In this document: positions 1 through 64,000 of the stretch, in pieces
How the letters are laid out: every line of letters starts with the position of its first letter
How positions within the stretch are numbered: the stretch's first letter is position 1
Assembly: GCA_029817715.1 (NCBI GenBank)
Contig: JARUPY010000164.1
Span: forward strand, 2,856,001 to 2,920,000
DNA length: 64,000 nt
DNA from: Melastoma dodecandrum
Lineage: Eukaryota > Streptophyta > Magnoliopsida > Myrtales > Melastomataceae
Direction of reading: 5' to 3'
Notes under the pieces: model-generated
The model's database searches: none
The model's input: only the letters and a program-made list of their open reading frames with translations
What the model was told of the DNA's origin: nothing
Position numbers and translations under genes: made by a program

Positions 1-3000
1 TTCGATCATATCAGAAAAAATTGCAGTCATGCACCTTTGAAAAGTGGCAGGTGCGTTACACAATCCGAATGGCATCCGACGGAAGGCGAACGTTCCATAA
101 GGGCAGGTGAATGTTGTCTTTTCCTGATCTTTTGGTGCGATTGCGATTTGATTGTAACCTGAATATCCATCAAGAAAATAATAAAAACTTTTTCCAGCCA
201 AACGATCAAGCATTTGATCAATAAAAGGTAAAGGAAAATGATCTTTGCAGGTGGCTGCATTTAGTTTCCGATAATCCATGCAAACTCTCCAACCGGTGAC
301 TGTTCGCATTGGGATGAGCTCATTCTTTTCGTTTTCCACCACGGTCATGCCACCTTTCTTTGGAACGCACTAAGCTGGACTCACCCACGAACTGTCTGAG
401 ATGGGGTATATGATTCCTGCATCTAACCACTTTATTATTTCTTTTCTTACCACCTATTTCATATTCGGGTTGAGCCTCCTCTGTTGCTCTATCTAAGCTT
501 TCTTGTTGTCTTCAAGCCTGACCTTGTGCATGCATAGCGCAGGACTAATTCCCTTAATGTCTGCAATGCTCCATCCAAGAGCTGTTTTGTGTTCTCGAAG
601 CACTCGCAATAGTTTCTCTTCCTGTTTGTTAGATAATGCAGCCGAAATAATAACTGAAAGAGTACTAGCTGAACCTAAAAATGAATACCTCAGGAGCTCC
701 GGTAGCGGTTTAAGTTCTAACTTCGGCGGCTCTTCTATTGATGGTTTTGCTGCAGAGATGGGGCGTTCCAATGGTTCAGCCCGTGGCACATGACGCATAT
801 ATGCAGCCTGCTCTATCTCAGCTTCATCACTCTTCGTTACAACACCTTCTAGTTCATCCTCTTGTGGCCACTCTTCGATTGGTGCATCCACGTATTTTTC
901 AAACAAGTCTCCATATAAGATTTTATCATTCACGTCCACGAAGCTGCATTCATCAATCTCGTTAGGAATACTCATGGCATTACATATGTTAAAAGTTACC
1001 TCTTGATCATGGACACGCATGGTAAGTTCGCCCTTTTGTACGTCAATCAAAGTTCGTCCTGTATTAAAGAAAGGTCTTCCCAATATGATTGGAATTTCTC
1101 GATTTTCTTCATAATCTAAAATGACAAAGGCAGCTGGGAAAATAAATTTATCGACCTTTACCAGCACGTTTTCAATTACGCCCTTTGGATAAGTGTAAGA
1201 CCGATCAGCTAATTGCAAAGTTAAAGATGTCGGTTTTACCTCCCCGATGTTCAACTTCTCAAAGATGGAAAATGGCATCAAATTGATGCTTACACCTAAA
1301 TCACAGAGGGCATAACATGAAAATTAAGTTCCAATGCTACAGGGGATAGTGAACTTACCTGGGTCCTTTAATTTCGGTGGTAGCTTCTTTTTCAAAATGG
1401 CACTACACTCCTCAGTAAGTGCAATTGTCTTATGCTCACCGATTCTACTCTTCCTTGACAACACCACCTTCATGAATTTGGCATATTTGGGCATTTGCTC
1501 CAAAGCTTCCACAAATGGAATATTAATCTTTGTGGTTGCGACATCAGTTGATCCCTTATCATTTGTCTCGCCTCCTCCTTCGCTTGTTTTCTGTTTGTGT
1601 CGTTTCTCTCTAGCTTGTTCCTTCTCCACCTCCATCTTCTCGAAGGCTTCTTCGAAATCACGACCATTGCGAAGGGTGACAGCATTGCAATGCTCTCTTT
1701 TGGGATTTACCTTGGTGTTGCTTGGTAAAGTTCCATATGGTTTGCTGGTAATAGAACTTGCAATTTGCCCCATTTGCACTTCCAATTGCTTAATGGACGT
1801 AGCATGGTCCTTCAGGACCATCTCTTGACGCTTTTGAACCTTCTCTTATTGTTTCCGGGTTTCCTCCTGACTGGCAAGCAACCGGGTTAGTAATTCATCA
1901 ACATTAGGCCTATTCTCACCTGCAGGTGGCTGTTTTGTGGTCATAAAACCAGGAGGCTGATTCATCCTCGGTTGACTTGGTTCTTGTGGCCCTGCATTGT
2001 TTCTCCAGGAGAAGTTTGGGTGATTTCTCCATCCAGGATTGTAGGTACTGGAAAACGGGTTGTTCCGTGGATTGGAGCCTACATAATTTACTTCTGGCGC
2101 TTCTACCTGGTCCTCGTCTGCCTGCACATCATAATGCATGCTATTAGATATCGGTTTTGGAGTTCAAAGAGCAGCAACTTCCCTGGTGAGCTTCTCAAGC
2201 TGAGCGTTTATAGATGTCACTGTATCCATTTGATGCAGCCCGGCGACTCCTCTTGTTGATGTTTTCCGCTGACCATTGTTGGCGATTTGTTCGAACAACT
2301 CCAGAGATTCCTCAGGTGTCTTGTTCATCAAAGTTCCTCCTACAGCAGAATCCACTGTGGATTGAAGCTAATCTGCCAAACCATCGTAGAAGCTTTGCAC
2401 GAGCATCCACTTCGAGATCTCATGGTGTGGGGATAAACGTAATAGTTCTTTGAAACGCTTCCAAGCTTCAGACATGGATTCAGTTCAATGTTGACGGAAG
2501 GTTGTGATCTCGTTCCTGATCCTTACTGTTCGGCTCGGTGGGAAGTATTTGGCCAAGAATAGCTTCGAAAGATCCTCCCATGATCAGATTGCCTCTTCCG
2601 ACAAGGAATAAAGCCATGATCTAGCCTTGTCCCGTAACGAAAATGGAAACAATCTCATTCGGACTGCCTCTGCTGACACTCCATTGCATCTAAACGTGTC
2701 ACATAAATCCTCGAATCGAGTGAGGTGCCAGTGAGGATCTTCATTTGTCAAGCCTCCACAACTTGAGTTCTCAATCATGTGGAGTATGGATGGCTTGATC
2801 TCAAAATTCTGAGCCTGAATTGCTGGACGAAGAAATCTGGTGGGCTCATGGGAAGTAGGTTGAGCAAAGTCTCGCATCGTCCTTCTCGGAGCTAGCGGAT
2901 CAACTTGTTGAATCTGGTTATTATTTCCATTGTTCGGGTTATATCTGCCATCGTGCTCCGTTGACTCCTTCTCAGTGCTCGAAATGTCCTCTCAATCTCA

Positions 3001-3041
3001 GGATCGAACGCGAATAAATCTTCGCTATGCGAGCGGCGCAT
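1..3041 (-). pseudogene. Athila/Tat-type Ty3/gypsy gag-pol, decayed, truncated by window edge
   Basis: Reading right to left on the minus strand, the frame encodes a gag core (2584-2877, ending in the family-typical LRDKARSWLYSL), a proline/asparagine-rich linker, a retroviral-type aspartic protease region (ILGRPFFNTGRTLIDVQKGE, near 1030-1115) and the start of a reverse transcriptase (VCMDYRKLNAAT, DQMLDRLAGK, FRRMPFGLCNAPATF) that runs off position 1. These are hallmarks of the Athila/Tat branch of plant Ty3/gypsy elements. From 2877 down to position 1 it stays in a single frame, broken only by nine stop codons (low coordinates 2584, 2485, 2368, 2164, 1846, 1324, 493, 454, 370). The likely gag start (ATG at 3039-3041, MRRSHSEDLFAFDPEIERTF) is in another frame, so one frameshift lies between about 2990 and 2880. 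The element is inactive. Confidence 0.9.
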
Positions 3042-3123
3042 ATACCTGAAAAAGAGAGAGAAAAAAATTAAACTACATGGTCAACACAAATTGCTTTCGT
3101 TGCAAGTAAATGATTCTAAAATC

Positions 3124-3143
3124 TATCCCCGGCAGCGGTGCCA
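3124..3143 (-). other. Retrotransposon primer-binding site (tRNA-Asp type)
   Basis: The minus strand reads TGGCACCGCTGCCGGGGATA six bases after the LTR end. This matches, with small differences, the tRNA-Asp-complementary site used by Athila-type elements. It fixes the orientation of the gag-pol to its left and the LTR to its right. Confidence 0.8.
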
Positions 3144-3148
3144 AAACA

Positions 3149-3720
3149 TGTTCGCTAAATTTGCACACCGCAAGTCTACGGATCGCAACAAGTAATATAG
3201 AAGTGAGTAGAGTTATCGCTCCCACGAGGATAGTAATTAAAATCCTTTAGCATACACAACTGCAATTTTTATGTAGCCAAGCAAATACGAAAAATTGAGT
3301 TTTTAAATCTGAAAATTAAACTAGCAAGAAATAAATATCGAAGCAAAGAATCAGAATTCAATAGATGAGACAAGTCCTAAATCAGAATTCATCTATTGAA
3401 TCCTCCCCGTTCATATTCTTTTGAATTAAACTCGAAGTCCTTTCCCTCGTCGAATCCTCTTTTCTAGCCTTAAGAAACAAAGTCCTTTTGTTGTCCTAAA
3501 AAATAAAACCTAGAGTCCTCCTCCCACGTGTGACCTTCAAGTTTTTCCCTTTGCCAAAATCTTTCTAGATAAGCCGAAATCTTCTTGTTTCCATTTTTAT
3601 CTGAAATAAACCCAAAATTCGGCAGTATTCAAATTCTCGAAAATAATGTAAAATAACAAGAAATAATATGCAATAAGCGTCATATTTTACAAATCTAACA
3701 AATTCTAGGTTTGGAATTGA
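3149..3720 (-). repeat. LTR of the Athila-type element (5' LTR in element sense)
   Basis: On the plus strand the LTR begins with TG at 3149, directly outside the primer-binding site. The far end is not certain: host DUF630-like coding sequence appears from about 3745, so the LTR must stop near 3720-3745 or be truncated there. At roughly 570 bases it is short for an Athila LTR. The partner LTR lies outside the window. An open frame at 3565-3837 on the minus strand has no recognisable similarity and is not called. Confidence 0.6.
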
Positions 3721-3739
3721 CATAAATAACTCTACTTTC

Positions 3740-4838
3740 ATAGAGTTATCAGCCCTTAGGAGGTATGCTGAAAGTGAGTTGTTGATGGGTTCTTCTCTCT
3801 CCACCTCGGTGACTGACCTCGACAGGACCCCTTCCAATTCTTGTCCATCTCCGACGACGCCTTCCGGAGCGGATGATCTTGTGACGTCCTCATTGAACTA
3901 GTAGAAACCCTGTTTCACCGCCCACAACCCGGATGAGTCCTATCAGATTCGGAAGTGCGGCCTCCATGACCATTAAATTTAGTCCCAGTTGCAGGACGAG
4001 ATATTTGGATGGTGACGATTCTATGAACTTTGAGCACCACCACCCCCTCTTCAGCCCGGAACATCGTGGGACTTCTTTGAACCTGTTGATGATGCCAACA
4101 TTTTTAGGTTTATGTCGCCTAGTATGGTTGGTATGGACTTTGAAAAACTGAGGGAGTTGTTGAGGCTTCAGGACAAGGAAGCTGACGATTCATGAGCTAT
4201 TTTAGATGAAGTGACGTTTTTCATAAAGCTGCTCCCATGTTTAAATTTTCAGCTCAACAGTGTCCCAAGGCTGCTGATTTATCTTGTAGAAGTAGGTTTG
4301 GTCGGTCGGTAGCATTAGTTAGTTCTGAAGCATGTTTGAGACTAACAGAAGCAGGTAATGAGCATCAGTTAGGAACAGAGTGCAGAGCGGATGCACGTGT
4401 TAATAGTCTGCAAAGAGTGCATTCCATCTATGAGAAGGAGAAACCTTTATTGACAGCACGGTTCTGCATTGCTAAAGAAGATCCTTCTGAGTTCATTAGG
4501 TGAAGGATTTTCTTTCAAGCATTAAGGATATCGAGCACAAATTTCTCAAGGTGTCAGAATCAGGCAGGGAAGTTTCCAGTGGTTGAGGGAAACAAAGTCA
4601 GGGTGGGATATCCCGCGGAAAATGGTACATTGTTAATTTCTTATACTTTGATCCCGCACGGATTATGGGACTAAAAGTTTCCCGATGTGTTTCCATGGTC
4701 ATGTTGTTTTCAATGAACTGTGTTGGCAATATTTTAAGATAAGTTATATAATTCTTGTAGGTCATCCATCTCCATTGATAATGTTAGCAGCCTTTCAGCA
4801 TGTCTGCTGTCGAAAGAAGGTTACCATAAGTTATTCTG
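3740..4838 (+). pseudogene. DUF630/DUF632 (bZIP-like, REL2-type) gene, 5' block, broken
   Basis: Pieces of a plant DUF630/DUF632 protein, a family of nuclear or plasma-membrane-associated proteins that includes rice ROLLING AND ERECT LEAF 2. Recognisable blocks in order: ALRRYAESELLMGSSLSTSV (from ~3750), MSPIRFGSAASMTIKFSP (3933), PPLQPGTSWDFFEPVDDA (~4045) leading to MSPSMVGMDFEKLRELLRL, then VKDFLSSIKDIEHKFLKVSE (~4500), KVRVGYPAENG (~4595) and LAAFQHVCCRKKVTISYS (4787-4838). The blocks change frame several times and contain stops (for example TGA after FIR at 4501), so this is a relic. It ends at a good splice donor (GTAAGC at 4839). The Athila LTR abuts its 5' side, so the true N-terminus may lie left of the window. 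The family call rests on remembered family motifs. Confidence 0.75.
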
Positions 4839-5553
4839 GTAAGCTCCTCAACCCTAAACCTGAGGCTTTTGGAGGACCCTTCTGCTGAAGTCACTAGTTT
4901 GTATGGATTTTTGCTCCAGCTGACGGAGGGTAGCTTATGTCTATCATCTTTTTAGGATGTGGTATAATTGCTTTCTCGTGCTTCTACAGTTTTGGTCTAG
5001 TTCTTGAGACACAACAAAACTTGGTCAATGTTCTAGTTGGAGATGCATAACTAGTAAAGGAATGAACCGTTTTTTTACTTATTAAATTGTTCATAATTTT
5101 AAACCCTTGAGTTACAGTTTTGATTTATTTAAAACGTAATTACCAGACTGATTTTGATTGGCATAACTTCCTCTGATTATCATTTGAAGTTCTATATCCG
5201 AGCTTCTACGTCATTTAGATTTCAAATTTTCATTTACAAGATTCTTAGAACTTTAGAACTGTAGTAATAACTCCTTAGGGCTTCTGAAAGTGTAGTGATG
5301 TTGGTAGAAGGGCTCTTACTGGTTTAAAGATTGATGATTACAAGATTTTGCCGGAACTTTTTCAATTTTGTTGACCGATGAAAACAAAAAAGATTTTGAT
5401 AATTATTACATTAAATTGAATAATGTAAAGTTCAGTTGACTGACATTTTAAGTGGATGAAGTTTTAGATGTGTCCATACCGAGGCATGCTCTTAGTTGCC
5501 GCTCTATGTAATCCTTTTGTTGTTAATTGTAAGGCCTCTTCTCTTAAACTCTT

Positions 5554-8500
5554 TGTAACGCGTGCATTCCGGCCTAGCATACGCGTGGCGGTTAGGACGA
5601 CCCGAGGATCCAGATCCGTTCCCCTAAGGCCCAACCGGTCGACATCACAACTCGGGCGTCGGACGCCACTGAGGAAGCTAGGGTGATCTATCCCTGGATT
5701 CCTAACTGGGCTTGATCGGGGCCCTCGTCAGACGTCTCCATTTTCCAATGAGGCAGCGGGCGAAAGGCGGAGCAGGATCCGAAGAAGGAACTTTCGGGAG
5801 AAATCGGGAGCGGCTCGTGTCGCCTTCACCCATCCATGATGGCTCCGTTGAAAATATCTTGTTGCTTAACTTATACATCGCCATCGACGTATTTATAGAA
5901 ACAGTTCAAATCGGAAAAACCGTTGGTTTGGGAATTTCTATTTACTAACCCATTCACACACATACGGTGGTGCTGCTCTCAAAATATTTCTGTTTACCGG
6001 CATTGGACCCGATCTGTGACTCCGAACTCATGTCAATGTTTTATGGGCGTTGGACCCGATTCGGGCTTTTGGGTCCGAACTCATATTTGTTGATAGCAAA
6101 CAACAAGCGACAATAAACCTATGGGCCTAAGGCATGCGGACAAGCACAAACAATTATTGAGATTAAAGGGGGAGGGGAAGGATGGTGACCGTGGGCCTAT
6201 GCACTTGGGCTCACGGCCCGTTACATGTGGAAATAAAGAAAATCGGGAGGCCCGTACCTCCCTCATGAACATGAGACCCGCCGAGATGACATGTCATCGG
6301 CTAAGGCTTCATCAGTTGGGGCCGCTTTGGTAACATGCCTCCACCACGAGTTCCCCTTGCTTGCATCTAATCTTGAACTCCATCTCCGAGATCCGACTTG
6401 TCGAATCATTGAAACAATGTCGGATTTTCATGCAACGGAAACAAGAAAAAGTGGGATATGTTATGGAATCACAAAGTCAAACAACAACGCAGACTTCTTT
6501 ATTACCTCGAATTAACACGTCAAAGAAAAATAGAAAAAGTTATGTGTGTATAAGACAAAAATACGTACAATACGTCTAAATGATTATATTCAAATGACAA
6601 AGATGTCTGTCAAGTTTAGTGGCGATCTAATGGTGAGATCAATTGGGATCTCATCAAGAATGGGACTGCGATGTATAGAAAGTACATCCCCGCATGTGTT
6701 TTGTTCATCAATTCGTGTTCGAATCTACGAGAAACTTCAACGGTTAAAATAGACATGTATGTCTTTCAGTCTATTTTATGTCTGAAAAGTTTGGAGACGA
6801 TCCAACGGTCGGATCTCTCGAGATCCCCTTGGAAGCGGGACTACAGTATGCAGGCTAGCCGCAAACTACACGCACTCCCTTATCTTATGGGATGCTATCT
6901 CAGTCCTCGATCGTCATAAAAATGAAACAAAAATTTTTCTAAAACCCTCACCCATTGGGGATCATTTGGTATAAGAAGTCGGGGTCAGCCGACATGCATA
7001 ACCCCTTCGAAATGGACCCCCTTTTGGCCTGCAATGCTAGGAGGCGGCGGAACTGGGAAACCCGAAGGTTCTCTGCCGCTCCCAAGCACGGTTTTCAGTC
7101 TACGAGACTCGAAATGACCTCAAACGAAAAATATGCATAATCAAGTAAGGAAGAGATACCACTTGATTTTGCATCGATCCGACACCGGACGAGAAAGTTA
7201 TGACCCGTCAAATACCTCCCTTGCATTATGGCCGAGATTGTCTAGCTATATCGGGGCTCGGTTTCACGTTCACATGTCACATACAACGAGTTCAAAAAAA
7301 TACGAAAGGTGGTCAGCCATGCTCTAAGGTGAAAGAGTAGCTGCATGATTATAAGTAAAAAGACTGAAAACTTACCGAGGGATTGCCTCGCCCCGGGATT
7401 TCCCGGGGAGGAAGAAGGACGTCGGAGAGTCTGTTAGAAGGCCGCCTTGGAGCACCATGCTTAGGTTGTGGCTGTGGTAGGAGGCGGTGTCCTCGAAGAG
7501 AAGGGCGTCGGCTCGTCGGCTCGTCGGCTCGTCGGGAGGCTTTGGCTCGTCAATACTGGAGAGGGACAGTCCTTAGCTCCAGTTTTTGTGTTTACGTCGT
7601 GAGGAGTTGGCCCCCGGCATTGATGTATAGGGAGGAGGAGTTGGCCCTCGGCATTAATGTATAAGGAGGAGGAGTTGGTCTCTGATTCCTAAAGGGGGTG
7701 GAGCGTCTCGGAGGAGCGGGACGTCTCATTGTCCTGATTATCTGATAATTGTCTCAAATGGGATGGGGAAGCTTTGGCTCCTAGGAATTAGAGGATTTCA
7801 AGGATCCTCTTATGGGGAATTGTTGATTTTTTTTACCTCCCTTCCTAATTGTCTGATGGATGTTTCTAAATATCAAAAGGGGATTTTCAGCCATTAAGGG
7901 AAAGTAAAAATTTTGTGATGAAAGAAAAGTGGGATTGTTTCTCTAATTTTTGGTAACAAATGATTTCTCCCAAATCATCTGATGAGAATTCAGGAAAGGA
8001 AAAATAATCAAAGGGGATACGATGAATCAGCTAAACATGATCAATGCAGATGATTTTGATTGAATGTAGACGATGACAAATAAAATAAAAATTCGTCACT
8101 TAAAAAAATAGCCATAAAGTTGGGCTTTTAAATGGACCTTGGCCATGTCATTCATGAAATGGAAGGCCCATGTCCATGTATATGGGCTAGGGCTTCAATT
8201 TGAATGGGTTCTTGTAATTTTTGACTTAAGAACTTAACAAAATGAACGAAGGAAACTCAATAGGAAAACTTGGGGTATTACAGTTGCCCCTCTTTGCAAG
8301 GGAAGCTTGGAAAGATTTTCTGGCAAAGACTTCAATAATACCCCAAATTGTGGACTTAGGGTATCCTTGATAGACCTGTAGTTTGGGATCTCATCAAGAA
8401 AACTGTCAGTAATAAAGGAGACCCCGTGAAATATTGATGTAATCAAACATGTATGATTATGACATTCATGTATGCCGTGATTTATTTTGACAACTTATTT

Positions 8501-8573
8501 GGATGTTTCTGAGCAAGGTCGGAGAAAGCTTCTGACTTTTCTCTCAGTCCACTATTTATTCTGAAATTCCTCA
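5554..8573 (+). repeat. LTR-like direct repeat, copy 1
   Basis: Collinear with 14318-17109. Shared landmarks include GCATTCCGGCCTAG near 5563, GGCTTCATCAGTTGGGGCCG at 6304 and TTGCCCCTCTTTG near 8283. In a 190-base stretch (6291-6480) I count about 15 mismatches, roughly 92% identity. Copy 1 keeps about 180 bases (8020-8205) that are missing from copy 2 at 16737. Short open frames inside are non-coding. Confidence 0.7.
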
Positions 8574-9770
8574 CAGTTGGATTCTAGAATACCTTTGACT
8601 CAGATGCTCATGTACTGATCGAAGGAGTCTTTGTCGGGGTTATAATGTAGTTCTAGCATAAGGCCTTTGGATAGAGAATCTGAATTTGTCATTTTAAAGG
8701 AACGAGTCTAAGGACCTCATCGGAAGCTGTTGTACCGTAGAGGTTCTACCGTCCAAGCGAATTCTCCACTACCAGACAACATGCCCCTTGAGACGCGCCG
8801 TTGAGTGCTGATGGTCGATCTACTAGAACTTTGGAAATCTCCTTTGGGGAAGTCTTCTCCTCGTTTTGTCCGGGAGGTAAAACCTTTGCTTTTGTGACCG
8901 TTCATGTTGGCCATGGTGCTTTAATTTGCTCTTTTGTTTTCTTTTTGTTGTGCTTTGCTCTTGAAAACTTTGGTCTTTGTGCTAATTCTGCTTTTTTCTT
9001 TGTTGAATCATAGGGATTTGCGTTGCCTTCTTTTTTTCTCTCCGCTTTGTTGGAGATGCTTTGGACTCCTTGGAGATTTATATTTCTTGATGATTTATGA
9101 GGATTTACCCCATTTTCTTCTCTGTTGATCTTTTTGGAGCTGCTTTGGACTCCTTGAGGATTTGTACGTCTTGAAGAGTTGTTGGAGGTTTTCGTCCCTG
9201 GGTACAAGTCAACTGGCAAGCACGTCTGCTAATGGTACCTCTTCGCTTGAACCTTGAGGAAGTGTCACCTCTGTGGTTCGTCGCTTCCGATTTCTAACTA
9301 CAAGATTTTCGTTACCCTCGATGTGAGGTGATCCTTAGACTCAGTAGGAGTAGTGTTTGTAGAAACTTCGACTTTGGCTTGGAAGGGCTAGCAATGGTCA
9401 TGTTCGTGTTTGGGATAGAGAATAAATGCTTGATCTCATCCCGGTCTGAGCATCTTTCGTCAAAGGATTCTTTGTCCATCCAGACGCCTATTTGGAAGAG
9501 CCCTCATGTGTTTACGCTCATCTCTCTTTGGGTAAGTGCTTGGGGAATGGGTTTGCCTTCTCCGATTCTCGCTCATAAGTATTTTCTTAATGTGAAAATT
9601 TTGAAGATGCGAATGATCATGCGCACGCTTAGGAAATGTACACATTTGGATAAACAAACCTCTTTGGGGTATCGTATGGAGTTTGAACATGTTCAAGCTT
9701 TGATTTTGAACATGTTCAGGTTCTTCGAGGTTGGGCTCAGAACGACTTCCACCCGACCACCCTCGTTGTT
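8574..9770. other. Interior of the LTR-flanked element, left part
   Basis: No protein similarity is visible on either strand. The 164-codon open frame at 9328-9822 has no recognisable domain and runs into the tandem array, so I treat it as chance. Confidence 0.5.
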
Positions 9771-12240
9771 GCCTAGGAGTTTGTACCGCACTCTGTGGAT
9801 GCTCATGTACCTACACAGTTGACAACGGACATAGTCGAAGTTAGCTCATGTACTTCGACTTGCTTAGGGAAACAAAGTCAGGTGTCCGCTAGGGAGAGGA
9901 GGTGGGGAATGTCCATCTTGACTGTCGCTGGGGAGAAATACGATTGGATAATCTATTCCTGTTGGGGAATGCGGTGTGTTCATGTAACCGACTTCGTTTT
10001 GGGGAAGTGGGAAGTATGACTCCAGCTGGGGAATGATAAGTAAATTTGTTAGGGAATAGTGTAGATGATAATCCCTTTCATGAAGTCATCCTTGGTGATA
10101 ACAAAGGCAATCTCAAATCCTTGGCTTGAAATTTTCCACCCGACCGCCCACGCATTTGTCTATAATGTAGGATGCTCATGTACCTACACTAGGCAAAGGA
10201 CATACAACAAGTGAGCTCATGTAACTTGTTTCTTTTAAAGTAAGAATGAAGTTTGCTCATGTAACTTCATTTATATGAAAGGCGAAGTAGAGTTTTGATA
10301 CTTCCCTTTTTCGTCATTGTATCTTCGTCCGTAGGATTCAAAGGATTGACGAACTTGTTACTCTTGCCTGATATCTATTGTATAAGTATCCTCATGTACC
10401 TATCAAACAGATGGCGAGAAACAAATAAGTTCATGTTACTTGTTTCTGTTAGAGTAAGAATGAAGTTTGCTCATGTAACTTCATTTGTAAGAAAAGTGAA
10501 GTAGAGTTTTGGTACTTCCCTTTTGCATGGTTTCGTCATTGCGTCTTCGTCCGATGGAATCGAAAGTTTGACGAAATGGCTACTCTAGTTTTGTATCCAC
10601 TGTATAACGTTGCTCATGTACCTATCAAACAGATGACATGAAACAAGTGAGTTCATGTGACTTGTTTCTTTTAGAGTATGATTGAAGTTCGCTCATGTAA
10701 CTTCATTTATAACAAAGGTGAAGTAGAGTTTTGGTACTTCCCTTTTGTATGGTTTCATCATTACGTCTTCGTCCAAAGGAATGAAGGTTTGACGAAATTG
10801 CTATAAGAATTTGGCTTGAAGCTTTGCCGCCCTCGTATTTGCCATAGGAGTTTTGTACCATTCGTGCGAGGAGCTCTTGTACCTGCCCACGAGACAAAGG
10901 ACATAAATGAAATCGGCTCATGTAATTTCATTTAGCTTGATGAAGAGAGTAATAATTGTGTGATTCTCCCTTTTCATGTTTATTGTCAGTGTTCTTTGCC
11001 CTAGCTAATTCCTTGGGGATATAAAGAAGTTTGCTGACGAAGGTAGTTTTGAAGTTCTGGTTTGAAGCTTTATTATTTGTCTTCATTGTCTGTCTAGGGC
11101 GCTCATGTACCTCTTTCATGTAATTTTTTGTCTTGTTGATGAGATGTTGCTTTGAAGCTTTGATTCGAAAGTTGTCTTGATTGTCATGATAAGACGTTGT
11201 TGTACCTACATGTAACAAAGACAAAAACAAGTAGGCTTATGTGAGTTATTTTTTCTGAGAATGATCAAGGAATGTATACTCCCTTCATGTATGTCGTTGT
11301 TTTGATAACGAAGGTTGTTTCAAGATTTTGGCTCGAAACTTTTCTATTTGGCCACCTTCGCCTTCTCGGCTATCTAGGTTGTTTATGTGCTTATGAGACA
11401 AACCGAATGGCAAAACAAGTAAGCTCATGTAACCTGTTTTGCGAAGAAATCATTCGTTAGGGAACAAATACTCCTATTCATGTTATTCGTCATTTTGTCA
11501 ACGAAGAATTATCCAATATTCCTCAGAGTCTTGTCCTAGGATAGTTCGGAGATATGCCCCAGGATCGCTCGGAGATATGTCCATGATCACTTGGAGATTT
11601 GCTCCAAGATCGGTCAGGGATTTGCTCCAGGATTGTTCTCGTGTTGTCGTCGTCGTTGTTTTGCTAACGAAGGCTGTTTCGAAACTTTGGCTCAAAACCA
11701 TTTCACCCTACCACCCTCGCCTTCGTCGTCTGTCTAGGGTGTTCATGTACCTATAAGACAAGCCGAAGGGCAAAACAAGTAAGCTCATACAACCTGTTTT
11801 GCAGAGAAAGTATTAGTCGGGGAACGAATACTCCCTTTCATGTAAATCGTTGTTTTGGAAACGAAGATTTCTCCAGGACTGCTTGGAGTTTTGCCCCAAT
11901 ATTACTTGTCTGCTTAGGATGCTCATGAACCTATAACACGAATGCATGGTGAAAAGAAGTAAGCTCGTGTAACTTATTTTTTCAAAGAAAGTATTAACTT
12001 GGGAACGAATACTTCCTTTCATGTTGTTCTGTTATTTTGTTGACAAAGAAAAATATTTCGATGCTTTGGCTCGAAATTGTTTCAAGGCTTTGGCTTAAAA
12101 CTTTACCCTTTTGCCACCCACGCCTTCGTCAACATGCGACAAGGGCTAAAATAAGTGAGCCAATGTAACTTATTTTTGCAAGGAAGTATAGATCAAGGAA
12201 CGGATACTCCCTTTCATGTCGAAGAGTGTCTGCGTTGAGT
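9770..12240 (+). repeat. Degenerate tandem array, ~200-300-base units
   Basis: About ten units repeat the same order of landmarks: a CCACCCTCG-like box, GCTCATGTACCT, then a GTAAGCTCATGTAACTTG-like box, then GAATACTCCCTTTCATGT. Clear units occur near 10150, 10390, 10610, 10860, 11100, 11390, 11740, 11920 and 12130. Spacing is irregular and divergence is high. It lies inside the LTR-flanked element, where Tat-lineage elements often carry such arrays. Confidence 0.65.
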
Positions 12241-14317
12241 GCTTGTAGCAGTTCTTCTCAGTTAAGTTGGTTGCTTTCTAGAAAGGGCGTGCTTGATAGC
12301 GAACGTCTCCTTAGTAGTTTGAAGAGAAATGTATTTTTGAAATTGTTGGCGTTTGACAGGATCCATTTGAGAATATTGTCACCTAGTTGATTATCCTTGG
12401 ATGTGCATTGTTGATTGCCCATTGAGGTGGGTCTGGGCGGGTAATTGTCCTCTAATGTGGTGGGCCATCAAGCTGTAACAGTTGTTTCTCGTCAATGAGG
12501 CGATGATTAAGCTTCTCATCTTCTCCTTGGGACGAGCTCCAAAGAGTTGGTGTTTGAATCTCTACTGGATTGATCGCTTAGGTACCGTGGACGAGCTTAG
12601 TAGGAGTTGCCCCAGTCCGAGTACACATCATCGTTAGGTAGATTGCATGTTATTTGGTGTAGAGTAAAGCTGTTATGTAAGCGTTGCCTCAGACGATTCA
12701 TCTTGTGTTGTGAGATAAATGGATGCCTCGGTGTTGGCAGTTTGAATATCTGTGGCCCCGCCAGACATGTTTTGAGTTGTTGGAAGGCAGGTAACGCAAA
12801 TGGTAGCTTCTGATGCCGGTCACGCTATGTATTTGCCGTCTCTTGAAGAATCTGATCCATGTTCATGTTTTTGCCGTTAGCATGCCTTGGATCCGGCGTT
12901 CCTCGAATTATTGTTATCGAAGAAACAATGAAGTTGAATCTTCATAAACATCGAGTGATCGTATTTGAAGGTTGATTGATTGCAGGTGTACTGATATCGC
13001 GATGTCGTTGTGAATGCTGATGTTTGCCCCTTGTGCTAGAATGTATTACTGGCATGGTGAAGAAAGCTGACAACGGTATGTAAGCTAGATGATCTGTCTC
13101 TTGTGACTCTTCTCAAGATTGTCGATGTCGAAGGTGAGAGTTTGAGAAGTAGATTGAAGGACTGCCCCATGTTGAGGATCGATGCTTGGGTTGTATGCTG
13201 GGAAATCGTCCCTGTCTGGAATAAAGGTTTTCGTTGGTGCCGAAGTTGTGCTAACGGATGACTCAGTGGGATCACTTCTGTTTCCTTGCAGCGGTTGTCG
13301 GATCCGTAGGGGCGTGATGTTCCCGGTGTGTCCGATCATATCATGTCTATGAACAGCTCTATGGGCTCGTCATTACTCCGATGTTGACTACGGTTTGTTG
13401 GTGAGATGTAACCTCCTCGGGGTTTTCATGTTGTTGTTGTAGATTCGATTTGAACTTTGGTAGCCGTTGGGTGATCTTTGGTGTTCGTTTTTGGCTTTGT
13501 ACTTTGGTAACCGTTGATATCACTTTGGCCTCACGACTTTGGGCCTTAGTAGCCGTAATGGAAACTTTGGTCTTCATGTTGTTAGATGTTCGGCTTTGGG
13601 CCTTGGTAGCCGTCGATGAGTCCTTGACATTCTTGTGCATGTAGATTTGTAACATGCAGGAGAATTAAACCTTCGCAGGAAAGTAGAGAGAATGTTTGGA
13701 TTAGTATCATGCAACAGTGTAATCGATGCATGATAAGTTTATGATGTTGAATCACACTCGTTTATGCATAAGAATGTGCATTACGTAATTGCAATTGTAA
13801 ATGAGACGTAGTGATGCAATGGAGCAGAACTGTGGATGACATGATAATGTAACTACTGCATTCAAACAGACACTCTTGTAGTCATGCGAATGTATGAATG
13901 CAGTAAGCAGTAAAATAGGTAGGGATATGAGAAATGAAGGTTGTTGAAGCCTATTGTAATAAACTCCACCCAACTACAAAACGAGCAGTGTTAGTTTTAC
14001 AGCCATAGCAGACAAAGCGTACCTGATGCCTGTCCCTGCACATGTAGCACTCACTCAGTAACAGACAAATGCACGTGCGGCGTCCGGTACCTGTAGTTGG
14101 CAATCAACTCTAGACCCCCTAAAAATCCTAGCCCCGGGTTCGGGCACACCTAGACATGCCTAGTAAAACGGTGAACAAACACAGTCATGAGCGCAAACAA
14201 AGGGCTACGAGCCAAGCAAATACATGCGCAAACGAGAACTCCTCTCCGCATGTGGATTAAAAATGTAAGAGCATTCGAAAAAAATCCACATGCGGAGTCC
14301 CGAGTCGCCATCCGGGA
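12241..14317. other. Interior of the LTR-flanked element, right part
   Basis: No gene recognised. Around 13450-13615 a short degenerate repeat of CTTTGGTAGCCGT at ~50-base spacing produces a repetitive minus-strand open frame (13359-13655) with recurring ATKAQS, which I attribute to the repeat. Confidence 0.45.
14244..14297. repeat. Perfect 15-bp inverted repeat just outside LTR-like copy 2
   Basis: CTCCGCATGTGGATT at 14244-14258 is the exact reverse complement of 14283-14297, separated by a 24-base loop. It lies immediately upstream of LTR-like copy 2, where a polypurine tract would be expected; no such tract is obvious. Confidence 0.7.
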
Positions 14318-17109
14318 TGTACACGTGCCTTCCGGCCTAGCACGCGTGTGGCGGTTCAGACGACCCGAGGATCCGGGTCCGCTCCCCCAGGCCCAACTGG
14401 TCAATGTCACAACTCGGGCGCCGGACGTTGTGGAGGAAGCCAGAGTGATCCCTCCCTGGGTTTCTAACTGGGACTACTCGGGGCCTCGCCAAACGACTCC
14501 GTTTTCCTATGAGGCACGGGCAAAAGGCGGAGCATAATCCGAAGAAGGAACTTTTGGGAGAAATCGGGAGCGGCTCTTGTCGCCTTCACCCATCCATGAT
14601 AGCTCCGTTGAAAATATGTTGTTACGTAATCTTGGTAAACTATACGGAGTTGCCACCGACTTTTTTATCGAAACGGTTCAAGTCGAAAAAACCATTGGTT
14701 CGGGGATTCCTATTTACTAACCCATACACACAGATACGGTGGTGTTGCTCTCAAAATATTTATGTTTACGATCATTGGACCCGATCCGGGCATGACTCCG
14801 AACTCATGTCAAATGTTTTACGGGCATTGATTCGATTCGGGCTTTTGGGCCCGAACTCATATTTGTTGATGACAAACAACATGCGACAATATACCTATAG
14901 GCCTAAGACATGCGGACAAGCACAGACAATTATTGAGATTAAAGGGGGCGGGGAAGGATGGTGACCGTGGGCCTATGCACATGGGACCATGGCCCATTTC
15001 ATGTGGAAATAAAGAAAATCGGGAGGCCCGCACCTCCCTCATGTACATGAGGCCCACCGGGATGGCTTGTCATCGGCTAAGGCTTCATCAGTTGGGGCCG
15101 CTTTGGTGACGTGCCTCCACCACGGGTTCCCCTCGCGCGCATCCAATCTTGAACTCCATCTCGGAGATCCGTCTTGTCGAATCATTGAAACAATGTCAGA
15201 TTTTCATGCAACGGAAACAAGAAAAAGTGGGATATGTTACGGAATCACAAAGTCGAATATCCACATAGACTTCTTTATTAACTGCGAATTAACACCTCAA
15301 AGAAAAATAGAAAAAGTAGTGTGTGCACAAGACAAAAATACGCATAATATGTCTGACTGATTATATTCAAATGACAAACATGTCTGTCAAGTTTGGTGGC
15401 GATCTAACGGTGAGATCAATTGGGATCTCATTAAGAATGGGACTGCGACGTATAGAAAGTACAGTCCCGCATGTGTTCTGTTCATCGATTCGTGTTCGAA
15501 TCTATGAGAAACTTCAACGGTTGTAATAGGCATATATGCAACCGCCTTTCAGTCTATTTTATGTTTGAATTTTGGAGACGATCCAACGGTCGGATCTCAC
15601 AAGATCTCCTCAAAAGTGGGACTGCAGTATGCAGGCTGGCCGCAAACTTCAAGCACGCCCTTAGCTTCTGTGATCCTATCTCGGTCCTCAATCGTCATAA
15701 AAATGAAATCAAAATGTTTTAAAAACCATCACCCATTGGGGATCGTTTGATATGAGAAGTCAGGGTCAGCCGACATGCATAACCCCTTCGAAATGGACCC
15801 CTTTTTGGCCTGCAATGCTAGGAGACGGGGAAACTGGGAAACCCGAAGGTTCTCTGCCGCTCCCAAGCACGGTTTTCAGTCTTTGAGACTCCAAATGACC
15901 TCAAAAAAATTGAAAAAGATGCATAATCAAATAAGGAAGAGATATCACCTGATTTTGCCTCGATCCGACACCGGACGGGAAAGTTATGACCTGTCAAATA
16001 CCTCCCCTGCATTCTGGCCTACATTGTCTTGCTCCGTCGGGACTCGGTTTCACGTTCACATGTCACATGCAACGAGCTCAAAAAAATACGAAAGAGTGGC
16101 TACATGATTATAAGTAAAATGACTGAAAACTCACTGAGAGATTGCCACGCCCCGGGATTACCCGAGGAGGAAGAAGGACGTCGGAGAGTCCGTTAGAAGG
16201 CTACCTTGGAGCACCATGCTTAGGTTGTGGCTGTGACAGGAGGCGATGTCGTCGGAGAGAAGGGTGTCGGCTTATCGGCTGGTCGGGAGGCTTTGGCTCG
16301 TCAACACTGGAGAGGGGGAGCCTTTGGCTCCGATTTCTGTGTGTACGTCGGGAGGAGTTGGCCCCAGCATTAATGTATAGAGAGGAGGAGTTATGCATGT
16401 CTGATTCCTAGAGGGAGTGGAGCGTCTCGGTGTAGCGGGATGTCTGATTGTTCTAATTATCTGACAATTGTCTCAAAAGGGATGGGGAGGCTTTGGCTCC
16501 TAGGAATCAAAGGATTTCAGCGATCCTGATGGGGAATCGTTGATTTTTTCTTACCTCCCTTCCTAATTGTCTGATGGATGTTTCTAAATATCAAAAGAGG
16601 ATTTTCAGCCATCAAGGGAAAGTAAAAATTTTGTGATGAAAGAAAGGTGGGATTGTTTCTCTATTTTTTGGTAACAAATGATTTCACCCAAATCATCTGA
16701 TGAGAATTCAGGAAATGAAAAATAATCAAAGGGGATACGTAATTTGAATGGGTTCTTGAAATTTTTTATTTAAGAACTTAATAAAATAAATGAAGCAAAC
16801 TCAATGGAAAAATTTTGGGTATTATATTTGCCCCTCTTTGTGAGGGAAGCATGGAAAGATTTTTTTGCAAAGACTTCAATAATATCGCAAATTGTGGACC
16901 TAGGGTATCCTTGATAGACCTGTAATTTGGGATCTCATCAAGAAAAATGTTGGTAATAAAGGAGACCCCGTGAAATACGGGAGTAATCAAACATGTATGA
17001 TTATGACATTCATGTATGCCGTGATTTAATTTGATAACTTATTTGGATGCTTCTGAGCAAGGTCGGAGAAGGCTTTCGACTTTTCTCTTAGTTCACTATT
17101 TATTCTGAA
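14318..17109 (+). repeat. LTR-like direct repeat, copy 2
   Basis: Matches 5554-8573 in the same orientation, from the CCTTCCGGCCTAG box at 14327 to CACTATTTATTCTGAA at 17094-17109. It lacks about 180 bases present in copy 1 (junction near 16737). After 17109 the copies diverge. A GTCGCCATCC box just upstream and an AAATGGCGACTT box at ~17226 resemble terminal boxes of some plant Tat LTRs, so the true LTR may be slightly longer. Confidence 0.7.
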
Positions 17110-17507
17110 CTGAACAACAAAAGGCTAAAGAGGTTATCGATAATTAACAAGTGGCCACTCTTAAATCTCCCAAAGTTGCCGTTTAAAATACTGTTTTCTT
17201 TGTAAAATCAAAGCCGACATTTCAAATGGCGACTTAGGGGTGTTATTTAGGTAATTTATGAAACCAAAACTTAATTTCGCGATTTGTTTTTTCAAAACTT
17301 ACCTTATTCAAGTACAAAACCCCTCTTTTCTTTCATCTAAGTTTCCCCTTTTTCTATATGCTATAATCAAATAAGATGACCTTTGGATTTTTTGGGGTTT
17401 TCCATGAGACATATGCGACATGTAGGTTTATGTTTTACTCTGCAAAGAAATTCTAGTTCTGTACATGTTCCAGAACTTGTTCTTTCATTAGCATCACTTT
17501 TGGGGAT
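17110..17507. other. Spacer between LTR-like copy 2 and the first MULE
   Basis: No gene. It contains GGCCACTCTTAAATCTCCC followed by an AAATGGCGACTT box at ~17226, possibly part of the preceding LTR. The remainder is likely original DUF632 intron. Confidence 0.4.
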
Positions 17508-17516
17508 GGTATGAGC

Positions 17517-18512
17517 GGAAACGGCTAACGTTACGTGCACGTAACGTTACGTAGTTTACTAAATTTCATCAATCGGTTAGAAAAATTTACTAACTTTTTT
17601 AGTAAATTTTACTAAACAGTGACCATTTTTTAGTAAAATTGTTAGTAATCGGATACTAACGGGGTTAGTAAATTTCATTAGTAATTTACTAACCCCCGTT
17701 AGTACCCGATTACTAACGTTACTAACCCCGTTAGTATCCGATTACTAACGTTACTAACCCCGTTAGTATCCGATTACTAACATTTTTACTAAAAAAATCT
17801 GTCTTGATTCGTAAAATCGGTTAACCCCGTTAGTATCCGATTAATAACGTTACTAACCCCGTTCGCATCCGATTACTAACGTTACTAACCCCGTTTGTAT
17901 CCGATTACTAACGTTACCAACCCCGTTAGTATCCGATTACTAACGGGGTTCGTAACGTTAGTAATCGGATACTAACGGGGTTCGTAACGTTAGTAATCGG
18001 ATACTAACGGGGTTCGTAACGTTAGTAATCGGATACTAACGGGGTTAGTAAATTACTAATGAAATTTACTAACCCCGTTAGTATCCGATTACTAACAATT
18101 TGCCTAAAAAATCACTGTTCAAGTTTAGTAAAAATTACTAATTATAGTTGTAAAAGTTCGAAACTTTTAGTAAAGATTTAGTAAAATTGTTCGTAAATCT
18201 CCGCTAGGTTTAGTAACGCGTTACTAAATAGTTTAGTAATTTACTAAACTTAACAGTGAACTCCGAACCTAATTACTAATCTTTGGCTGGTGTGAAATTA
18301 CGTAAATGCCCTCGTTCGTTTTTACTAAATGGTTTACTAACCTAGTTAGTAACCCATCGTTTTGCTTTTGCGCTCGTCGTTACCATACGAACGTCCTCCC
18401 CTCCGACCGTCCCCTCCGAGCTCATTCTCTGCGCGTCCCCTCCGACCCTCCCCTCCGACCGTCGACGGTCGGCGTCCCCTCCGAGAAGTTTCCCTCCGAC
18501 CGCATTCCTCTC
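17517..18512 (+). repeat. Left terminal inverted repeat of MULE-1
   Basis: Starts GGAAACGGCT followed by a perfect 22-bp palindrome (17527-17548). Most of it is a 32-bp tandem repeat carrying GTTAGTATCCGATTACTAAC (about 17640-18085). The array reverses orientation near 17940, so the arm can fold on itself. Homology to the right arm continues through a GC-rich CCCCTCCGA-repeat stretch to about 18512. Confidence 0.85.
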
Positions 18513-19188
18513 GCCGGTGCTGCAGTTGCTTGATTCGGAGGAAGCAGGAGTAACGTAGTAGGAGATGCTGTTATCTCGAATGCGGATGCACCAGCTGTGG
18601 TTGTTAAGGAGGATGTAGCAGCTGTGATTCTTTTGTGATCTGTCGGATTTTCCATTTAAGGTCTGAGCAACTCCTGGATCCGAATACGGCGACGGTTGTT
18701 GCTGAGAGGAAGATCCGCCTCTGTGCACGTTATTCTTCCGGCTGTTGGGTTTAAGTAAATCTCCGTTAGGTTTGATTTCGATGGGAAGTTAATGCCGTAG
18801 TGAAGTGTGCTGCCTGCCCTTCCCAATGTGTTAGTGAAGTTAGTTGCGAACTTCACAGGTGAGCTGCAGGTGATCTGCAGGTGATCTGCAAGTTTTGACA
18901 ATGAATGTTGCTGAACGATTTATCTGCATCAGCATTGCCTCGTAGCAATTTGTCGTTACGATTTATTTTTTTGCAGCCTCTAAATGACGACCGGGATGTG
19001 TGCTTGGATGTATCTTAGAATGAGTTGGTGATACATTCAACCTAGGATGCAAGGGTGTGCAGCCGCATTCCATTCTTGAAGATAAGGAATTTGTCTTCAA
19101 CCAAGAGCGCGCAACATTCGGTAAATGCTTTCTACCTTAATGTATATATTTGCTTTATATTTTGCAGCCAAGGCTTTGGGACTACTAA
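18513..19188 (+). other. Leader of the MULE-1 transposase gene
   Basis: No coding similarity. It contains plausible splice acceptors (TTTTTTTGCAG at ~18976, ATATTTTGCAG at ~19167, GTGTGCAG at ~19208), so the transposase gene probably has upstream untranslated exons. Confidence 0.4.
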
Positions 19189-20304
19189 ATGCCGTATGTG
19201 TGTGCAGGTGACCAGGATACGAATGACTTCCTCAATATACTTAGGGGTATGAATGAAGATCAGTTGATGAATATGTCATTTCGTACTGTCGAAGAAGTTG
19301 AAGAGTTCATTAAAATATATTCAACGGTGCATGAATTTTCAATTAGGAAAAGGGATCGTCAGAAAATGCGAAACGGAGAATGCGTCATGAGAAAGTGGGT
19401 TTGCTCAAATTCTGAATCAGCTATGTTAACGGCCAATAGTCGGGTGAGGGCATCTATGAGGACATCTTGCAATTGTTTCTTCAAAGCTAGAGTTGAAGAG
19501 ACTGGAGAATGGAAGTTTGTAGCTCTTCAGTTGAAGCACAATCATGAAATGGTGAGTAATGGGCTGTCTTATTTCATGCGAGAAAGGCGCAACATTTCAG
19601 ACGAAGATATGACATTTATAACCCGAATGCTTGAAGTTGGGTTTAGACAGTGTGATATTATGCGCCTACTTGTACACGTATCTGGTGGACATCCGCGTGT
19701 TGGTTTCTTAATGAAGGACCTCAATAACAGGAAGCTTAAGGAAGACTCAGTTGGGAGTAATGGTGATTGTGATTCTGTGCTAACATATCTTCTGTGTAGG
19801 AGGAATAGTGATACGGGTATGGCCTTTTACACATTTGTCGAGAAGAATGAAGTGAGTCGAATATATTGGGCGGACAGTACTTCAATAGCTGATTACCACT
19901 GTTTTGGTGATGTCATAGCTTTCGACTCTACTTTTAAGACGAACAAATATGGAATGCACATGGTCATCATCGTGGGAGTGAATCATCATCATCAGACAAC
20001 CGTCTTTGGGGCTGCCTTGATGGCTTCTGAAACCATTGCCGATTATACTTGGCTATTGCACACACATACATTAGTCATGGGAGGAAAACACCCGATAAGT
20101 GTTGTAACTGACGCCGACAAGGTGATGATTGCATCTGTGAGAGAAGTTTGGCCAAATGCTAGGCACAGGTTATGCCTTTGGCATTTCAGCAGGAACATAA
20201 CACGCCGTGTACAGGATGCACAAATGCGACGACGTATTTCGAACTCTCAGGAGTGTTTGTATTTCCAACGGCCATTTCAGCATCTCCTTCAACCTCTGCC
20301 GTAA
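19189..20304 (+). pseudogene. FAR1-type MULE transposase, C-terminally truncated
   Basis: The N-terminal part is a FAR1-like DNA-binding region (WVCSN, SCNCFFKARV, LKHNHEMV), followed by the start of the MULE catalytic domain: VIAFDSTFKTNKYGM, VGVNHHHQTTVFGAALM, VVTDADKVM and RHRLCLWHFSRN. Two catalytic aspartates are present. After RRVQDAQMRRRIS the sequence leaves the family, so the catalytic glutamate and SWIM zinc finger are lost. The second MULE in this window encodes the full-length relative (about 60% similar by eye over the shared part). Translation may start after the acceptor at ~19208 rather than at the first ATG. The product would be catalytically dead. Confidence 0.88.
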
Positions 20305-20678
20305 CAGAAAATCATAATGTTGATTTCAACAGACCACAAATCACTCATCCTAACATACCAACACTTTAACAGAATCAAACCACAATCGGAAACCATTTAC
20401 AGAAACTAAATTCGTAATAATCATTCTCCAATCGCAAACGGAAAGAGACAGGTCGACGGTGATGATTAGGGTTTCGGGATACACGTCAATACGAAGAGGA
20501 CGAAGACAATGCAATCTCACCTGACGCCATCACTTCTGCCGGACAGCACGTAAAAGAGGACGAAGACAATGCAATCTCACCTGACGCCATTTACGGTCGA
20601 AGGGTCCTGTGCAAACGGACGATCGAAGGGAGGACCACGCAAAGGGGGCGGGGAGGACGACGCAAAGAGGGGCGGGGA
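20305..20678. other. MULE-1 interior right of the truncated transposase, with a 36-bp direct repeat
   Basis: Contains a 36-bp sequence duplicated at exactly 60-bp spacing (20495-20530 and 20555-20590). On the minus strand each copy contains ATGGCGTCAG followed by GTGAGAT, which resembles a first coding exon with a splice donor. It could be the remnant start of a second, convergent gene like that in MULE-2, but this is speculative. Confidence 0.4.
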
Positions 20679-21775
20679 GGAATGTGGTCGGAGGGAAACT
20701 TCTCGGAGGGGACGCGCAGAGAATGCGCTCGGAGGGGACGGACGGAGGGGAGGGGAGGAGGGGAGGACGTTCGTATGCCAACGACGAGTGCGAAAGCAAA
20801 GGGAAAACAATGGGTTACTAACTAGGTTAGTAAACCATTTAGTAAAAACGAACGGGGGCATTTACGTAATTTCACACCAGCCAAAGGTTAGTAATTAGGT
20901 TCGGAGTTCACTATTAAGTTTAGTAAATTACTGATCTATTTAGTAACGCGTTACTAAACCTAGCGGAGATTTACGAACAATTTTACTAAATCTTTGCTAA
21001 AAGTTTCGAACTTTTACAAATATAATTAGTAATTTTTACTAAACTTGAACAGTGATTTTTTAGGCAAATTGTTAGTAATCGGATACTAACGGGATTAATA
21101 AATCTCATTAGTAATTTACTAACCCTATTAGTATCCGATTACTAACATTACGAACCCCGTTAGTATCCGATTACTAACGTTACGAACCCTGTTAGTATCC
21201 GATTACTAACGTTACGAACCCCGTTAGTATCCGATTACTAACGTTACTAACCCCGTTAGTATCCGATTACTAACAATTTTAGTAAAAACGTTAGTAATCG
21301 GATACAAACGGGGTTAGTAACGTTAGTAATCGGATACTAACGGGGTTAGTAACGTTAGTAATCGGATACTAACCGTAATTTACTAACCCCGTTAGTATCC
21401 GATTACTAACGTTACTAACCCCGTTAGTATCCGATTACTAACGTTACTAACCCCGTTCGTATCCGATTACTACCGATTTTACGAATCAAGACAGATTTTT
21501 TAGTAAAAATGTTAGTAATCGGATACTAACGGGGTTAGTAACGTTAGTAATCGGATATTAACGGGGTTAGTAACGTTAGTAATCGGGTACTAACGGGGTT
21601 AGTAAATTACTAATGAAATTTACTAACCCCGTTAGTATCCGATTACTAACAATTTTACTAAAAAAATGGTCACTGTTTAGTAAAATTTACTAAAAAAGTT
21701 AGTAAATTTTACTAACCGATTGATGAAATTTAGTAAACTACGTAACGTTACGTACACGTAACGTTAGCCGCTTCC
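20679..21775 (-). repeat. Right terminal inverted repeat of MULE-1
   Basis: Inverted copy of 17517-18512, including the GC-rich inner end, the TAGTAATC tandem units (~21068-21660) with orientation reversals near 21280 and 21380, and the subterminal 22-bp near-palindrome at 21744-21765, mismatched only at its centre. It ends CCGCTTCC at 21775. Confidence 0.85.
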
Positions 21776-21880
21776 GGTATGAGCGCCAAAACTTTGTCTT
21801 TGACCTTGTTTTGGTTTTGATGTCCTGTAAATTACCACCCTTTTTTTAATGAACTAATAGCTTGTACAAATCTTTTGCAG

Positions 21881-21967
21881 TTCATGGAGATGTCGGAGCA
21901 AAATTTATATTATGGAAGAGGTCAGGTTCATCTCGGTCATCTTCATCCAGGAACCCTGTTACGGAAT
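21881..21967 (+). pseudogene. DUF630/DUF632 relic, middle exon
   Basis: Begins after the acceptor TCTTTTGCAG. In phase with the exon ending at 4838 it reads AKFILWKRSGSSRSSSSRNP then VTE and a TAG stop. The WKR..SSRSSSSRNP block is diagnostic of DUF632 proteins next to the CCRxK block found at 4.8 kb. The in-frame stop shows the gene is dead. Confidence 0.7.
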
Positions 21968-22789
21968 AGGAGTCAGTTAGGAATAATAAAAAATAAAATT
22001 GATATTTATTATAGTGTGGGCTTACCCCAATTTTTAGGGAGTAGGGGATTAACCCAATTATCCACTATTTATCATCTAGGTTAAACATTGAGTTTAGGGT
22101 ACCTTCTGTGGATTGAAGGAAACAAAAGAAGGTTGGGTGAGGGTTCTTCTCCATCGACAGTATTTGTGGTCAGGGCCTTTAGTATGGCCCAACTTAACTG
22201 CTAATTATGCTAAAGGGGCCTGCTGGAGGCGCAAGAAGCGTGCCCCTACATGAAATGACACCTCGTCTGAGGAATTCTAAATCGAGGTCCTTGAATTGGC
22301 TGCTGCATGATGACGAAACCTGGGCTATTGGACTTATGGCTCTCTCGTTTGATTAAGCTAAAACTATGATGTACATGGTCTAGGATGGAAAATGGGCAAG
22401 ATATAACTTCTATGTACAAGGTGTGAACTTTACTTGGTGATATAACTTTACTTGGAAAATGGGCAAGATATAACTTTCTTTTTGTTTTGTCTATTTAAAT
22501 TCGTGATATAAGTATCAATCTATCAATTCAAATCCAGAAAAAGAGCATTTGCTCAAAGTGTTGTTTGTGTTTCGAGAGTTTCGTTTCGACCTCCATCTGC
22601 AGAAGTTCCTGCATTACAGAAGCTAGTGTCTGCAGAAGGTACTGTTGTTTTCTGTCTCGTTTCTGTTGTAGTTTCTACTATTGATGCAGGTTTGTTTCCG
22701 CAACGTGACAACGTACACTGTCGTACCTAGACATGCTTTTTGGTATTACTTTAGTGAGTCATTTTTTGTTTTTGTTTTTTTTTTACACT
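21968..22789. other. Non-coding stretch within the DUF632 relic
   Basis: No gene recognised. A short phrase (AACTTTACTTGG with GGGCAAGATATAACTT) is repeated near 22390-22470. The expected coding between the middle exon and the C-terminal block is absent or unrecognisable. Confidence 0.4.
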
Positions 22790-22817
22790 TCAGTGATTCC
22801 ATTTATCATCTGGGAAT

Positions 22818-23620
22818 ATGTCAATGAGTCAATCAGGAAGGAATACAATAAAAAGTGTGACCAGCTCAAGCGCCAATTCGCAAAGGGCTGTGCAGACCGT
22901 CATCGACAAGACACGAGTTGTTGCAAAGGATCTTCATTCACGAGTAATCGTGGCACTCCACTCTGTTGATTCGATATCCAAGTGCATTGAGAAAATGAGG
23001 GATGAAGAGCTACTACCACAACTCGTGGAGCTTGTACAAGGGTCAGTTGAGATCTTTTCCTTAACTCGATTCTTCTCATCAACTCTATAAATAGATCTTA
23101 CTTAGGTAGTTTTGCGATGTTTGTGCCATAACTTTTATGCAATGATGCAGACTAATCACAATGTGGAAATCCATACTAGAGTGTCATCATGCACAGTACA
23201 TCACAATCTCACTGGCGTATCATTCAGAAAGCTCTTTGGTAGCCCCATCAAGTGTGGTTCAGTGTCGGATCATGGATCAACTGCACAGTGAGATCGAGTA
23301 CTTCGGCTTGTGCTTTGCGAACTGGACAAACAGCCATACATTTTAAGTCAAATCCCTGAATGGTTAGCTCCAACACCGCATAGTCCTGCCTCCTCAGCGG
23401 TCCAAGCACAGGCGACTTTGGACTTTGCGTTGGCTAGTTACTCCGCCTATATTTTCGCTTTGTTGGGAATGGTCAGCAAGGTTGAAGGCACTTCCATCAG
23501 GTCTGACAAAGGTCCTTGATCGACTAAACAGGTCATCAGAGGCTTCACACGATGTACGAGGATGTAAGGCGAAAGTGTGAAGTAGAATATCAGGATGCCT
23601 AGTGTTAGTAATATCGGACG
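22818..23620 (+). pseudogene. DUF630/DUF632 relic, 3' block
   Basis: The C-terminal DUF632 domain is clear in pieces: SIRKEYNKKCDQLKRQFAKG, then after a frame change VIDKTRVVAKDLHSRVIVAL and HSVDSISKCIEKMRDEELLP to ~23040. A GT..AG-like gap follows, then MWKSILECHHAQYITISLAY at ~23160, SSLVAPSS, and FGLCFANWTNSHTF with a stop at 23344. Later weak matches (WSARLKALPSG) sit in another frame. This is the 3' half of the gene whose 5' half is at 3.7-4.8 kb, on the same strand and in the expected order. Confidence 0.8.
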
Positions 23621-24816
23621 GGCCCAAATACCAAGTTTAACGTACAAGCTCGACGGAATTTCACTTTAAAAGTAATTGACCGTAGAAGAAGTAGTCCGCT
23701 GGACTTTATATATTAAATGAACTCTTCTCTTTTTTCGATGTAGGAGGGTTTACACCATTGAAATGCATCCCTGTCAACGGGGATAAACGAAGAAAAAGAA
23801 AAAATTGAACCAAGAGCTTAAAAGGAAAGAAAAAAAGAAAAGAAAAGAGGTTGCTAGAAATGAACATATAGCACGGCATTCCCTAGAGAAAATAACAGAT
23901 GAGGAATCTGATCTTAATCTTATTCAGAAGCCGGGGGAGGGGAGGGAAGCGGCTGACCCCTCCTCGCATTCCTTCCTAGAAAGAGGTCAGAAACTGCCAA
24001 ACCCAGTAGTGTGAAAAGGCATTATTCTCATTCCCTCTCGCTGGAAAAGACACATCATATCAGAAAGAAAAAGAAAAAAAAAAGGTTCAAGACGGAACAT
24101 AATCCCCCCAAAGAGATAAGAAAAGGGATTTCTCTTGGGTCCATCTCCATCTCCATCTCTCCTTTCCCTTCGAATTTCTCCCCAATTTCTGTCATTTTCT
24201 ATATTAACTTTGAATAGCAGGTAAAACCAAAAGCTGGTGGGAAAAAGAAAAAGAAGAGATTATTGCCGGAAAATTGTGTGCTATCGTAGGGAACCGGGCC
24301 GGGGGGTGGGGGGGGGGATCTCATGCTTTATTTAATCAAGTCAAAGAGAGGATCCTTGAACGTGGAGAAAAGCTATTAATTTTTGTCACTTTTGCATTGT
24401 TGTTTTTATGAGACTTTGCTTTGTAATCAAATCACCGTAGAATTCAAAAAACTTCTCATAAAATTGGATCATTAATTATTGTGCAGTATAACATGTAGGA
24501 AGCAAGGCGTGTTCAACGACTACAAACTGCAACAAAAGCAGGACAGAACTGCTTCCTTGCTGTCGATCCGGAGACAAATATTTACCGGGCACGACTGAAC
24601 GAGACCGATCTTAAGACAACACTGACCGCCGAAACGGGACTCTAACCGGAGGTTCCACGAGCATTGAAAACCACATCGCGGACTCCGGTTGAAACCAAAT
24701 TACATACCAAGATACGATACTACCCATTGGACGTGCTCAGGCTAAAAAGACCCAACACCTAAAAGTTGAACCATAAAACAAGAACAGAGGTACAATTCAG
24801 ACAACAGCATTCACAG
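23621..24816. other. Intergenic, with a lysine-rich open frame and a G-run
   Basis: An open frame at 23805-24014 is very rich in Lys/Arg/Glu because of an A/G-rich stretch; no family recognised. At 24297-24317 there is a nearly uninterrupted guanine run. Downstream of about 24500 lies the likely 3' untranslated region of the minus-strand ERF gene. Confidence 0.4.
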
Positions 24817-25731
24817 CTATGCCCAGTCCGGATAATTCGGGAGAGCGAATTGGAAGAAGCTGTTGTTTGTTTTGGGTAATGAATACCCTTCTGCCATCGA
24901 CGATGACTCGCCTGAAAAAATCGGCGAAGAAAACATGTAACCGGGATACGCGTTGTGACTCTGGAAACGGTAGTCGGAATCGTGTTCTCCTTCGATTCCT
25001 GCCCCTGTATGATCAAACTCCATGTCCATGTTAGACCAATCATTGGCATCGATTTTAGATGAACTAAAGCAGGGGTCCCCTGTTTTCTCCTGTTTGTCAG
25101 GATCGGTGGCCAAGCTCTGGCAGATTGCCTGAAGTTTGGCATCGATGGACGAATGGAGGGGATTGAATTCATCGGACTGGGAATGCTGATATCTTAGGTG
25201 AGGGAAATTCAGCCTCGCAAACTCCCCCCTGTGCTTGTACGCAGCCCTGTCATAAGCGAGGGCAGCCTCCTCCGCAGTGTCGAAGGTGCCGAGCCAGAGC
25301 CTAGTTCGGTTCTTGGGAAGTCTGATCTCAGCCACCCATTTCCCCCAGTGCCTCTGCCTGACGCCCCGATACAACTTGTTGGCTCTCGAGGAATCCCCTA
25401 CATGAATCTCCAAATCTCGGATCGGGCGGCCATCAGCCACATCCACCACCACCTGCCGCTGCTCGTGTTGATGCTGGAGCTCCTCTTGGATCCTCAGGAT
25501 TTGAGCAGGGGTGAGGCGGTTGAGGCCGATCGAATCGTGCCCGTCAAAGCCAGGGAGGAACTCATCCAAAGGGCAGCTGACATGCCTTGCCGATGGTGGG
25601 GAGGTTGGCGGGGTGGAAGCGCTCTCCATAAAAGGTTCAAGCGCTTTCGTAAGTTCCTCGTTGAATGGATCGGAAAAAATCCGGGCCGAGGTGCCACCGC
25701 AACTACTGTACAAATCAACAGCCCCTAACAT
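24817..25731 (-). CDS. RAP2-4-like AP2/ERF transcription factor (DREB A-6 subgroup)
   Basis: Encodes 304 residues in one exon, typical for this family. The single AP2 DNA-binding domain spans residues ~120-177 ([39 protein letters not shown]). It has Val at domain position 14 and Leu at 19, the pattern of the A-6 DREB subgroup. The N-terminal motif [17 protein letters not shown] (19-35), the [13 protein letters not shown] segment (73-85) and the downstream [18 protein letters not shown] block are shared with RAP2-4-like proteins. The acidic/Ser C-terminus is a likely activation region. It should act in the nucleus on GCC/DRE-type promoters in drought, light or wounding responses (family knowledge). 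Odd point: [10 protein letters not shown] has His where Leu is usual. No breaks; a TATA box lies ~410 bases upstream. Confidence 0.95.
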
Positions 25732-26137
25732 CTGATCACACTAGTTGTACTTGTAAAAAAAAAGTTCAGGTATGATAACAATTGCCTGTTACTTGAGAAC
25801 AACAGCAAAAAGAGAATCAAGAAGAAACTAGCAAAAGAGGGAGGAGTTTGTAAGTTAAAACGAAGGACCTCCCCCCTTGGATATGACCCAAAAGCCAAAA
25901 AAAAAAAAATGGGAAAAGGGAAATAGGAGCAGGATGAAAACAGAAGACCTCCCTTTCCCTCTCCTGGCCTGGCCAGGCTTCAAAAAAACTAAACAAAGAA
26001 ACCCGAAAAAAAAAAGCAAGAAGAAGAAGAAGAAGAAGATGATGCTGACAGGGAGGAGAGGAGGAGGAAGGAGTGAAGGATCGATCTCTCACCTCTCACC
26101 GTGTGTTTTCCTCAATCTTTTTCCTTCATATCATCAG

Positions 26138-26150
26138 TTTATATAAATAG
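26138..26150 (-). promoter_or_regulatory. TATA box and pyrimidine-rich leader of the ERF gene
   Basis: The minus strand reads CTATTTATATAAA about 407 bases upstream of the ERF start codon. This predicts transcription from about 26115 and a ~380-base leader. The leader contains a CTT trinucleotide run (26016-26040 on the plus strand as AAG repeats). Confidence 0.6.
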
Positions 26151-26159
26151 AGACATTTT

Positions 26160-28935
26160 AATGACCCCCCAACCACAGCAGCGTGTAGTTTCTTTGGGCG
26201 AGAATAATGTCAATGGATACATTACCCCCCCTCCTTTCTTACCTTCTTATCTTACGTAAACCTTTCAGAGGTTTCTTTTTTTAAAAAAAAAAAAAAAGAT
26301 AAAAGTTTTAGTTTTTGACCACTGCATGTATGTGCTTTGTCCATTTCGAAATACACCTTTAGCCCTCCCTAAATGACCACTTCCCCACCCCACAGATGGC
26401 CAGTTGCACCGCTGCGAGGCTGATATTCATCATGGAAAAATAAATCCTAATGAAATTAGCCATGAGAATATGATTTCTTCGTAAATTACGTAAACCCGTT
26501 TTTTGGCGATAAAGGTCGTTTATCCTATCCTTATTCTTCTATTCTAGCTACGTCGAATTTAACCCGACAAATCTTCCAATGCTTTTAGGCATTTTTTGTG
26601 GATTCAGAAAAAAAAAGGAATAACACCAAAAAAGAAAATGAAAGGCGAGAGAAATTTATGATTATAGATGAAGCATCGAACACACTGAAATAGATGGTCA
26701 TTAAAGAAGGAAACACAGAGTTGTGTAATTAGGTGAAAATTTTTACTTAATAGATTTCATGACAACTAAAACTACCATATTTAGTTTTCCCTATAAATAG
26801 ATAAGCGTGTAATTATTTGAAAGAAAAAAACTATTTTACGGTCTAAGCACTTAAACTCTACAAATATTCATCCGATAGCAGTTATACAGAAGATTTCATC
26901 TATTATACGAAAGGTCGTCGACAGTATAGAACCACTACTTTCACGTTCTCCTTTTTTATTCAATCCTCTCACACGTAACAACTAAATTATTATGACATTT
27001 TTTAGTATAATCGAAATTAATTTTGATTTGGAAATATGTAAATTAATAATTTATTTAGTGTAGGTCCATTTAGTTACACGTAAATCAAACCGGACTGGCC
27101 GTCTATTTCTTTCTTCTCCCGTTTTTTTTCCCTTCCTTGTCCGTCACCGCGCCCACACGACACTTCAATTAATTTCTTGGAAGTTTTCCGGCTTTCTTTA
27201 TATCTTTTAGTTTTCGTGTTGGGGAATTAAGGTAGCATTACGTTCCCACACGTTCCAATAAATAATATGAGAAAGAAAGAAAAAGACTGTCTCTCACGGC
27301 ATTGGATTTCAGTCGGGCTCCACAAGAACTACCTTTTCCGAAAACTAATAAAGAAATCTATTAATGAAAAAGTTTCCAAGAGGGTGGTCGGTTTGATAAA
27401 TACCCATCAGATCAAATCACTGTACAATTTGAAAAAAAAAAAACTAAACAAAAATGAACGGAACGACATCTGTGTTCACGTCTTTTTGGGGGGTGATGTC
27501 GGTCAGCGCCACCAATCTCAACTTAACTTACCGGCGACAACCAGACAGCCACGAGGGATATCCGAGTGTTTAACCTTGCAAAATTTTCAGTGAATGTCCA
27601 GGAGAAGGGCACTAGGCTTTCAGTCTTGGATTCCGCAGCTCGGTGGAAATTCCTAAATCTGTCTTCTTGACGGGCTTACGAGGGAAAATTTCCATAACCT
27701 TAGTCCTGGCTTGATCAAATTCACAAGCACGGCTTTTGTATTGTCCGAAAATTTCAAGTCACGTTTTCAAATAGCGTAATTGAGGAAAAAATTCGTGAAA
27801 CATACAGAAAATAAGACTTTAAGGTCCACTTTCTCAAAAATATTTTTTAAAAGTCAAAATTTATAAATTCAATTTACTTATTAAACATATCGAATTTTAT
27901 AAATTCGATTTTTACGCTTAGAAATTTCAAAACTATTTTATTTTATAAATTTTTTCTCTGACTACGTCACAATGAAGAAAGCCTGACACGTGTCCCATCC
28001 GGCCATATCCGATGATGTCGGCACTAATCGGCCCATATATTTGGGGCCGTGGTCCGGGCTAAAATCCATTCACTCACAGGATGGGCCGGTTCTCAGCCCA
28101 ACCATCTGGGTCGGGTCAACTGGACCCAATTCCCCCGACCGGGCCATACTATCACATCGTCTCGCCCAATGCGAAACTTCCATCACAGGAATAACCAGCT
28201 CACACGATTCTACTCGACCTGGTGGTGGTGGTGTTTTCGTGGGATACATAGGCCCCGGTGTCTTCAACTGGCCACTACTATAATTGGAATGTTTTTTTTT
28301 GTTGTTGTTGTTGTAACTCTTATACTAGAATCGAAGATCATTAATTATTAACAAGCCTCAACCACATTCACGGCAACGATCTTCTTTCATATTACGACCT
28401 CTGTCAGGAAAGCAAAAACTGCAATGTACGCAACCTCCCTCCCTACTCCTCAGATCAGGTATTAATTCTCCTCCAAATAAATGCATGTTTCACAATGTCC
28501 TCGACATCTATTTGTTGTCCCCTATTCATTTGACGTCGTGGGATTCTATGGTTAAGAGGGAGGGGCGTATCATTGGCATGATATTACTGCTTCGACAAAC
28601 GGTAGAGGAATGAATGGCTTGCTGAAGAAAGGTAAAGATTCCCAGACGTAATCAGCTCAGCCGGACATATGCAAAGTCATTTAGTAGAAGAACAAACGAA
28701 AGTACTGTCAAACATATTGCACTATGTTTCCTGACCATTCGATGGCTTCCTCGCATCAGCTTCTTTCAGGGATGAATTTGGCCTTCCCATTTTTCGTTGG
28801 CTGGCTTGACAGAAAGATCCAACATCCAACCACCATGTAGTTGATAGTACACAGAATAACATTTTTGGGGTTATCAATGTTGTAGGCACTGGGGAGAGAT
28901 GCGATATCGTACCGGTGCTGTTTTTAAAGAGTTTT
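26160..28935. other. AT-rich intergenic region
   Basis: No gene recognised on either strand. It contains poly-A/T tracts (26278-26298, 27429-27441) and short AT-rich near-palindromes around 27840-27950. The open frame at 27267-27593 is Lys/Asn-rich and looks like AT-rich chance. The proximal 26160-27250 part is presumably the ERF promoter. Confidence 0.5.
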
Positions 28936-29105
28936 TGTTAGAATGTATTTAGACATAATGGTAGAAATGTATATAGACAAAAAGAAGGTTAGGTTCATAG
29001 TTTAGATATTTACTATACTTAGATATTTACCTTTACCTTATATATATCTTGTATATGTGAATATTGAAAATAGAGATTGTATTTTTTTCCAAATACTTTT
29101 GTTCA
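28936..29105 (+). repeat. 5' LTR of the copia element
   Basis: 170 bp, TG...CA. It contains TTATATATATCTTGTATATG, a plausible TATA region, near 29039. Differs from the 3' LTR at four positions. Confidence 0.95.
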
Positions 29106-29117
29106 TGGTATCAGAGC
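29106..29117 (+). other. Primer-binding site (initiator Met tRNA) of the copia element
   Basis: TGGTATCAGAGC directly after the 5' LTR is the standard initiator-Met tRNA primer site of plant copia elements. Confidence 0.95.
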
Positions 29118-29290
29118 ACTAGGGATCTGATTCTTTAGCCTGCTACCCCTACCAGGTACCTGTTATCTGCTGCATCTGCTGGTACTTGTTATCTGCTGCC
29201 CCTACCGTGTTTGTTATCTGTTGCCCCTGCCGTGTTACCTGCTGCCCCCCCTGGCACCTTTTGCTATCCAAAAATCTGTGATTACTCGGA

Positions 29291-32200
29291 ATGGCGGATG
29301 CAAAATCCTCGGGTTTAATGATGCAAAATCTGAAGGCTACCACCATCAAGTTGGATGGTAGAAATTATTTGGTGTGGGCTCAATCGTTTCGTCTCTTTCT
29401 CACTGCCCAGAGGAAACTGCGACATATCACAGATGATCCACCGGCAATTGATGATAAATCATATGAAGATTGGATTGTTGCAGATTCTTGCGTTATGACA
29501 TGGATACTCAACAGTATGAATGAGATCATATCTCCAAGCGTGGTATTCTTAACCTCTGCCAAACAAATATGGGAGTCACTGAAGGAGATGTATGGCCATG
29601 AGAAGAATATTTCTCGCGTGTACGAATTGTACGAGCAATTGTTTGCCCTTCACCAATGCGACCAATCTCTCACGGAGTTTTATGCTGCCCTTCGTGGAAT
29701 ACTGGATGAGCTTGATCTTCATCAGCCGATTGTTCTTAATGCTCAAACTTTGCGAGAGTATCGGGAAGGACTGGCTGTATCTAAGTTTCTGTCGGGTGTA
29801 AATCCTGAAATAGCTGCACAAATTCGTGGATCGGTGTTAGGAAGCGACTCAATTCCAACCTTGGCTACAACCTACTCACGAGCACTACGCATCTCCACTA
29901 GATCTAATCCTCCTGACTCAGCATCTGCGTTATCTGCTGTTGGACGAGGCCGTGGTCGTGGTCAGGGACGCGGTCGTGGAAGGTCTCAACCTTTCCTTTC
30001 TAGCCAACCTTGTGTACATTGTGGCAGAGTGGGGCACCTTTCTGAGAAATGCTGGCGGAAGTTTGGAAAACCTGATTGGGCACTAGTACTTGAAACCCCG
30101 GCTTCAACCTCTGTCACCAGCACACCGCCAAATGCTTCATTAACGGTGGTGTCAGAAACCGCCAACCAGGGTAACTCTTCTGACTCGTCTATCCCTGTAG
30201 CTTTGCATGTAGGAAAGGACGTATTGCCTCCTCCTAGTTCCTGGAATCTTGATTCCGGTGCGTCTTTTCATATCACTGGTTCTTCACGTTTCCTATCTCA
30301 TATAGGCCCTTCTTCTCAGTCAAATGTTATTGTGCCTAATGGACAATCTTGTCCTGTTAAAGGTTCTGGTACTACTTTTCTCACATCATCAATATCACTA
30401 CCTGATGTTCTCCTTATACCCAATTTTCCAGTCAATTTGATTTCTGTGAGTCAACTCACCAAAAGTGTCAATTGTTCCCTTACATTCTATCCTTCTCATT
30501 GTGTGTTGCAGGATCTCCAGAGTGGGAAGACGATTGGTTCGGGTATTGAACACGATGGTCTATATTATTTTGGTTGTTCTTCCTCGTCAGCTTTAACTTC
30601 TACTCATATATCGTCTTCTATTTTATGGCACCAACGTTTGGGTCATCCTTCCTTTCATAATCTTTCCCGTGTTTTGGGGGATTCCGTTCAACTTTCTAAG
30701 TTTTCTTGCGAGTCATGTTAGTTGGGAAAGCATCATCGTTCTTCTTTTCCGTCTCGTTTTCAGTCCAACAGTACTTCTCCTTTTGAGTTAGTACATTCAG
30801 ACATTTGAGGTCCATATAAATATAAATCTATCCAGGGATACCGTTACTTTACTAATTTTATTGATGATTTTACTTGCGTCACCTGGGTTTATCTTCTACG
30901 TGATAGGAGTCAAGTGCCTGATGTACTACGTCAATTTTATAATGAAATCAAAAATCAATTTGCTGTTTCTATTAAGGTGTTACGTACCGACAATGCACTA
31001 GAATACGTGCAGACTGATATTTCTTCATTTTGTTCGGCACATGGTACCCTTCATCAAACCACTTGCCCGTATACTTCTCAACAAAATGGAGTAGCTGAAC
31101 GCAAACATCGACATTTGTTAGATGTTGCACGCACTATCTTGGTTCAAATGCATGTTCCGCGTTACCTTTGGGGTGGTGCGATTCTCACTGCTTGTCATCT
31201 TATTAACCGCATGCCTTCTTCAGTGTTACATGGTCGTATTCCTCTGCAATGTCTTTTTCCATCAAAACCTCTGTTTTCAATTCTACCTCGTGTTTTTGGT
31301 TGTGTCTGCTTTGTTCATGATTGTCGCCCAGGAATGGACAAATTAGCTCCTCGGGCAGTCAAATGTGTGTTTGTGGGGTACTCGCGCACTAAAAAAGGTT
31401 ATAAATGTTTCGATCCATCTTCGAATCGATACTTTGTTTCTACTGATGTCATATTTTTTGAAGCTCAACCATATTTCATGCCGTCCCCCGTAAAAGATAT
31501 TCCTCACGTCCCTCTCCCAGTGCCATGTTCCCCTCCATTAGTTCCTCCGATGCTTGACTCTTCTACTCATTTGGCACCAGTGTCTCCACCACTACGCGTT
31601 TATACGCGTCGTTCACAGACTCAGCCGTGTTCAGTACCCCAACTGATACTTCTACTTTGGCTGATCCGTCCAACACATTAGTGCCAGGACCACCTTCTGA
31701 CCTTGATCTTCCCATTGCTCTACGTAAAGGTAAACGTTCCACTCAACATCCCATTTCTAACTACATCTCTTATGACCGTCTCTCCACCTCCTCGAAATCG
31801 TTTGCCTTGTCCTTGTCTACCGCATCTATTCCAAGGAACTATGAGGAAGCTCTTCAATATCCTGCATGGAATGCTGCTATGGATGAAGAGGTGAGTGCTT
31901 TGGTTTCACGGGAAACATGGCAGTTGGTACACCCCCCTTCAGGAGTTGACATTGTTGGATGTCGGTGGGTCTTCACTATGAAATATAAACCTGATGGTAC
32001 TGTTGATCGCCACAAAGCCCGTCTTGCGGCCAAAGGGTATTCTCAAACTTATGGCATTGATTATATGGAGACATTCTCTCCGACTGCCCGTCTTGATTCC
32101 ATTCGTATTTTGTTCTCTATTGCTATCAATTTGCAATGGTCTATGCTACAGTTGAATGTTAAGAATGCTTTTCTTTATGGAGATCTTCTGGAGGATGTGT

Positions 32201-33360
32201 ACATGGAGCAACCTCCTGGGTATGTTGCTCAGGGGGAGATGGTGTGCAAGCTTCGCAAGGCTATATATGGATTGAAACAAAGTCCTCGAGCCTGGTTTCA
32301 AAAGTTTAGCAGTGCTGTGGAATCGATTGGCTTTAAGCCTTGTTCCTCTGATCATTCTGTGTTTGTGAAGTCTGGTACTAATGGCTTAGTTATTCTGGTG
32401 GTTTATATAGATGATATTCTGCTAACAGGAAGTGACAATACTGAGATTCTTCAAACACGAGACTTTCTTCAATCCCAGTTTGTTACTAAAGATTTGGGGA
32501 AACCAAAATATTTCCTTGGCGTGGAGTTATTACATAACAAGAATGGTGTTGTGTTGTCACAGCGAAAATATGCACTTGATCTGTTGAAGGAGACGGGTCT
32601 CATTGACTGCAAACCCGAGCTCACCCCAATTGAATCCAGTCCAGAGCTGTGGGATGATTCTTCAGAGTTACTTGAGGATGTGGGCAGATATCGGAGGTTA
32701 GTTGGCAAACACATATACTTGACAGTCACACGTCCGGATATCACCTTTGCTGTAAGTGTTGTTAGTCAATTTATGCAAAACCCTCGAAAGATCCACTGGA
32801 AGGCTGCAATCCGTATTCTAAATTACATCAAGAGCTCTCCAGGAAAAGGTTTGCTTTACAAAAATCATGGGCATTTGAAAGTGGAAGGATATTCAGATTC
32901 AGGATATGCAGGAGATAAGGCGGATCGTCGTTCAATGACTGGGTATTGCACATTTATTGGTGGTAATTTGGTAACTTGGAGAAGTAAAAAGCAAAATGTT
33001 GTGTCCAGATCAAGTGCAGAAGCGGAGTATCGTGCAATGGCTCACACTGCATGTGAGTTGTTATGGGTCAAGAATCTTCTGAGTGAACTTGTTTTTTCTG
33101 TACCTACGCCCATGCGAATGTGGTGTGATAATCAGTCAGCGATTTATATTGCCAAAAATCCAGTATTTCATGAGAGGACGAAACATGTGGAGGTAGATTG
33201 TCATTTTGTTCGGGATATGGTGATGAATGGAACTATTGAGACGCCTTTTGTTCGGTCAGGAGAACAATTAGCGGATATTTTCACCAAAGGGTTGATATCA
33301 GGGGTATTCACCGAGTTATGTAACAAGCTTGGCATATATGATGTATATGCTCCAGCTTGA
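29291..33360 (+). pseudogene. Copia gag-pol polyprotein, three lesions
   Basis: Gag opens with a UBN2-like region. A CCHC zinc knuckle (CVHCGRVGHLSEKC) is followed by the aspartic protease (LDSGASFHITG), the pre-integrase motif (LWHQRLGHPSFHNL), the integrase core (TSQQNGVAERKHRHLLDVAR), reverse transcriptase with YIDDILL, and RNase H (VVSRSSAEAEYRAMAHTA). Lesions: TAG at 30719-30721 and TGA at 30806-30808 (in the usual SDIWGP motif, so Trp to stop) between the pre-integrase motif and the integrase core, and a single-base frameshift between about 31620 and 31640 before the reverse transcriptase. From 31627 the frame is open to the TGA at 33358. The element cannot make its own full polyprotein. 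Confidence 0.95.
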
Positions 33361-33367
33361 GAGGGAG

Positions 33368-33537
33368 TGTTAGAATGTATCTAGACATAATGGTAGAAAT
33401 GTATCTAGACAAAAAGAAGGTTAGGTTCATAGTTTAGATATTTACCATACTTAGATATTTACCTTTACCCTATATATATCTTGTATATGTGAATATTGAA
33501 AATAGAGATTGTATTTTTTTCCAAATACTTTTGTTCA
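33368..33537 (+). repeat. 3' LTR of the copia element
   Basis: 170 bp copy of 28936-29105 with four substitutions, followed by the target duplication GTTTT. Confidence 0.95.
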
Positions 33538-33646
33538 GTTTTGTTGACCGGACTCTTATCTTCACTGGTTAGCTCGAACGCTTAATAATGGTGATGATCA
33601 CTGTCGTCGTCCTCGTTCTAAATGTATGCGGCAAAGACATATTTCA

Positions 33647-34509
33647 GGACGCGGCTAACGTGCCGTTAACGACACGTTACGTGAGTTGTACTAATTTCGA
33701 CCCAAAATTAGTACAATGTACTAAATCGATTAGTACATTTTGAAATTACTAATAATGTACTAACACTGTAGTTAGTACAGTGTACTAAGTGGAACTGTTC
33801 TTGTACTAGTAATGATTAGTACAATGTACTAATGGGAACTGTTCTTGTACTAGTAATGTACAAGTGTACTAGTTGGTACGAAACAGGAACAGTAATCGTT
33901 AGTACACTGTACATATGTACAGTGTACTAGTTGGTACGAAACAGGAACAGTAATCGTTAGTACACTGTACATATGTACAGTGTACTAGTGTACTAGTTGG
34001 TACGAAACATGAACAGTGACTATTAGTACAGTGTACATATGTACAGTGTACTAGTGTACTAGTTGGTACGAAACAGGAACAGTGACTATTAGTACAGTGT
34101 ACTAGTGTACTAGTTGGTACGAAACAGGAACAGTGACTATTAGTACAGTGTACATATGTACAGTGTACTAGTGTACTAGTTGGTACGAAACAGGAACAGT
34201 AAAGTTTAGTACAATGTACATATGTACACTGTACTAGTGTACTAGTTGGTACGAAACAGGAACAGTGACTATTAGTACAATGTACATATGTACACTGTAC
34301 TAGTGTACTAGTTGGTACGAAACAGGAACAGTAAAGTTTAGTACAGTGTACATATGTACAGTGTACTAGTGTACTAGTTGGTACGAAACAGGAACAGTGA
34401 CTATTAGTACAATGTACATATGTACACTGTACTAGTGTACTAGTTGGTACGAAACTTGAACAGTGACGATTAGTACAGTGTACATGTACACTGTACTAGT
34501 GTACTAGTA
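33647..34509 (+). repeat. Left terminal inverted repeat of MULE-2
   Basis: Begins GGACGCGGCT then a 22-bp palindrome with one mismatch (33657-33678). From ~33840 it is a tandem repeat of ~66-bp units built from GTTGGTACGAAACAGGAACA and the self-complementary block GTGTACATATGTACAC. Just inside (34510-34590) a segment is the reverse complement of the outer part near 33735-33790, so the arm folds back on itself. Confidence 0.88.
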
Positions 34510-35099
34510 AAAAAATAGTTAGTTGTAGTACAATGTACTAACTACAGTATTAGTACATTACTAATAATTGAAAAATGTACTAACAGGGTCTGTTTACTCC
34601 TTCCGTGCCTCATTCCGAACCTGCCGTGATAGTGATATTATCAATTTGCCCCTAACGACGGCTTCCATACTAAAAGCTTTTTTTCTTCTTCTTTCATGGC
34701 CACACAGCATCATCCCCCATGGCTGGCTGGTATGTTGAGGGTTCAACGACGAGATTATGATAGACGGTTTTCACCCGGTAAGTTAATGCCTGGCCGAGAT
34801 TAATATGGAAGCTCTTCACCCGGGAAGTTAATGCGATCAATCAGATGACGTCCCCCCATGTTCTTTGGAAGTGGTTGGTGAGGGAATATTAAAGTTTAAA
34901 CTCCTGGGGTTGGATAAGATCGTCTTTCGTAGTGCAGTAACTCCCCGTTGTGCAGTAACTTCCGGTTGGTTTTGCCTTTGATCGTAAATTTTTGGTTTGA
35001 TTGGTTTTGCGTTTGATGCAGAAACCCTTGGTAACCTCAAAAAAACGTGCAGGCGGCTGATCCTGTGGCCGGGCAATATTGGCTTGGGGTTTTCCAGAT
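34510..35099 (+). other. MULE-2 transposase leader
   Basis: Non-coding, presumably promoter and 5' leader. It contains a possible acceptor TTTTCCAG at ~35097 just before the transposase ATG, and another GATGCAG at ~35021. Confidence 0.5.
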
Positions 35100-37220
35100 A
35101 TGGCATCCGACGACGATACGGCGGAGTTTATGAGGATCATTTCGGGTATGACAGAGGAAAAGCTTATGGAGTCGACCTTCCATTCCGCAGCGGAGGTGGG
35201 AGAACTTTTTAGGATGTATGGGTTAGTTCATGGATTTTCTACTCGGAAAAGGGACAGAAGACGTAGGCGAGACGGGGAGTCTGTAATGCATAGCTGGGTT
35301 TGCTCGCGCGAGGGCCTTCCGAGACGTAGGTCCACTATTAATCTGCCATCGCGGGTTAGGGCGTCGACGAGGACAGGTTGCCCATGTGGAGTTAGAACCA
35401 CTGTAGACTGTAATGGCCGATGGAGCATCGTGGCAGCGAATTTGAACCACAATCACGAGTTGGTGCCTGGGCCTCTGTCATGTTTCATGCGGGAGCGTCG
35501 ATCCGTGTCGGATGAGGACATGGCTGTCGTGAAGAGAATGTTAAGCGTGGGCTTCAGGCAGTGCGAAATAATGCGGCTGCTGGTTTACGCTTCTGGAGGG
35601 CACGATCGCGTGGGCTTCTTGCTTAAGGACCTGAATAATCGTAAGCTAAGGGATGAAGGGGCTGACAATTACAGAAGGTTTGAAACAGGATATGCTTACC
35701 TACTGTCCAGACAAGGGTGCGATGAAGGCATGTCATTAGTGACATCCGTGGAGGCCGGCGAAATCGTGCGTATGTACTGGTTGGACTCGAAATCGAAGCT
35801 GGATTACAGTACATTCGGCGACGTCGTCGCTCTTGATTCGACCTTCAAGACAAACTCTTATGGGATGCAGATGGTCGTCCTTGTCGGCGTGAACCACCAC
35901 CATCAGACTATTGTCTTCGGGGCGGCACTGATGCTATCGGAGACGGCAGAGGATTACAGGTGGCTGTTACGTACTCATTCCGAGGTTATGAGATCCAAGA
36001 TACCAATAAGTGTTGTCACCGACGCAGATAGAGCGATGATTGCGGCGGTGCGAGAAACTTGGCCAACGGCAAGGCATCGTCTCTGCCTTTGGCATATGAG
36101 CCGGAATATTGTCCGTCGGGTGCACGATCCTGCGCTGCGTCGAACGATCTGCTCCTTCATGTACAACTCAAATTTCAGCGACGATGTCGAGCAAGAGTGG
36201 GACGAAATGTTGAAGGACACTGGCTCGGTGAACCGTAGATGGCTAAATCAGCTGTACGAATGTAGACAAATGTGGTGGTTGACCTATTGCCAAGGTCATT
36301 TTTGGGCCGAGCTGCGTAGCACCCAGCGTTGCGAGCGGATGCACGCCTTCATGAAGGGATACTTGAAGGCGACGCACAAGGTGCACGAATTCTTACATCA
36401 CTACGAACGAGCAGTGACAGATTTACGACATAAGGAAAGTATGGAGGATTACAATTCGGCCGTAAAAGCGTACGAGTTGCGAACTATGCTGCGTAGCCTC
36501 GAGGTTCACGCGAGTCGGATATACACCCTTATGTCGTTTCGGAAGGTGCAGTTGCAGATCCTCCGGGAAGCACTATTTTTCGTTGAGGGAACTATCGATG
36601 GAAATGTCAATCGAGTTTTTCGATTACGATGTTACGACAACGACATTTCTGGTGCTGAGGTGTTTTCATCAAAAGATCGTCATGCGTTGAGCTGCAGCTG
36701 TCTTCACTTCGAGACATACGGCCTTCCTTGCGCACATTTATTTCACATTATGAAGGTCGAGGGCATGAAGTGCATCCCACCGGGGCTCGTGCTTCACCGT
36801 TGGACCAAAGGAGCTCGGTCATCGCATGGGGCCGCGACGGATGGGTCGGCTTACAGCTTCAATTCTGCAGAGTTCCGACAAGGAATTCTAACGAACGCTT
36901 GTCGCCGTTTATGTTATCTTGGATGCAAGACAGATGCCGCTTACGCGCACGTACGGACATCCATACAAGACTTGACCGTCGCATTAGAACGCGACGCTTT
37001 GAGTGATGGGTCTGCGTTGCCATTCCCTCACGGCAACGAAAAACGCAAGAGACTGCTTGTTGTGGAAGAAACTGGGCCATCAACGTCAAGGTATTACAAT
37101 TCTGGAATGCGCGGCGATCATCACGTTCCGTTCAATACAATTTCGGATATGACTGAAAAAGGAAAGAAATTCGAAACGTCCAGCAAGGGATTATCAGTGG
37201 TAGGTCAGCTGCAAATTTAA
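35100..37220 (+). CDS. FAR1-type MULE transposase, full length
   Basis: An uninterrupted 706-codon frame from ATG at 35100. Residues ~24-128 form a FAR1-like DNA-binding region (STRKRDRRRRRDGES, HSWVCSR, LNHNHELV). The catalytic domain carries VVALDSTFKTNSYGM (Asp246), VVTDADRAM (Asp308) and FWAELRSTQRCERMH (Glu404), a full DDE triad with D-62-D and D-96-E spacing, and RHRLCLWHMSRN between. A SWIM zinc finger follows (CSCLHFETYGLPCAH, first Cys at 532). This matches autonomous MULE transposases of the FAR1/FHY3/Jittery-like clade, which cut and paste elements with matching terminal repeats in the nucleus. No stop or frameshift is seen. The ORF could extend seven codons upstream, but without an ATG. 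Length is in the family range. Confidence 0.95.
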   Translation: MASDDDTAEFMRIISGMTEEKLMESTFHSAAEVGELFRMYGLVHGFSTRKRDRRRRRDGESVMHSWVCSREGLPRRRSTINLPSRVRASTRTGCPCGVRTTVDCNGRWSIVAANLNHNHELVPGPLSCFMRERRSVSDEDMAVVKRMLSVGFRQCEIMRLLVYASGGHDRVGFLLKDLNNRKLRDEGADNYRRFETGYAYLLSRQGCDEGMSLVTSVEAGEIVRMYWLDSKSKLDYSTFGDVVALDSTFKTNSYGMQMVVLVGVNHHHQTIVFGAALMLSETAEDYRWLLRTHSEVMRSKIPISVVTDADRAMIAAVRETWPTARHRLCLWHMSRNIVRRVHDPALRRTICSFMYNSNFSDDVEQEWDEMLKDTGSVNRRWLNQLYECRQMWWLTYCQGHFWAELRSTQRCERMHAFMKGYLKATHKVHEFLHHYERAVTDLRHKESMEDYNSAVKAYELRTMLRSLEVHASRIYTLMSFRKVQLQILREALFFVEGTIDGNVNRVFRLRCYDNDISGAEVFSSKDRHALSCSCLHFETYGLPCAHLFHIMKVEGMKCIPPGLVLHRWTKGARSSHGAATDGSAYSFNSAEFRQGILTNACRRLCYLGCKTDAAYAHVRTSIQDLTVALERDALSDGSALPFPHGNEKRKRLLVVEETGPSTSRYYNSGMRGDHHVPFNTISDMTEKGKKFETSSKGLSVVGQLQI

Positions 37221-37362
37221 CTGTATTCAGCTTTGAGAACAACGTAAGGCCACAGATTGCAAAATGTCCTACTGTAACGGGACATTTTACCATCTCTGTC
37301 CTACTTTCAGCACAAAGGCATCAAAAAAGAAAATACTATCAAAAAACTTGTCGGACGGGCAT

Positions 37363-40300
37363 TCACCGGACGAGCCTTTTAACATCACGAGTGGCCGTCG
37401 CCGAATGTGCCCTCTTTAGGGCGTCGCCCTTAACTTTCCCAAGCAACGACTTCTTCAGTGTATTCCCCGGCCATTTCATTAGACTGACCGTCAGTCGAAT
37501 CCGATCCAATGGGCTTACACGCTGCATACGAAACGTTGCAACATATATCAACGCATGCATGTTGTTAGGGTTTTATTTAACAAGGCAATCGAGAAGCTAT
37601 AACAACTCACCACGTCTGCAAAGCCGTCTATTGGGTCACCCATGGACATGAACTTCATGACATAGATTCCGCAATCCGCTCTGTGCGCCGGCCATAAGTG
37701 TGAAAACAGTTATTACATTACCCTGCAACGCCTTTATGACAATTAATGATTCACCTAAGTGGTACTTACTCGTTGCCTAGGTGGAATTGTTGTGGTACGC
37801 CTGCCGGGCACCGAACGGGCCATGAAGTGAAGTCCGGTACTATGCCTGCAACTGACTGCTTGGTATTCTCCTCCATAATTATCCGGAGAAGCGTTAGCAC
37901 TCGCATATGGAGGTCCATCCTGCCGTGTATATTGGATGATCCCTTATTCGCGGTGTCCAAAAGGAGTACTACGCCGGTGCTGAAGTTGACAACCTGGAGT
38001 GTCCAGTGGGACTCGGACACGCATACCGGTATGTATATCTGTAAGGTTTTGAAAGGGCAAAATAATGAAGAACGACAGCAAATTTATTATAAGTTCACAC
38101 AATACATGTACTGCCACTTACCTGTTTGACGCGTTCATTGGGTCCGATGCAAGACTTGAACGATTTAAGCAGATTTCCCCGTGCGACTTGGCCAACGACG
38201 GGCATCTTCGACGCGCTATAATTACGCGATGCGAGGTTCTGCCCAACGACGGAGATGTGAAATTAATTAAGATCTATTTTTATTTCGTGATTGTGAAGTA
38301 TTCTTTTTATATGGAGTTTGTTTAAGGGTGTAGGCAATACCCCAAGCCAACTCGGGATGTACCACCTCGTTCGCCCTTCTGCTGGTTCGGCACTACTCAA
38401 CATCATCCCGTGGTAGTCGATGATCTGCAATACAATACAGATCGTCGACGAGTGATCAGGCACGGTGTAACGACAACCACTTCACCTAACCTGACCAACT
38501 TTCTTACGTCATTCTGTATCCACCTAAGTGGTTTCAGAGACAGCATTCCATGCCTTGCAATGCTTACGGAATGCCCCAAACATAGCAGCTCGCTGCAATA
38601 ACACAAAAAACAAGCAACAGATAAAACACTAGAAGTAGAATTACTAGGCAGAGTGGATATTCTCCACTCTCTCAGGTTGTACCTGGTGAAAACAAACAAT
38701 AAAGAACAAGGAAATCCCACCTAGGATCAAGTAGATCACTCCAAGCATAGGACAATAAACTCCAGTCGGTTGCTTTAAAAGATTTCAACTCCCCTACATC
38801 GACATCTTCCGGAATGAGTTTGTTAATGTCCTATAAAGTAACATAGGACAAGGAAAGTATGTTTCATTAACGACTACAGACTACAACACCATACAACGAC
38901 CTCCACAAATGTTCCAAATGGAGTTATCTTATACCTCTGGTATGTTATCACGCTTCCTTTTCGACCGTCGTGGGCCTGCCTTATCAACCACAAACGGTGA
39001 GGTGGCGTACGCGGATGGCTTCCTACAGGCCGCACGCCGGGTCTGAACCCTCTGCATTTTCTTCACCTGGTTGGTTGAAGAAATGCTCTCCTAAGACACG
39101 CATTTGCCAGTTCAAAGTCAGCAAACGAAACGTTGACTGCACATAACTATCGTGCACAAATCACGTCGACAAAAGTAAAATGATGTGCAATATGACCTTG
39201 TGACCAGATTCGGGCTGCGCCGCAACCGGCGGTGCGGGTGCGTCGCCTGTCCTATCTTCGATTGGGTCCGTGGGTTCTCCTGCGATAAGCCTCCTCAAGC
39301 CCTCCACTTCTCGGGGGTCTACCGGTTCCTCCGCGTCTTCATCAATTGCGCGAACTTCATTCAGCGGTGGACCGAGCACTTGCGTCAATTTTGTGAGCGC
39401 CTCATTCAGCCTTCTTTCCAGTAGTTCTGACCCCTCCTTCACCTCCGGTGAATACCGGTCCGCGATATCAGCTTCACGGTGCGAATCATCAAACCCTTCT
39501 GACTGCAGCATCGAGCCAACTTCAACAACCACCTTCTTCTTATGTGGGTCCGATGGTCCCTCCATTGGTGCCTCCACCTGATCGGTGTCAGCGAGTCCAA
39601 CCACTCCTTCACCCTCCAACTGAGACGCGGTACTATCGTCGTCACTATCCGCAGCCGCCGGGTCCACGCTCGGCGATTTCGACGAACGTGCTGTCGGCCG
39701 TGCTTTCCTCGAGACTGCCAAGTCTCGAAGTTGGTCCCGAACTTCCCGCACCTCGCTAAGCAGTGTCTGAAATTGCAACTTCAGGTCGAGCACCCCGTCT
39801 TCCACGCGTGAAACACGTTCAGCAAGTGCCTGTAACCACTAGAAGTATAAAACCACTACAAGTATATAACCATCGCTCCGCATTGCCCGCACCAATGATG
39901 TGGTGTTCGTTTACCTTGAGGAGGCTCAAAAATTCCGTACGTTCCTCTTTCTCGTCCGGTAAGATACGGGCCTCAGCATTAGGCGCCTCCACAGCAGTCT
40001 GTAAGTTATCAGGTAAGCAATGAAGACCAATTCATCCGAACTCCATATGAGAAATGGCATTTCTGGTGCGAACATTTCATACCTTCTCAACGTACGTGTC
40101 ATCCGACATTCTGAAACATGCATGGAGTCTGGCGTCATCCCAATCGGCACAGAATGGGGCCCTTCTACCAGACATTGCAAGCGGTGATCCAGGCTTCGAT
40201 ACCTTGCAAGCATAAAATAACTGCACCGACATCGAAACAGATCATCGAGACAGTAACTCAAAGTCCAACTAAGTACACAGCAATATTCAACACAGAAGCA

Positions 40301-41097
40301 GATTTTCTCACGGTAAGCAGGTGCACGCATCCGCCTATGTAACGCGCTGCCCTTTTCCCCTGGAATGTCCTCACACTTTCGCACAGTGTGTCTAACACGT
40401 GGGTCGCCCAATCGAAGGTTATGATTTCCCCGGTATCACTCGTTGCCAGTAGATATCCCCTTGGTATGTCAAAGGCTGTGCCCGGGCATAGGTAGCATCC
40501 CAGGATGAATAATACTAACTCCGCTTTGAACAGTTCGTCCGTGTCCGTCCTGTCGCGCAACTTGTCCTCCACAGACTTCATGGAAATTCTTCCGAGTTTT
40601 ATGTGCTCGCGTAGCTCGGGGTGAACATTCTCCAGAGACCCTTTCATCGGCACGGGGCGTCCGGTGCAGCGGACTCCGAGTATCGCTTCAACATCGGCAG
40701 GTCTGAACTTGTGCTCCACGTCGTCGATGACCATGACACGCCTCGCCGAGTCGAACGTTCTCAAGCATTGTCGCAATGCCCGATGGTTCATGTTCCGGCT
40801 TGCCAAGTGCAGCAGCCCCTCGAAGCCCATCTCCGTGACAACTGCCTTCCGTTGTTCATCGAATGAACTGAACAAAGCCCACAGCTTCTTGGGGCTACAG
40901 CGGGTGAAAATGTATTCCTACCAAAATACCAGACGGGGTTAGCAATAAACCTGGGGACTTGTTGAGAACGACAGGGACCTCACCTTATCCTAGGGAGGTG
41001 ATGACTTCGGACGTTTACTAGCTGATTGAGGCGTCGCATCGCCTCCGAAGTCTTCGTTGTCGAAATCCTCGCGAATCTCTGGGTCCTCCATTTCCAT
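37363..41097 (-). CDS. Ulp1-like (C48, SUMO-protease-type) multi-exon gene inside MULE-2
   Basis: Exons proposed from splice sites and phase: 41097-40984, 40917-40312, 40220-40083, 39998-39915, 39829-39197, 39090-38935, 38830-38721, 38592-38508, 38424-38341, 38238-38122, 38038-37770, 37680-37611, 37521-37363; about 870 residues, every junction in phase. Exon 2 (TRCSPKKLWALFSSFDEQRK, MGFEGLLHLASRN) resembles N-terminal regions of plant transposon-borne Ulp-like proteins. Exon 5 is a coiled-coil/acidic segment; exon 6 has a basic NLS-like patch (PRRSKRKRD). The peptidase has LSLKPLRWIQND spliced to IIDYHGMML, then IPVCVSESHWTL (catalytic His codon 38008-38006), VLLLDTANKG (Asp 37957-37955), VPQQFHLGNE and ADCGIYVMKFM (Cys 37673-37671). 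The triad is complete. Predicted role: isopeptidase acting on SUMO or a related modifier; substrate unknown. Odd: an in-frame TAG (40990-40992) in proposed exon 1. The last exon is least sure. Confidence 0.85.
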
Positions 41098-41690
41098 CAC
41101 TGACATACCCAAACCAGCAAAGGGGATCAAACGTTGCGCAGTCACGACGCACCAGCCTACTACACAACCAAAGCCGAGACACCGAAATCGGACTGGCGCG
41201 AAACCTATCCAAAACCAAGGCCGACACACCCAAGCCGTAACCCCCGGGACAACGGGACCGGATAACCCCGACCGAAAACCCGTGCGACCACCCACCACAA
41301 ACCCATACAACATCTCAACAAACGGGTCATAGAAACCCAAGATCAGAGAACCCAAACCCGCAAACCCTAACGGTAGAGTTAACCTAACCCCATCCCGCTG
41401 AACCCATTACAATCCCATTCCCTCCCCCTCATACCCACCAACTTACCTTTAAGTCGACGCAGGGTTCCCTTACAACGAAAGCGCAGACGGGATTCGACGT
41501 CCAGGGATTGGAGAATTGTTCACTTCGGGGAGTTGTATCTGCGAGATTCTGACGAGGCTTCGAGGGGAAGTCACCAAGACAAAAGGCGGATGGGTATGTC
41601 CAAAATGGTAAATTCACGCCTACCATTAGGTTTGGTTTTTGGCTCGGTTCTATTACGTTTGGTTTTGGTTTCATTAGTACAAATTACCAA
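41098..41690. other. Promoter/leader side of the MULE-2 Ulp1-like gene
   Basis: GC-richer, non-coding on both strands as far as I can see. Open frames here (41018-41355 minus, 41429-41674 minus) have no recognisable domain beyond the proposed first exon at 41097-40984. Confidence 0.4.
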
Positions 41691-42559
41691 TGTACACTAG
41701 TACAGTGTACATATGTACACTGTACTAATCGTCACTGTTCAAGTTTCGTACCAACTAGTACATTAGTACAGTGTACATATGTACATTGTACTAATAGTCA
41801 CTGTTCCTGTTTCGTACCAACTAGTACACTAGTACACTGTACTAAACTTTACTGTTCCTGTTTCGTACCAACTAGTACACTAGTACAGTGTACATATGTA
41901 CATTGTACTAATAGTCACTGTTCCTGTTTCGTACCAACTAGTACACTAGTACAGTGTACATATGTACATTGTACTAAACTTTACTGTTCCTGTTTCGTAC
42001 CAAATAGTACACTAGTACACTGTACATATGTACACTGTACTAATAGTCACTGTTCCTGTTTCGTACCAACTAGTACACTAGTACACTGTACATATGTACA
42101 CTGTACTAATAGTCACTGTTCCTGTTTCGTACCAACTAGTACACTAGTACACTGTACATATGTACACTGTACTAATAGTCACTGTTCCTGTTTCGTACCA
42201 ACTAGTACACTAGTACACTGTACATATGTACAGTGTACTAACGATTACTGTTCCTGTTTCGTACCAACTAGTACACTAGTACACTGTACATATGTACAGT
42301 GTACTAACGATTACTGTTCCTGTTTCGTACCAACTAGTACACTTGTACATTACTAGTACAAGAACAGTTCCCATTAGTACATTGTACTAATCATTACTAG
42401 TACAAGAACAGTTCCACTTAGTACACTGTACTAACTACAGTGTTAGTACATTATTAGTAATTTCAAAATGTACTAATCGATTTAGTACATTGTACTAATT
42501 TTGGGTCGAAATTAGTACAACTCACGTAACGTGCCGTTAACGGCACGTTAGCCGCGTCC
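41691..42559 (-). repeat. Right terminal inverted repeat of MULE-2
   Basis: Inverted copy of the left arm: tandem ~66-bp units with CTGTTCCTGTTTCGTACCAA and ACATATGT palindromes, then the subterminal 22-bp palindrome (42528-42549, perfect here) and the terminal GCCGCGTCC. Confidence 0.88.
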
Positions 42560-42568
42560 CATATTTCA

Positions 42569-43171
42569 AGTAAAAGATTTATGACGGTTAGTGGTAAAAT
42601 GTCATTCCAAGGCTCCAATGGACAAGAATACGGCCAGGTTCAATGGATTTCATTCAAAATGTGCACATACAAATGAACATCTCCCAAGTTGGTTGGATTA
42701 TAGGCTTTCCAGCTGAATGTATAAGCAAGCATTAAGTCCTCTTTTATTTCCATGGACGAATCAAGCATCAACACCTGGTGCTCCACAAGAAGAACGAAAC
42801 AAGTGGCACGAGGGAGTCTCGAAACAAGTATCATGAGGTCATGACAGCAATAAGGCGGCATGTCGGTAGTTGGGGACCCTAAAAGAAAGGAATCACGTCA
42901 CTACAACATATATGAGTTGTTAATTTATCGTGACAAAATAATTTTTGTATGAATAGATTGACCTTTGGAGAAAAATAAAATATTTCTCAGAAATTTCATT
43001 TTCTCATAATAAATAAGATACAAGATAATATCGTCACAATATAATTTGATTTGCAATATTTTTTAATCGTCAAAATAAATTTATAAAAATAAACATAACA
43101 AAATCGAATACCGTGACAATAACTATTTATCACAATTGCTTTGTTTTTGTTATCATGAGAAGATATTTAAA

Positions 43172-43211
<40 letters not shown>

Positions 43212-45254
43212 AGCACAAACATAATTTTATTTTATTTTATTTTTTATTTTGGAGATTCTTAATTCCTAGTTTAATGAAAAGATTTATTTATTAAATTTTT
43301 TACTTTTTAAATCATCATTGAATTATAGTTATAGGGTGTGTTTTAAGCATGTTAGGGAGTGCAACCTAAATGCATTCGACACAATTGTAAATTTAATTTT
43401 AATAAAAATAATTTCGTCACAATATAAATAATGGGACGAGGTTATCCCATCGACATCGTGATAAATTAGTTTTACGACATATATCATTTCTGTAATGAAA
43501 AGAATAGTTTATAGCTATTCGGTAAATATGTTGCATTGGGGCTCCGAAAGAAATTAAGGCCATTATTGTCTCGATCTGCATGTCGAGTCTCCTCTTTTCG
43601 CGCGGGCTTTGGAAGAATCTTCTCCACAGGAAATGAAAATTAGTGTTCCTCTTTTCACTTCATGTCTTTTTCTCTTCGCAGATGAAACAAGCCATACGGG
43701 CTTTTTAAGTGCATTCCATTCCTTGTGGGACAACTAAGTATACGCTATCTGCGTCAATATTCATGGCATTGTCAACTGTATAGGCCACTCGTGTGTTGGG
43801 CATGCGGTGCGCGCTTTGAATTATAAGGTTACCGCGACTGAAATTTGCACTCATCATCACATGGTTGAACACCGATACACCCTTAGAAATCATTTGGTTC
43901 GAACTCCTTGTTACCCTGTCGGCAAGTCAATATTTTTCTTAAACAACTGGAGAATGATCATATCTTCAATTATTAAATGGCTAATAGGCCAAACTTTAGA
44001 TCATAAAGCACAATGAAGGTGGGATTAAGACTAATAAGAGTGCTTAATTTAATATATATGTAGATTGTAATCAAACTTTGAAATTTATCTCCCGAAAGAG
44101 CCCACTATGGAATGCAGACAAGATATGTTAAAAAGATAGAGTACCTTTTCGGGCGAGCCAACAGGTAAAAATAATGAAAGATACATCATTTTTTTTTATC
44201 TTTTCTTTTTTATTATCTATCGGTCTATCTATATCAATAAAGAAATTAGAAAAGGGGATGCATCCCTTCGTGGAATTCCATAATGCCGACTAGGATCTAT
44301 GTTGGAAAGCCCTCCCCAACCCTCTTTAACCCATCACCATCACTCAAATTATCGAATGTCCATGAAAGCTAAAGCCAAATTGCAAATCTTTTTCTCGTGC
44401 CCCCCTTCGTATGTGGCCACATCGACGTGCCTGTAGTGTATGCACCGTTATAACGACGACAAGGTGCTTTTCACGCAGGCGGTTTCATAAGTCAATTATC
44501 GAGTAGAAAGCCTCCTGCTAAAGTCTTCCCAGTACCTCGCGATCAAAACCTGAAAAAGTACAGAAAAGGAAGGGGGAGGACGAGGTTTTTTATCTTTGGA
44601 TCCAATAAAAGAAAACAGCAACAACAATCATCTTTACATTTTTACTATTTTTTTTTTCAAGTTTTCTTCCTTTTCACTTTTCTGAGCCAAAGTGCGATGA
44701 TGATGAGTCCTCCTCCTCTTAACTGTAAGATTTTGTTATCCGAAATCCAATCCGATGCGGAGATAGAATAGAGAAGTGGTGGGAGAGCATCAAATGGGCA
44801 AATGCCGAGATATTGCATTGACGACACGACACATGAGGGTTTGCGAGATTTATCCTACGAACCGTGGTTTAAAAAATAAAAGAAGGAATAAAGAGACACT
44901 CTATCACGTTTTGCTTTTTAACTAAAAATGACTTCGACAGGCTTTGCCAAACTATTTTTATGGTTCGAGATAAGGCACGTGTATGTCAAATGGCTGTTAT
45001 CTCTGCAAAAAGCACGCCTACTCTTTGTGTGCTTATGTGACATATAATGTCTATTGTATTGAATGGTGGCGACCCCCTTAGTCTTATTATTATATATAAA
45101 TGACAATGCAAATCACCTTAGATCGCGACGGGAAAGAAAAGGAAGGCAAAAGCAAAGCAAAAGAAACGTATTTTAGGTGAATGAAAAAATTTTGATGTCG
45201 GGGTTTATATGCGTGTGACAAGATTTTGATTTGATGTCCTCGGATTCCGCTGAA
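42569..45254. other. Intergenic region right of MULE-2
   Basis: No gene firmly recognised. A minus-strand open frame at 42640-42861 (73 codons, containing LMILVSRLPRATCFVLLVEH) has somewhat coding-like composition but no family I recognise; it may be an exon fragment of an unknown gene. The stretch 42900-43500 is very AT-rich with recurring CGTCACAATAT-like phrases, which hint at an old transposon. Confidence 0.4.
43180..43210. repeat. (AT)n microsatellite
   Basis: About fifteen uninterrupted AT dinucleotides. Confidence 0.95.
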
Positions 45255-47215
45255 ATCTATTACACTAAGAGGGAGTTGAATTAATGTTAAAATCTAATTA
45301 AAGATTTTTAACGCCTTTTCAACATACCCCGCAGTGGAAGAAAACTTATGTAAAACAGAACCGTAGAGGTAGGTTTCTGTAAGACAGATCTTACGAATGT
45401 GATTGCGATTTCTTTGATGGACGCAAAGCTTTTATAGTGGTTCGATAACTTGAATACATTCACTCTTCACCCAAATTTTGGATGGTTATCACTTAGACGT
45501 AACGTAGTAACGATTACAAAAGGTGATACCCGATCGACCTTTTACAGCACAGTCCAGGAGGATCTGTATTAAAGTGACTGAGCTGCACAGCACAGACAAG
45601 AAGATTCTGTACCAAAGGTGTCAACCCTTTACAAAACAGACCAGACGGTTCTGTACCAAAGGTGACTGATTTTCACCATACAGACCGAAAATTTCAATAC
45701 CAAAGGTAACCGATTTTCACAGCACAGACCAAAATGTTATGTACCACAGTGACTCGGTGCACGCGTTAACGTGACTAACAAAGGTAACCGGTTGTCGAAC
45801 GTTTCTCTCGAGCGGTGTCCTCTCCTACACAGCAATCCGCTGCGACTTTCTTCGAGACTTTTCAATCCGACGGCGTCTCCACCTGCATAGTAACTCGCTG
45901 TGACTTCCACTAGACTTTTCACTCCGTCGGCATCCCCACCTGCACAGCACCTAGCTGCGACTTCGATTGCGCGATCCCTCGAGACAGCGACTAAGTAAAC
46001 ACAAAACCCTGCCCAAGGTTCTCCTGCGTGGTCCCTCGAGACTACGACTAAGCAAAAAAAGAACCCATGTCCAAGGTTATCCTGTACACACAGAACGTTA
46101 CACCACAGAAGCTGGTTAGTCCATCACCTTCTGTGCTCCTGGGGTATCTGCCCTTCTCTTCGGCCCACTGCACATTGGTCACGCCAGCAACCTGCAACAC
46201 GCCTCCACCAACATCTCCTACAGCCTCCAACCAAGAGTCCCTCACGGCCCCCAGGTCACTCTCCCAAAAGACTTCACCAATGATGGAGCTTTCTGCAGTT
46301 TCGTCCCTCATGTGTGACTAACAAAGCTCAAACGAAAAGATTACAAGTTCTCTGCACGCTCTCTAGATTTTACACGTATAATACAAGAACAACACTTCAC
46401 GAGAATGTGGCCGAATTGACACCTAATTATACAAGAAATTCTAGGTTAAACGCAGAAAGTAATATTGACAAATCAGCCTTATGCAAACATAGAAAACAAA
46501 AATTAGATAAGATTACAATTTAATATTTACAAAAACGAAACACTCAGGCATATATTCTTTAGGTAATCATATCATATCAAAATGATTATGATTTGATGAT
46601 GTTCCCATGAATACTACGAGCTGAAACTGATCAGCAACCTTATGCAAATGAAAATAATCCAAGATTAACTTCCATAATCATCAAGACTTATATCATTATG
46701 TCCAAGATGTTTAATTTAACGAACCTAGACAGATGATATAGATAGTCATCCCAAATAACAGTTCATTCGTGGTTAGATAAGGTTGAAATCAGTCTTAGAG
46801 AACCTTACCATAAATAGATGATATATTTCCTTCCATGAAAAATATAATTCATACTATGATTATTTGGAAACGTAATCCAGAGAATTTGATGAGATTAATG
46901 TCTTGATTGTTTTCCTTTAATTTCGTAATCAAACAATGATTAGATAATCATTTAATTACAAATATATTTCTTACAGAAATTTCTCGACGTAAGTAGCTTT
47001 TATAAAGTAGATGTTTGACTTCTGTTTCACAGGAGATCAAGGTTAATCATCAAAACATGTTCAATAAAATCTTTCGGAAAGAAACAAGTGGACAGGAAGT
47101 CAAACAATTCTTAACAAAAGGAATAGGTTGGAAGGAAACCTCAGGTTTCCGAGTCAACCTTTTTTCGTTTTCATTGAGACGTCGGATTGTATTGCTCTCC
47201 GTGTCTCACCAGTGA
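45255..47215 (+). repeat. LTR-like repeat family, copy 1 (~2 kb)
   Basis: Collinear with 61855-64000. Starts at TTACACTAAGAGGGAGTTGA (45261). It shares a block of CAGACC...TTCTGTACC units (45540-45770), GTTAACGTGACTAACAAAGG at ~45766, CAGAAGCTGGTTAGTCC at ~46106 and CTCTCCCAAAAGACTTCACC at ~46259, then AT-rich sequence to ~47200. The TACACTAAGAGGG opening resembles LTR starts of some plant copia elements (inference). No internal coding domain is attached, so it may be a solo LTR. Open frames within are non-coding. Confidence 0.6.
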
Positions 47216-50200
47216 GCCTTTTCTGGTTTCTGTTGATGCCTTTTCTTTCCTTAATCTTTCATTCAATGGATTACAACCACGTGTTGTAGAGTAAAAATAA
47301 ATATTCAGCCATTCGGTGGTGTATTAACGTGACTCGACCAATTAACGACGATTATCACATGTTTTTGTTCCGAGTATTTTTTGCTCTGTCCTCTCTTTGT
47401 GAAAGGAAAGATTCGAGGGTCTTGGAAGTCGATTAAAAATAAAGTAGTTTGACAACGAAAGAATGATACCCTCCCAAGAAATAACACTTTCCGACAGGAA
47501 TGACAATTGCACTAGCAATTGAATCGGTCGCATGTGATGGATTATGTACCCCCTAATGAAATGATTAATATTAATTATGGCGGTGCCAGTATTCTCTTTC
47601 GCTACTCATGAAAAGGAATGTTTCCTGCTCGTAATCTGTGTGTTCCCATTAGCTAATCTTTACTTTGGGATACGAAAAGAAATGACGAGAATTGAATTAT
47701 ATAAGATCCGAGTATATTCGGGTCGGATTGTTGGGACGAGTTTGATTTTGTGTTTCACATGTTTGGGGCTTATGAATTAAGGAAACAAAATAAAGGCTTT
47801 TTTCTCCCCCTTTAGGTACTACTACTACTCATGTATTAGTCCATTTCATTTGGATACATTACAATACATTCCCTAATGTTATTAGCTTACGTTTAAAATT
47901 GACATCAAAAGAAAAACTGAATGGCTGTATCCAAGAAGTTTCATACTTGTATAAACTGTAACCAATTCAAACTCCCATTTGGCTTTTAGAATGGAATGGG
48001 AAAGGGGGAAAGTATGTTGATTATGAAGGTAATTGCTTAATGAAATGACGTGTTTAGTTTAAGGATGAAGAGGGGGAGACGAAGGGAATGTACATTTCTT
48101 ATCTTGAGCAAGAGGTTGCATATTCCTTACATTCCTTTTTAAAATTAATAGCATGACTGGTTTTCGTAATGGAATTTCGAATATAATGAAACGGGAAGGG
48201 GGAAAAATATACTGATTAAAAAGGGAATTGCTTTAAAAATGGTGTATTTTGTTCAAAATGAAGAGGAGAAGAGGAAGAAAATGAAATGAGGAAGGGAACG
48301 GAGCAAGGGAATGCCCATTCATTTCCTTCCTCTTCAAAATTAAGAAAATGAATGGAATAAAATGAGTTCGACAAGAAAAAAGGAGTATAATTATTAGTCC
48401 AGTCTATTCCTTCATCAAATTCCTAAACCAAACACAATAAAAGAAAATGAAAATAAAACGAGCTGAAAAAATGAATAAAATTATTAATCAATTCCATTCA
48501 TTCTTCAAATCCTTAAACCAAACATACCAAAAGAGTATATATACAGATGATTAGCTCACTTGTCAAATCCAATTTGAATGTCACAATTCCCGAATGTGAC
48601 CGCTAAGCAAAATACACTAATTCCTTTAGGGAGTTGGAAGGTCTTTCAGCTAAAGAACTGATTTCACTCGTAAACTGGTTCTTTATTTAATAGTTCACTA
48701 CAAATAACAAAAGTTGGATGTCAAAGTGTTCTCCTATCTATTGAGAGTCTCTTGAACAGTAAGTAGATCGATCTGTTCGACAGCGGCTGCGGGCTTGCTT
48801 ATTTAGGTATGTTCTACAGGGGAGATATCATACAAAATGATCGTTCTTTTACAAAGTTTAATCGCAGCTCACATGCCCGGAGATCTTATATCGCTTCTGA
48901 CGAAGAAATATTTCGACAGATTAAGGGGAAAAGTTTGGAATTTAAGAAAACGAAAGCAACCTAATAATTCAGCAATTCTCTCATAGTTCTCTAAGGAAAA
49001 ACAATGGGAGATAGGACACTAACATCCGCTCAATACAATAAGCTGTTCTTCTCCTCAACTCTGGTATGGTCACTTCCTGACTATCCAACACAGACACATA
49101 TACTCATGAACTCAGGTCTTTCGATGGAAACAACTTGCAGTTCGTCAGAGGAATGTTCCAATCCACATCAACAGAACCAGGTTCTTTTGCCGTCCTCGTA
49201 AAGTTTCTTTCAATATGTTTATTTAACCATTAAAACTGACTAGGAACCGATGAAAAGAGTCTCCTAGAAAGCTTTCTGAATCGAAAATGCCGTTGTGGGT
49301 GGTTGGTTCGGTTTTGTCTTCTCCTCTAGAAAGGGTTCGCAAAAGCAAAAAGGAATAAGGAAGATCGAATCGTGGCCGCTCATTTCGCGATCAAACCTTT
49401 TGTACGAGGTTGGCTCGCGTCACTTCTTCCATTTCTTTTCTCTCCTTAATGCAGGAGCATTGCAACTAACATTTAAAAAGGAATTCATTATTGGAAACCA
49501 AACAAAAAACCGGGAAAAAGAAAATGCACGGGAAGGTTCCCCACTCGATGTAAAGGAAGGAAAAAGGTGAGCAAAGGGGGAGAGATAGAGAGAGGCAGCA
49601 GCTGGTTTTACGAGAGCTTGGATTGTCAAAAATGTTTTAGTTAGGTAGAGACGGTTTGTTCTTCCCTTTACACTTCAACATATTTCAGGGGGCGTTTTGG
49701 CCAAAAGGGCATGGTATCTCAATTGGAGGGGGACCTTGTTTTTCAACTCCCTTTTACTGTGTTGTCTTTATTTGTTTTAGGAGAGATGGGGTTTAATCAT
49801 TTAATGAGGTGTGAAAGATGGGGGAAAATCCGTTGAATCCGTGAAGGACATCTTCATTCGTTCAATGCATAGATCCAAACAATTATCACAGACCGATGTA
49901 AACACAACTGTTGTTACACCAGTCTGAGTTTGGTGTGTAAATTATAAAAGAGATTCAGTAAGACAAAGACGAGAAATTGTTGCAGCCTTATGATTGGGAC
50001 ATGTTTAACTTCCCACATATTCTTTGCCTTTAGATTTTTTCTCATTTCCAATTAAATATTTTAAAAGTTTTCCCGTGATTTATGGCAAAATGGAAACGGG
50101 TGAAAAGAGCAAGTAGTTCTAGGAAATTCGGACGGGCTTCTAAAGGCTGAGAAATGGAACATTGATCCGGTCGTTTGATTCCAACATTTTTCTCTCGTTG

Positions 50201-50540
50201 CGTCGATGAAGGATGCTTGTTGAAAGGGCGTTCGCAAGCATAACGACAAGCCTTGACTATTACATGTATGTTTGAAGGTCACGGAGTCATAAATTTATGC
50301 CTTTGGGGCGTTGAGTTTCAATAATTCTTGTACAGAAATACATATAACCCAAACACAAAGAAACAGGAAGCAATTGAAAAAACATACTAACACGGTTCAA
50401 ATATACGCTAATTTTTCTATAAAAGATTTCAGAAAAATACGTTGTATATTTCAACAGAATTTTAACATGCATGAGGAATGTGAAGGCAAATTAAATCCCG
50501 TTGTCTCATTGTTTACTTATTCCATGATGTGCGGGATGGC
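47216..50540. other. AT-rich intergenic region
   Basis: No gene recognised. Around 47980-48540, phrases such as AAATGAATGGAAT and CCTAAACCAAACA recur in similar order (near 48300-48430 and 48440-48530). These suggest degenerate MITE-like copies, but no clear terminal repeats or target duplications were found. Confidence 0.4.
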
Positions 50541-50542
50541 AA

Positions 50543-51650
50543 GTTAAGAGTTGATGGCATGTCGATATGGAGTATTCCTGTTAAGAGTCGACTGATCGAG
50601 CAAGAATGAAGTTAGTCAACGATGCTGACTACTCGAGACAGAGATCAACTCGAGTTTGATTTCAGTCGATTACCCAGAAGTCATAAATAGGGGAAATCCA
50701 GTCGATTTAGTCCACATTCGATAAGTTCAAACAGGAGATTCCAACTCGAGTAAAAACGGGAAGGAGTCACGTTGCTTGCCATCGAGTGAACTTGAACTTG
50801 AGAAGAAAACACGCGAGAAGTCTGTTCGAGGACCTTCACCAAGGGACGTTAAGGAAGTTTGTCGAGTTGTCCTTAGCGAGTTCGAGCACCTAGTAGAAGA
50901 AGAGAATATTTCGTTTCCTTTTTCCAAGATATCTTTTAATATTTATTTTTCATTTATGTAGGTTGGACGAAATATATCTTTGTTAGGTAGAAAATTTAGG
51001 AATATATTTTATTTTGTTTTATGTTTTCTCATTCATCAGGCAATCTCTATATAAGAATGCCATGTAATTATTATGATAATAGATTATTGAGAATTTTAAG
51101 AAATCACTTTCTTGAAATGATTTTCTTTAAACCCTCGTTCTTCATTTCATGGATTTCATGTGCAGTCTAAGTTCGAGTGCATCGTCATGGTAGTGTGTGC
51201 ATGTATATGTCAATTTCACCCTCACCCTTTCACAGTGACATATTTGTATCCGTGGACCATATGAGTCTATTCGAGTCTTCTGTCATGACGGAGAAATCTA
51301 TATTATTGTAGTTGTTCTCAACCTTACCCCTTCACTTTACCTAGATTGTGTTTTCCACCCATCCGTTATACCGTCTGGTTGTCCGTCCTCCATTACACGC
51401 TTCTGACTTGCTCTGTCACCCTTTCCTCCTGTCTTCTTAGTACCAGAGCATATTTTCTCATCTTGGTATTAGAGCATCTGGTGTCGTCCTCGTATCATGT
51501 TGGTATTAATGCATACTTCCTGGTGTCATTCTCGTGTCATCTTGGTATCAGAGCATACTTTCTCGTGTCATTCCCCTATCGTCTTGGTATTAGAGCATAC
51601 TTTCTGGTGTTGTTCTCGTGTCATCTTGGTAACGGGCACGAGGTTGTTGT
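50543..51650 (+). repeat. Retrotransposon LTR/leader fragment, copy A
   Basis: Collinear with 51655-52250: TTTCAGTCGATTACCCAGAA, GTCGATTTAGTCCACATTCG, TCGTTCTTCATTT and a leader ending in initiator-Met-like primer sites. Contains a TATATAAGAATGCC segment (51051) that could be an LTR TATA box. No gag-pol follows. Confidence 0.55.
51440..51640 (+). repeat. Tandem repeats carrying primer-binding-site-like motifs
   Basis: About five units of ~45-60 bases each contain TTGGTATTAGAGCAT or TTGGTATCAGAGCAT, close to the plant initiator-Met tRNA primer site, followed by ACTTTCTGGTGTCATTCTCG. Two more degenerate units occur in copy B near 52171-52235. Confidence 0.7.
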
Positions 51651-51654
51651 TAAG

Positions 51655-52250
51655 AGTGCATGGTTAATCAATTGTCGGAAGATGTCAACGCAATATGTCT
51701 TTAGACGAAACGCACGTTAATCAAAACAAATCGAAGACCTTGGCGACAATGCCGACAACTCGAGATATAGGTCATCTCGAGACAAAGGTTAACTTGAGTC
51801 GGATTTCAGTTGATCGGCCAAAAGTTAGAAATTGGGGAAATCTAGTAGATTTAGTCCACATTCGTCGTTCTTCATTTGGTGAATTTTAAGTGCAGTCTGA
51901 GTTTGATTGTGTCATCTTGGTAGTGTTGTATCTGTATTTATCGATTCGTTGCTTGCCCTTGTTACCATTCACGGTGGTGTATGTGTATCAATGAATTGAA
52001 CGAGTCTATCTGCGCCTTAAATGTGGTGAAATTTGTATTCGTGGGGTTGTTCTAGACCTTATCCTTACACTTTTAACCCAAATCATGCATTCACCGTCGT
52101 TCTATCTCTTATTTGTCTGCCATCCATTACGCCCTTCTGACCATGCTCGTCAACCTTTCCCCATATCATCTTGGTATCAAATTATACTTTCTGGTGCAGT
52201 CTTCGTATTATCGTGGTATTAGAGCATACTTAATGATGTAGTCCCCGTAT
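51655..52250 (+). repeat. Retrotransposon LTR/leader fragment, copy B (internally deleted)
   Basis: Repeats copy A but lacks about 400 bases corresponding to ~50729-51127. TAGTCCACATTCG runs directly into TCGTTCTTCATTT, and short CG/TCG identity at the join suggests a microhomology deletion. Confidence 0.55.
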
Positions 52251-52918
52251 CAGTTTAGGGAGTTACGAGAGTTGCGATATGCGAAGGGGATACAACAAAC
52301 TTTAAGACTGGTTATATTTTGATAAATTTGATGGAGTTAAAATTAGGATAGAACACTAGGATGGTAAGGAATACATTAGGGACGCATACCGAAATGAAAT
52401 ACCCAGTAATCATATTGCATGTTCCCTTGCCACGTGACAATGAGAATAAGTTTACTCATGTTATTGTTACTATGTTAAATTGTTTAACATTACGTTAAAG
52501 GAAAGATGAAAGCTCTGGATGGTTCATCCCATCTGTCTAAAGTGAATCTTTCCATCATCCAAGTGTATAACATAATGGGGCTGCTTCAATACGAAAAACA
52601 ATTCAATAAAACATCCCAGAAACAAGTGAGGGTTGGTTCACTAAGATTTAAGATCCTACAATTATTTATTCTCGTTCCACGAGAATGATTACATGGTTTG
52701 ATATAAATGTCACTCCCCTTTGTTCACATGATTTTGTCCCTCTTCTTTAGTTGATTTATTGTTAGAAACTAATTTATGGATGCGTACATGACAAGTTGGT
52801 TGATGTATATAGGCAAAATTTGTCGTAAAACTAATAAAAAAAATTATAAAATGTATAAAGTATTCTGATTTACGAGTCATGTCACTTGTCATTACATCGG
52901 TCTCCCGCCGGGTGAGGA
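52251..52918. other. Intergenic, upstream of the TPP gene
   Basis: No gene seen. The right part is presumably the distal TPP promoter. Confidence 0.4.
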
Positions 52919-52987
52919 GTGGTGAGTGGTGGGGTTGGTAGCGTGGGCCTGATAATGGCAGGCGAGGTTGTGCCTGGTTCTTTACAC

Positions 52988-52994
52988 TATAAAG
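52988..52994 (+). promoter_or_regulatory. TATA box of the TPP gene
   Basis: TATAAAG 141 bases upstream of the start codon, predicting transcription from about 53020 and a short CT-rich leader. Confidence 0.6.
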
Positions 52995-53134
52995 GGGACG
53001 CCTGCCTCGCTCTTTCTTCCCCGCTCAAAGCTGTTCCTGAGCACACAACACCTTCGAGTCTCTCCTCCTTTATCTCCCCCGTCTTCCTCGTTCCTCTCAG
53101 CTTTCTCCCTTCCCTGCACGGGTTTTCGTCTGCG

Positions 53135-55123
53135 ATGACGAATCAGAACCTTACTCTTATATCAGATTCGACATCTGGGATTGGGGTGGCGGTCAATGTC
53201 GCGGCAGTTTCCAATGAATCCTCTCCCTTTGTGGCCGCACGCCCCGGTCTTCAGAGACCCCCGGCAACTCCTGTCACTGGGTACTTTTCCATCTCGAGGA
53301 AGGACCTCGCGCTCCTAAAGAAGCTCGACATCAATGGGGCCCAGAGGATCAACACATGGGTAGAATCGATGAGAGCCTCTTCCCCTACTCACATCCTCTC
53401 TACCCCTGCCTTGGGTGTGGGAGCCCCTGTAACCGAGCAGGCCTCCTGGATGGTCCGCCACCACCCTTCCGCCCCTTTTCCATAAAATGCTCCTGATCTC
53501 TTGATCAACAAGATTCACGAACTCACAGTATTCTACTGCTTTTTTTCTTGCCATTTCGCAGTTGGATTATCCGTCTGCTCTGGATATGTTTGAACAGATA
53601 ATAGACGCATCGAGAGGGAAACATATTGTGATGTTCCTGGACTACGACGGGACGCTCTCCCCAATCGTCGATGATCCTGACAGAGCCTTCATGTCCGACA
53701 AGGTTAATGACTTCCCTAACTCTGAATCTTTTTAATCCCAAGGATCTCAGAACGATAGCTCGACGTTAGTCGACTCCTCCGATTTTGTTAAATCATTTCA
53801 TTTCATTTCATCAGATGAGAGCTACGGTGAAGAGGCTTGCAAAATGCTTCCCCACAGCCATCGTGACCGGGAGGTGCAGAGACAAGGTGTATGGCTTCGT
53901 GAAATTGGCAGAGCTGTACTATGCCGGAAGTCATGGGATGGACATCAAGGGGCCGGCTAGAGGTTCCAAGCACAAGAAAGTAAGTATTCCCACAGGGAAC
54001 AAATGTTAAGATCGATTTGACATGAAGACAAAAACCAAAGCTGAAATAGTTTCTGATTATCTGTCAGGACGGCAAGGGATTCCTCTTCCAACCCGCAAGT
54101 GAGTTCCTCCCTATGATCGACGAGGTCTACAAGGCTTTGGTGGAGAAAACGGAATCAACTCCTGGAGCCAAGGTGGAACACAACAAGTTCTGCATATCAG
54201 TTCATTTCCGACGTGTCGAAGAGAAGGTACAGTACATCCAATCAGGCTTCGAAAGCTTTTCTTTCCACATCGGCAAATCAAACAATCCAAAACTATACTG
54301 AAAACCCTGGAATGAAATTTTACGTTTCCAGAAATGGGATGAACTGGCGCTACAAGTGCGGTCTGTTCTGAAGAACTACCCGAAGTTGCAGCTGACTCAG
54401 GGAAGGAAGGTCAGTACCGTTCTCAGGTAACTACTAGATTTCCTTACATTATTCCCTAATATGACATGGACAACCTTGTTTTATTCCACGATTAGGTGCT
54501 AGAGATTCGACCGACCATCAAGTGGGACAAGGGCAAGGCTCTTGAGTTCTTACTGGAATCCCTCGGTAAGCATTTTTTCCCTTTCAGCAAAATCAAATAC
54601 CCAATTGAATTCATCCTCGTTGCGAAAGCTTGAGCTCACATTGTAATGCGTGCACAGGATACGCCAACTGCGATGATGTATTCCCGGTGTACATTGGAGA
54701 CGATCAGACCGATGAGGATGCTTTCAAGGTATCTTTTCTTTTCTATGGACCTACAAGGTTACCTTCAATTTGTTCGTTTAAGAGGCTAAGAAAGAGATGC
54801 TAATTTGTGGTTTCTCTGTGTTTGTGGGGGGTGGTTGGTGGGACTCGAAACACCAGATACTGAGAGAGAGGGGACAAGGCTTTGGCATTCTTGTGTCAAA
54901 ATTCCCGAGGGATACCAGCGCATCCTATTCTTTGCAAGAACCCACCGAGGCAAGTTCCTCCCAAGTAAAACCACCCCTCTTATCAGAGGAACATAACGCC
55001 TGAATAACTCTTACTGTCAAACTGCAGGTCATGGACTTCTTGCAACGCTTGGTCGAGTGGAAACGGCTGGCTGTCCACGCCGGAGCAGGCCGAGGCCCTG
55101 GTATTGAACGGGGAGAAGGTTAA
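53135..55123 (+). CDS. Trehalose-6-phosphate phosphatase (TPP), nine exons
   Basis: Removes phosphate from trehalose-6-phosphate to give trehalose, controlling a plant sugar signal. Exons by splice phase: 53135-53452, 53562-53702, 53815-53979, 54068-54226, 54332-54409, 54496-54565, 54658-54728, 54857-54949, 55028-55123; 396 residues, normal for plant TPPs. The start is the MTNQN ATG typical of the family. The catalytic HAD box [11 protein letters not shown] has Asp133 and Asp135. Others are [65 protein letters not shown] and the metal-binding [11 protein letters not shown] (324-334; Arg is more usual than Gln at 327). The exon 1 donor (ATG|GTCCGC) is weak, so that junction is less certain. 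Exon 8 can end at a GC donor (54950) or a GT donor 15 bases on (54965), both in phase. No stops or frameshifts. Confidence 0.93.
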
Positions 55124-56469
55124 GGATGCCGATTATATACGGATTATGATCACCGCCTTTCCTTTTACTAGGCAGGAAAGTTTGTATAGAGAAGATATCT
55201 TGTTCGTGATTTATGACAAAAGAAATGAACGAGCAAGTAAAAGATATAGCCATGTATCGCCCCCCAACGCCCTCTACTTTTAAATCTCTAATCGGTCTCA
55301 CATGATGCCTTTGTAATTGTTAGTCATAAATGACTATGAGGACTATTTGTTTCATTTGCCCTGCTACTCCTTTTACCTTCTTTATTAAATGCTTACTTAT
55401 TTTGTTGACACGGTTGTGATGATATTTGGCGAGACAAAAGTCTAACCTTTTACAATTATATGAGTTACTCCTAATAAGGACCTTATATTTTTATTTTCAT
55501 AATTATTTCATTATGAAATCAAATAATTTGTTATCAAAGTAAGTAATATATTTTATATTGAATGAAATAAATTACCTATTAATGGAAGATTTCATAAGAC
55601 CTTCGTAATAATGGAACAATTCTTTGGTTAATCTAGATAATATGTGTAATAATATTATTGTTCGTATAATATCAATTATGAAAATATATCTTAAATTATT
55701 TAAATCTACAAAAGTGAATGATTGATCCAGGAACCTTATGCTAGGCTTTAAACAAGAGGATTTGATTGAATCATTGTTCTATTTGATATGATTTGATCCC
55801 CGATACTTTCTGACAATCATTAGGATATTTAAGATTTATATATATATATAGTTTTCTACATTTAGGTTTTGAGTCACGCGTATAATAGAGTATTTCAATA
55901 TTGTGAGTAATTGTTGTCAAAAAATGGACAGAGAGTGTGAGAAAAAGTGTAAGAAAAGTTGTAAATGGCCTTGTGTGTTGTTAGCAACACGGGAACGAAC
56001 GAAAACTGCATAAGGCTGTAAAGTTGGTGAAGCCTCCGTGAGGATGACCTGTGGGCTTGAGGGATCTTGGTTTGGGGCTGCGGATAATGTTGGAGGCAAC
56101 GTATGGTAGGAAGCTGTGGCGTATCAACGTGTAGTGAGCCGGAGTGAATAGTTGTCACTCCAAGAGCACACAAGGTGAGGGGTTGACCAACTTCTGTACT
56201 ACCTTCTAGGTGTACGGAGACACCTTGGACAGGGGTACTGTCTCGAGAGACGCACAAGAGAAGTCGCATTGGATTATTGTGCCAGTGATGACACCACCGG
56301 AGTGAAACGTTTCACGAGAAGTCGCAACGGGTTATTGTGAATATAAGGACAATGCCGGAGATAAACATTCGAAAGGAAGTAATAATGGACTGCTCTGCAG
56401 GCGAGAACACCGCCCTAGAAAATCGTCCCCACAAGCGGTTACTATGTTAGTCACATTATCTCATGCAAT
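55124..56469. other. TPP 3' flank and intergenic region
   Basis: AT-rich to about 55880, no gene. From 55900 to 56450 composition rises. A minus-strand open frame (55895-56269, 124 codons) has no recognisable domain. AGAAGTCGCA..GGNTTATTGTG occurs twice 56 bases apart (~56259 and ~56315), suggesting a repeat. Confidence 0.4.
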
Positions 56470-58454
56470 TGTCATGCCCCTAAAAAAGATGGGATTGGAA
56501 GAAACAACAAAAGGAAGGCATGAGAAGCGAAGAGAAGGAATGTTTCAATGTTTTGGTTATAAAAGTAATTACAAAATGTATATAAAGGGGGAAAATGCTT
56601 CATTAATAAGCAGTTGAGTACAATTGTAACTTCTTCTTCCTCGCTGATAGTCAGCTCTTCTTCTTCGAAGTTATAATGGAATAATCAGTTCGATTACGTT
56701 CTTCTTCGATCAATCCTACTGCTATTCCTCGGTTTCTTCAATCCCCGGCGATCCTAGAAGTTCATTACAAGTGGTATCAATCGTGCCTCGATCCTTATAA
56801 GTAGGAAAATGGATGATGGCGGACATAGTTCCAGCTTTCCAGATAACTCTCAAGCAGCTTTGGAGGAGTTCTAACATTCTTTCAAAAATTCATGGTCAAA
56901 GTTCGTTACACAACAGCAACAACAATATCAAGATTTCTGCGAATTAATGAGGATTCAAAAGGAAATGATGCTGTAGATGTCTACTCAATTTCAAGAACTC
57001 AATACAAGGGTCAATGATGAGCATACACGGATTCATGCCAAACTGCAAGATAACAATGCGGGGAACGTATATCAATCTATCTTTGGTTGTTTCCCAAATA
57101 TGGGTTTTCCCAGATTTAAAGGTGATGAGGTGCAAGAATGGTTATGCAAGTATGAATTTTTTTTTTTTTGAAAAAGATCGAACATGGAAGATCTGAAGGT
57201 GAAATTAGTCTCAATACATTTAGAAGGAAGGGCATTAGAGTGGCATCGATAGTTAATGAAGAATAGACCTGTAGGAAATTGGCCTGTTTGGAATGAATAC
57301 ATGTCGGCGATTTTAGAAGGATTTGGGAATTATTCTGTTGATGATTTAATGTTTGAATAAATTGATCCTAGTTTCTGTGATAGTACAGAGGTGATCATAG
57401 AAGAATTTGATAGTTTTGAGCAAGAACAACAAGAGAATCTGTACATGCAGAGGCTATTTTCTCTTGGTTTTGTTTTGTGGAATTTTCAAAAGCTCCGGAT
57501 AGAGTTTCTCTATAAAGGAAAGAAGCATGTATTTTGTGGGGAAAAAACAGAGGTATTGATTGGATTAATGAAAGACAGCTGTAGTCAATACTTCAAAAGG
57601 GAAACATTATGCCAACTATTTAGCTTTCTACAATATTTTTTCAAGATTCAGCAAGCACCAACTCCAGTAAATGAAACTTGTGTTTTTGTTGGGATCTAAG
57701 AGGTTATAAACAAAAATCTATCGCATATCAATCTTCAGCAAAACTATCACCCCAATATTTTGGACCATTCGCTATCGTTACAAAAATTGGTGTTATTGCT
57801 TATAATCTGCAACTTCCACGTGTAGCAAAGATTCATTTGGTGTTTCATATATCTCTACTAAGGAAACATGTGGGTACCTAACCCAATGTCTATTCCATTC
57901 CTGAAATTAATGGATGACAGTGTAACACCAAAGAAACTATTGGACAAGAAATTATTGAAAGAAGGGAATCAGGGAAAAGTCTATGTTCTGATTCAGTTGT
58001 CAAATAGAGATGTGAATTATTCTAATTGGGAGGCTTATGATGAAATTGTCCCATAAAGGTTCCAAATTTTGATTCTAGCATAGCTCGAGGACAAGCTCAA
58101 AGAGGGGAATGTGAAATGAGAAGCTTGAGGACAAGCTTCAATTGAAGCGGGATGGATTATCATGCTACTAAAAAAGATGCATCGGAGGAAACAACAAAAG
58201 GAAGGCATGAGAAGTGAAGAGAAGAAATGTTTCAGTATTTTGGTTATAAAAGTAGTTACAAAATATATAAAAAGAGGGGAAAATGCTTCATTAGTTAGCA
58301 GTTGAATACAATTGTAACTTCTTCCTCTCTGAAAGTCTACTCTTGTTCTTCGAAGTTCTAATGGAATAATCAATTTGATTGCGTTCTTCTTCGATCAAAC
58401 CTACTGCTATTCCTTGGTTTCTTTGATCCCCGGTGATCCTAGAAGCTCATTACA
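56470..58454 (+). mobile_element. Deletion-derivative Ty3/gypsy element with both LTRs (2 kb)
   Basis: LTRs of about 300 bp (56470-56769 and 58158-58454) share GGAAACAACAAAAGGAAGGC, TTTTGGTTATAAAAGTA and CTACTGCTATTCC. Flanks GCAAT and ACAAT are consistent with a 5-bp target duplication with one change. A TGGTATCA primer-site-like motif follows the left LTR. The 1.39-kb interior keeps only gag, a bit of protease and the integrase C-terminus. Confidence 0.8.
56810..58056 (+). pseudogene. Remnant gypsy gag / protease edge / integrase C-terminus
   Basis: Gag pieces: MGFPRFKGDEVQEWLCKYEF (~57100), DLKVKLVSIHLEGRALEWHR (~57190), ILEGFGNYSVDDLMFE. A protease-flank piece reads LWNFQKLRIEFLYKGKKHVF (~57474). 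An integrase C-terminal piece reads AKLSPQYFGPFAIVTKIGVI (~57738) and AKIHLVFHISLLRKHVG, followed by a chromodomain-like tail (VLIQLSNRDVNYSNWEAYDE). The whole reverse transcriptase/RNase H and integrase core are missing, and stops and frame changes are frequent. The integrase tail is typical of Ty3/gypsy elements of the chromovirus type. Confidence 0.85.
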
Positions 58455-59480
58455 ACAATCAATCATTTTTGGTGCAGAATCTTCCATTTTGTGATAAAAA
58501 AGTAGATCACGCATCCCATTTTGTATTCACTAATACATTTCATTTTATTGATAACCATCCAAATTCTGCCTGAGAGTAGACGTAGGCCAAGTTTATCGAG
58601 CCACGATTAAATTCCTTGTGTGTTACGAATTATTTCTTGATCATTGTATACATTCTGTTTTGCAGGAACCTATCTCAAAGGTTCTGTCTTACATAATTTA
58701 TCTTCCAGTGCAAGGTTATCGTTAAGAAGTTAAAAATTATTTATTGGACTTTAAGATTGATTCACTCCCTGTTATTGTAATTAATGGGCAAACACATCTT
58801 ATTGATGTTGTCTGTTAATAACGCACACATGAGTGCATCGATAATTAACTTTAATTATTCATAATCAAGAATTCAATATGATATCAAAACATCTTCTAAT
58901 TTCGTGCCTTCGGCTTTTTCTACCAACCCTTCTTCCCAGACATTTGGCACACCCTCTACGCCGTCGTTTTGTTGATGCCACACCGCTCACTGTAAGAGAC
59001 ACTGCACCTCCCGCCTTTGCACATCAGACTCCTTCACTATTGACTGACTTGCTTGCCCCTACAGTAGTGCCTACTCTACCTGGCGCAATATTGTTGTTAC
59101 TGTCAAGTTGTCGGTTGAGAACCATTAACTATGTCAACATCTTCTAATATGTTGAGGGCACGATACAAGCTCTGTCGGCCACGATCACTCGTCCAATAGG
59201 TCTAATAGTGCTGAACCTACAGCTTCGCACTAAAATAGGAGAATCATTTGTCCGCATGCTCCTTCTCGCTACCATGACCCCATAGATCATGGTTGAAGTT
59301 TACAGCGTACTTCCCTTTATCGCCTTCGAATTCTGGTTGGCGATCAATCCTCGAGAATATGCTTGCTCGAGTACTCAAACTTTCGGAGAATCTCATCCCC
59401 CATCAACTCAGACGTAACCGATGGTTGCCTGCCTTCGCATCATGACATCAACAGTTGACCAACAACATGTAACTATTAGG
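58455..59480. other. Intergenic between the gypsy derivative and the hAT relic
   Basis: No gene recognised. The open frame at 58878-59147 (89 codons) has no domain. Confidence 0.4.
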
Positions 59481-61854
59481 TAGGAGTGAGCATTTTATTG
59501 TTTTAGTATATCGAAATTCCAAATATTGAAATATCGAATTTTGTAAACCTAAAAATTATAGACCTCAATCTCGAATTTAAAATTCAATATTTCGTTAAAT
59601 TACCGAAATTTATATTACTTGAAGTTTATATAATGAATAAAAGAAATTTATCCCAACACAAATTCGATTTCCAAACATATAGGGACATCCAAATTACCCC
59701 AATACAAATTATCCTAAACACAAATTCTCCCAAAAAAATAAAATACCATCATATTCTCCGCATATATGTGGAGGACCATAAAAATCCCACCCAATCTAAT
59801 GTCCGAGGTTAAGATACCCTAATGGGAAAGCCATAGTAGAATACAGGTTTCTCATACCAAAGCAAACCAACCCTCCTCGCATTTGGATAATCCCAGCCTC
59901 AGACACGACCTTCACAAGCTAAAGCAAATTCAAATTAGTATGATTATCACCAAAAATCAAAGCAGTTTTAAACACATAATTAACGCCTGAAATAAATGAG
60001 AGACTATATCATTTATGTGTTTGTAGTATAACAAGTCTCCATAGATTGAGAATTCATAAATAGTACTGCCATTTCTAAAAAAATATCCACATCATATAAA
60101 ATATTAATTATAAGTAATAGTAATTCTATATAAACTAGATATCAAATAATACCATCATCAACTTTCTCTTGATCATACGGGTCTTCTTCAATTCCATCTT
60201 GTATATTTATTGCATGAAACCAATGTTGGATACATAAAAGAGCCTCCATACTCCTAGGTCCCAAAAACTACAAATGGATCAAGGATATGTCCACCTATTA
60301 AGTATAAGAAAATATTAGGAGAAAAAATATCATAACGACGAATTATTCAAAAATTAATTGTATAATAGGATAAATATAAACAATCACGTATATTAAATTC
60401 AGATTCTAATACGACGGTAGAGAGAGGCATGACCAAAACATCACCAGCAAGTTGAGACAACTAGAAATCTTATAGCATTGACTGTCCAAAAATCAAGAAT
60501 GTCAAATTTCACTTTGTTCTTAATAACTTCTCTATATTAAGCCATCATCACTCCTTCCATCTTTCTTTCTTTTGTCAAAATGTTCCAATCTTTCTCGTAT
60601 TTTCAAGTCACTATGTAACACAACACATAATATGTGATACCAAATACTTTGTATTACTTTGATCGGAGTTATGATCACTCATATCTTCTTGTAGTAATCG
60701 TACAATGCATTCAAACTATCTTTCATTTTTCAAAGTACTCCATCTTTGAACGAGGATTGAATGCAATTGAAGTGAACAACAACATATTCAGTTTTTTCAA
60801 CATTTCTCCACTATTTCTCGTACTTGAACTTCATATTGGTAGCCATTGTAGCCAATTCATGATCAGTGGATGTTTGTATTCTTTTAAAGACTCATCAAGA
60901 GTCACCATCTCATAGAAAACATAATTTGAAGTCACAAACTTCAAAGAAGAAACTTTTAAAGTAAGTTTATAAAATCGCTTCAGAAGTGGACAAGTCTTCA
61001 AACATTATCCTTATCAACTGAGTCCAAGACATGCACATATCATCTTCATTTTTGAGATCATTTCTTAAACATGTATTCTCATTATCATATCTCACAAATC
61101 CTTTCTCATGCTTAAGTGTAGTACTTAGCATCAGATAAGTAGAATTCCATCTAGTTGGACATGTAGAACCAAAGCGCACTTACTTTCAATAGTTTTGCTT
61201 CAATGCACTCTTTGAATTTTGCCCTTATTTGATAAGATCCTCTAATCTAATTTACAATATCCCTAACTCGTTTCAAATAATCTGAAATCAATCTTAATAC
61301 ATTCTTCATAGTCAAGGTGACGATATGTGAAACACACCTCACGTGGATTAAATCACACTTCATAATACTTCAAACCTTATTACAATATTTGTCTTTCGGA
61401 AAATGGACAACAACATCATTTGAACTGGCATTGTCCATCGTTATAGTAAAAATATTCTCCAATCTTAATCTCGTAAGTATTTGTCAATAGCAATCTAAGA
61501 GGTGGAATAGAATAACCCGGTTGAAGCAGGGATCCTCAACATGATGAATAACCAAATTCGAATTGAAATTACCTTCTAGGGAGGTCAGTTTGATATCCAA
61601 AAACTGCCCACAAACAGTTGGAAAAAATCTTTTTCCCTATGGAACGAACCAATTCTCATCAATATAATGCGCAATCAGACACATGTAGTTATCACTTCGT
61701 GCTAAGGAAGTCCATCTATCAATTGTGAGATAAATTCTTTGCTTTGAGTTTAAGAATTACCTTCTCAGCTTCTCTTTTTCACTAATGAAAATATCAATAC
61801 AATCACGTTGAGTTGTCCATCTTGAAGGTACTTTAAATTTGGGACTGTTACACT
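59481..61854 (-). pseudogene. hAT transposon with decayed transposase
   Basis: The minus strand reads, with many stops and frame changes, KFKVPSRWTTQRDCI (~61840), IYLTIDRWTSLARSDNYMCL (~61720), VRCVSHIVTLTMKNVL (~61320), CPTRWNSTYLML (~61170, best-preserved block 60967-61179), DILDFWTVNAIRF then LAGDVLVMPLSTVVSESEFN (~60400-60500, the dimerisation region). These are hAT transposase motifs of the RICESLEEPER-like plant type. TAGGAGTGAGCA at 59481 resembles an hAT terminus. The other end is missing because an LTR-like repeat starts at 61855 inside the coding region. Confidence 0.8.
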
Positions 61855-64000
61855 AAGAGGGGGGTGAATTAGTGTTAATCTCCAAATTCGGATTTTAAAG
61901 CTTTTTCGTTTTACCCTGCAGCGGAAGAAAGCTTCTGTTAAACAGAATCCTAGATAGGTTTCTGTACAACAGAACGTTCAAGTGTGTTCACAATTTGTCT
62001 TATTGGACACAAGTATTTTTATAGTGGTTCAGCAAATTGCTTACATCCACTCTTCACCCAGATATTTGGATGGTTTCCACTCAAATGTATCTCTGTACAA
62101 ATTACACAAATGATTGCAACTGAAATCAGATCCAAAGGTTCTGTACAATAGAGGCTTGAGTGGCAGAGCACAGACCAGAAGGCTCTGTACCGTAGAGGCT
62201 CGTTATATAGCACAAACCCGAAGGTTCTGTACTATAGTAACTTAGGCTCATTACAGACCAGAAGATTCTGTATCGTAGTAAGTTCGGCACAACACAGACC
62301 AGAGGGTTCTGTGTCGAAGTATGTAAACACGACACTGACCAGAAGGTTCTGTGTCGTAGAAAGTAAAGCACAACACAGACCAGAAGGTTCTGTGTCATAT
62401 GTGTTAACCTTCTATAGCGCATATCAAGAGATTCTGTACTGTAAGCGTCAACCTTCTATAGAACAGATCCAAGGATTCTGTATCACAGAAGGTATAGCAC
62501 ATACCGTAAGGTTCTGTACCAAGAATGTGTTAATCTTTAACAAACCAAAATGGTTCGTATTAGAAATGACTTGAGTTATGTACAGACCGTAAGGTTCTGC
62601 ACTAGAGTAGATTCAGACCTTAAGGTTCTGCTCTACAGGAGGTTGTACAGATCCGAAGATTCTGCACTACAGGAGGTTGCACGCGTTAACGTGACTAACA
62701 AGGTAGCAAATGCGCAATCCCTCAAGGATAACGACTTCGTGGCGTACCCCACGCGAGTACGTAGCGTACCCTACGCAAGCAGACAATGTTCCCTTTGTCT
62801 TAGGGTGGACAACGTATCATTTGTCCTAGGATGAACAGCGTGCCCTCTGTCCTGGGGTGACAGCCTTCCTCCTGTCCTAAGGTGACAACCTTCCTCTTGT
62901 CCTGAGGTTCCTGCACACAGAGCTCTACATAACAGAAGCTGGTTAGTCCCTCACCTTCTGTGCTCCCGAGCTTCAGCCTTTCTCTCCGACCCGCTGCACG
63001 TTGATCACACGACCTCCAGCCGTGCCTCCAGCCAACGTATCCTGCAGCTTCCAGTCGAGTCCCTCGAGCCCCCGAGTCACTCTCCCAAAAGGTTTCACCA
63101 ACGATGCAGTTCCGCCGGTAGTGCTCCTCGTGTGACTAACTTCGAACGACCAAAAGAATGAAGAAACTAAAGCTCACGCTCTCTTTCAGAATGAAAGAAG
63201 GGAAATTGAATGTTCTATATTTTTTAATCAAAGAGCGTGGCCCCTTTTTATACACAAAGTCCAAAGAAGAAAATGCAAGAAGGAAAATATAAATGCGTAA
63301 TCTGTAAAAAAAGAAATTAAAATAATTAAGATACAATAATATTATGTATGTGCATGTATTTAGTCAGAAAATGAATCAGAATTAGATCATGATATATTTT
63401 CCATGAATAGTGCACCACAGAAGGTATCGCAGGAGGTTCTGCTTGATAACCTTCTACAGATGGAAACAATCGTTGATTTGTTTCCAAATGACTTGAAGTC
63501 AATTCCATCCTGATAAAAACACACGTGAGAGTGTATTTGGACAGGTGGTGGTGATTTGCAATCAAATAATGTTTGTATGTTGATCAAGTAAGCTTACAGA
63601 AGCCTGTAGACCAAATAATAAAACCTTTCCATATATAGAAAATACATTTCCTTCTACAAGAAATATTATCTCCAATATGATTATTTGAAAATCAAATCAT
63701 GGTAATCTGATTAGACGAATATCTTAATCAGATAATATATATTTCGTAATTAAATAATTGATAACTAATTATTTAATTACAACAATGATTCTTACAAAAA
63801 GATCCTTATTATGATAAGCTTCTGTAGAATAGAATGTTCGACCTTCTGTAGTACAGAGGGTTCGGTTCATCATCAAAACCGTCCCAACAGGGACACACAA
63901 TGGATATGAATTCAGAAAACCCGGGATGAGAGACAAATCTGAATGGCTCGTCTGAATCCACCCGATGTCCAGTTGGCGGTGGCACACAACGTTTGCGGAA
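61855..64000 (+). repeat. LTR-like repeat family, copy 2, runs off the window
   Basis: Begins sharply with TGTTACACTAAGAGGGGGGT inside the hAT relic, so it inserted later. Collinear with 45255-47215: TTTATAGTGGTTCAGCAAAT, GTTAACGTGACTAACAAGG (~62684), CAGAAGCTGGTTAGTCCCTC (~62933), CACTCTCCCAAAAGG (~63081). It continues to the window end without coding domains; the 3' boundary is not visible. Confidence 0.65.
62150..62680 (+). repeat. Tandem CAGACC...GGTTCTGT units
   Basis: About ten units of roughly 45-60 bases contain CAGACCAGAAGGTTCTGT or close variants, each a small imperfect palindrome (ACAGANC...GGTTCTGT). Copy 1 has a shorter, more degenerate array at 45540-45770. Confidence 0.8.

Follow-up and report, generated by a model that had tools for sequence, protein, structure and literature searches.

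The 64-kb stretch of DNA analysed here (the window) contains a TIR-MULE in which a FAR1-type transposase is paired with a second gene that faces it. In the family to which this element belongs, the short motif arrayed in the inverted ends differs between protein subfamilies (A, which includes the window copy, B, C and D) while the outermost ends stay alike, one end each having been compared for B, C and D. What is new is the linkage of such subfamily-specific arrays with the most constrained N-terminal exon of the second gene, which resembles DUF1985 and the plant-mobile domain (PMD) at scores below cut-off. How transposons escape silencing without wrecking their host is an open question on which this MULE family bears. 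Its genome houses several subfamilies that share splice positions but differ in their arrays, and selection on them can be measured, which renders the role of the Ulp1 domain in MULEs testable. As the best explanation we propose, with about an even chance of being right, that the second gene and the arrays form a VANC/KIU-like, sequence-specific anti-silencing module.

A MULE with two convergent genes

The element occupies positions 33647-42559 (8,913 bp) and is flanked by an exact 9-bp target-site duplication, CATATTTCA, at 33638-33646 on the left and 42560-42568 on the right, just as the initial annotation had described a 9-bp-flanked element of 8.9 kb. The left terminal inverted repeat (33647-34583, + strand) starts with the end GGACGCGGCTAACG and continues into an array of 44-bp and 66-bp units holding 45 TAGTAC/GTACTA motifs, and a matching array with 42 such motifs lies in the right terminal inverted repeat (41675-42559, - strand). 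The outer 285 bp of the two ends are inverted copies of each other, identical at 284 of 285 positions, and the arrays begin inward of them on both sides. A PF10551 domain, a 9-bp target-site duplication and inverted ends are all present, as expected of a MULE. The transposase (35100-37220, + strand) runs rightward from the left array and faces a 13-exon gene (41097-37363, - strand) that runs leftward from the right array. This is the convergent plan of MuDR, in which two genes, mudrA and mudrB, face each other between long inverted ends; the likeness had been pointed out from the outset, and "mudrB position" is to be taken as a positional analogy only.

Several other features were observed in and around the element. 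The 66-bp arrays can be read as open reading frames of a 22-residue repeat (33899-34495, - strand; 41553-42356, + strand), probably a side effect of the unit length being a multiple of three. A 44-bp unit is repeated in four tandem copies at 45571-45749, with the others 70-74% identical to the first. About 110 bp to the left of the MULE lies a Copia-type retrotransposon, recognised by eye (28936-33537), whose 170-bp repeats at 28936-29105 and 33368-33537 are 98% alike and whose coding region is spread over three open frames.

The transposase comprises 706 aa from its ATG, in a frame with no internal stop. The Pfam scan, for which positions 35103-37220 served as query as they did in the searches, identified a FAR1 DNA-binding domain (PF03101, E 1e-15) and a MULE domain (PF10551, E 2.9e-26), and a regular expression located a SWIM-type CxCx..CxH pattern at the C-terminus. 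The intact FAR1-clade DDE transposase that had been claimed for this unit is therefore borne out as an open frame of FAR1 type. An N-terminal FAR1 domain and a C-terminal SWIM or CCHC finger are given as the traits of the Jittery group (group 36) in the available text of a MULE survey (PMC6446971), and the window transposase shows both. However, the plant members of that group are tabulated in the same portion of the survey with one ORF and a target-site duplication of 8 bp or none indicated, whereas the window element has two genes and a 9-bp duplication. For that reason we label it FAR1-type and do not file it as a Jittery member.

The second gene and its product

Exons of the second gene (37363-41097, - strand) were located by frames conserved in relatives within the same genome, after which splice sites were chosen with untrained weights. 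Exon 1 (40984-41097) is followed by exon 2 (40312-40917), the most conserved part, with its DUF1985/PMD-like domain below cut-off, by exon 3 (40083-40220) and by exon 4 (39915-39998), for which the C and D relatives gave no match. Exon 5 (39197-39829) encodes a fast-evolving coiled and acidic region, exon 6 (38935-39090) carries a basic cluster, PRRSKRKRD, that by eye resembles a nuclear localisation signal and may act as one, and exon 7 (38721-38830) precedes the C48 peptidase domain. The latter begins in exon 8 (38508-38592) and runs through exon 9 (38341-38424), exon 10 (38122-38238), exon 11 (37770-38038, in frame 37766-38083; catalytic His in SESHW, Asp, and Gln in VPQQ), exon 12 (37611-37680; catalytic Cys in DCGIYV) and exon 13 (37363-37521), which ends with the stop codon TGA. 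Phases are consistent across all 13 exons, the introns measure 66-128 bp, and the gene starts and ends where the initial annotation had placed its 13 phase-matched exons.

An independent test of this model was provided by splice sites in relatives, searched within 24 bases of the expected position with nearness favoured and with exons 1, 4 and 5 falling outside the comparison for C and D; the other exon lengths in relatives were projected from the window model and so are not independent. Exons 7, 8, 9 and 12 have the window length in B (C601), C (C582) and D (C495) as well, by the best-scoring sites near the expected place. Exon 11 keeps this length in B and is six bases longer in C and D, and exon 10 keeps it in C, keeps it in D only with the second-ranked acceptor, and found no good match in B. 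The C and D relatives are only 46-48% identical over the C48 part, yet frames and most splice positions recur, which argues against chance exons. Among the A copies, C98 and C317 align with the window gene along all 13 exons, and the aligned parts are free of stops; C98 shows no gaps, and C317 shows 11 gap positions, located in exon 5.

The joined product from exon 2 on matches Peptidase_C48 (PF02902) at E 9.4e-11 over profile positions 82-181, its 42.4 bits exceeding the Pfam cut-off of 20.7, and thus agrees with the Ulp1-type peptidase first read from the window. The C and D relatives score 51.6 and 56.7 bits against the same cut-off, over profile positions 1-180. His, Asp, Gln and Cys follow one another in the order that had been described, with an unusual spacing: Gln stands 9 residues before Cys and aligns to the Gln of SENP1 with a 3-residue insertion. 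A three-sequence profile searched against the PDB matched yeast ULP1 (E 1.2e-5), in an alignment that ends before Gln and Cys, and SENP1 (E 2e-4), in an alignment that pairs both but whose single stretch reaches only E 0.03; the tail of this list is weak, with two unrelated reductases at E 0.004. The four catalytic residues are kept in most copies read, the exceptions being a stop beside His, an Asp-to-Val change and a Gln-to-Pro change. The last of these is found in C601, the B copy read most fully, in which exon 10 has no read-through in the model used. Compared with a protein database, the product from exon 2 on had no match at E 0.001 in the 7,995 candidates that were scored. Removal of SUMO from transposase or silencing proteins, as initially suggested, may be a role of the C48 part. 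Separately, the C48 matches at C119:371409 and C374:183877 each lie in one open frame of 255 codons and cover positions 2 to 181/182 of the 217-position profile; they belong to another Ulp1 type than that of the window, with a domain free of introns.

Although the 13-exon frame and the C48 match stand, the window copy is not the intact gene suggested by its initial description as complete. Exon 1 contains an in-frame stop at codon 36 (40990-40992), and at this position all 13 of the other distinct copies with sequence across the codon have a sense codon (they correspond to 14 loci other than that of the window, since one copy was retrieved twice; two further matches end short of the codon). 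For this reason the window copy is probably not a working peptidase gene. The defect is recognisable only by comparison with relatives, and so could not have been seen from the window.

Exon 2 gives hints of a second domain. In the window it matches DUF1985 at E 0.07 (13.6 bits, cut-off 35.1); more broadly, the window and C relatives reach E 0.07-0.21 against DUF1985 and exon-2 relatives reach E 0.001-0.11 against PMD, all below the Pfam cut-offs. When the whole 836-aa product was compared with Pfam, neither DUF1985 nor PMD was listed at E 10. An exon-2 profile had no match in the PDB at E 1, and single-sequence prediction yielded no usable fold (mean pLDDT 35.6). DUF1985 is a domain of VANC proteins in the accessible part of Hosaka 2017 (PMC5735166), and in the available text of a survey (PMC6446971) PMD and/or DUF domains are given for half of its VANDAL members. 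The PMD hint could point either way, because MAIN and MAIL1, which are PMD proteins of the host, work in silencing and promote it, as described in sections of a PMD study (PMC5418596) in which it was also speculated that PMDs captured by MULEs serve anti-silencing.

Family, selection and motif arrays

At least 63 transposase copies occur in the genome (373 Mb), with 86-100%, 62-76% or 54-56% identity to that of the window, the C and D transposases falling in the last class. Exon-2 and C48-exon matches number at least 150 each. Within 9 kb downstream of the transposase, 54 of 63 copies have a C48 exon, an exon-2 relative or both (31 both, 9 C48 only, 14 exon 2 only, 9 none), as counted among the matches listed: 63 of 64 for the transposase, the other being a second match of one copy, 69 of at least 150 for exon 2, and 65 of at least 150 for C48 exons plus 2 of 57 from another C48 list, the exon matches being those ranked highest together with others close to a transposase copy. 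Two copies have an exon of the same orientation in range, one of which, at 8.7 kb, stands beside convergent exons, so that a convergent exon accompanies at least 53 of the 54. When 30 transposase loci with 1.5-kb flanks were taken as a less selective sample (L039-L068, the window's copy included), 24 contained the Cys exon. The proposal that transposase and Ulp1 gene form one unit is upheld by this co-occurrence among the matches listed and by the exact target-site duplication, and two separate nested elements are accordingly disfavoured.

Among paired ends, five of nine pairs have an exact 9-bp duplication. By eye, those of C604 and C272 are one base out of register; C117 has none, and in C599 one end match is truncated. 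At C603:6502046-6518715 we observed a tandem cluster of related elements, marked by four inverted-end matches that share one orientation and are spaced at 4.82-4.86 kb, and by a fifth in the opposite orientation. A B-subfamily element about 10 kb to the right of the window (L076, L077; C120:2934200-2937580) has about 2 kb extra between end array and transposase region, possibly captured DNA.

Rates were computed from best local matches, in which frameshifts may be hidden; the exon segments aligned in this way for B, C and D contain no stops. Between the window (A) and a B copy, dN/dS of the second gene is 0.17 over 757 codons, and by part it is 0.33 for exon 1, 0.07 for exon 2, 0.20 for exon 3, 0.23 for exons 4-5, 0.11 for exons 6-7 and 0.20 for the C48 exons 8-13. 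Compared with C317 over exons 1-7 only, the overall value is 0.31, with 0.06 in exon 2 and 0.60 in exons 4-5; exons 8-13 of C317 are present and free of stops. For A versus C or D, saturation at synonymous sites precludes a dN/dS estimate. The transposase yields 0.16-0.17 when compared with three B copies and 0.25 with C317, and by this sequence measure the second gene is under similar constraint. That its constraint equals the transposase's argues that the second gene is kept by selection for the benefit of the element. The name "peptidase gene", apt for the C48 domain, thus undersells the locus, in which the most constrained part is exon 2 (0.06-0.07 versus 0.20).

The window contains 108 TAGTAC/GTACTA motifs, 87 of which lie in the two arrays and 3 between them; whole-window shuffles gave a mean of 20.7, and first-order simulations of array composition gave means of 10.5 on the left and 9.7 on the right (maxima 19 and 20). 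In both arrays the motifs stop about 0.5 kb before the start codons of the two genes. Per 900 bp, the two A ends have 43 and 42 TAGTAC against 4 and 3 TAGTAA, and a B end (L077) has 24 TAGTAC and 3 TAGTAA in 455 bp. In contrast, a C end (L074) and a D end (L075) have no TAGTAC and 38 TAGTAA each per 900 bp. The 8-mer GTAGTAAA occurs 15 times in the C region and 20 times in that of D, where first-order simulations gave means of 0.1 and 0.2. The outermost end GCGGCTAACG is nevertheless common to all four subfamilies, the B, C and D arrays being represented by one end each, recognised by likeness and not by a target-site duplication.

Candidate roles and known systems

The hint of a VANC-type domain, the basic cluster and the C48 domain together suggest a VANC/KIU-like module as the best reading. 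The second protein would enter the nucleus, its DUF1985/plant-mobile-like N-terminal part would direct it to the short-motif arrays in the element's own inverted ends, and its C48 part would act there on silencing proteins, cutting off SUMO or a related modifier; the inverted ends would then lose silencing and both genes could be expressed. The window copy, broken by its stop, would need other copies to supply the protein in trans. An outer end common to the subfamilies fits the transposase, and inner arrays that change with the partner protein fit that protein. More tentatively, and with rather less than an even chance, FAR1-type MULEs may run a sequence-specific anti-silencing of their own, parallel to VANDAL/VANC, in which a DUF1985/PMD-like and C48 protein is matched to TIR-borne arrays and a last-base switch (TAGTAC in A and B, TAGTAA in C and D) accompanies protein divergence and insulates co-resident subfamilies.

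Alternatively, the C48 protein could be a protease-only helper that works in trans and frees the transposase or repair proteins of SUMO or a related modifier, with the arrays unrelated. Retention of the catalytic residues in most copies read, the C48 dN/dS of 0.20 and the profile matches to ULP1 and SENP1 would all fit this reading, which is close to the initial one. We nonetheless consider it unlikely, as it would not predict that exon 2 rather than C48 is the most constrained part and leaves array motifs that differ by subfamily unexplained. Equally, one might take the arrays for transposase-binding sites or by-products of repeat turnover, and let the second gene do something else; they do sit within the inverted ends, and counts within about 1.7 kb of the end range from 32 to 79 over 30 end loci, as repeat turnover would give. 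Yet GCGGCTAACG is shared by A-D ends despite C and D transposases only 54-56% identical to A, while the arrays differ (one B, C and D end), and so transposase recognition is more likely to reside in the shared end and this alternative seems improbable. Passive capture (transduplication) of a host ULP gene fragment, although MULEs often capture genes and the window copy is broken by a stop, is very improbable given selection on the second gene (dN/dS of 0.17 over matched exons between subfamilies, equal to the transposase; no value near 1 between older copies, the only weaker constraint being the 0.60 of exons 4-5 between close A copies), its splice positions shared with relatives and the large amplified family.

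The anti-silencing module we favour has parallels in known elements. Ulp1 genes are described in MULEs of Arabidopsis, melon, rice and grapevine, Jittery-like ones included, in the accessible parts of PMC2528002 and PMC13317346. In grapevine, ULP sequences lie downstream of Jittery-like transposases (PMC2528002), as the second gene does here, and ULP domains in Jittery-like MULEs of melon are attributed in passages of the same paper to van Leeuwen 2007. The combination of FAR1-type transposase and C48 gene in one unit, initially singled out as notable, is therefore real but less unusual than it had seemed. In contrast to our element, those of grapevine and melon are described in the available text of PMC2528002 without a gene model, selection test, N-terminal domain or array motifs. 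Our literature search found no report on Jittery-like MULEs that links a Ulp1 gene with inverted-end arrays specific to the subfamily, a weak negative whose scope excludes Sasaki 2022, Hoen 2006 and van Leeuwen 2007.

The KI (Kaonashi)/KIU genes of Arabidopsis VANDAL MULEs resemble the second gene in having a Ulp1 domain and an orientation reverse to the transposase (portions of PMC13317346 and PMC2528002). In excerpts of the review PMC13317346, KIU genes are treated as Ulp1-bearing VANC genes, which act on motifs of related elements and induce hypomethylation of these. By description only, however, KI/KIU elements are non-TIR MULEs, whereas ours has a FAR1-type transposase and long inverted ends. 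Inverted ends of VANDAL elements are absent or short and degenerate, though some group-45 members have TIRs, and FAR1 is not among the domains listed for VANDAL in the available portion of PMC6446971; the window element differs on both counts.

Tandem arrays of short motifs in non-coding DNA, as found in the window element, are often the targets of VANC proteins, and VANC21 binds YAGTATTAY while VANC6 targets carry other motifs, according to the accessible text of Hosaka 2017 (PMC5735166). A figure legend in that text names DUF1985 and DUF287, not Ulp1, whereas the window gene has C48 and a DUF1985 match below cut-off. The VANC21 motif is absent from the inverted ends of the window element, which instead have TAGTAC, with TAGTAA in C and D, and the VANC6 motif AGTTGTMC occurs in them only twice. 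The likeness of TAGTA-type motifs to the VANC21 motif may be due to chance, because they are short and AT-rich. As in our family, VANDAL21 and VANDAL6 elements, in the part of Hosaka 2017 available, combine a TE-encoded partner protein (VANC21 or VANC6) with tandem motif arrays that differ between related elements.
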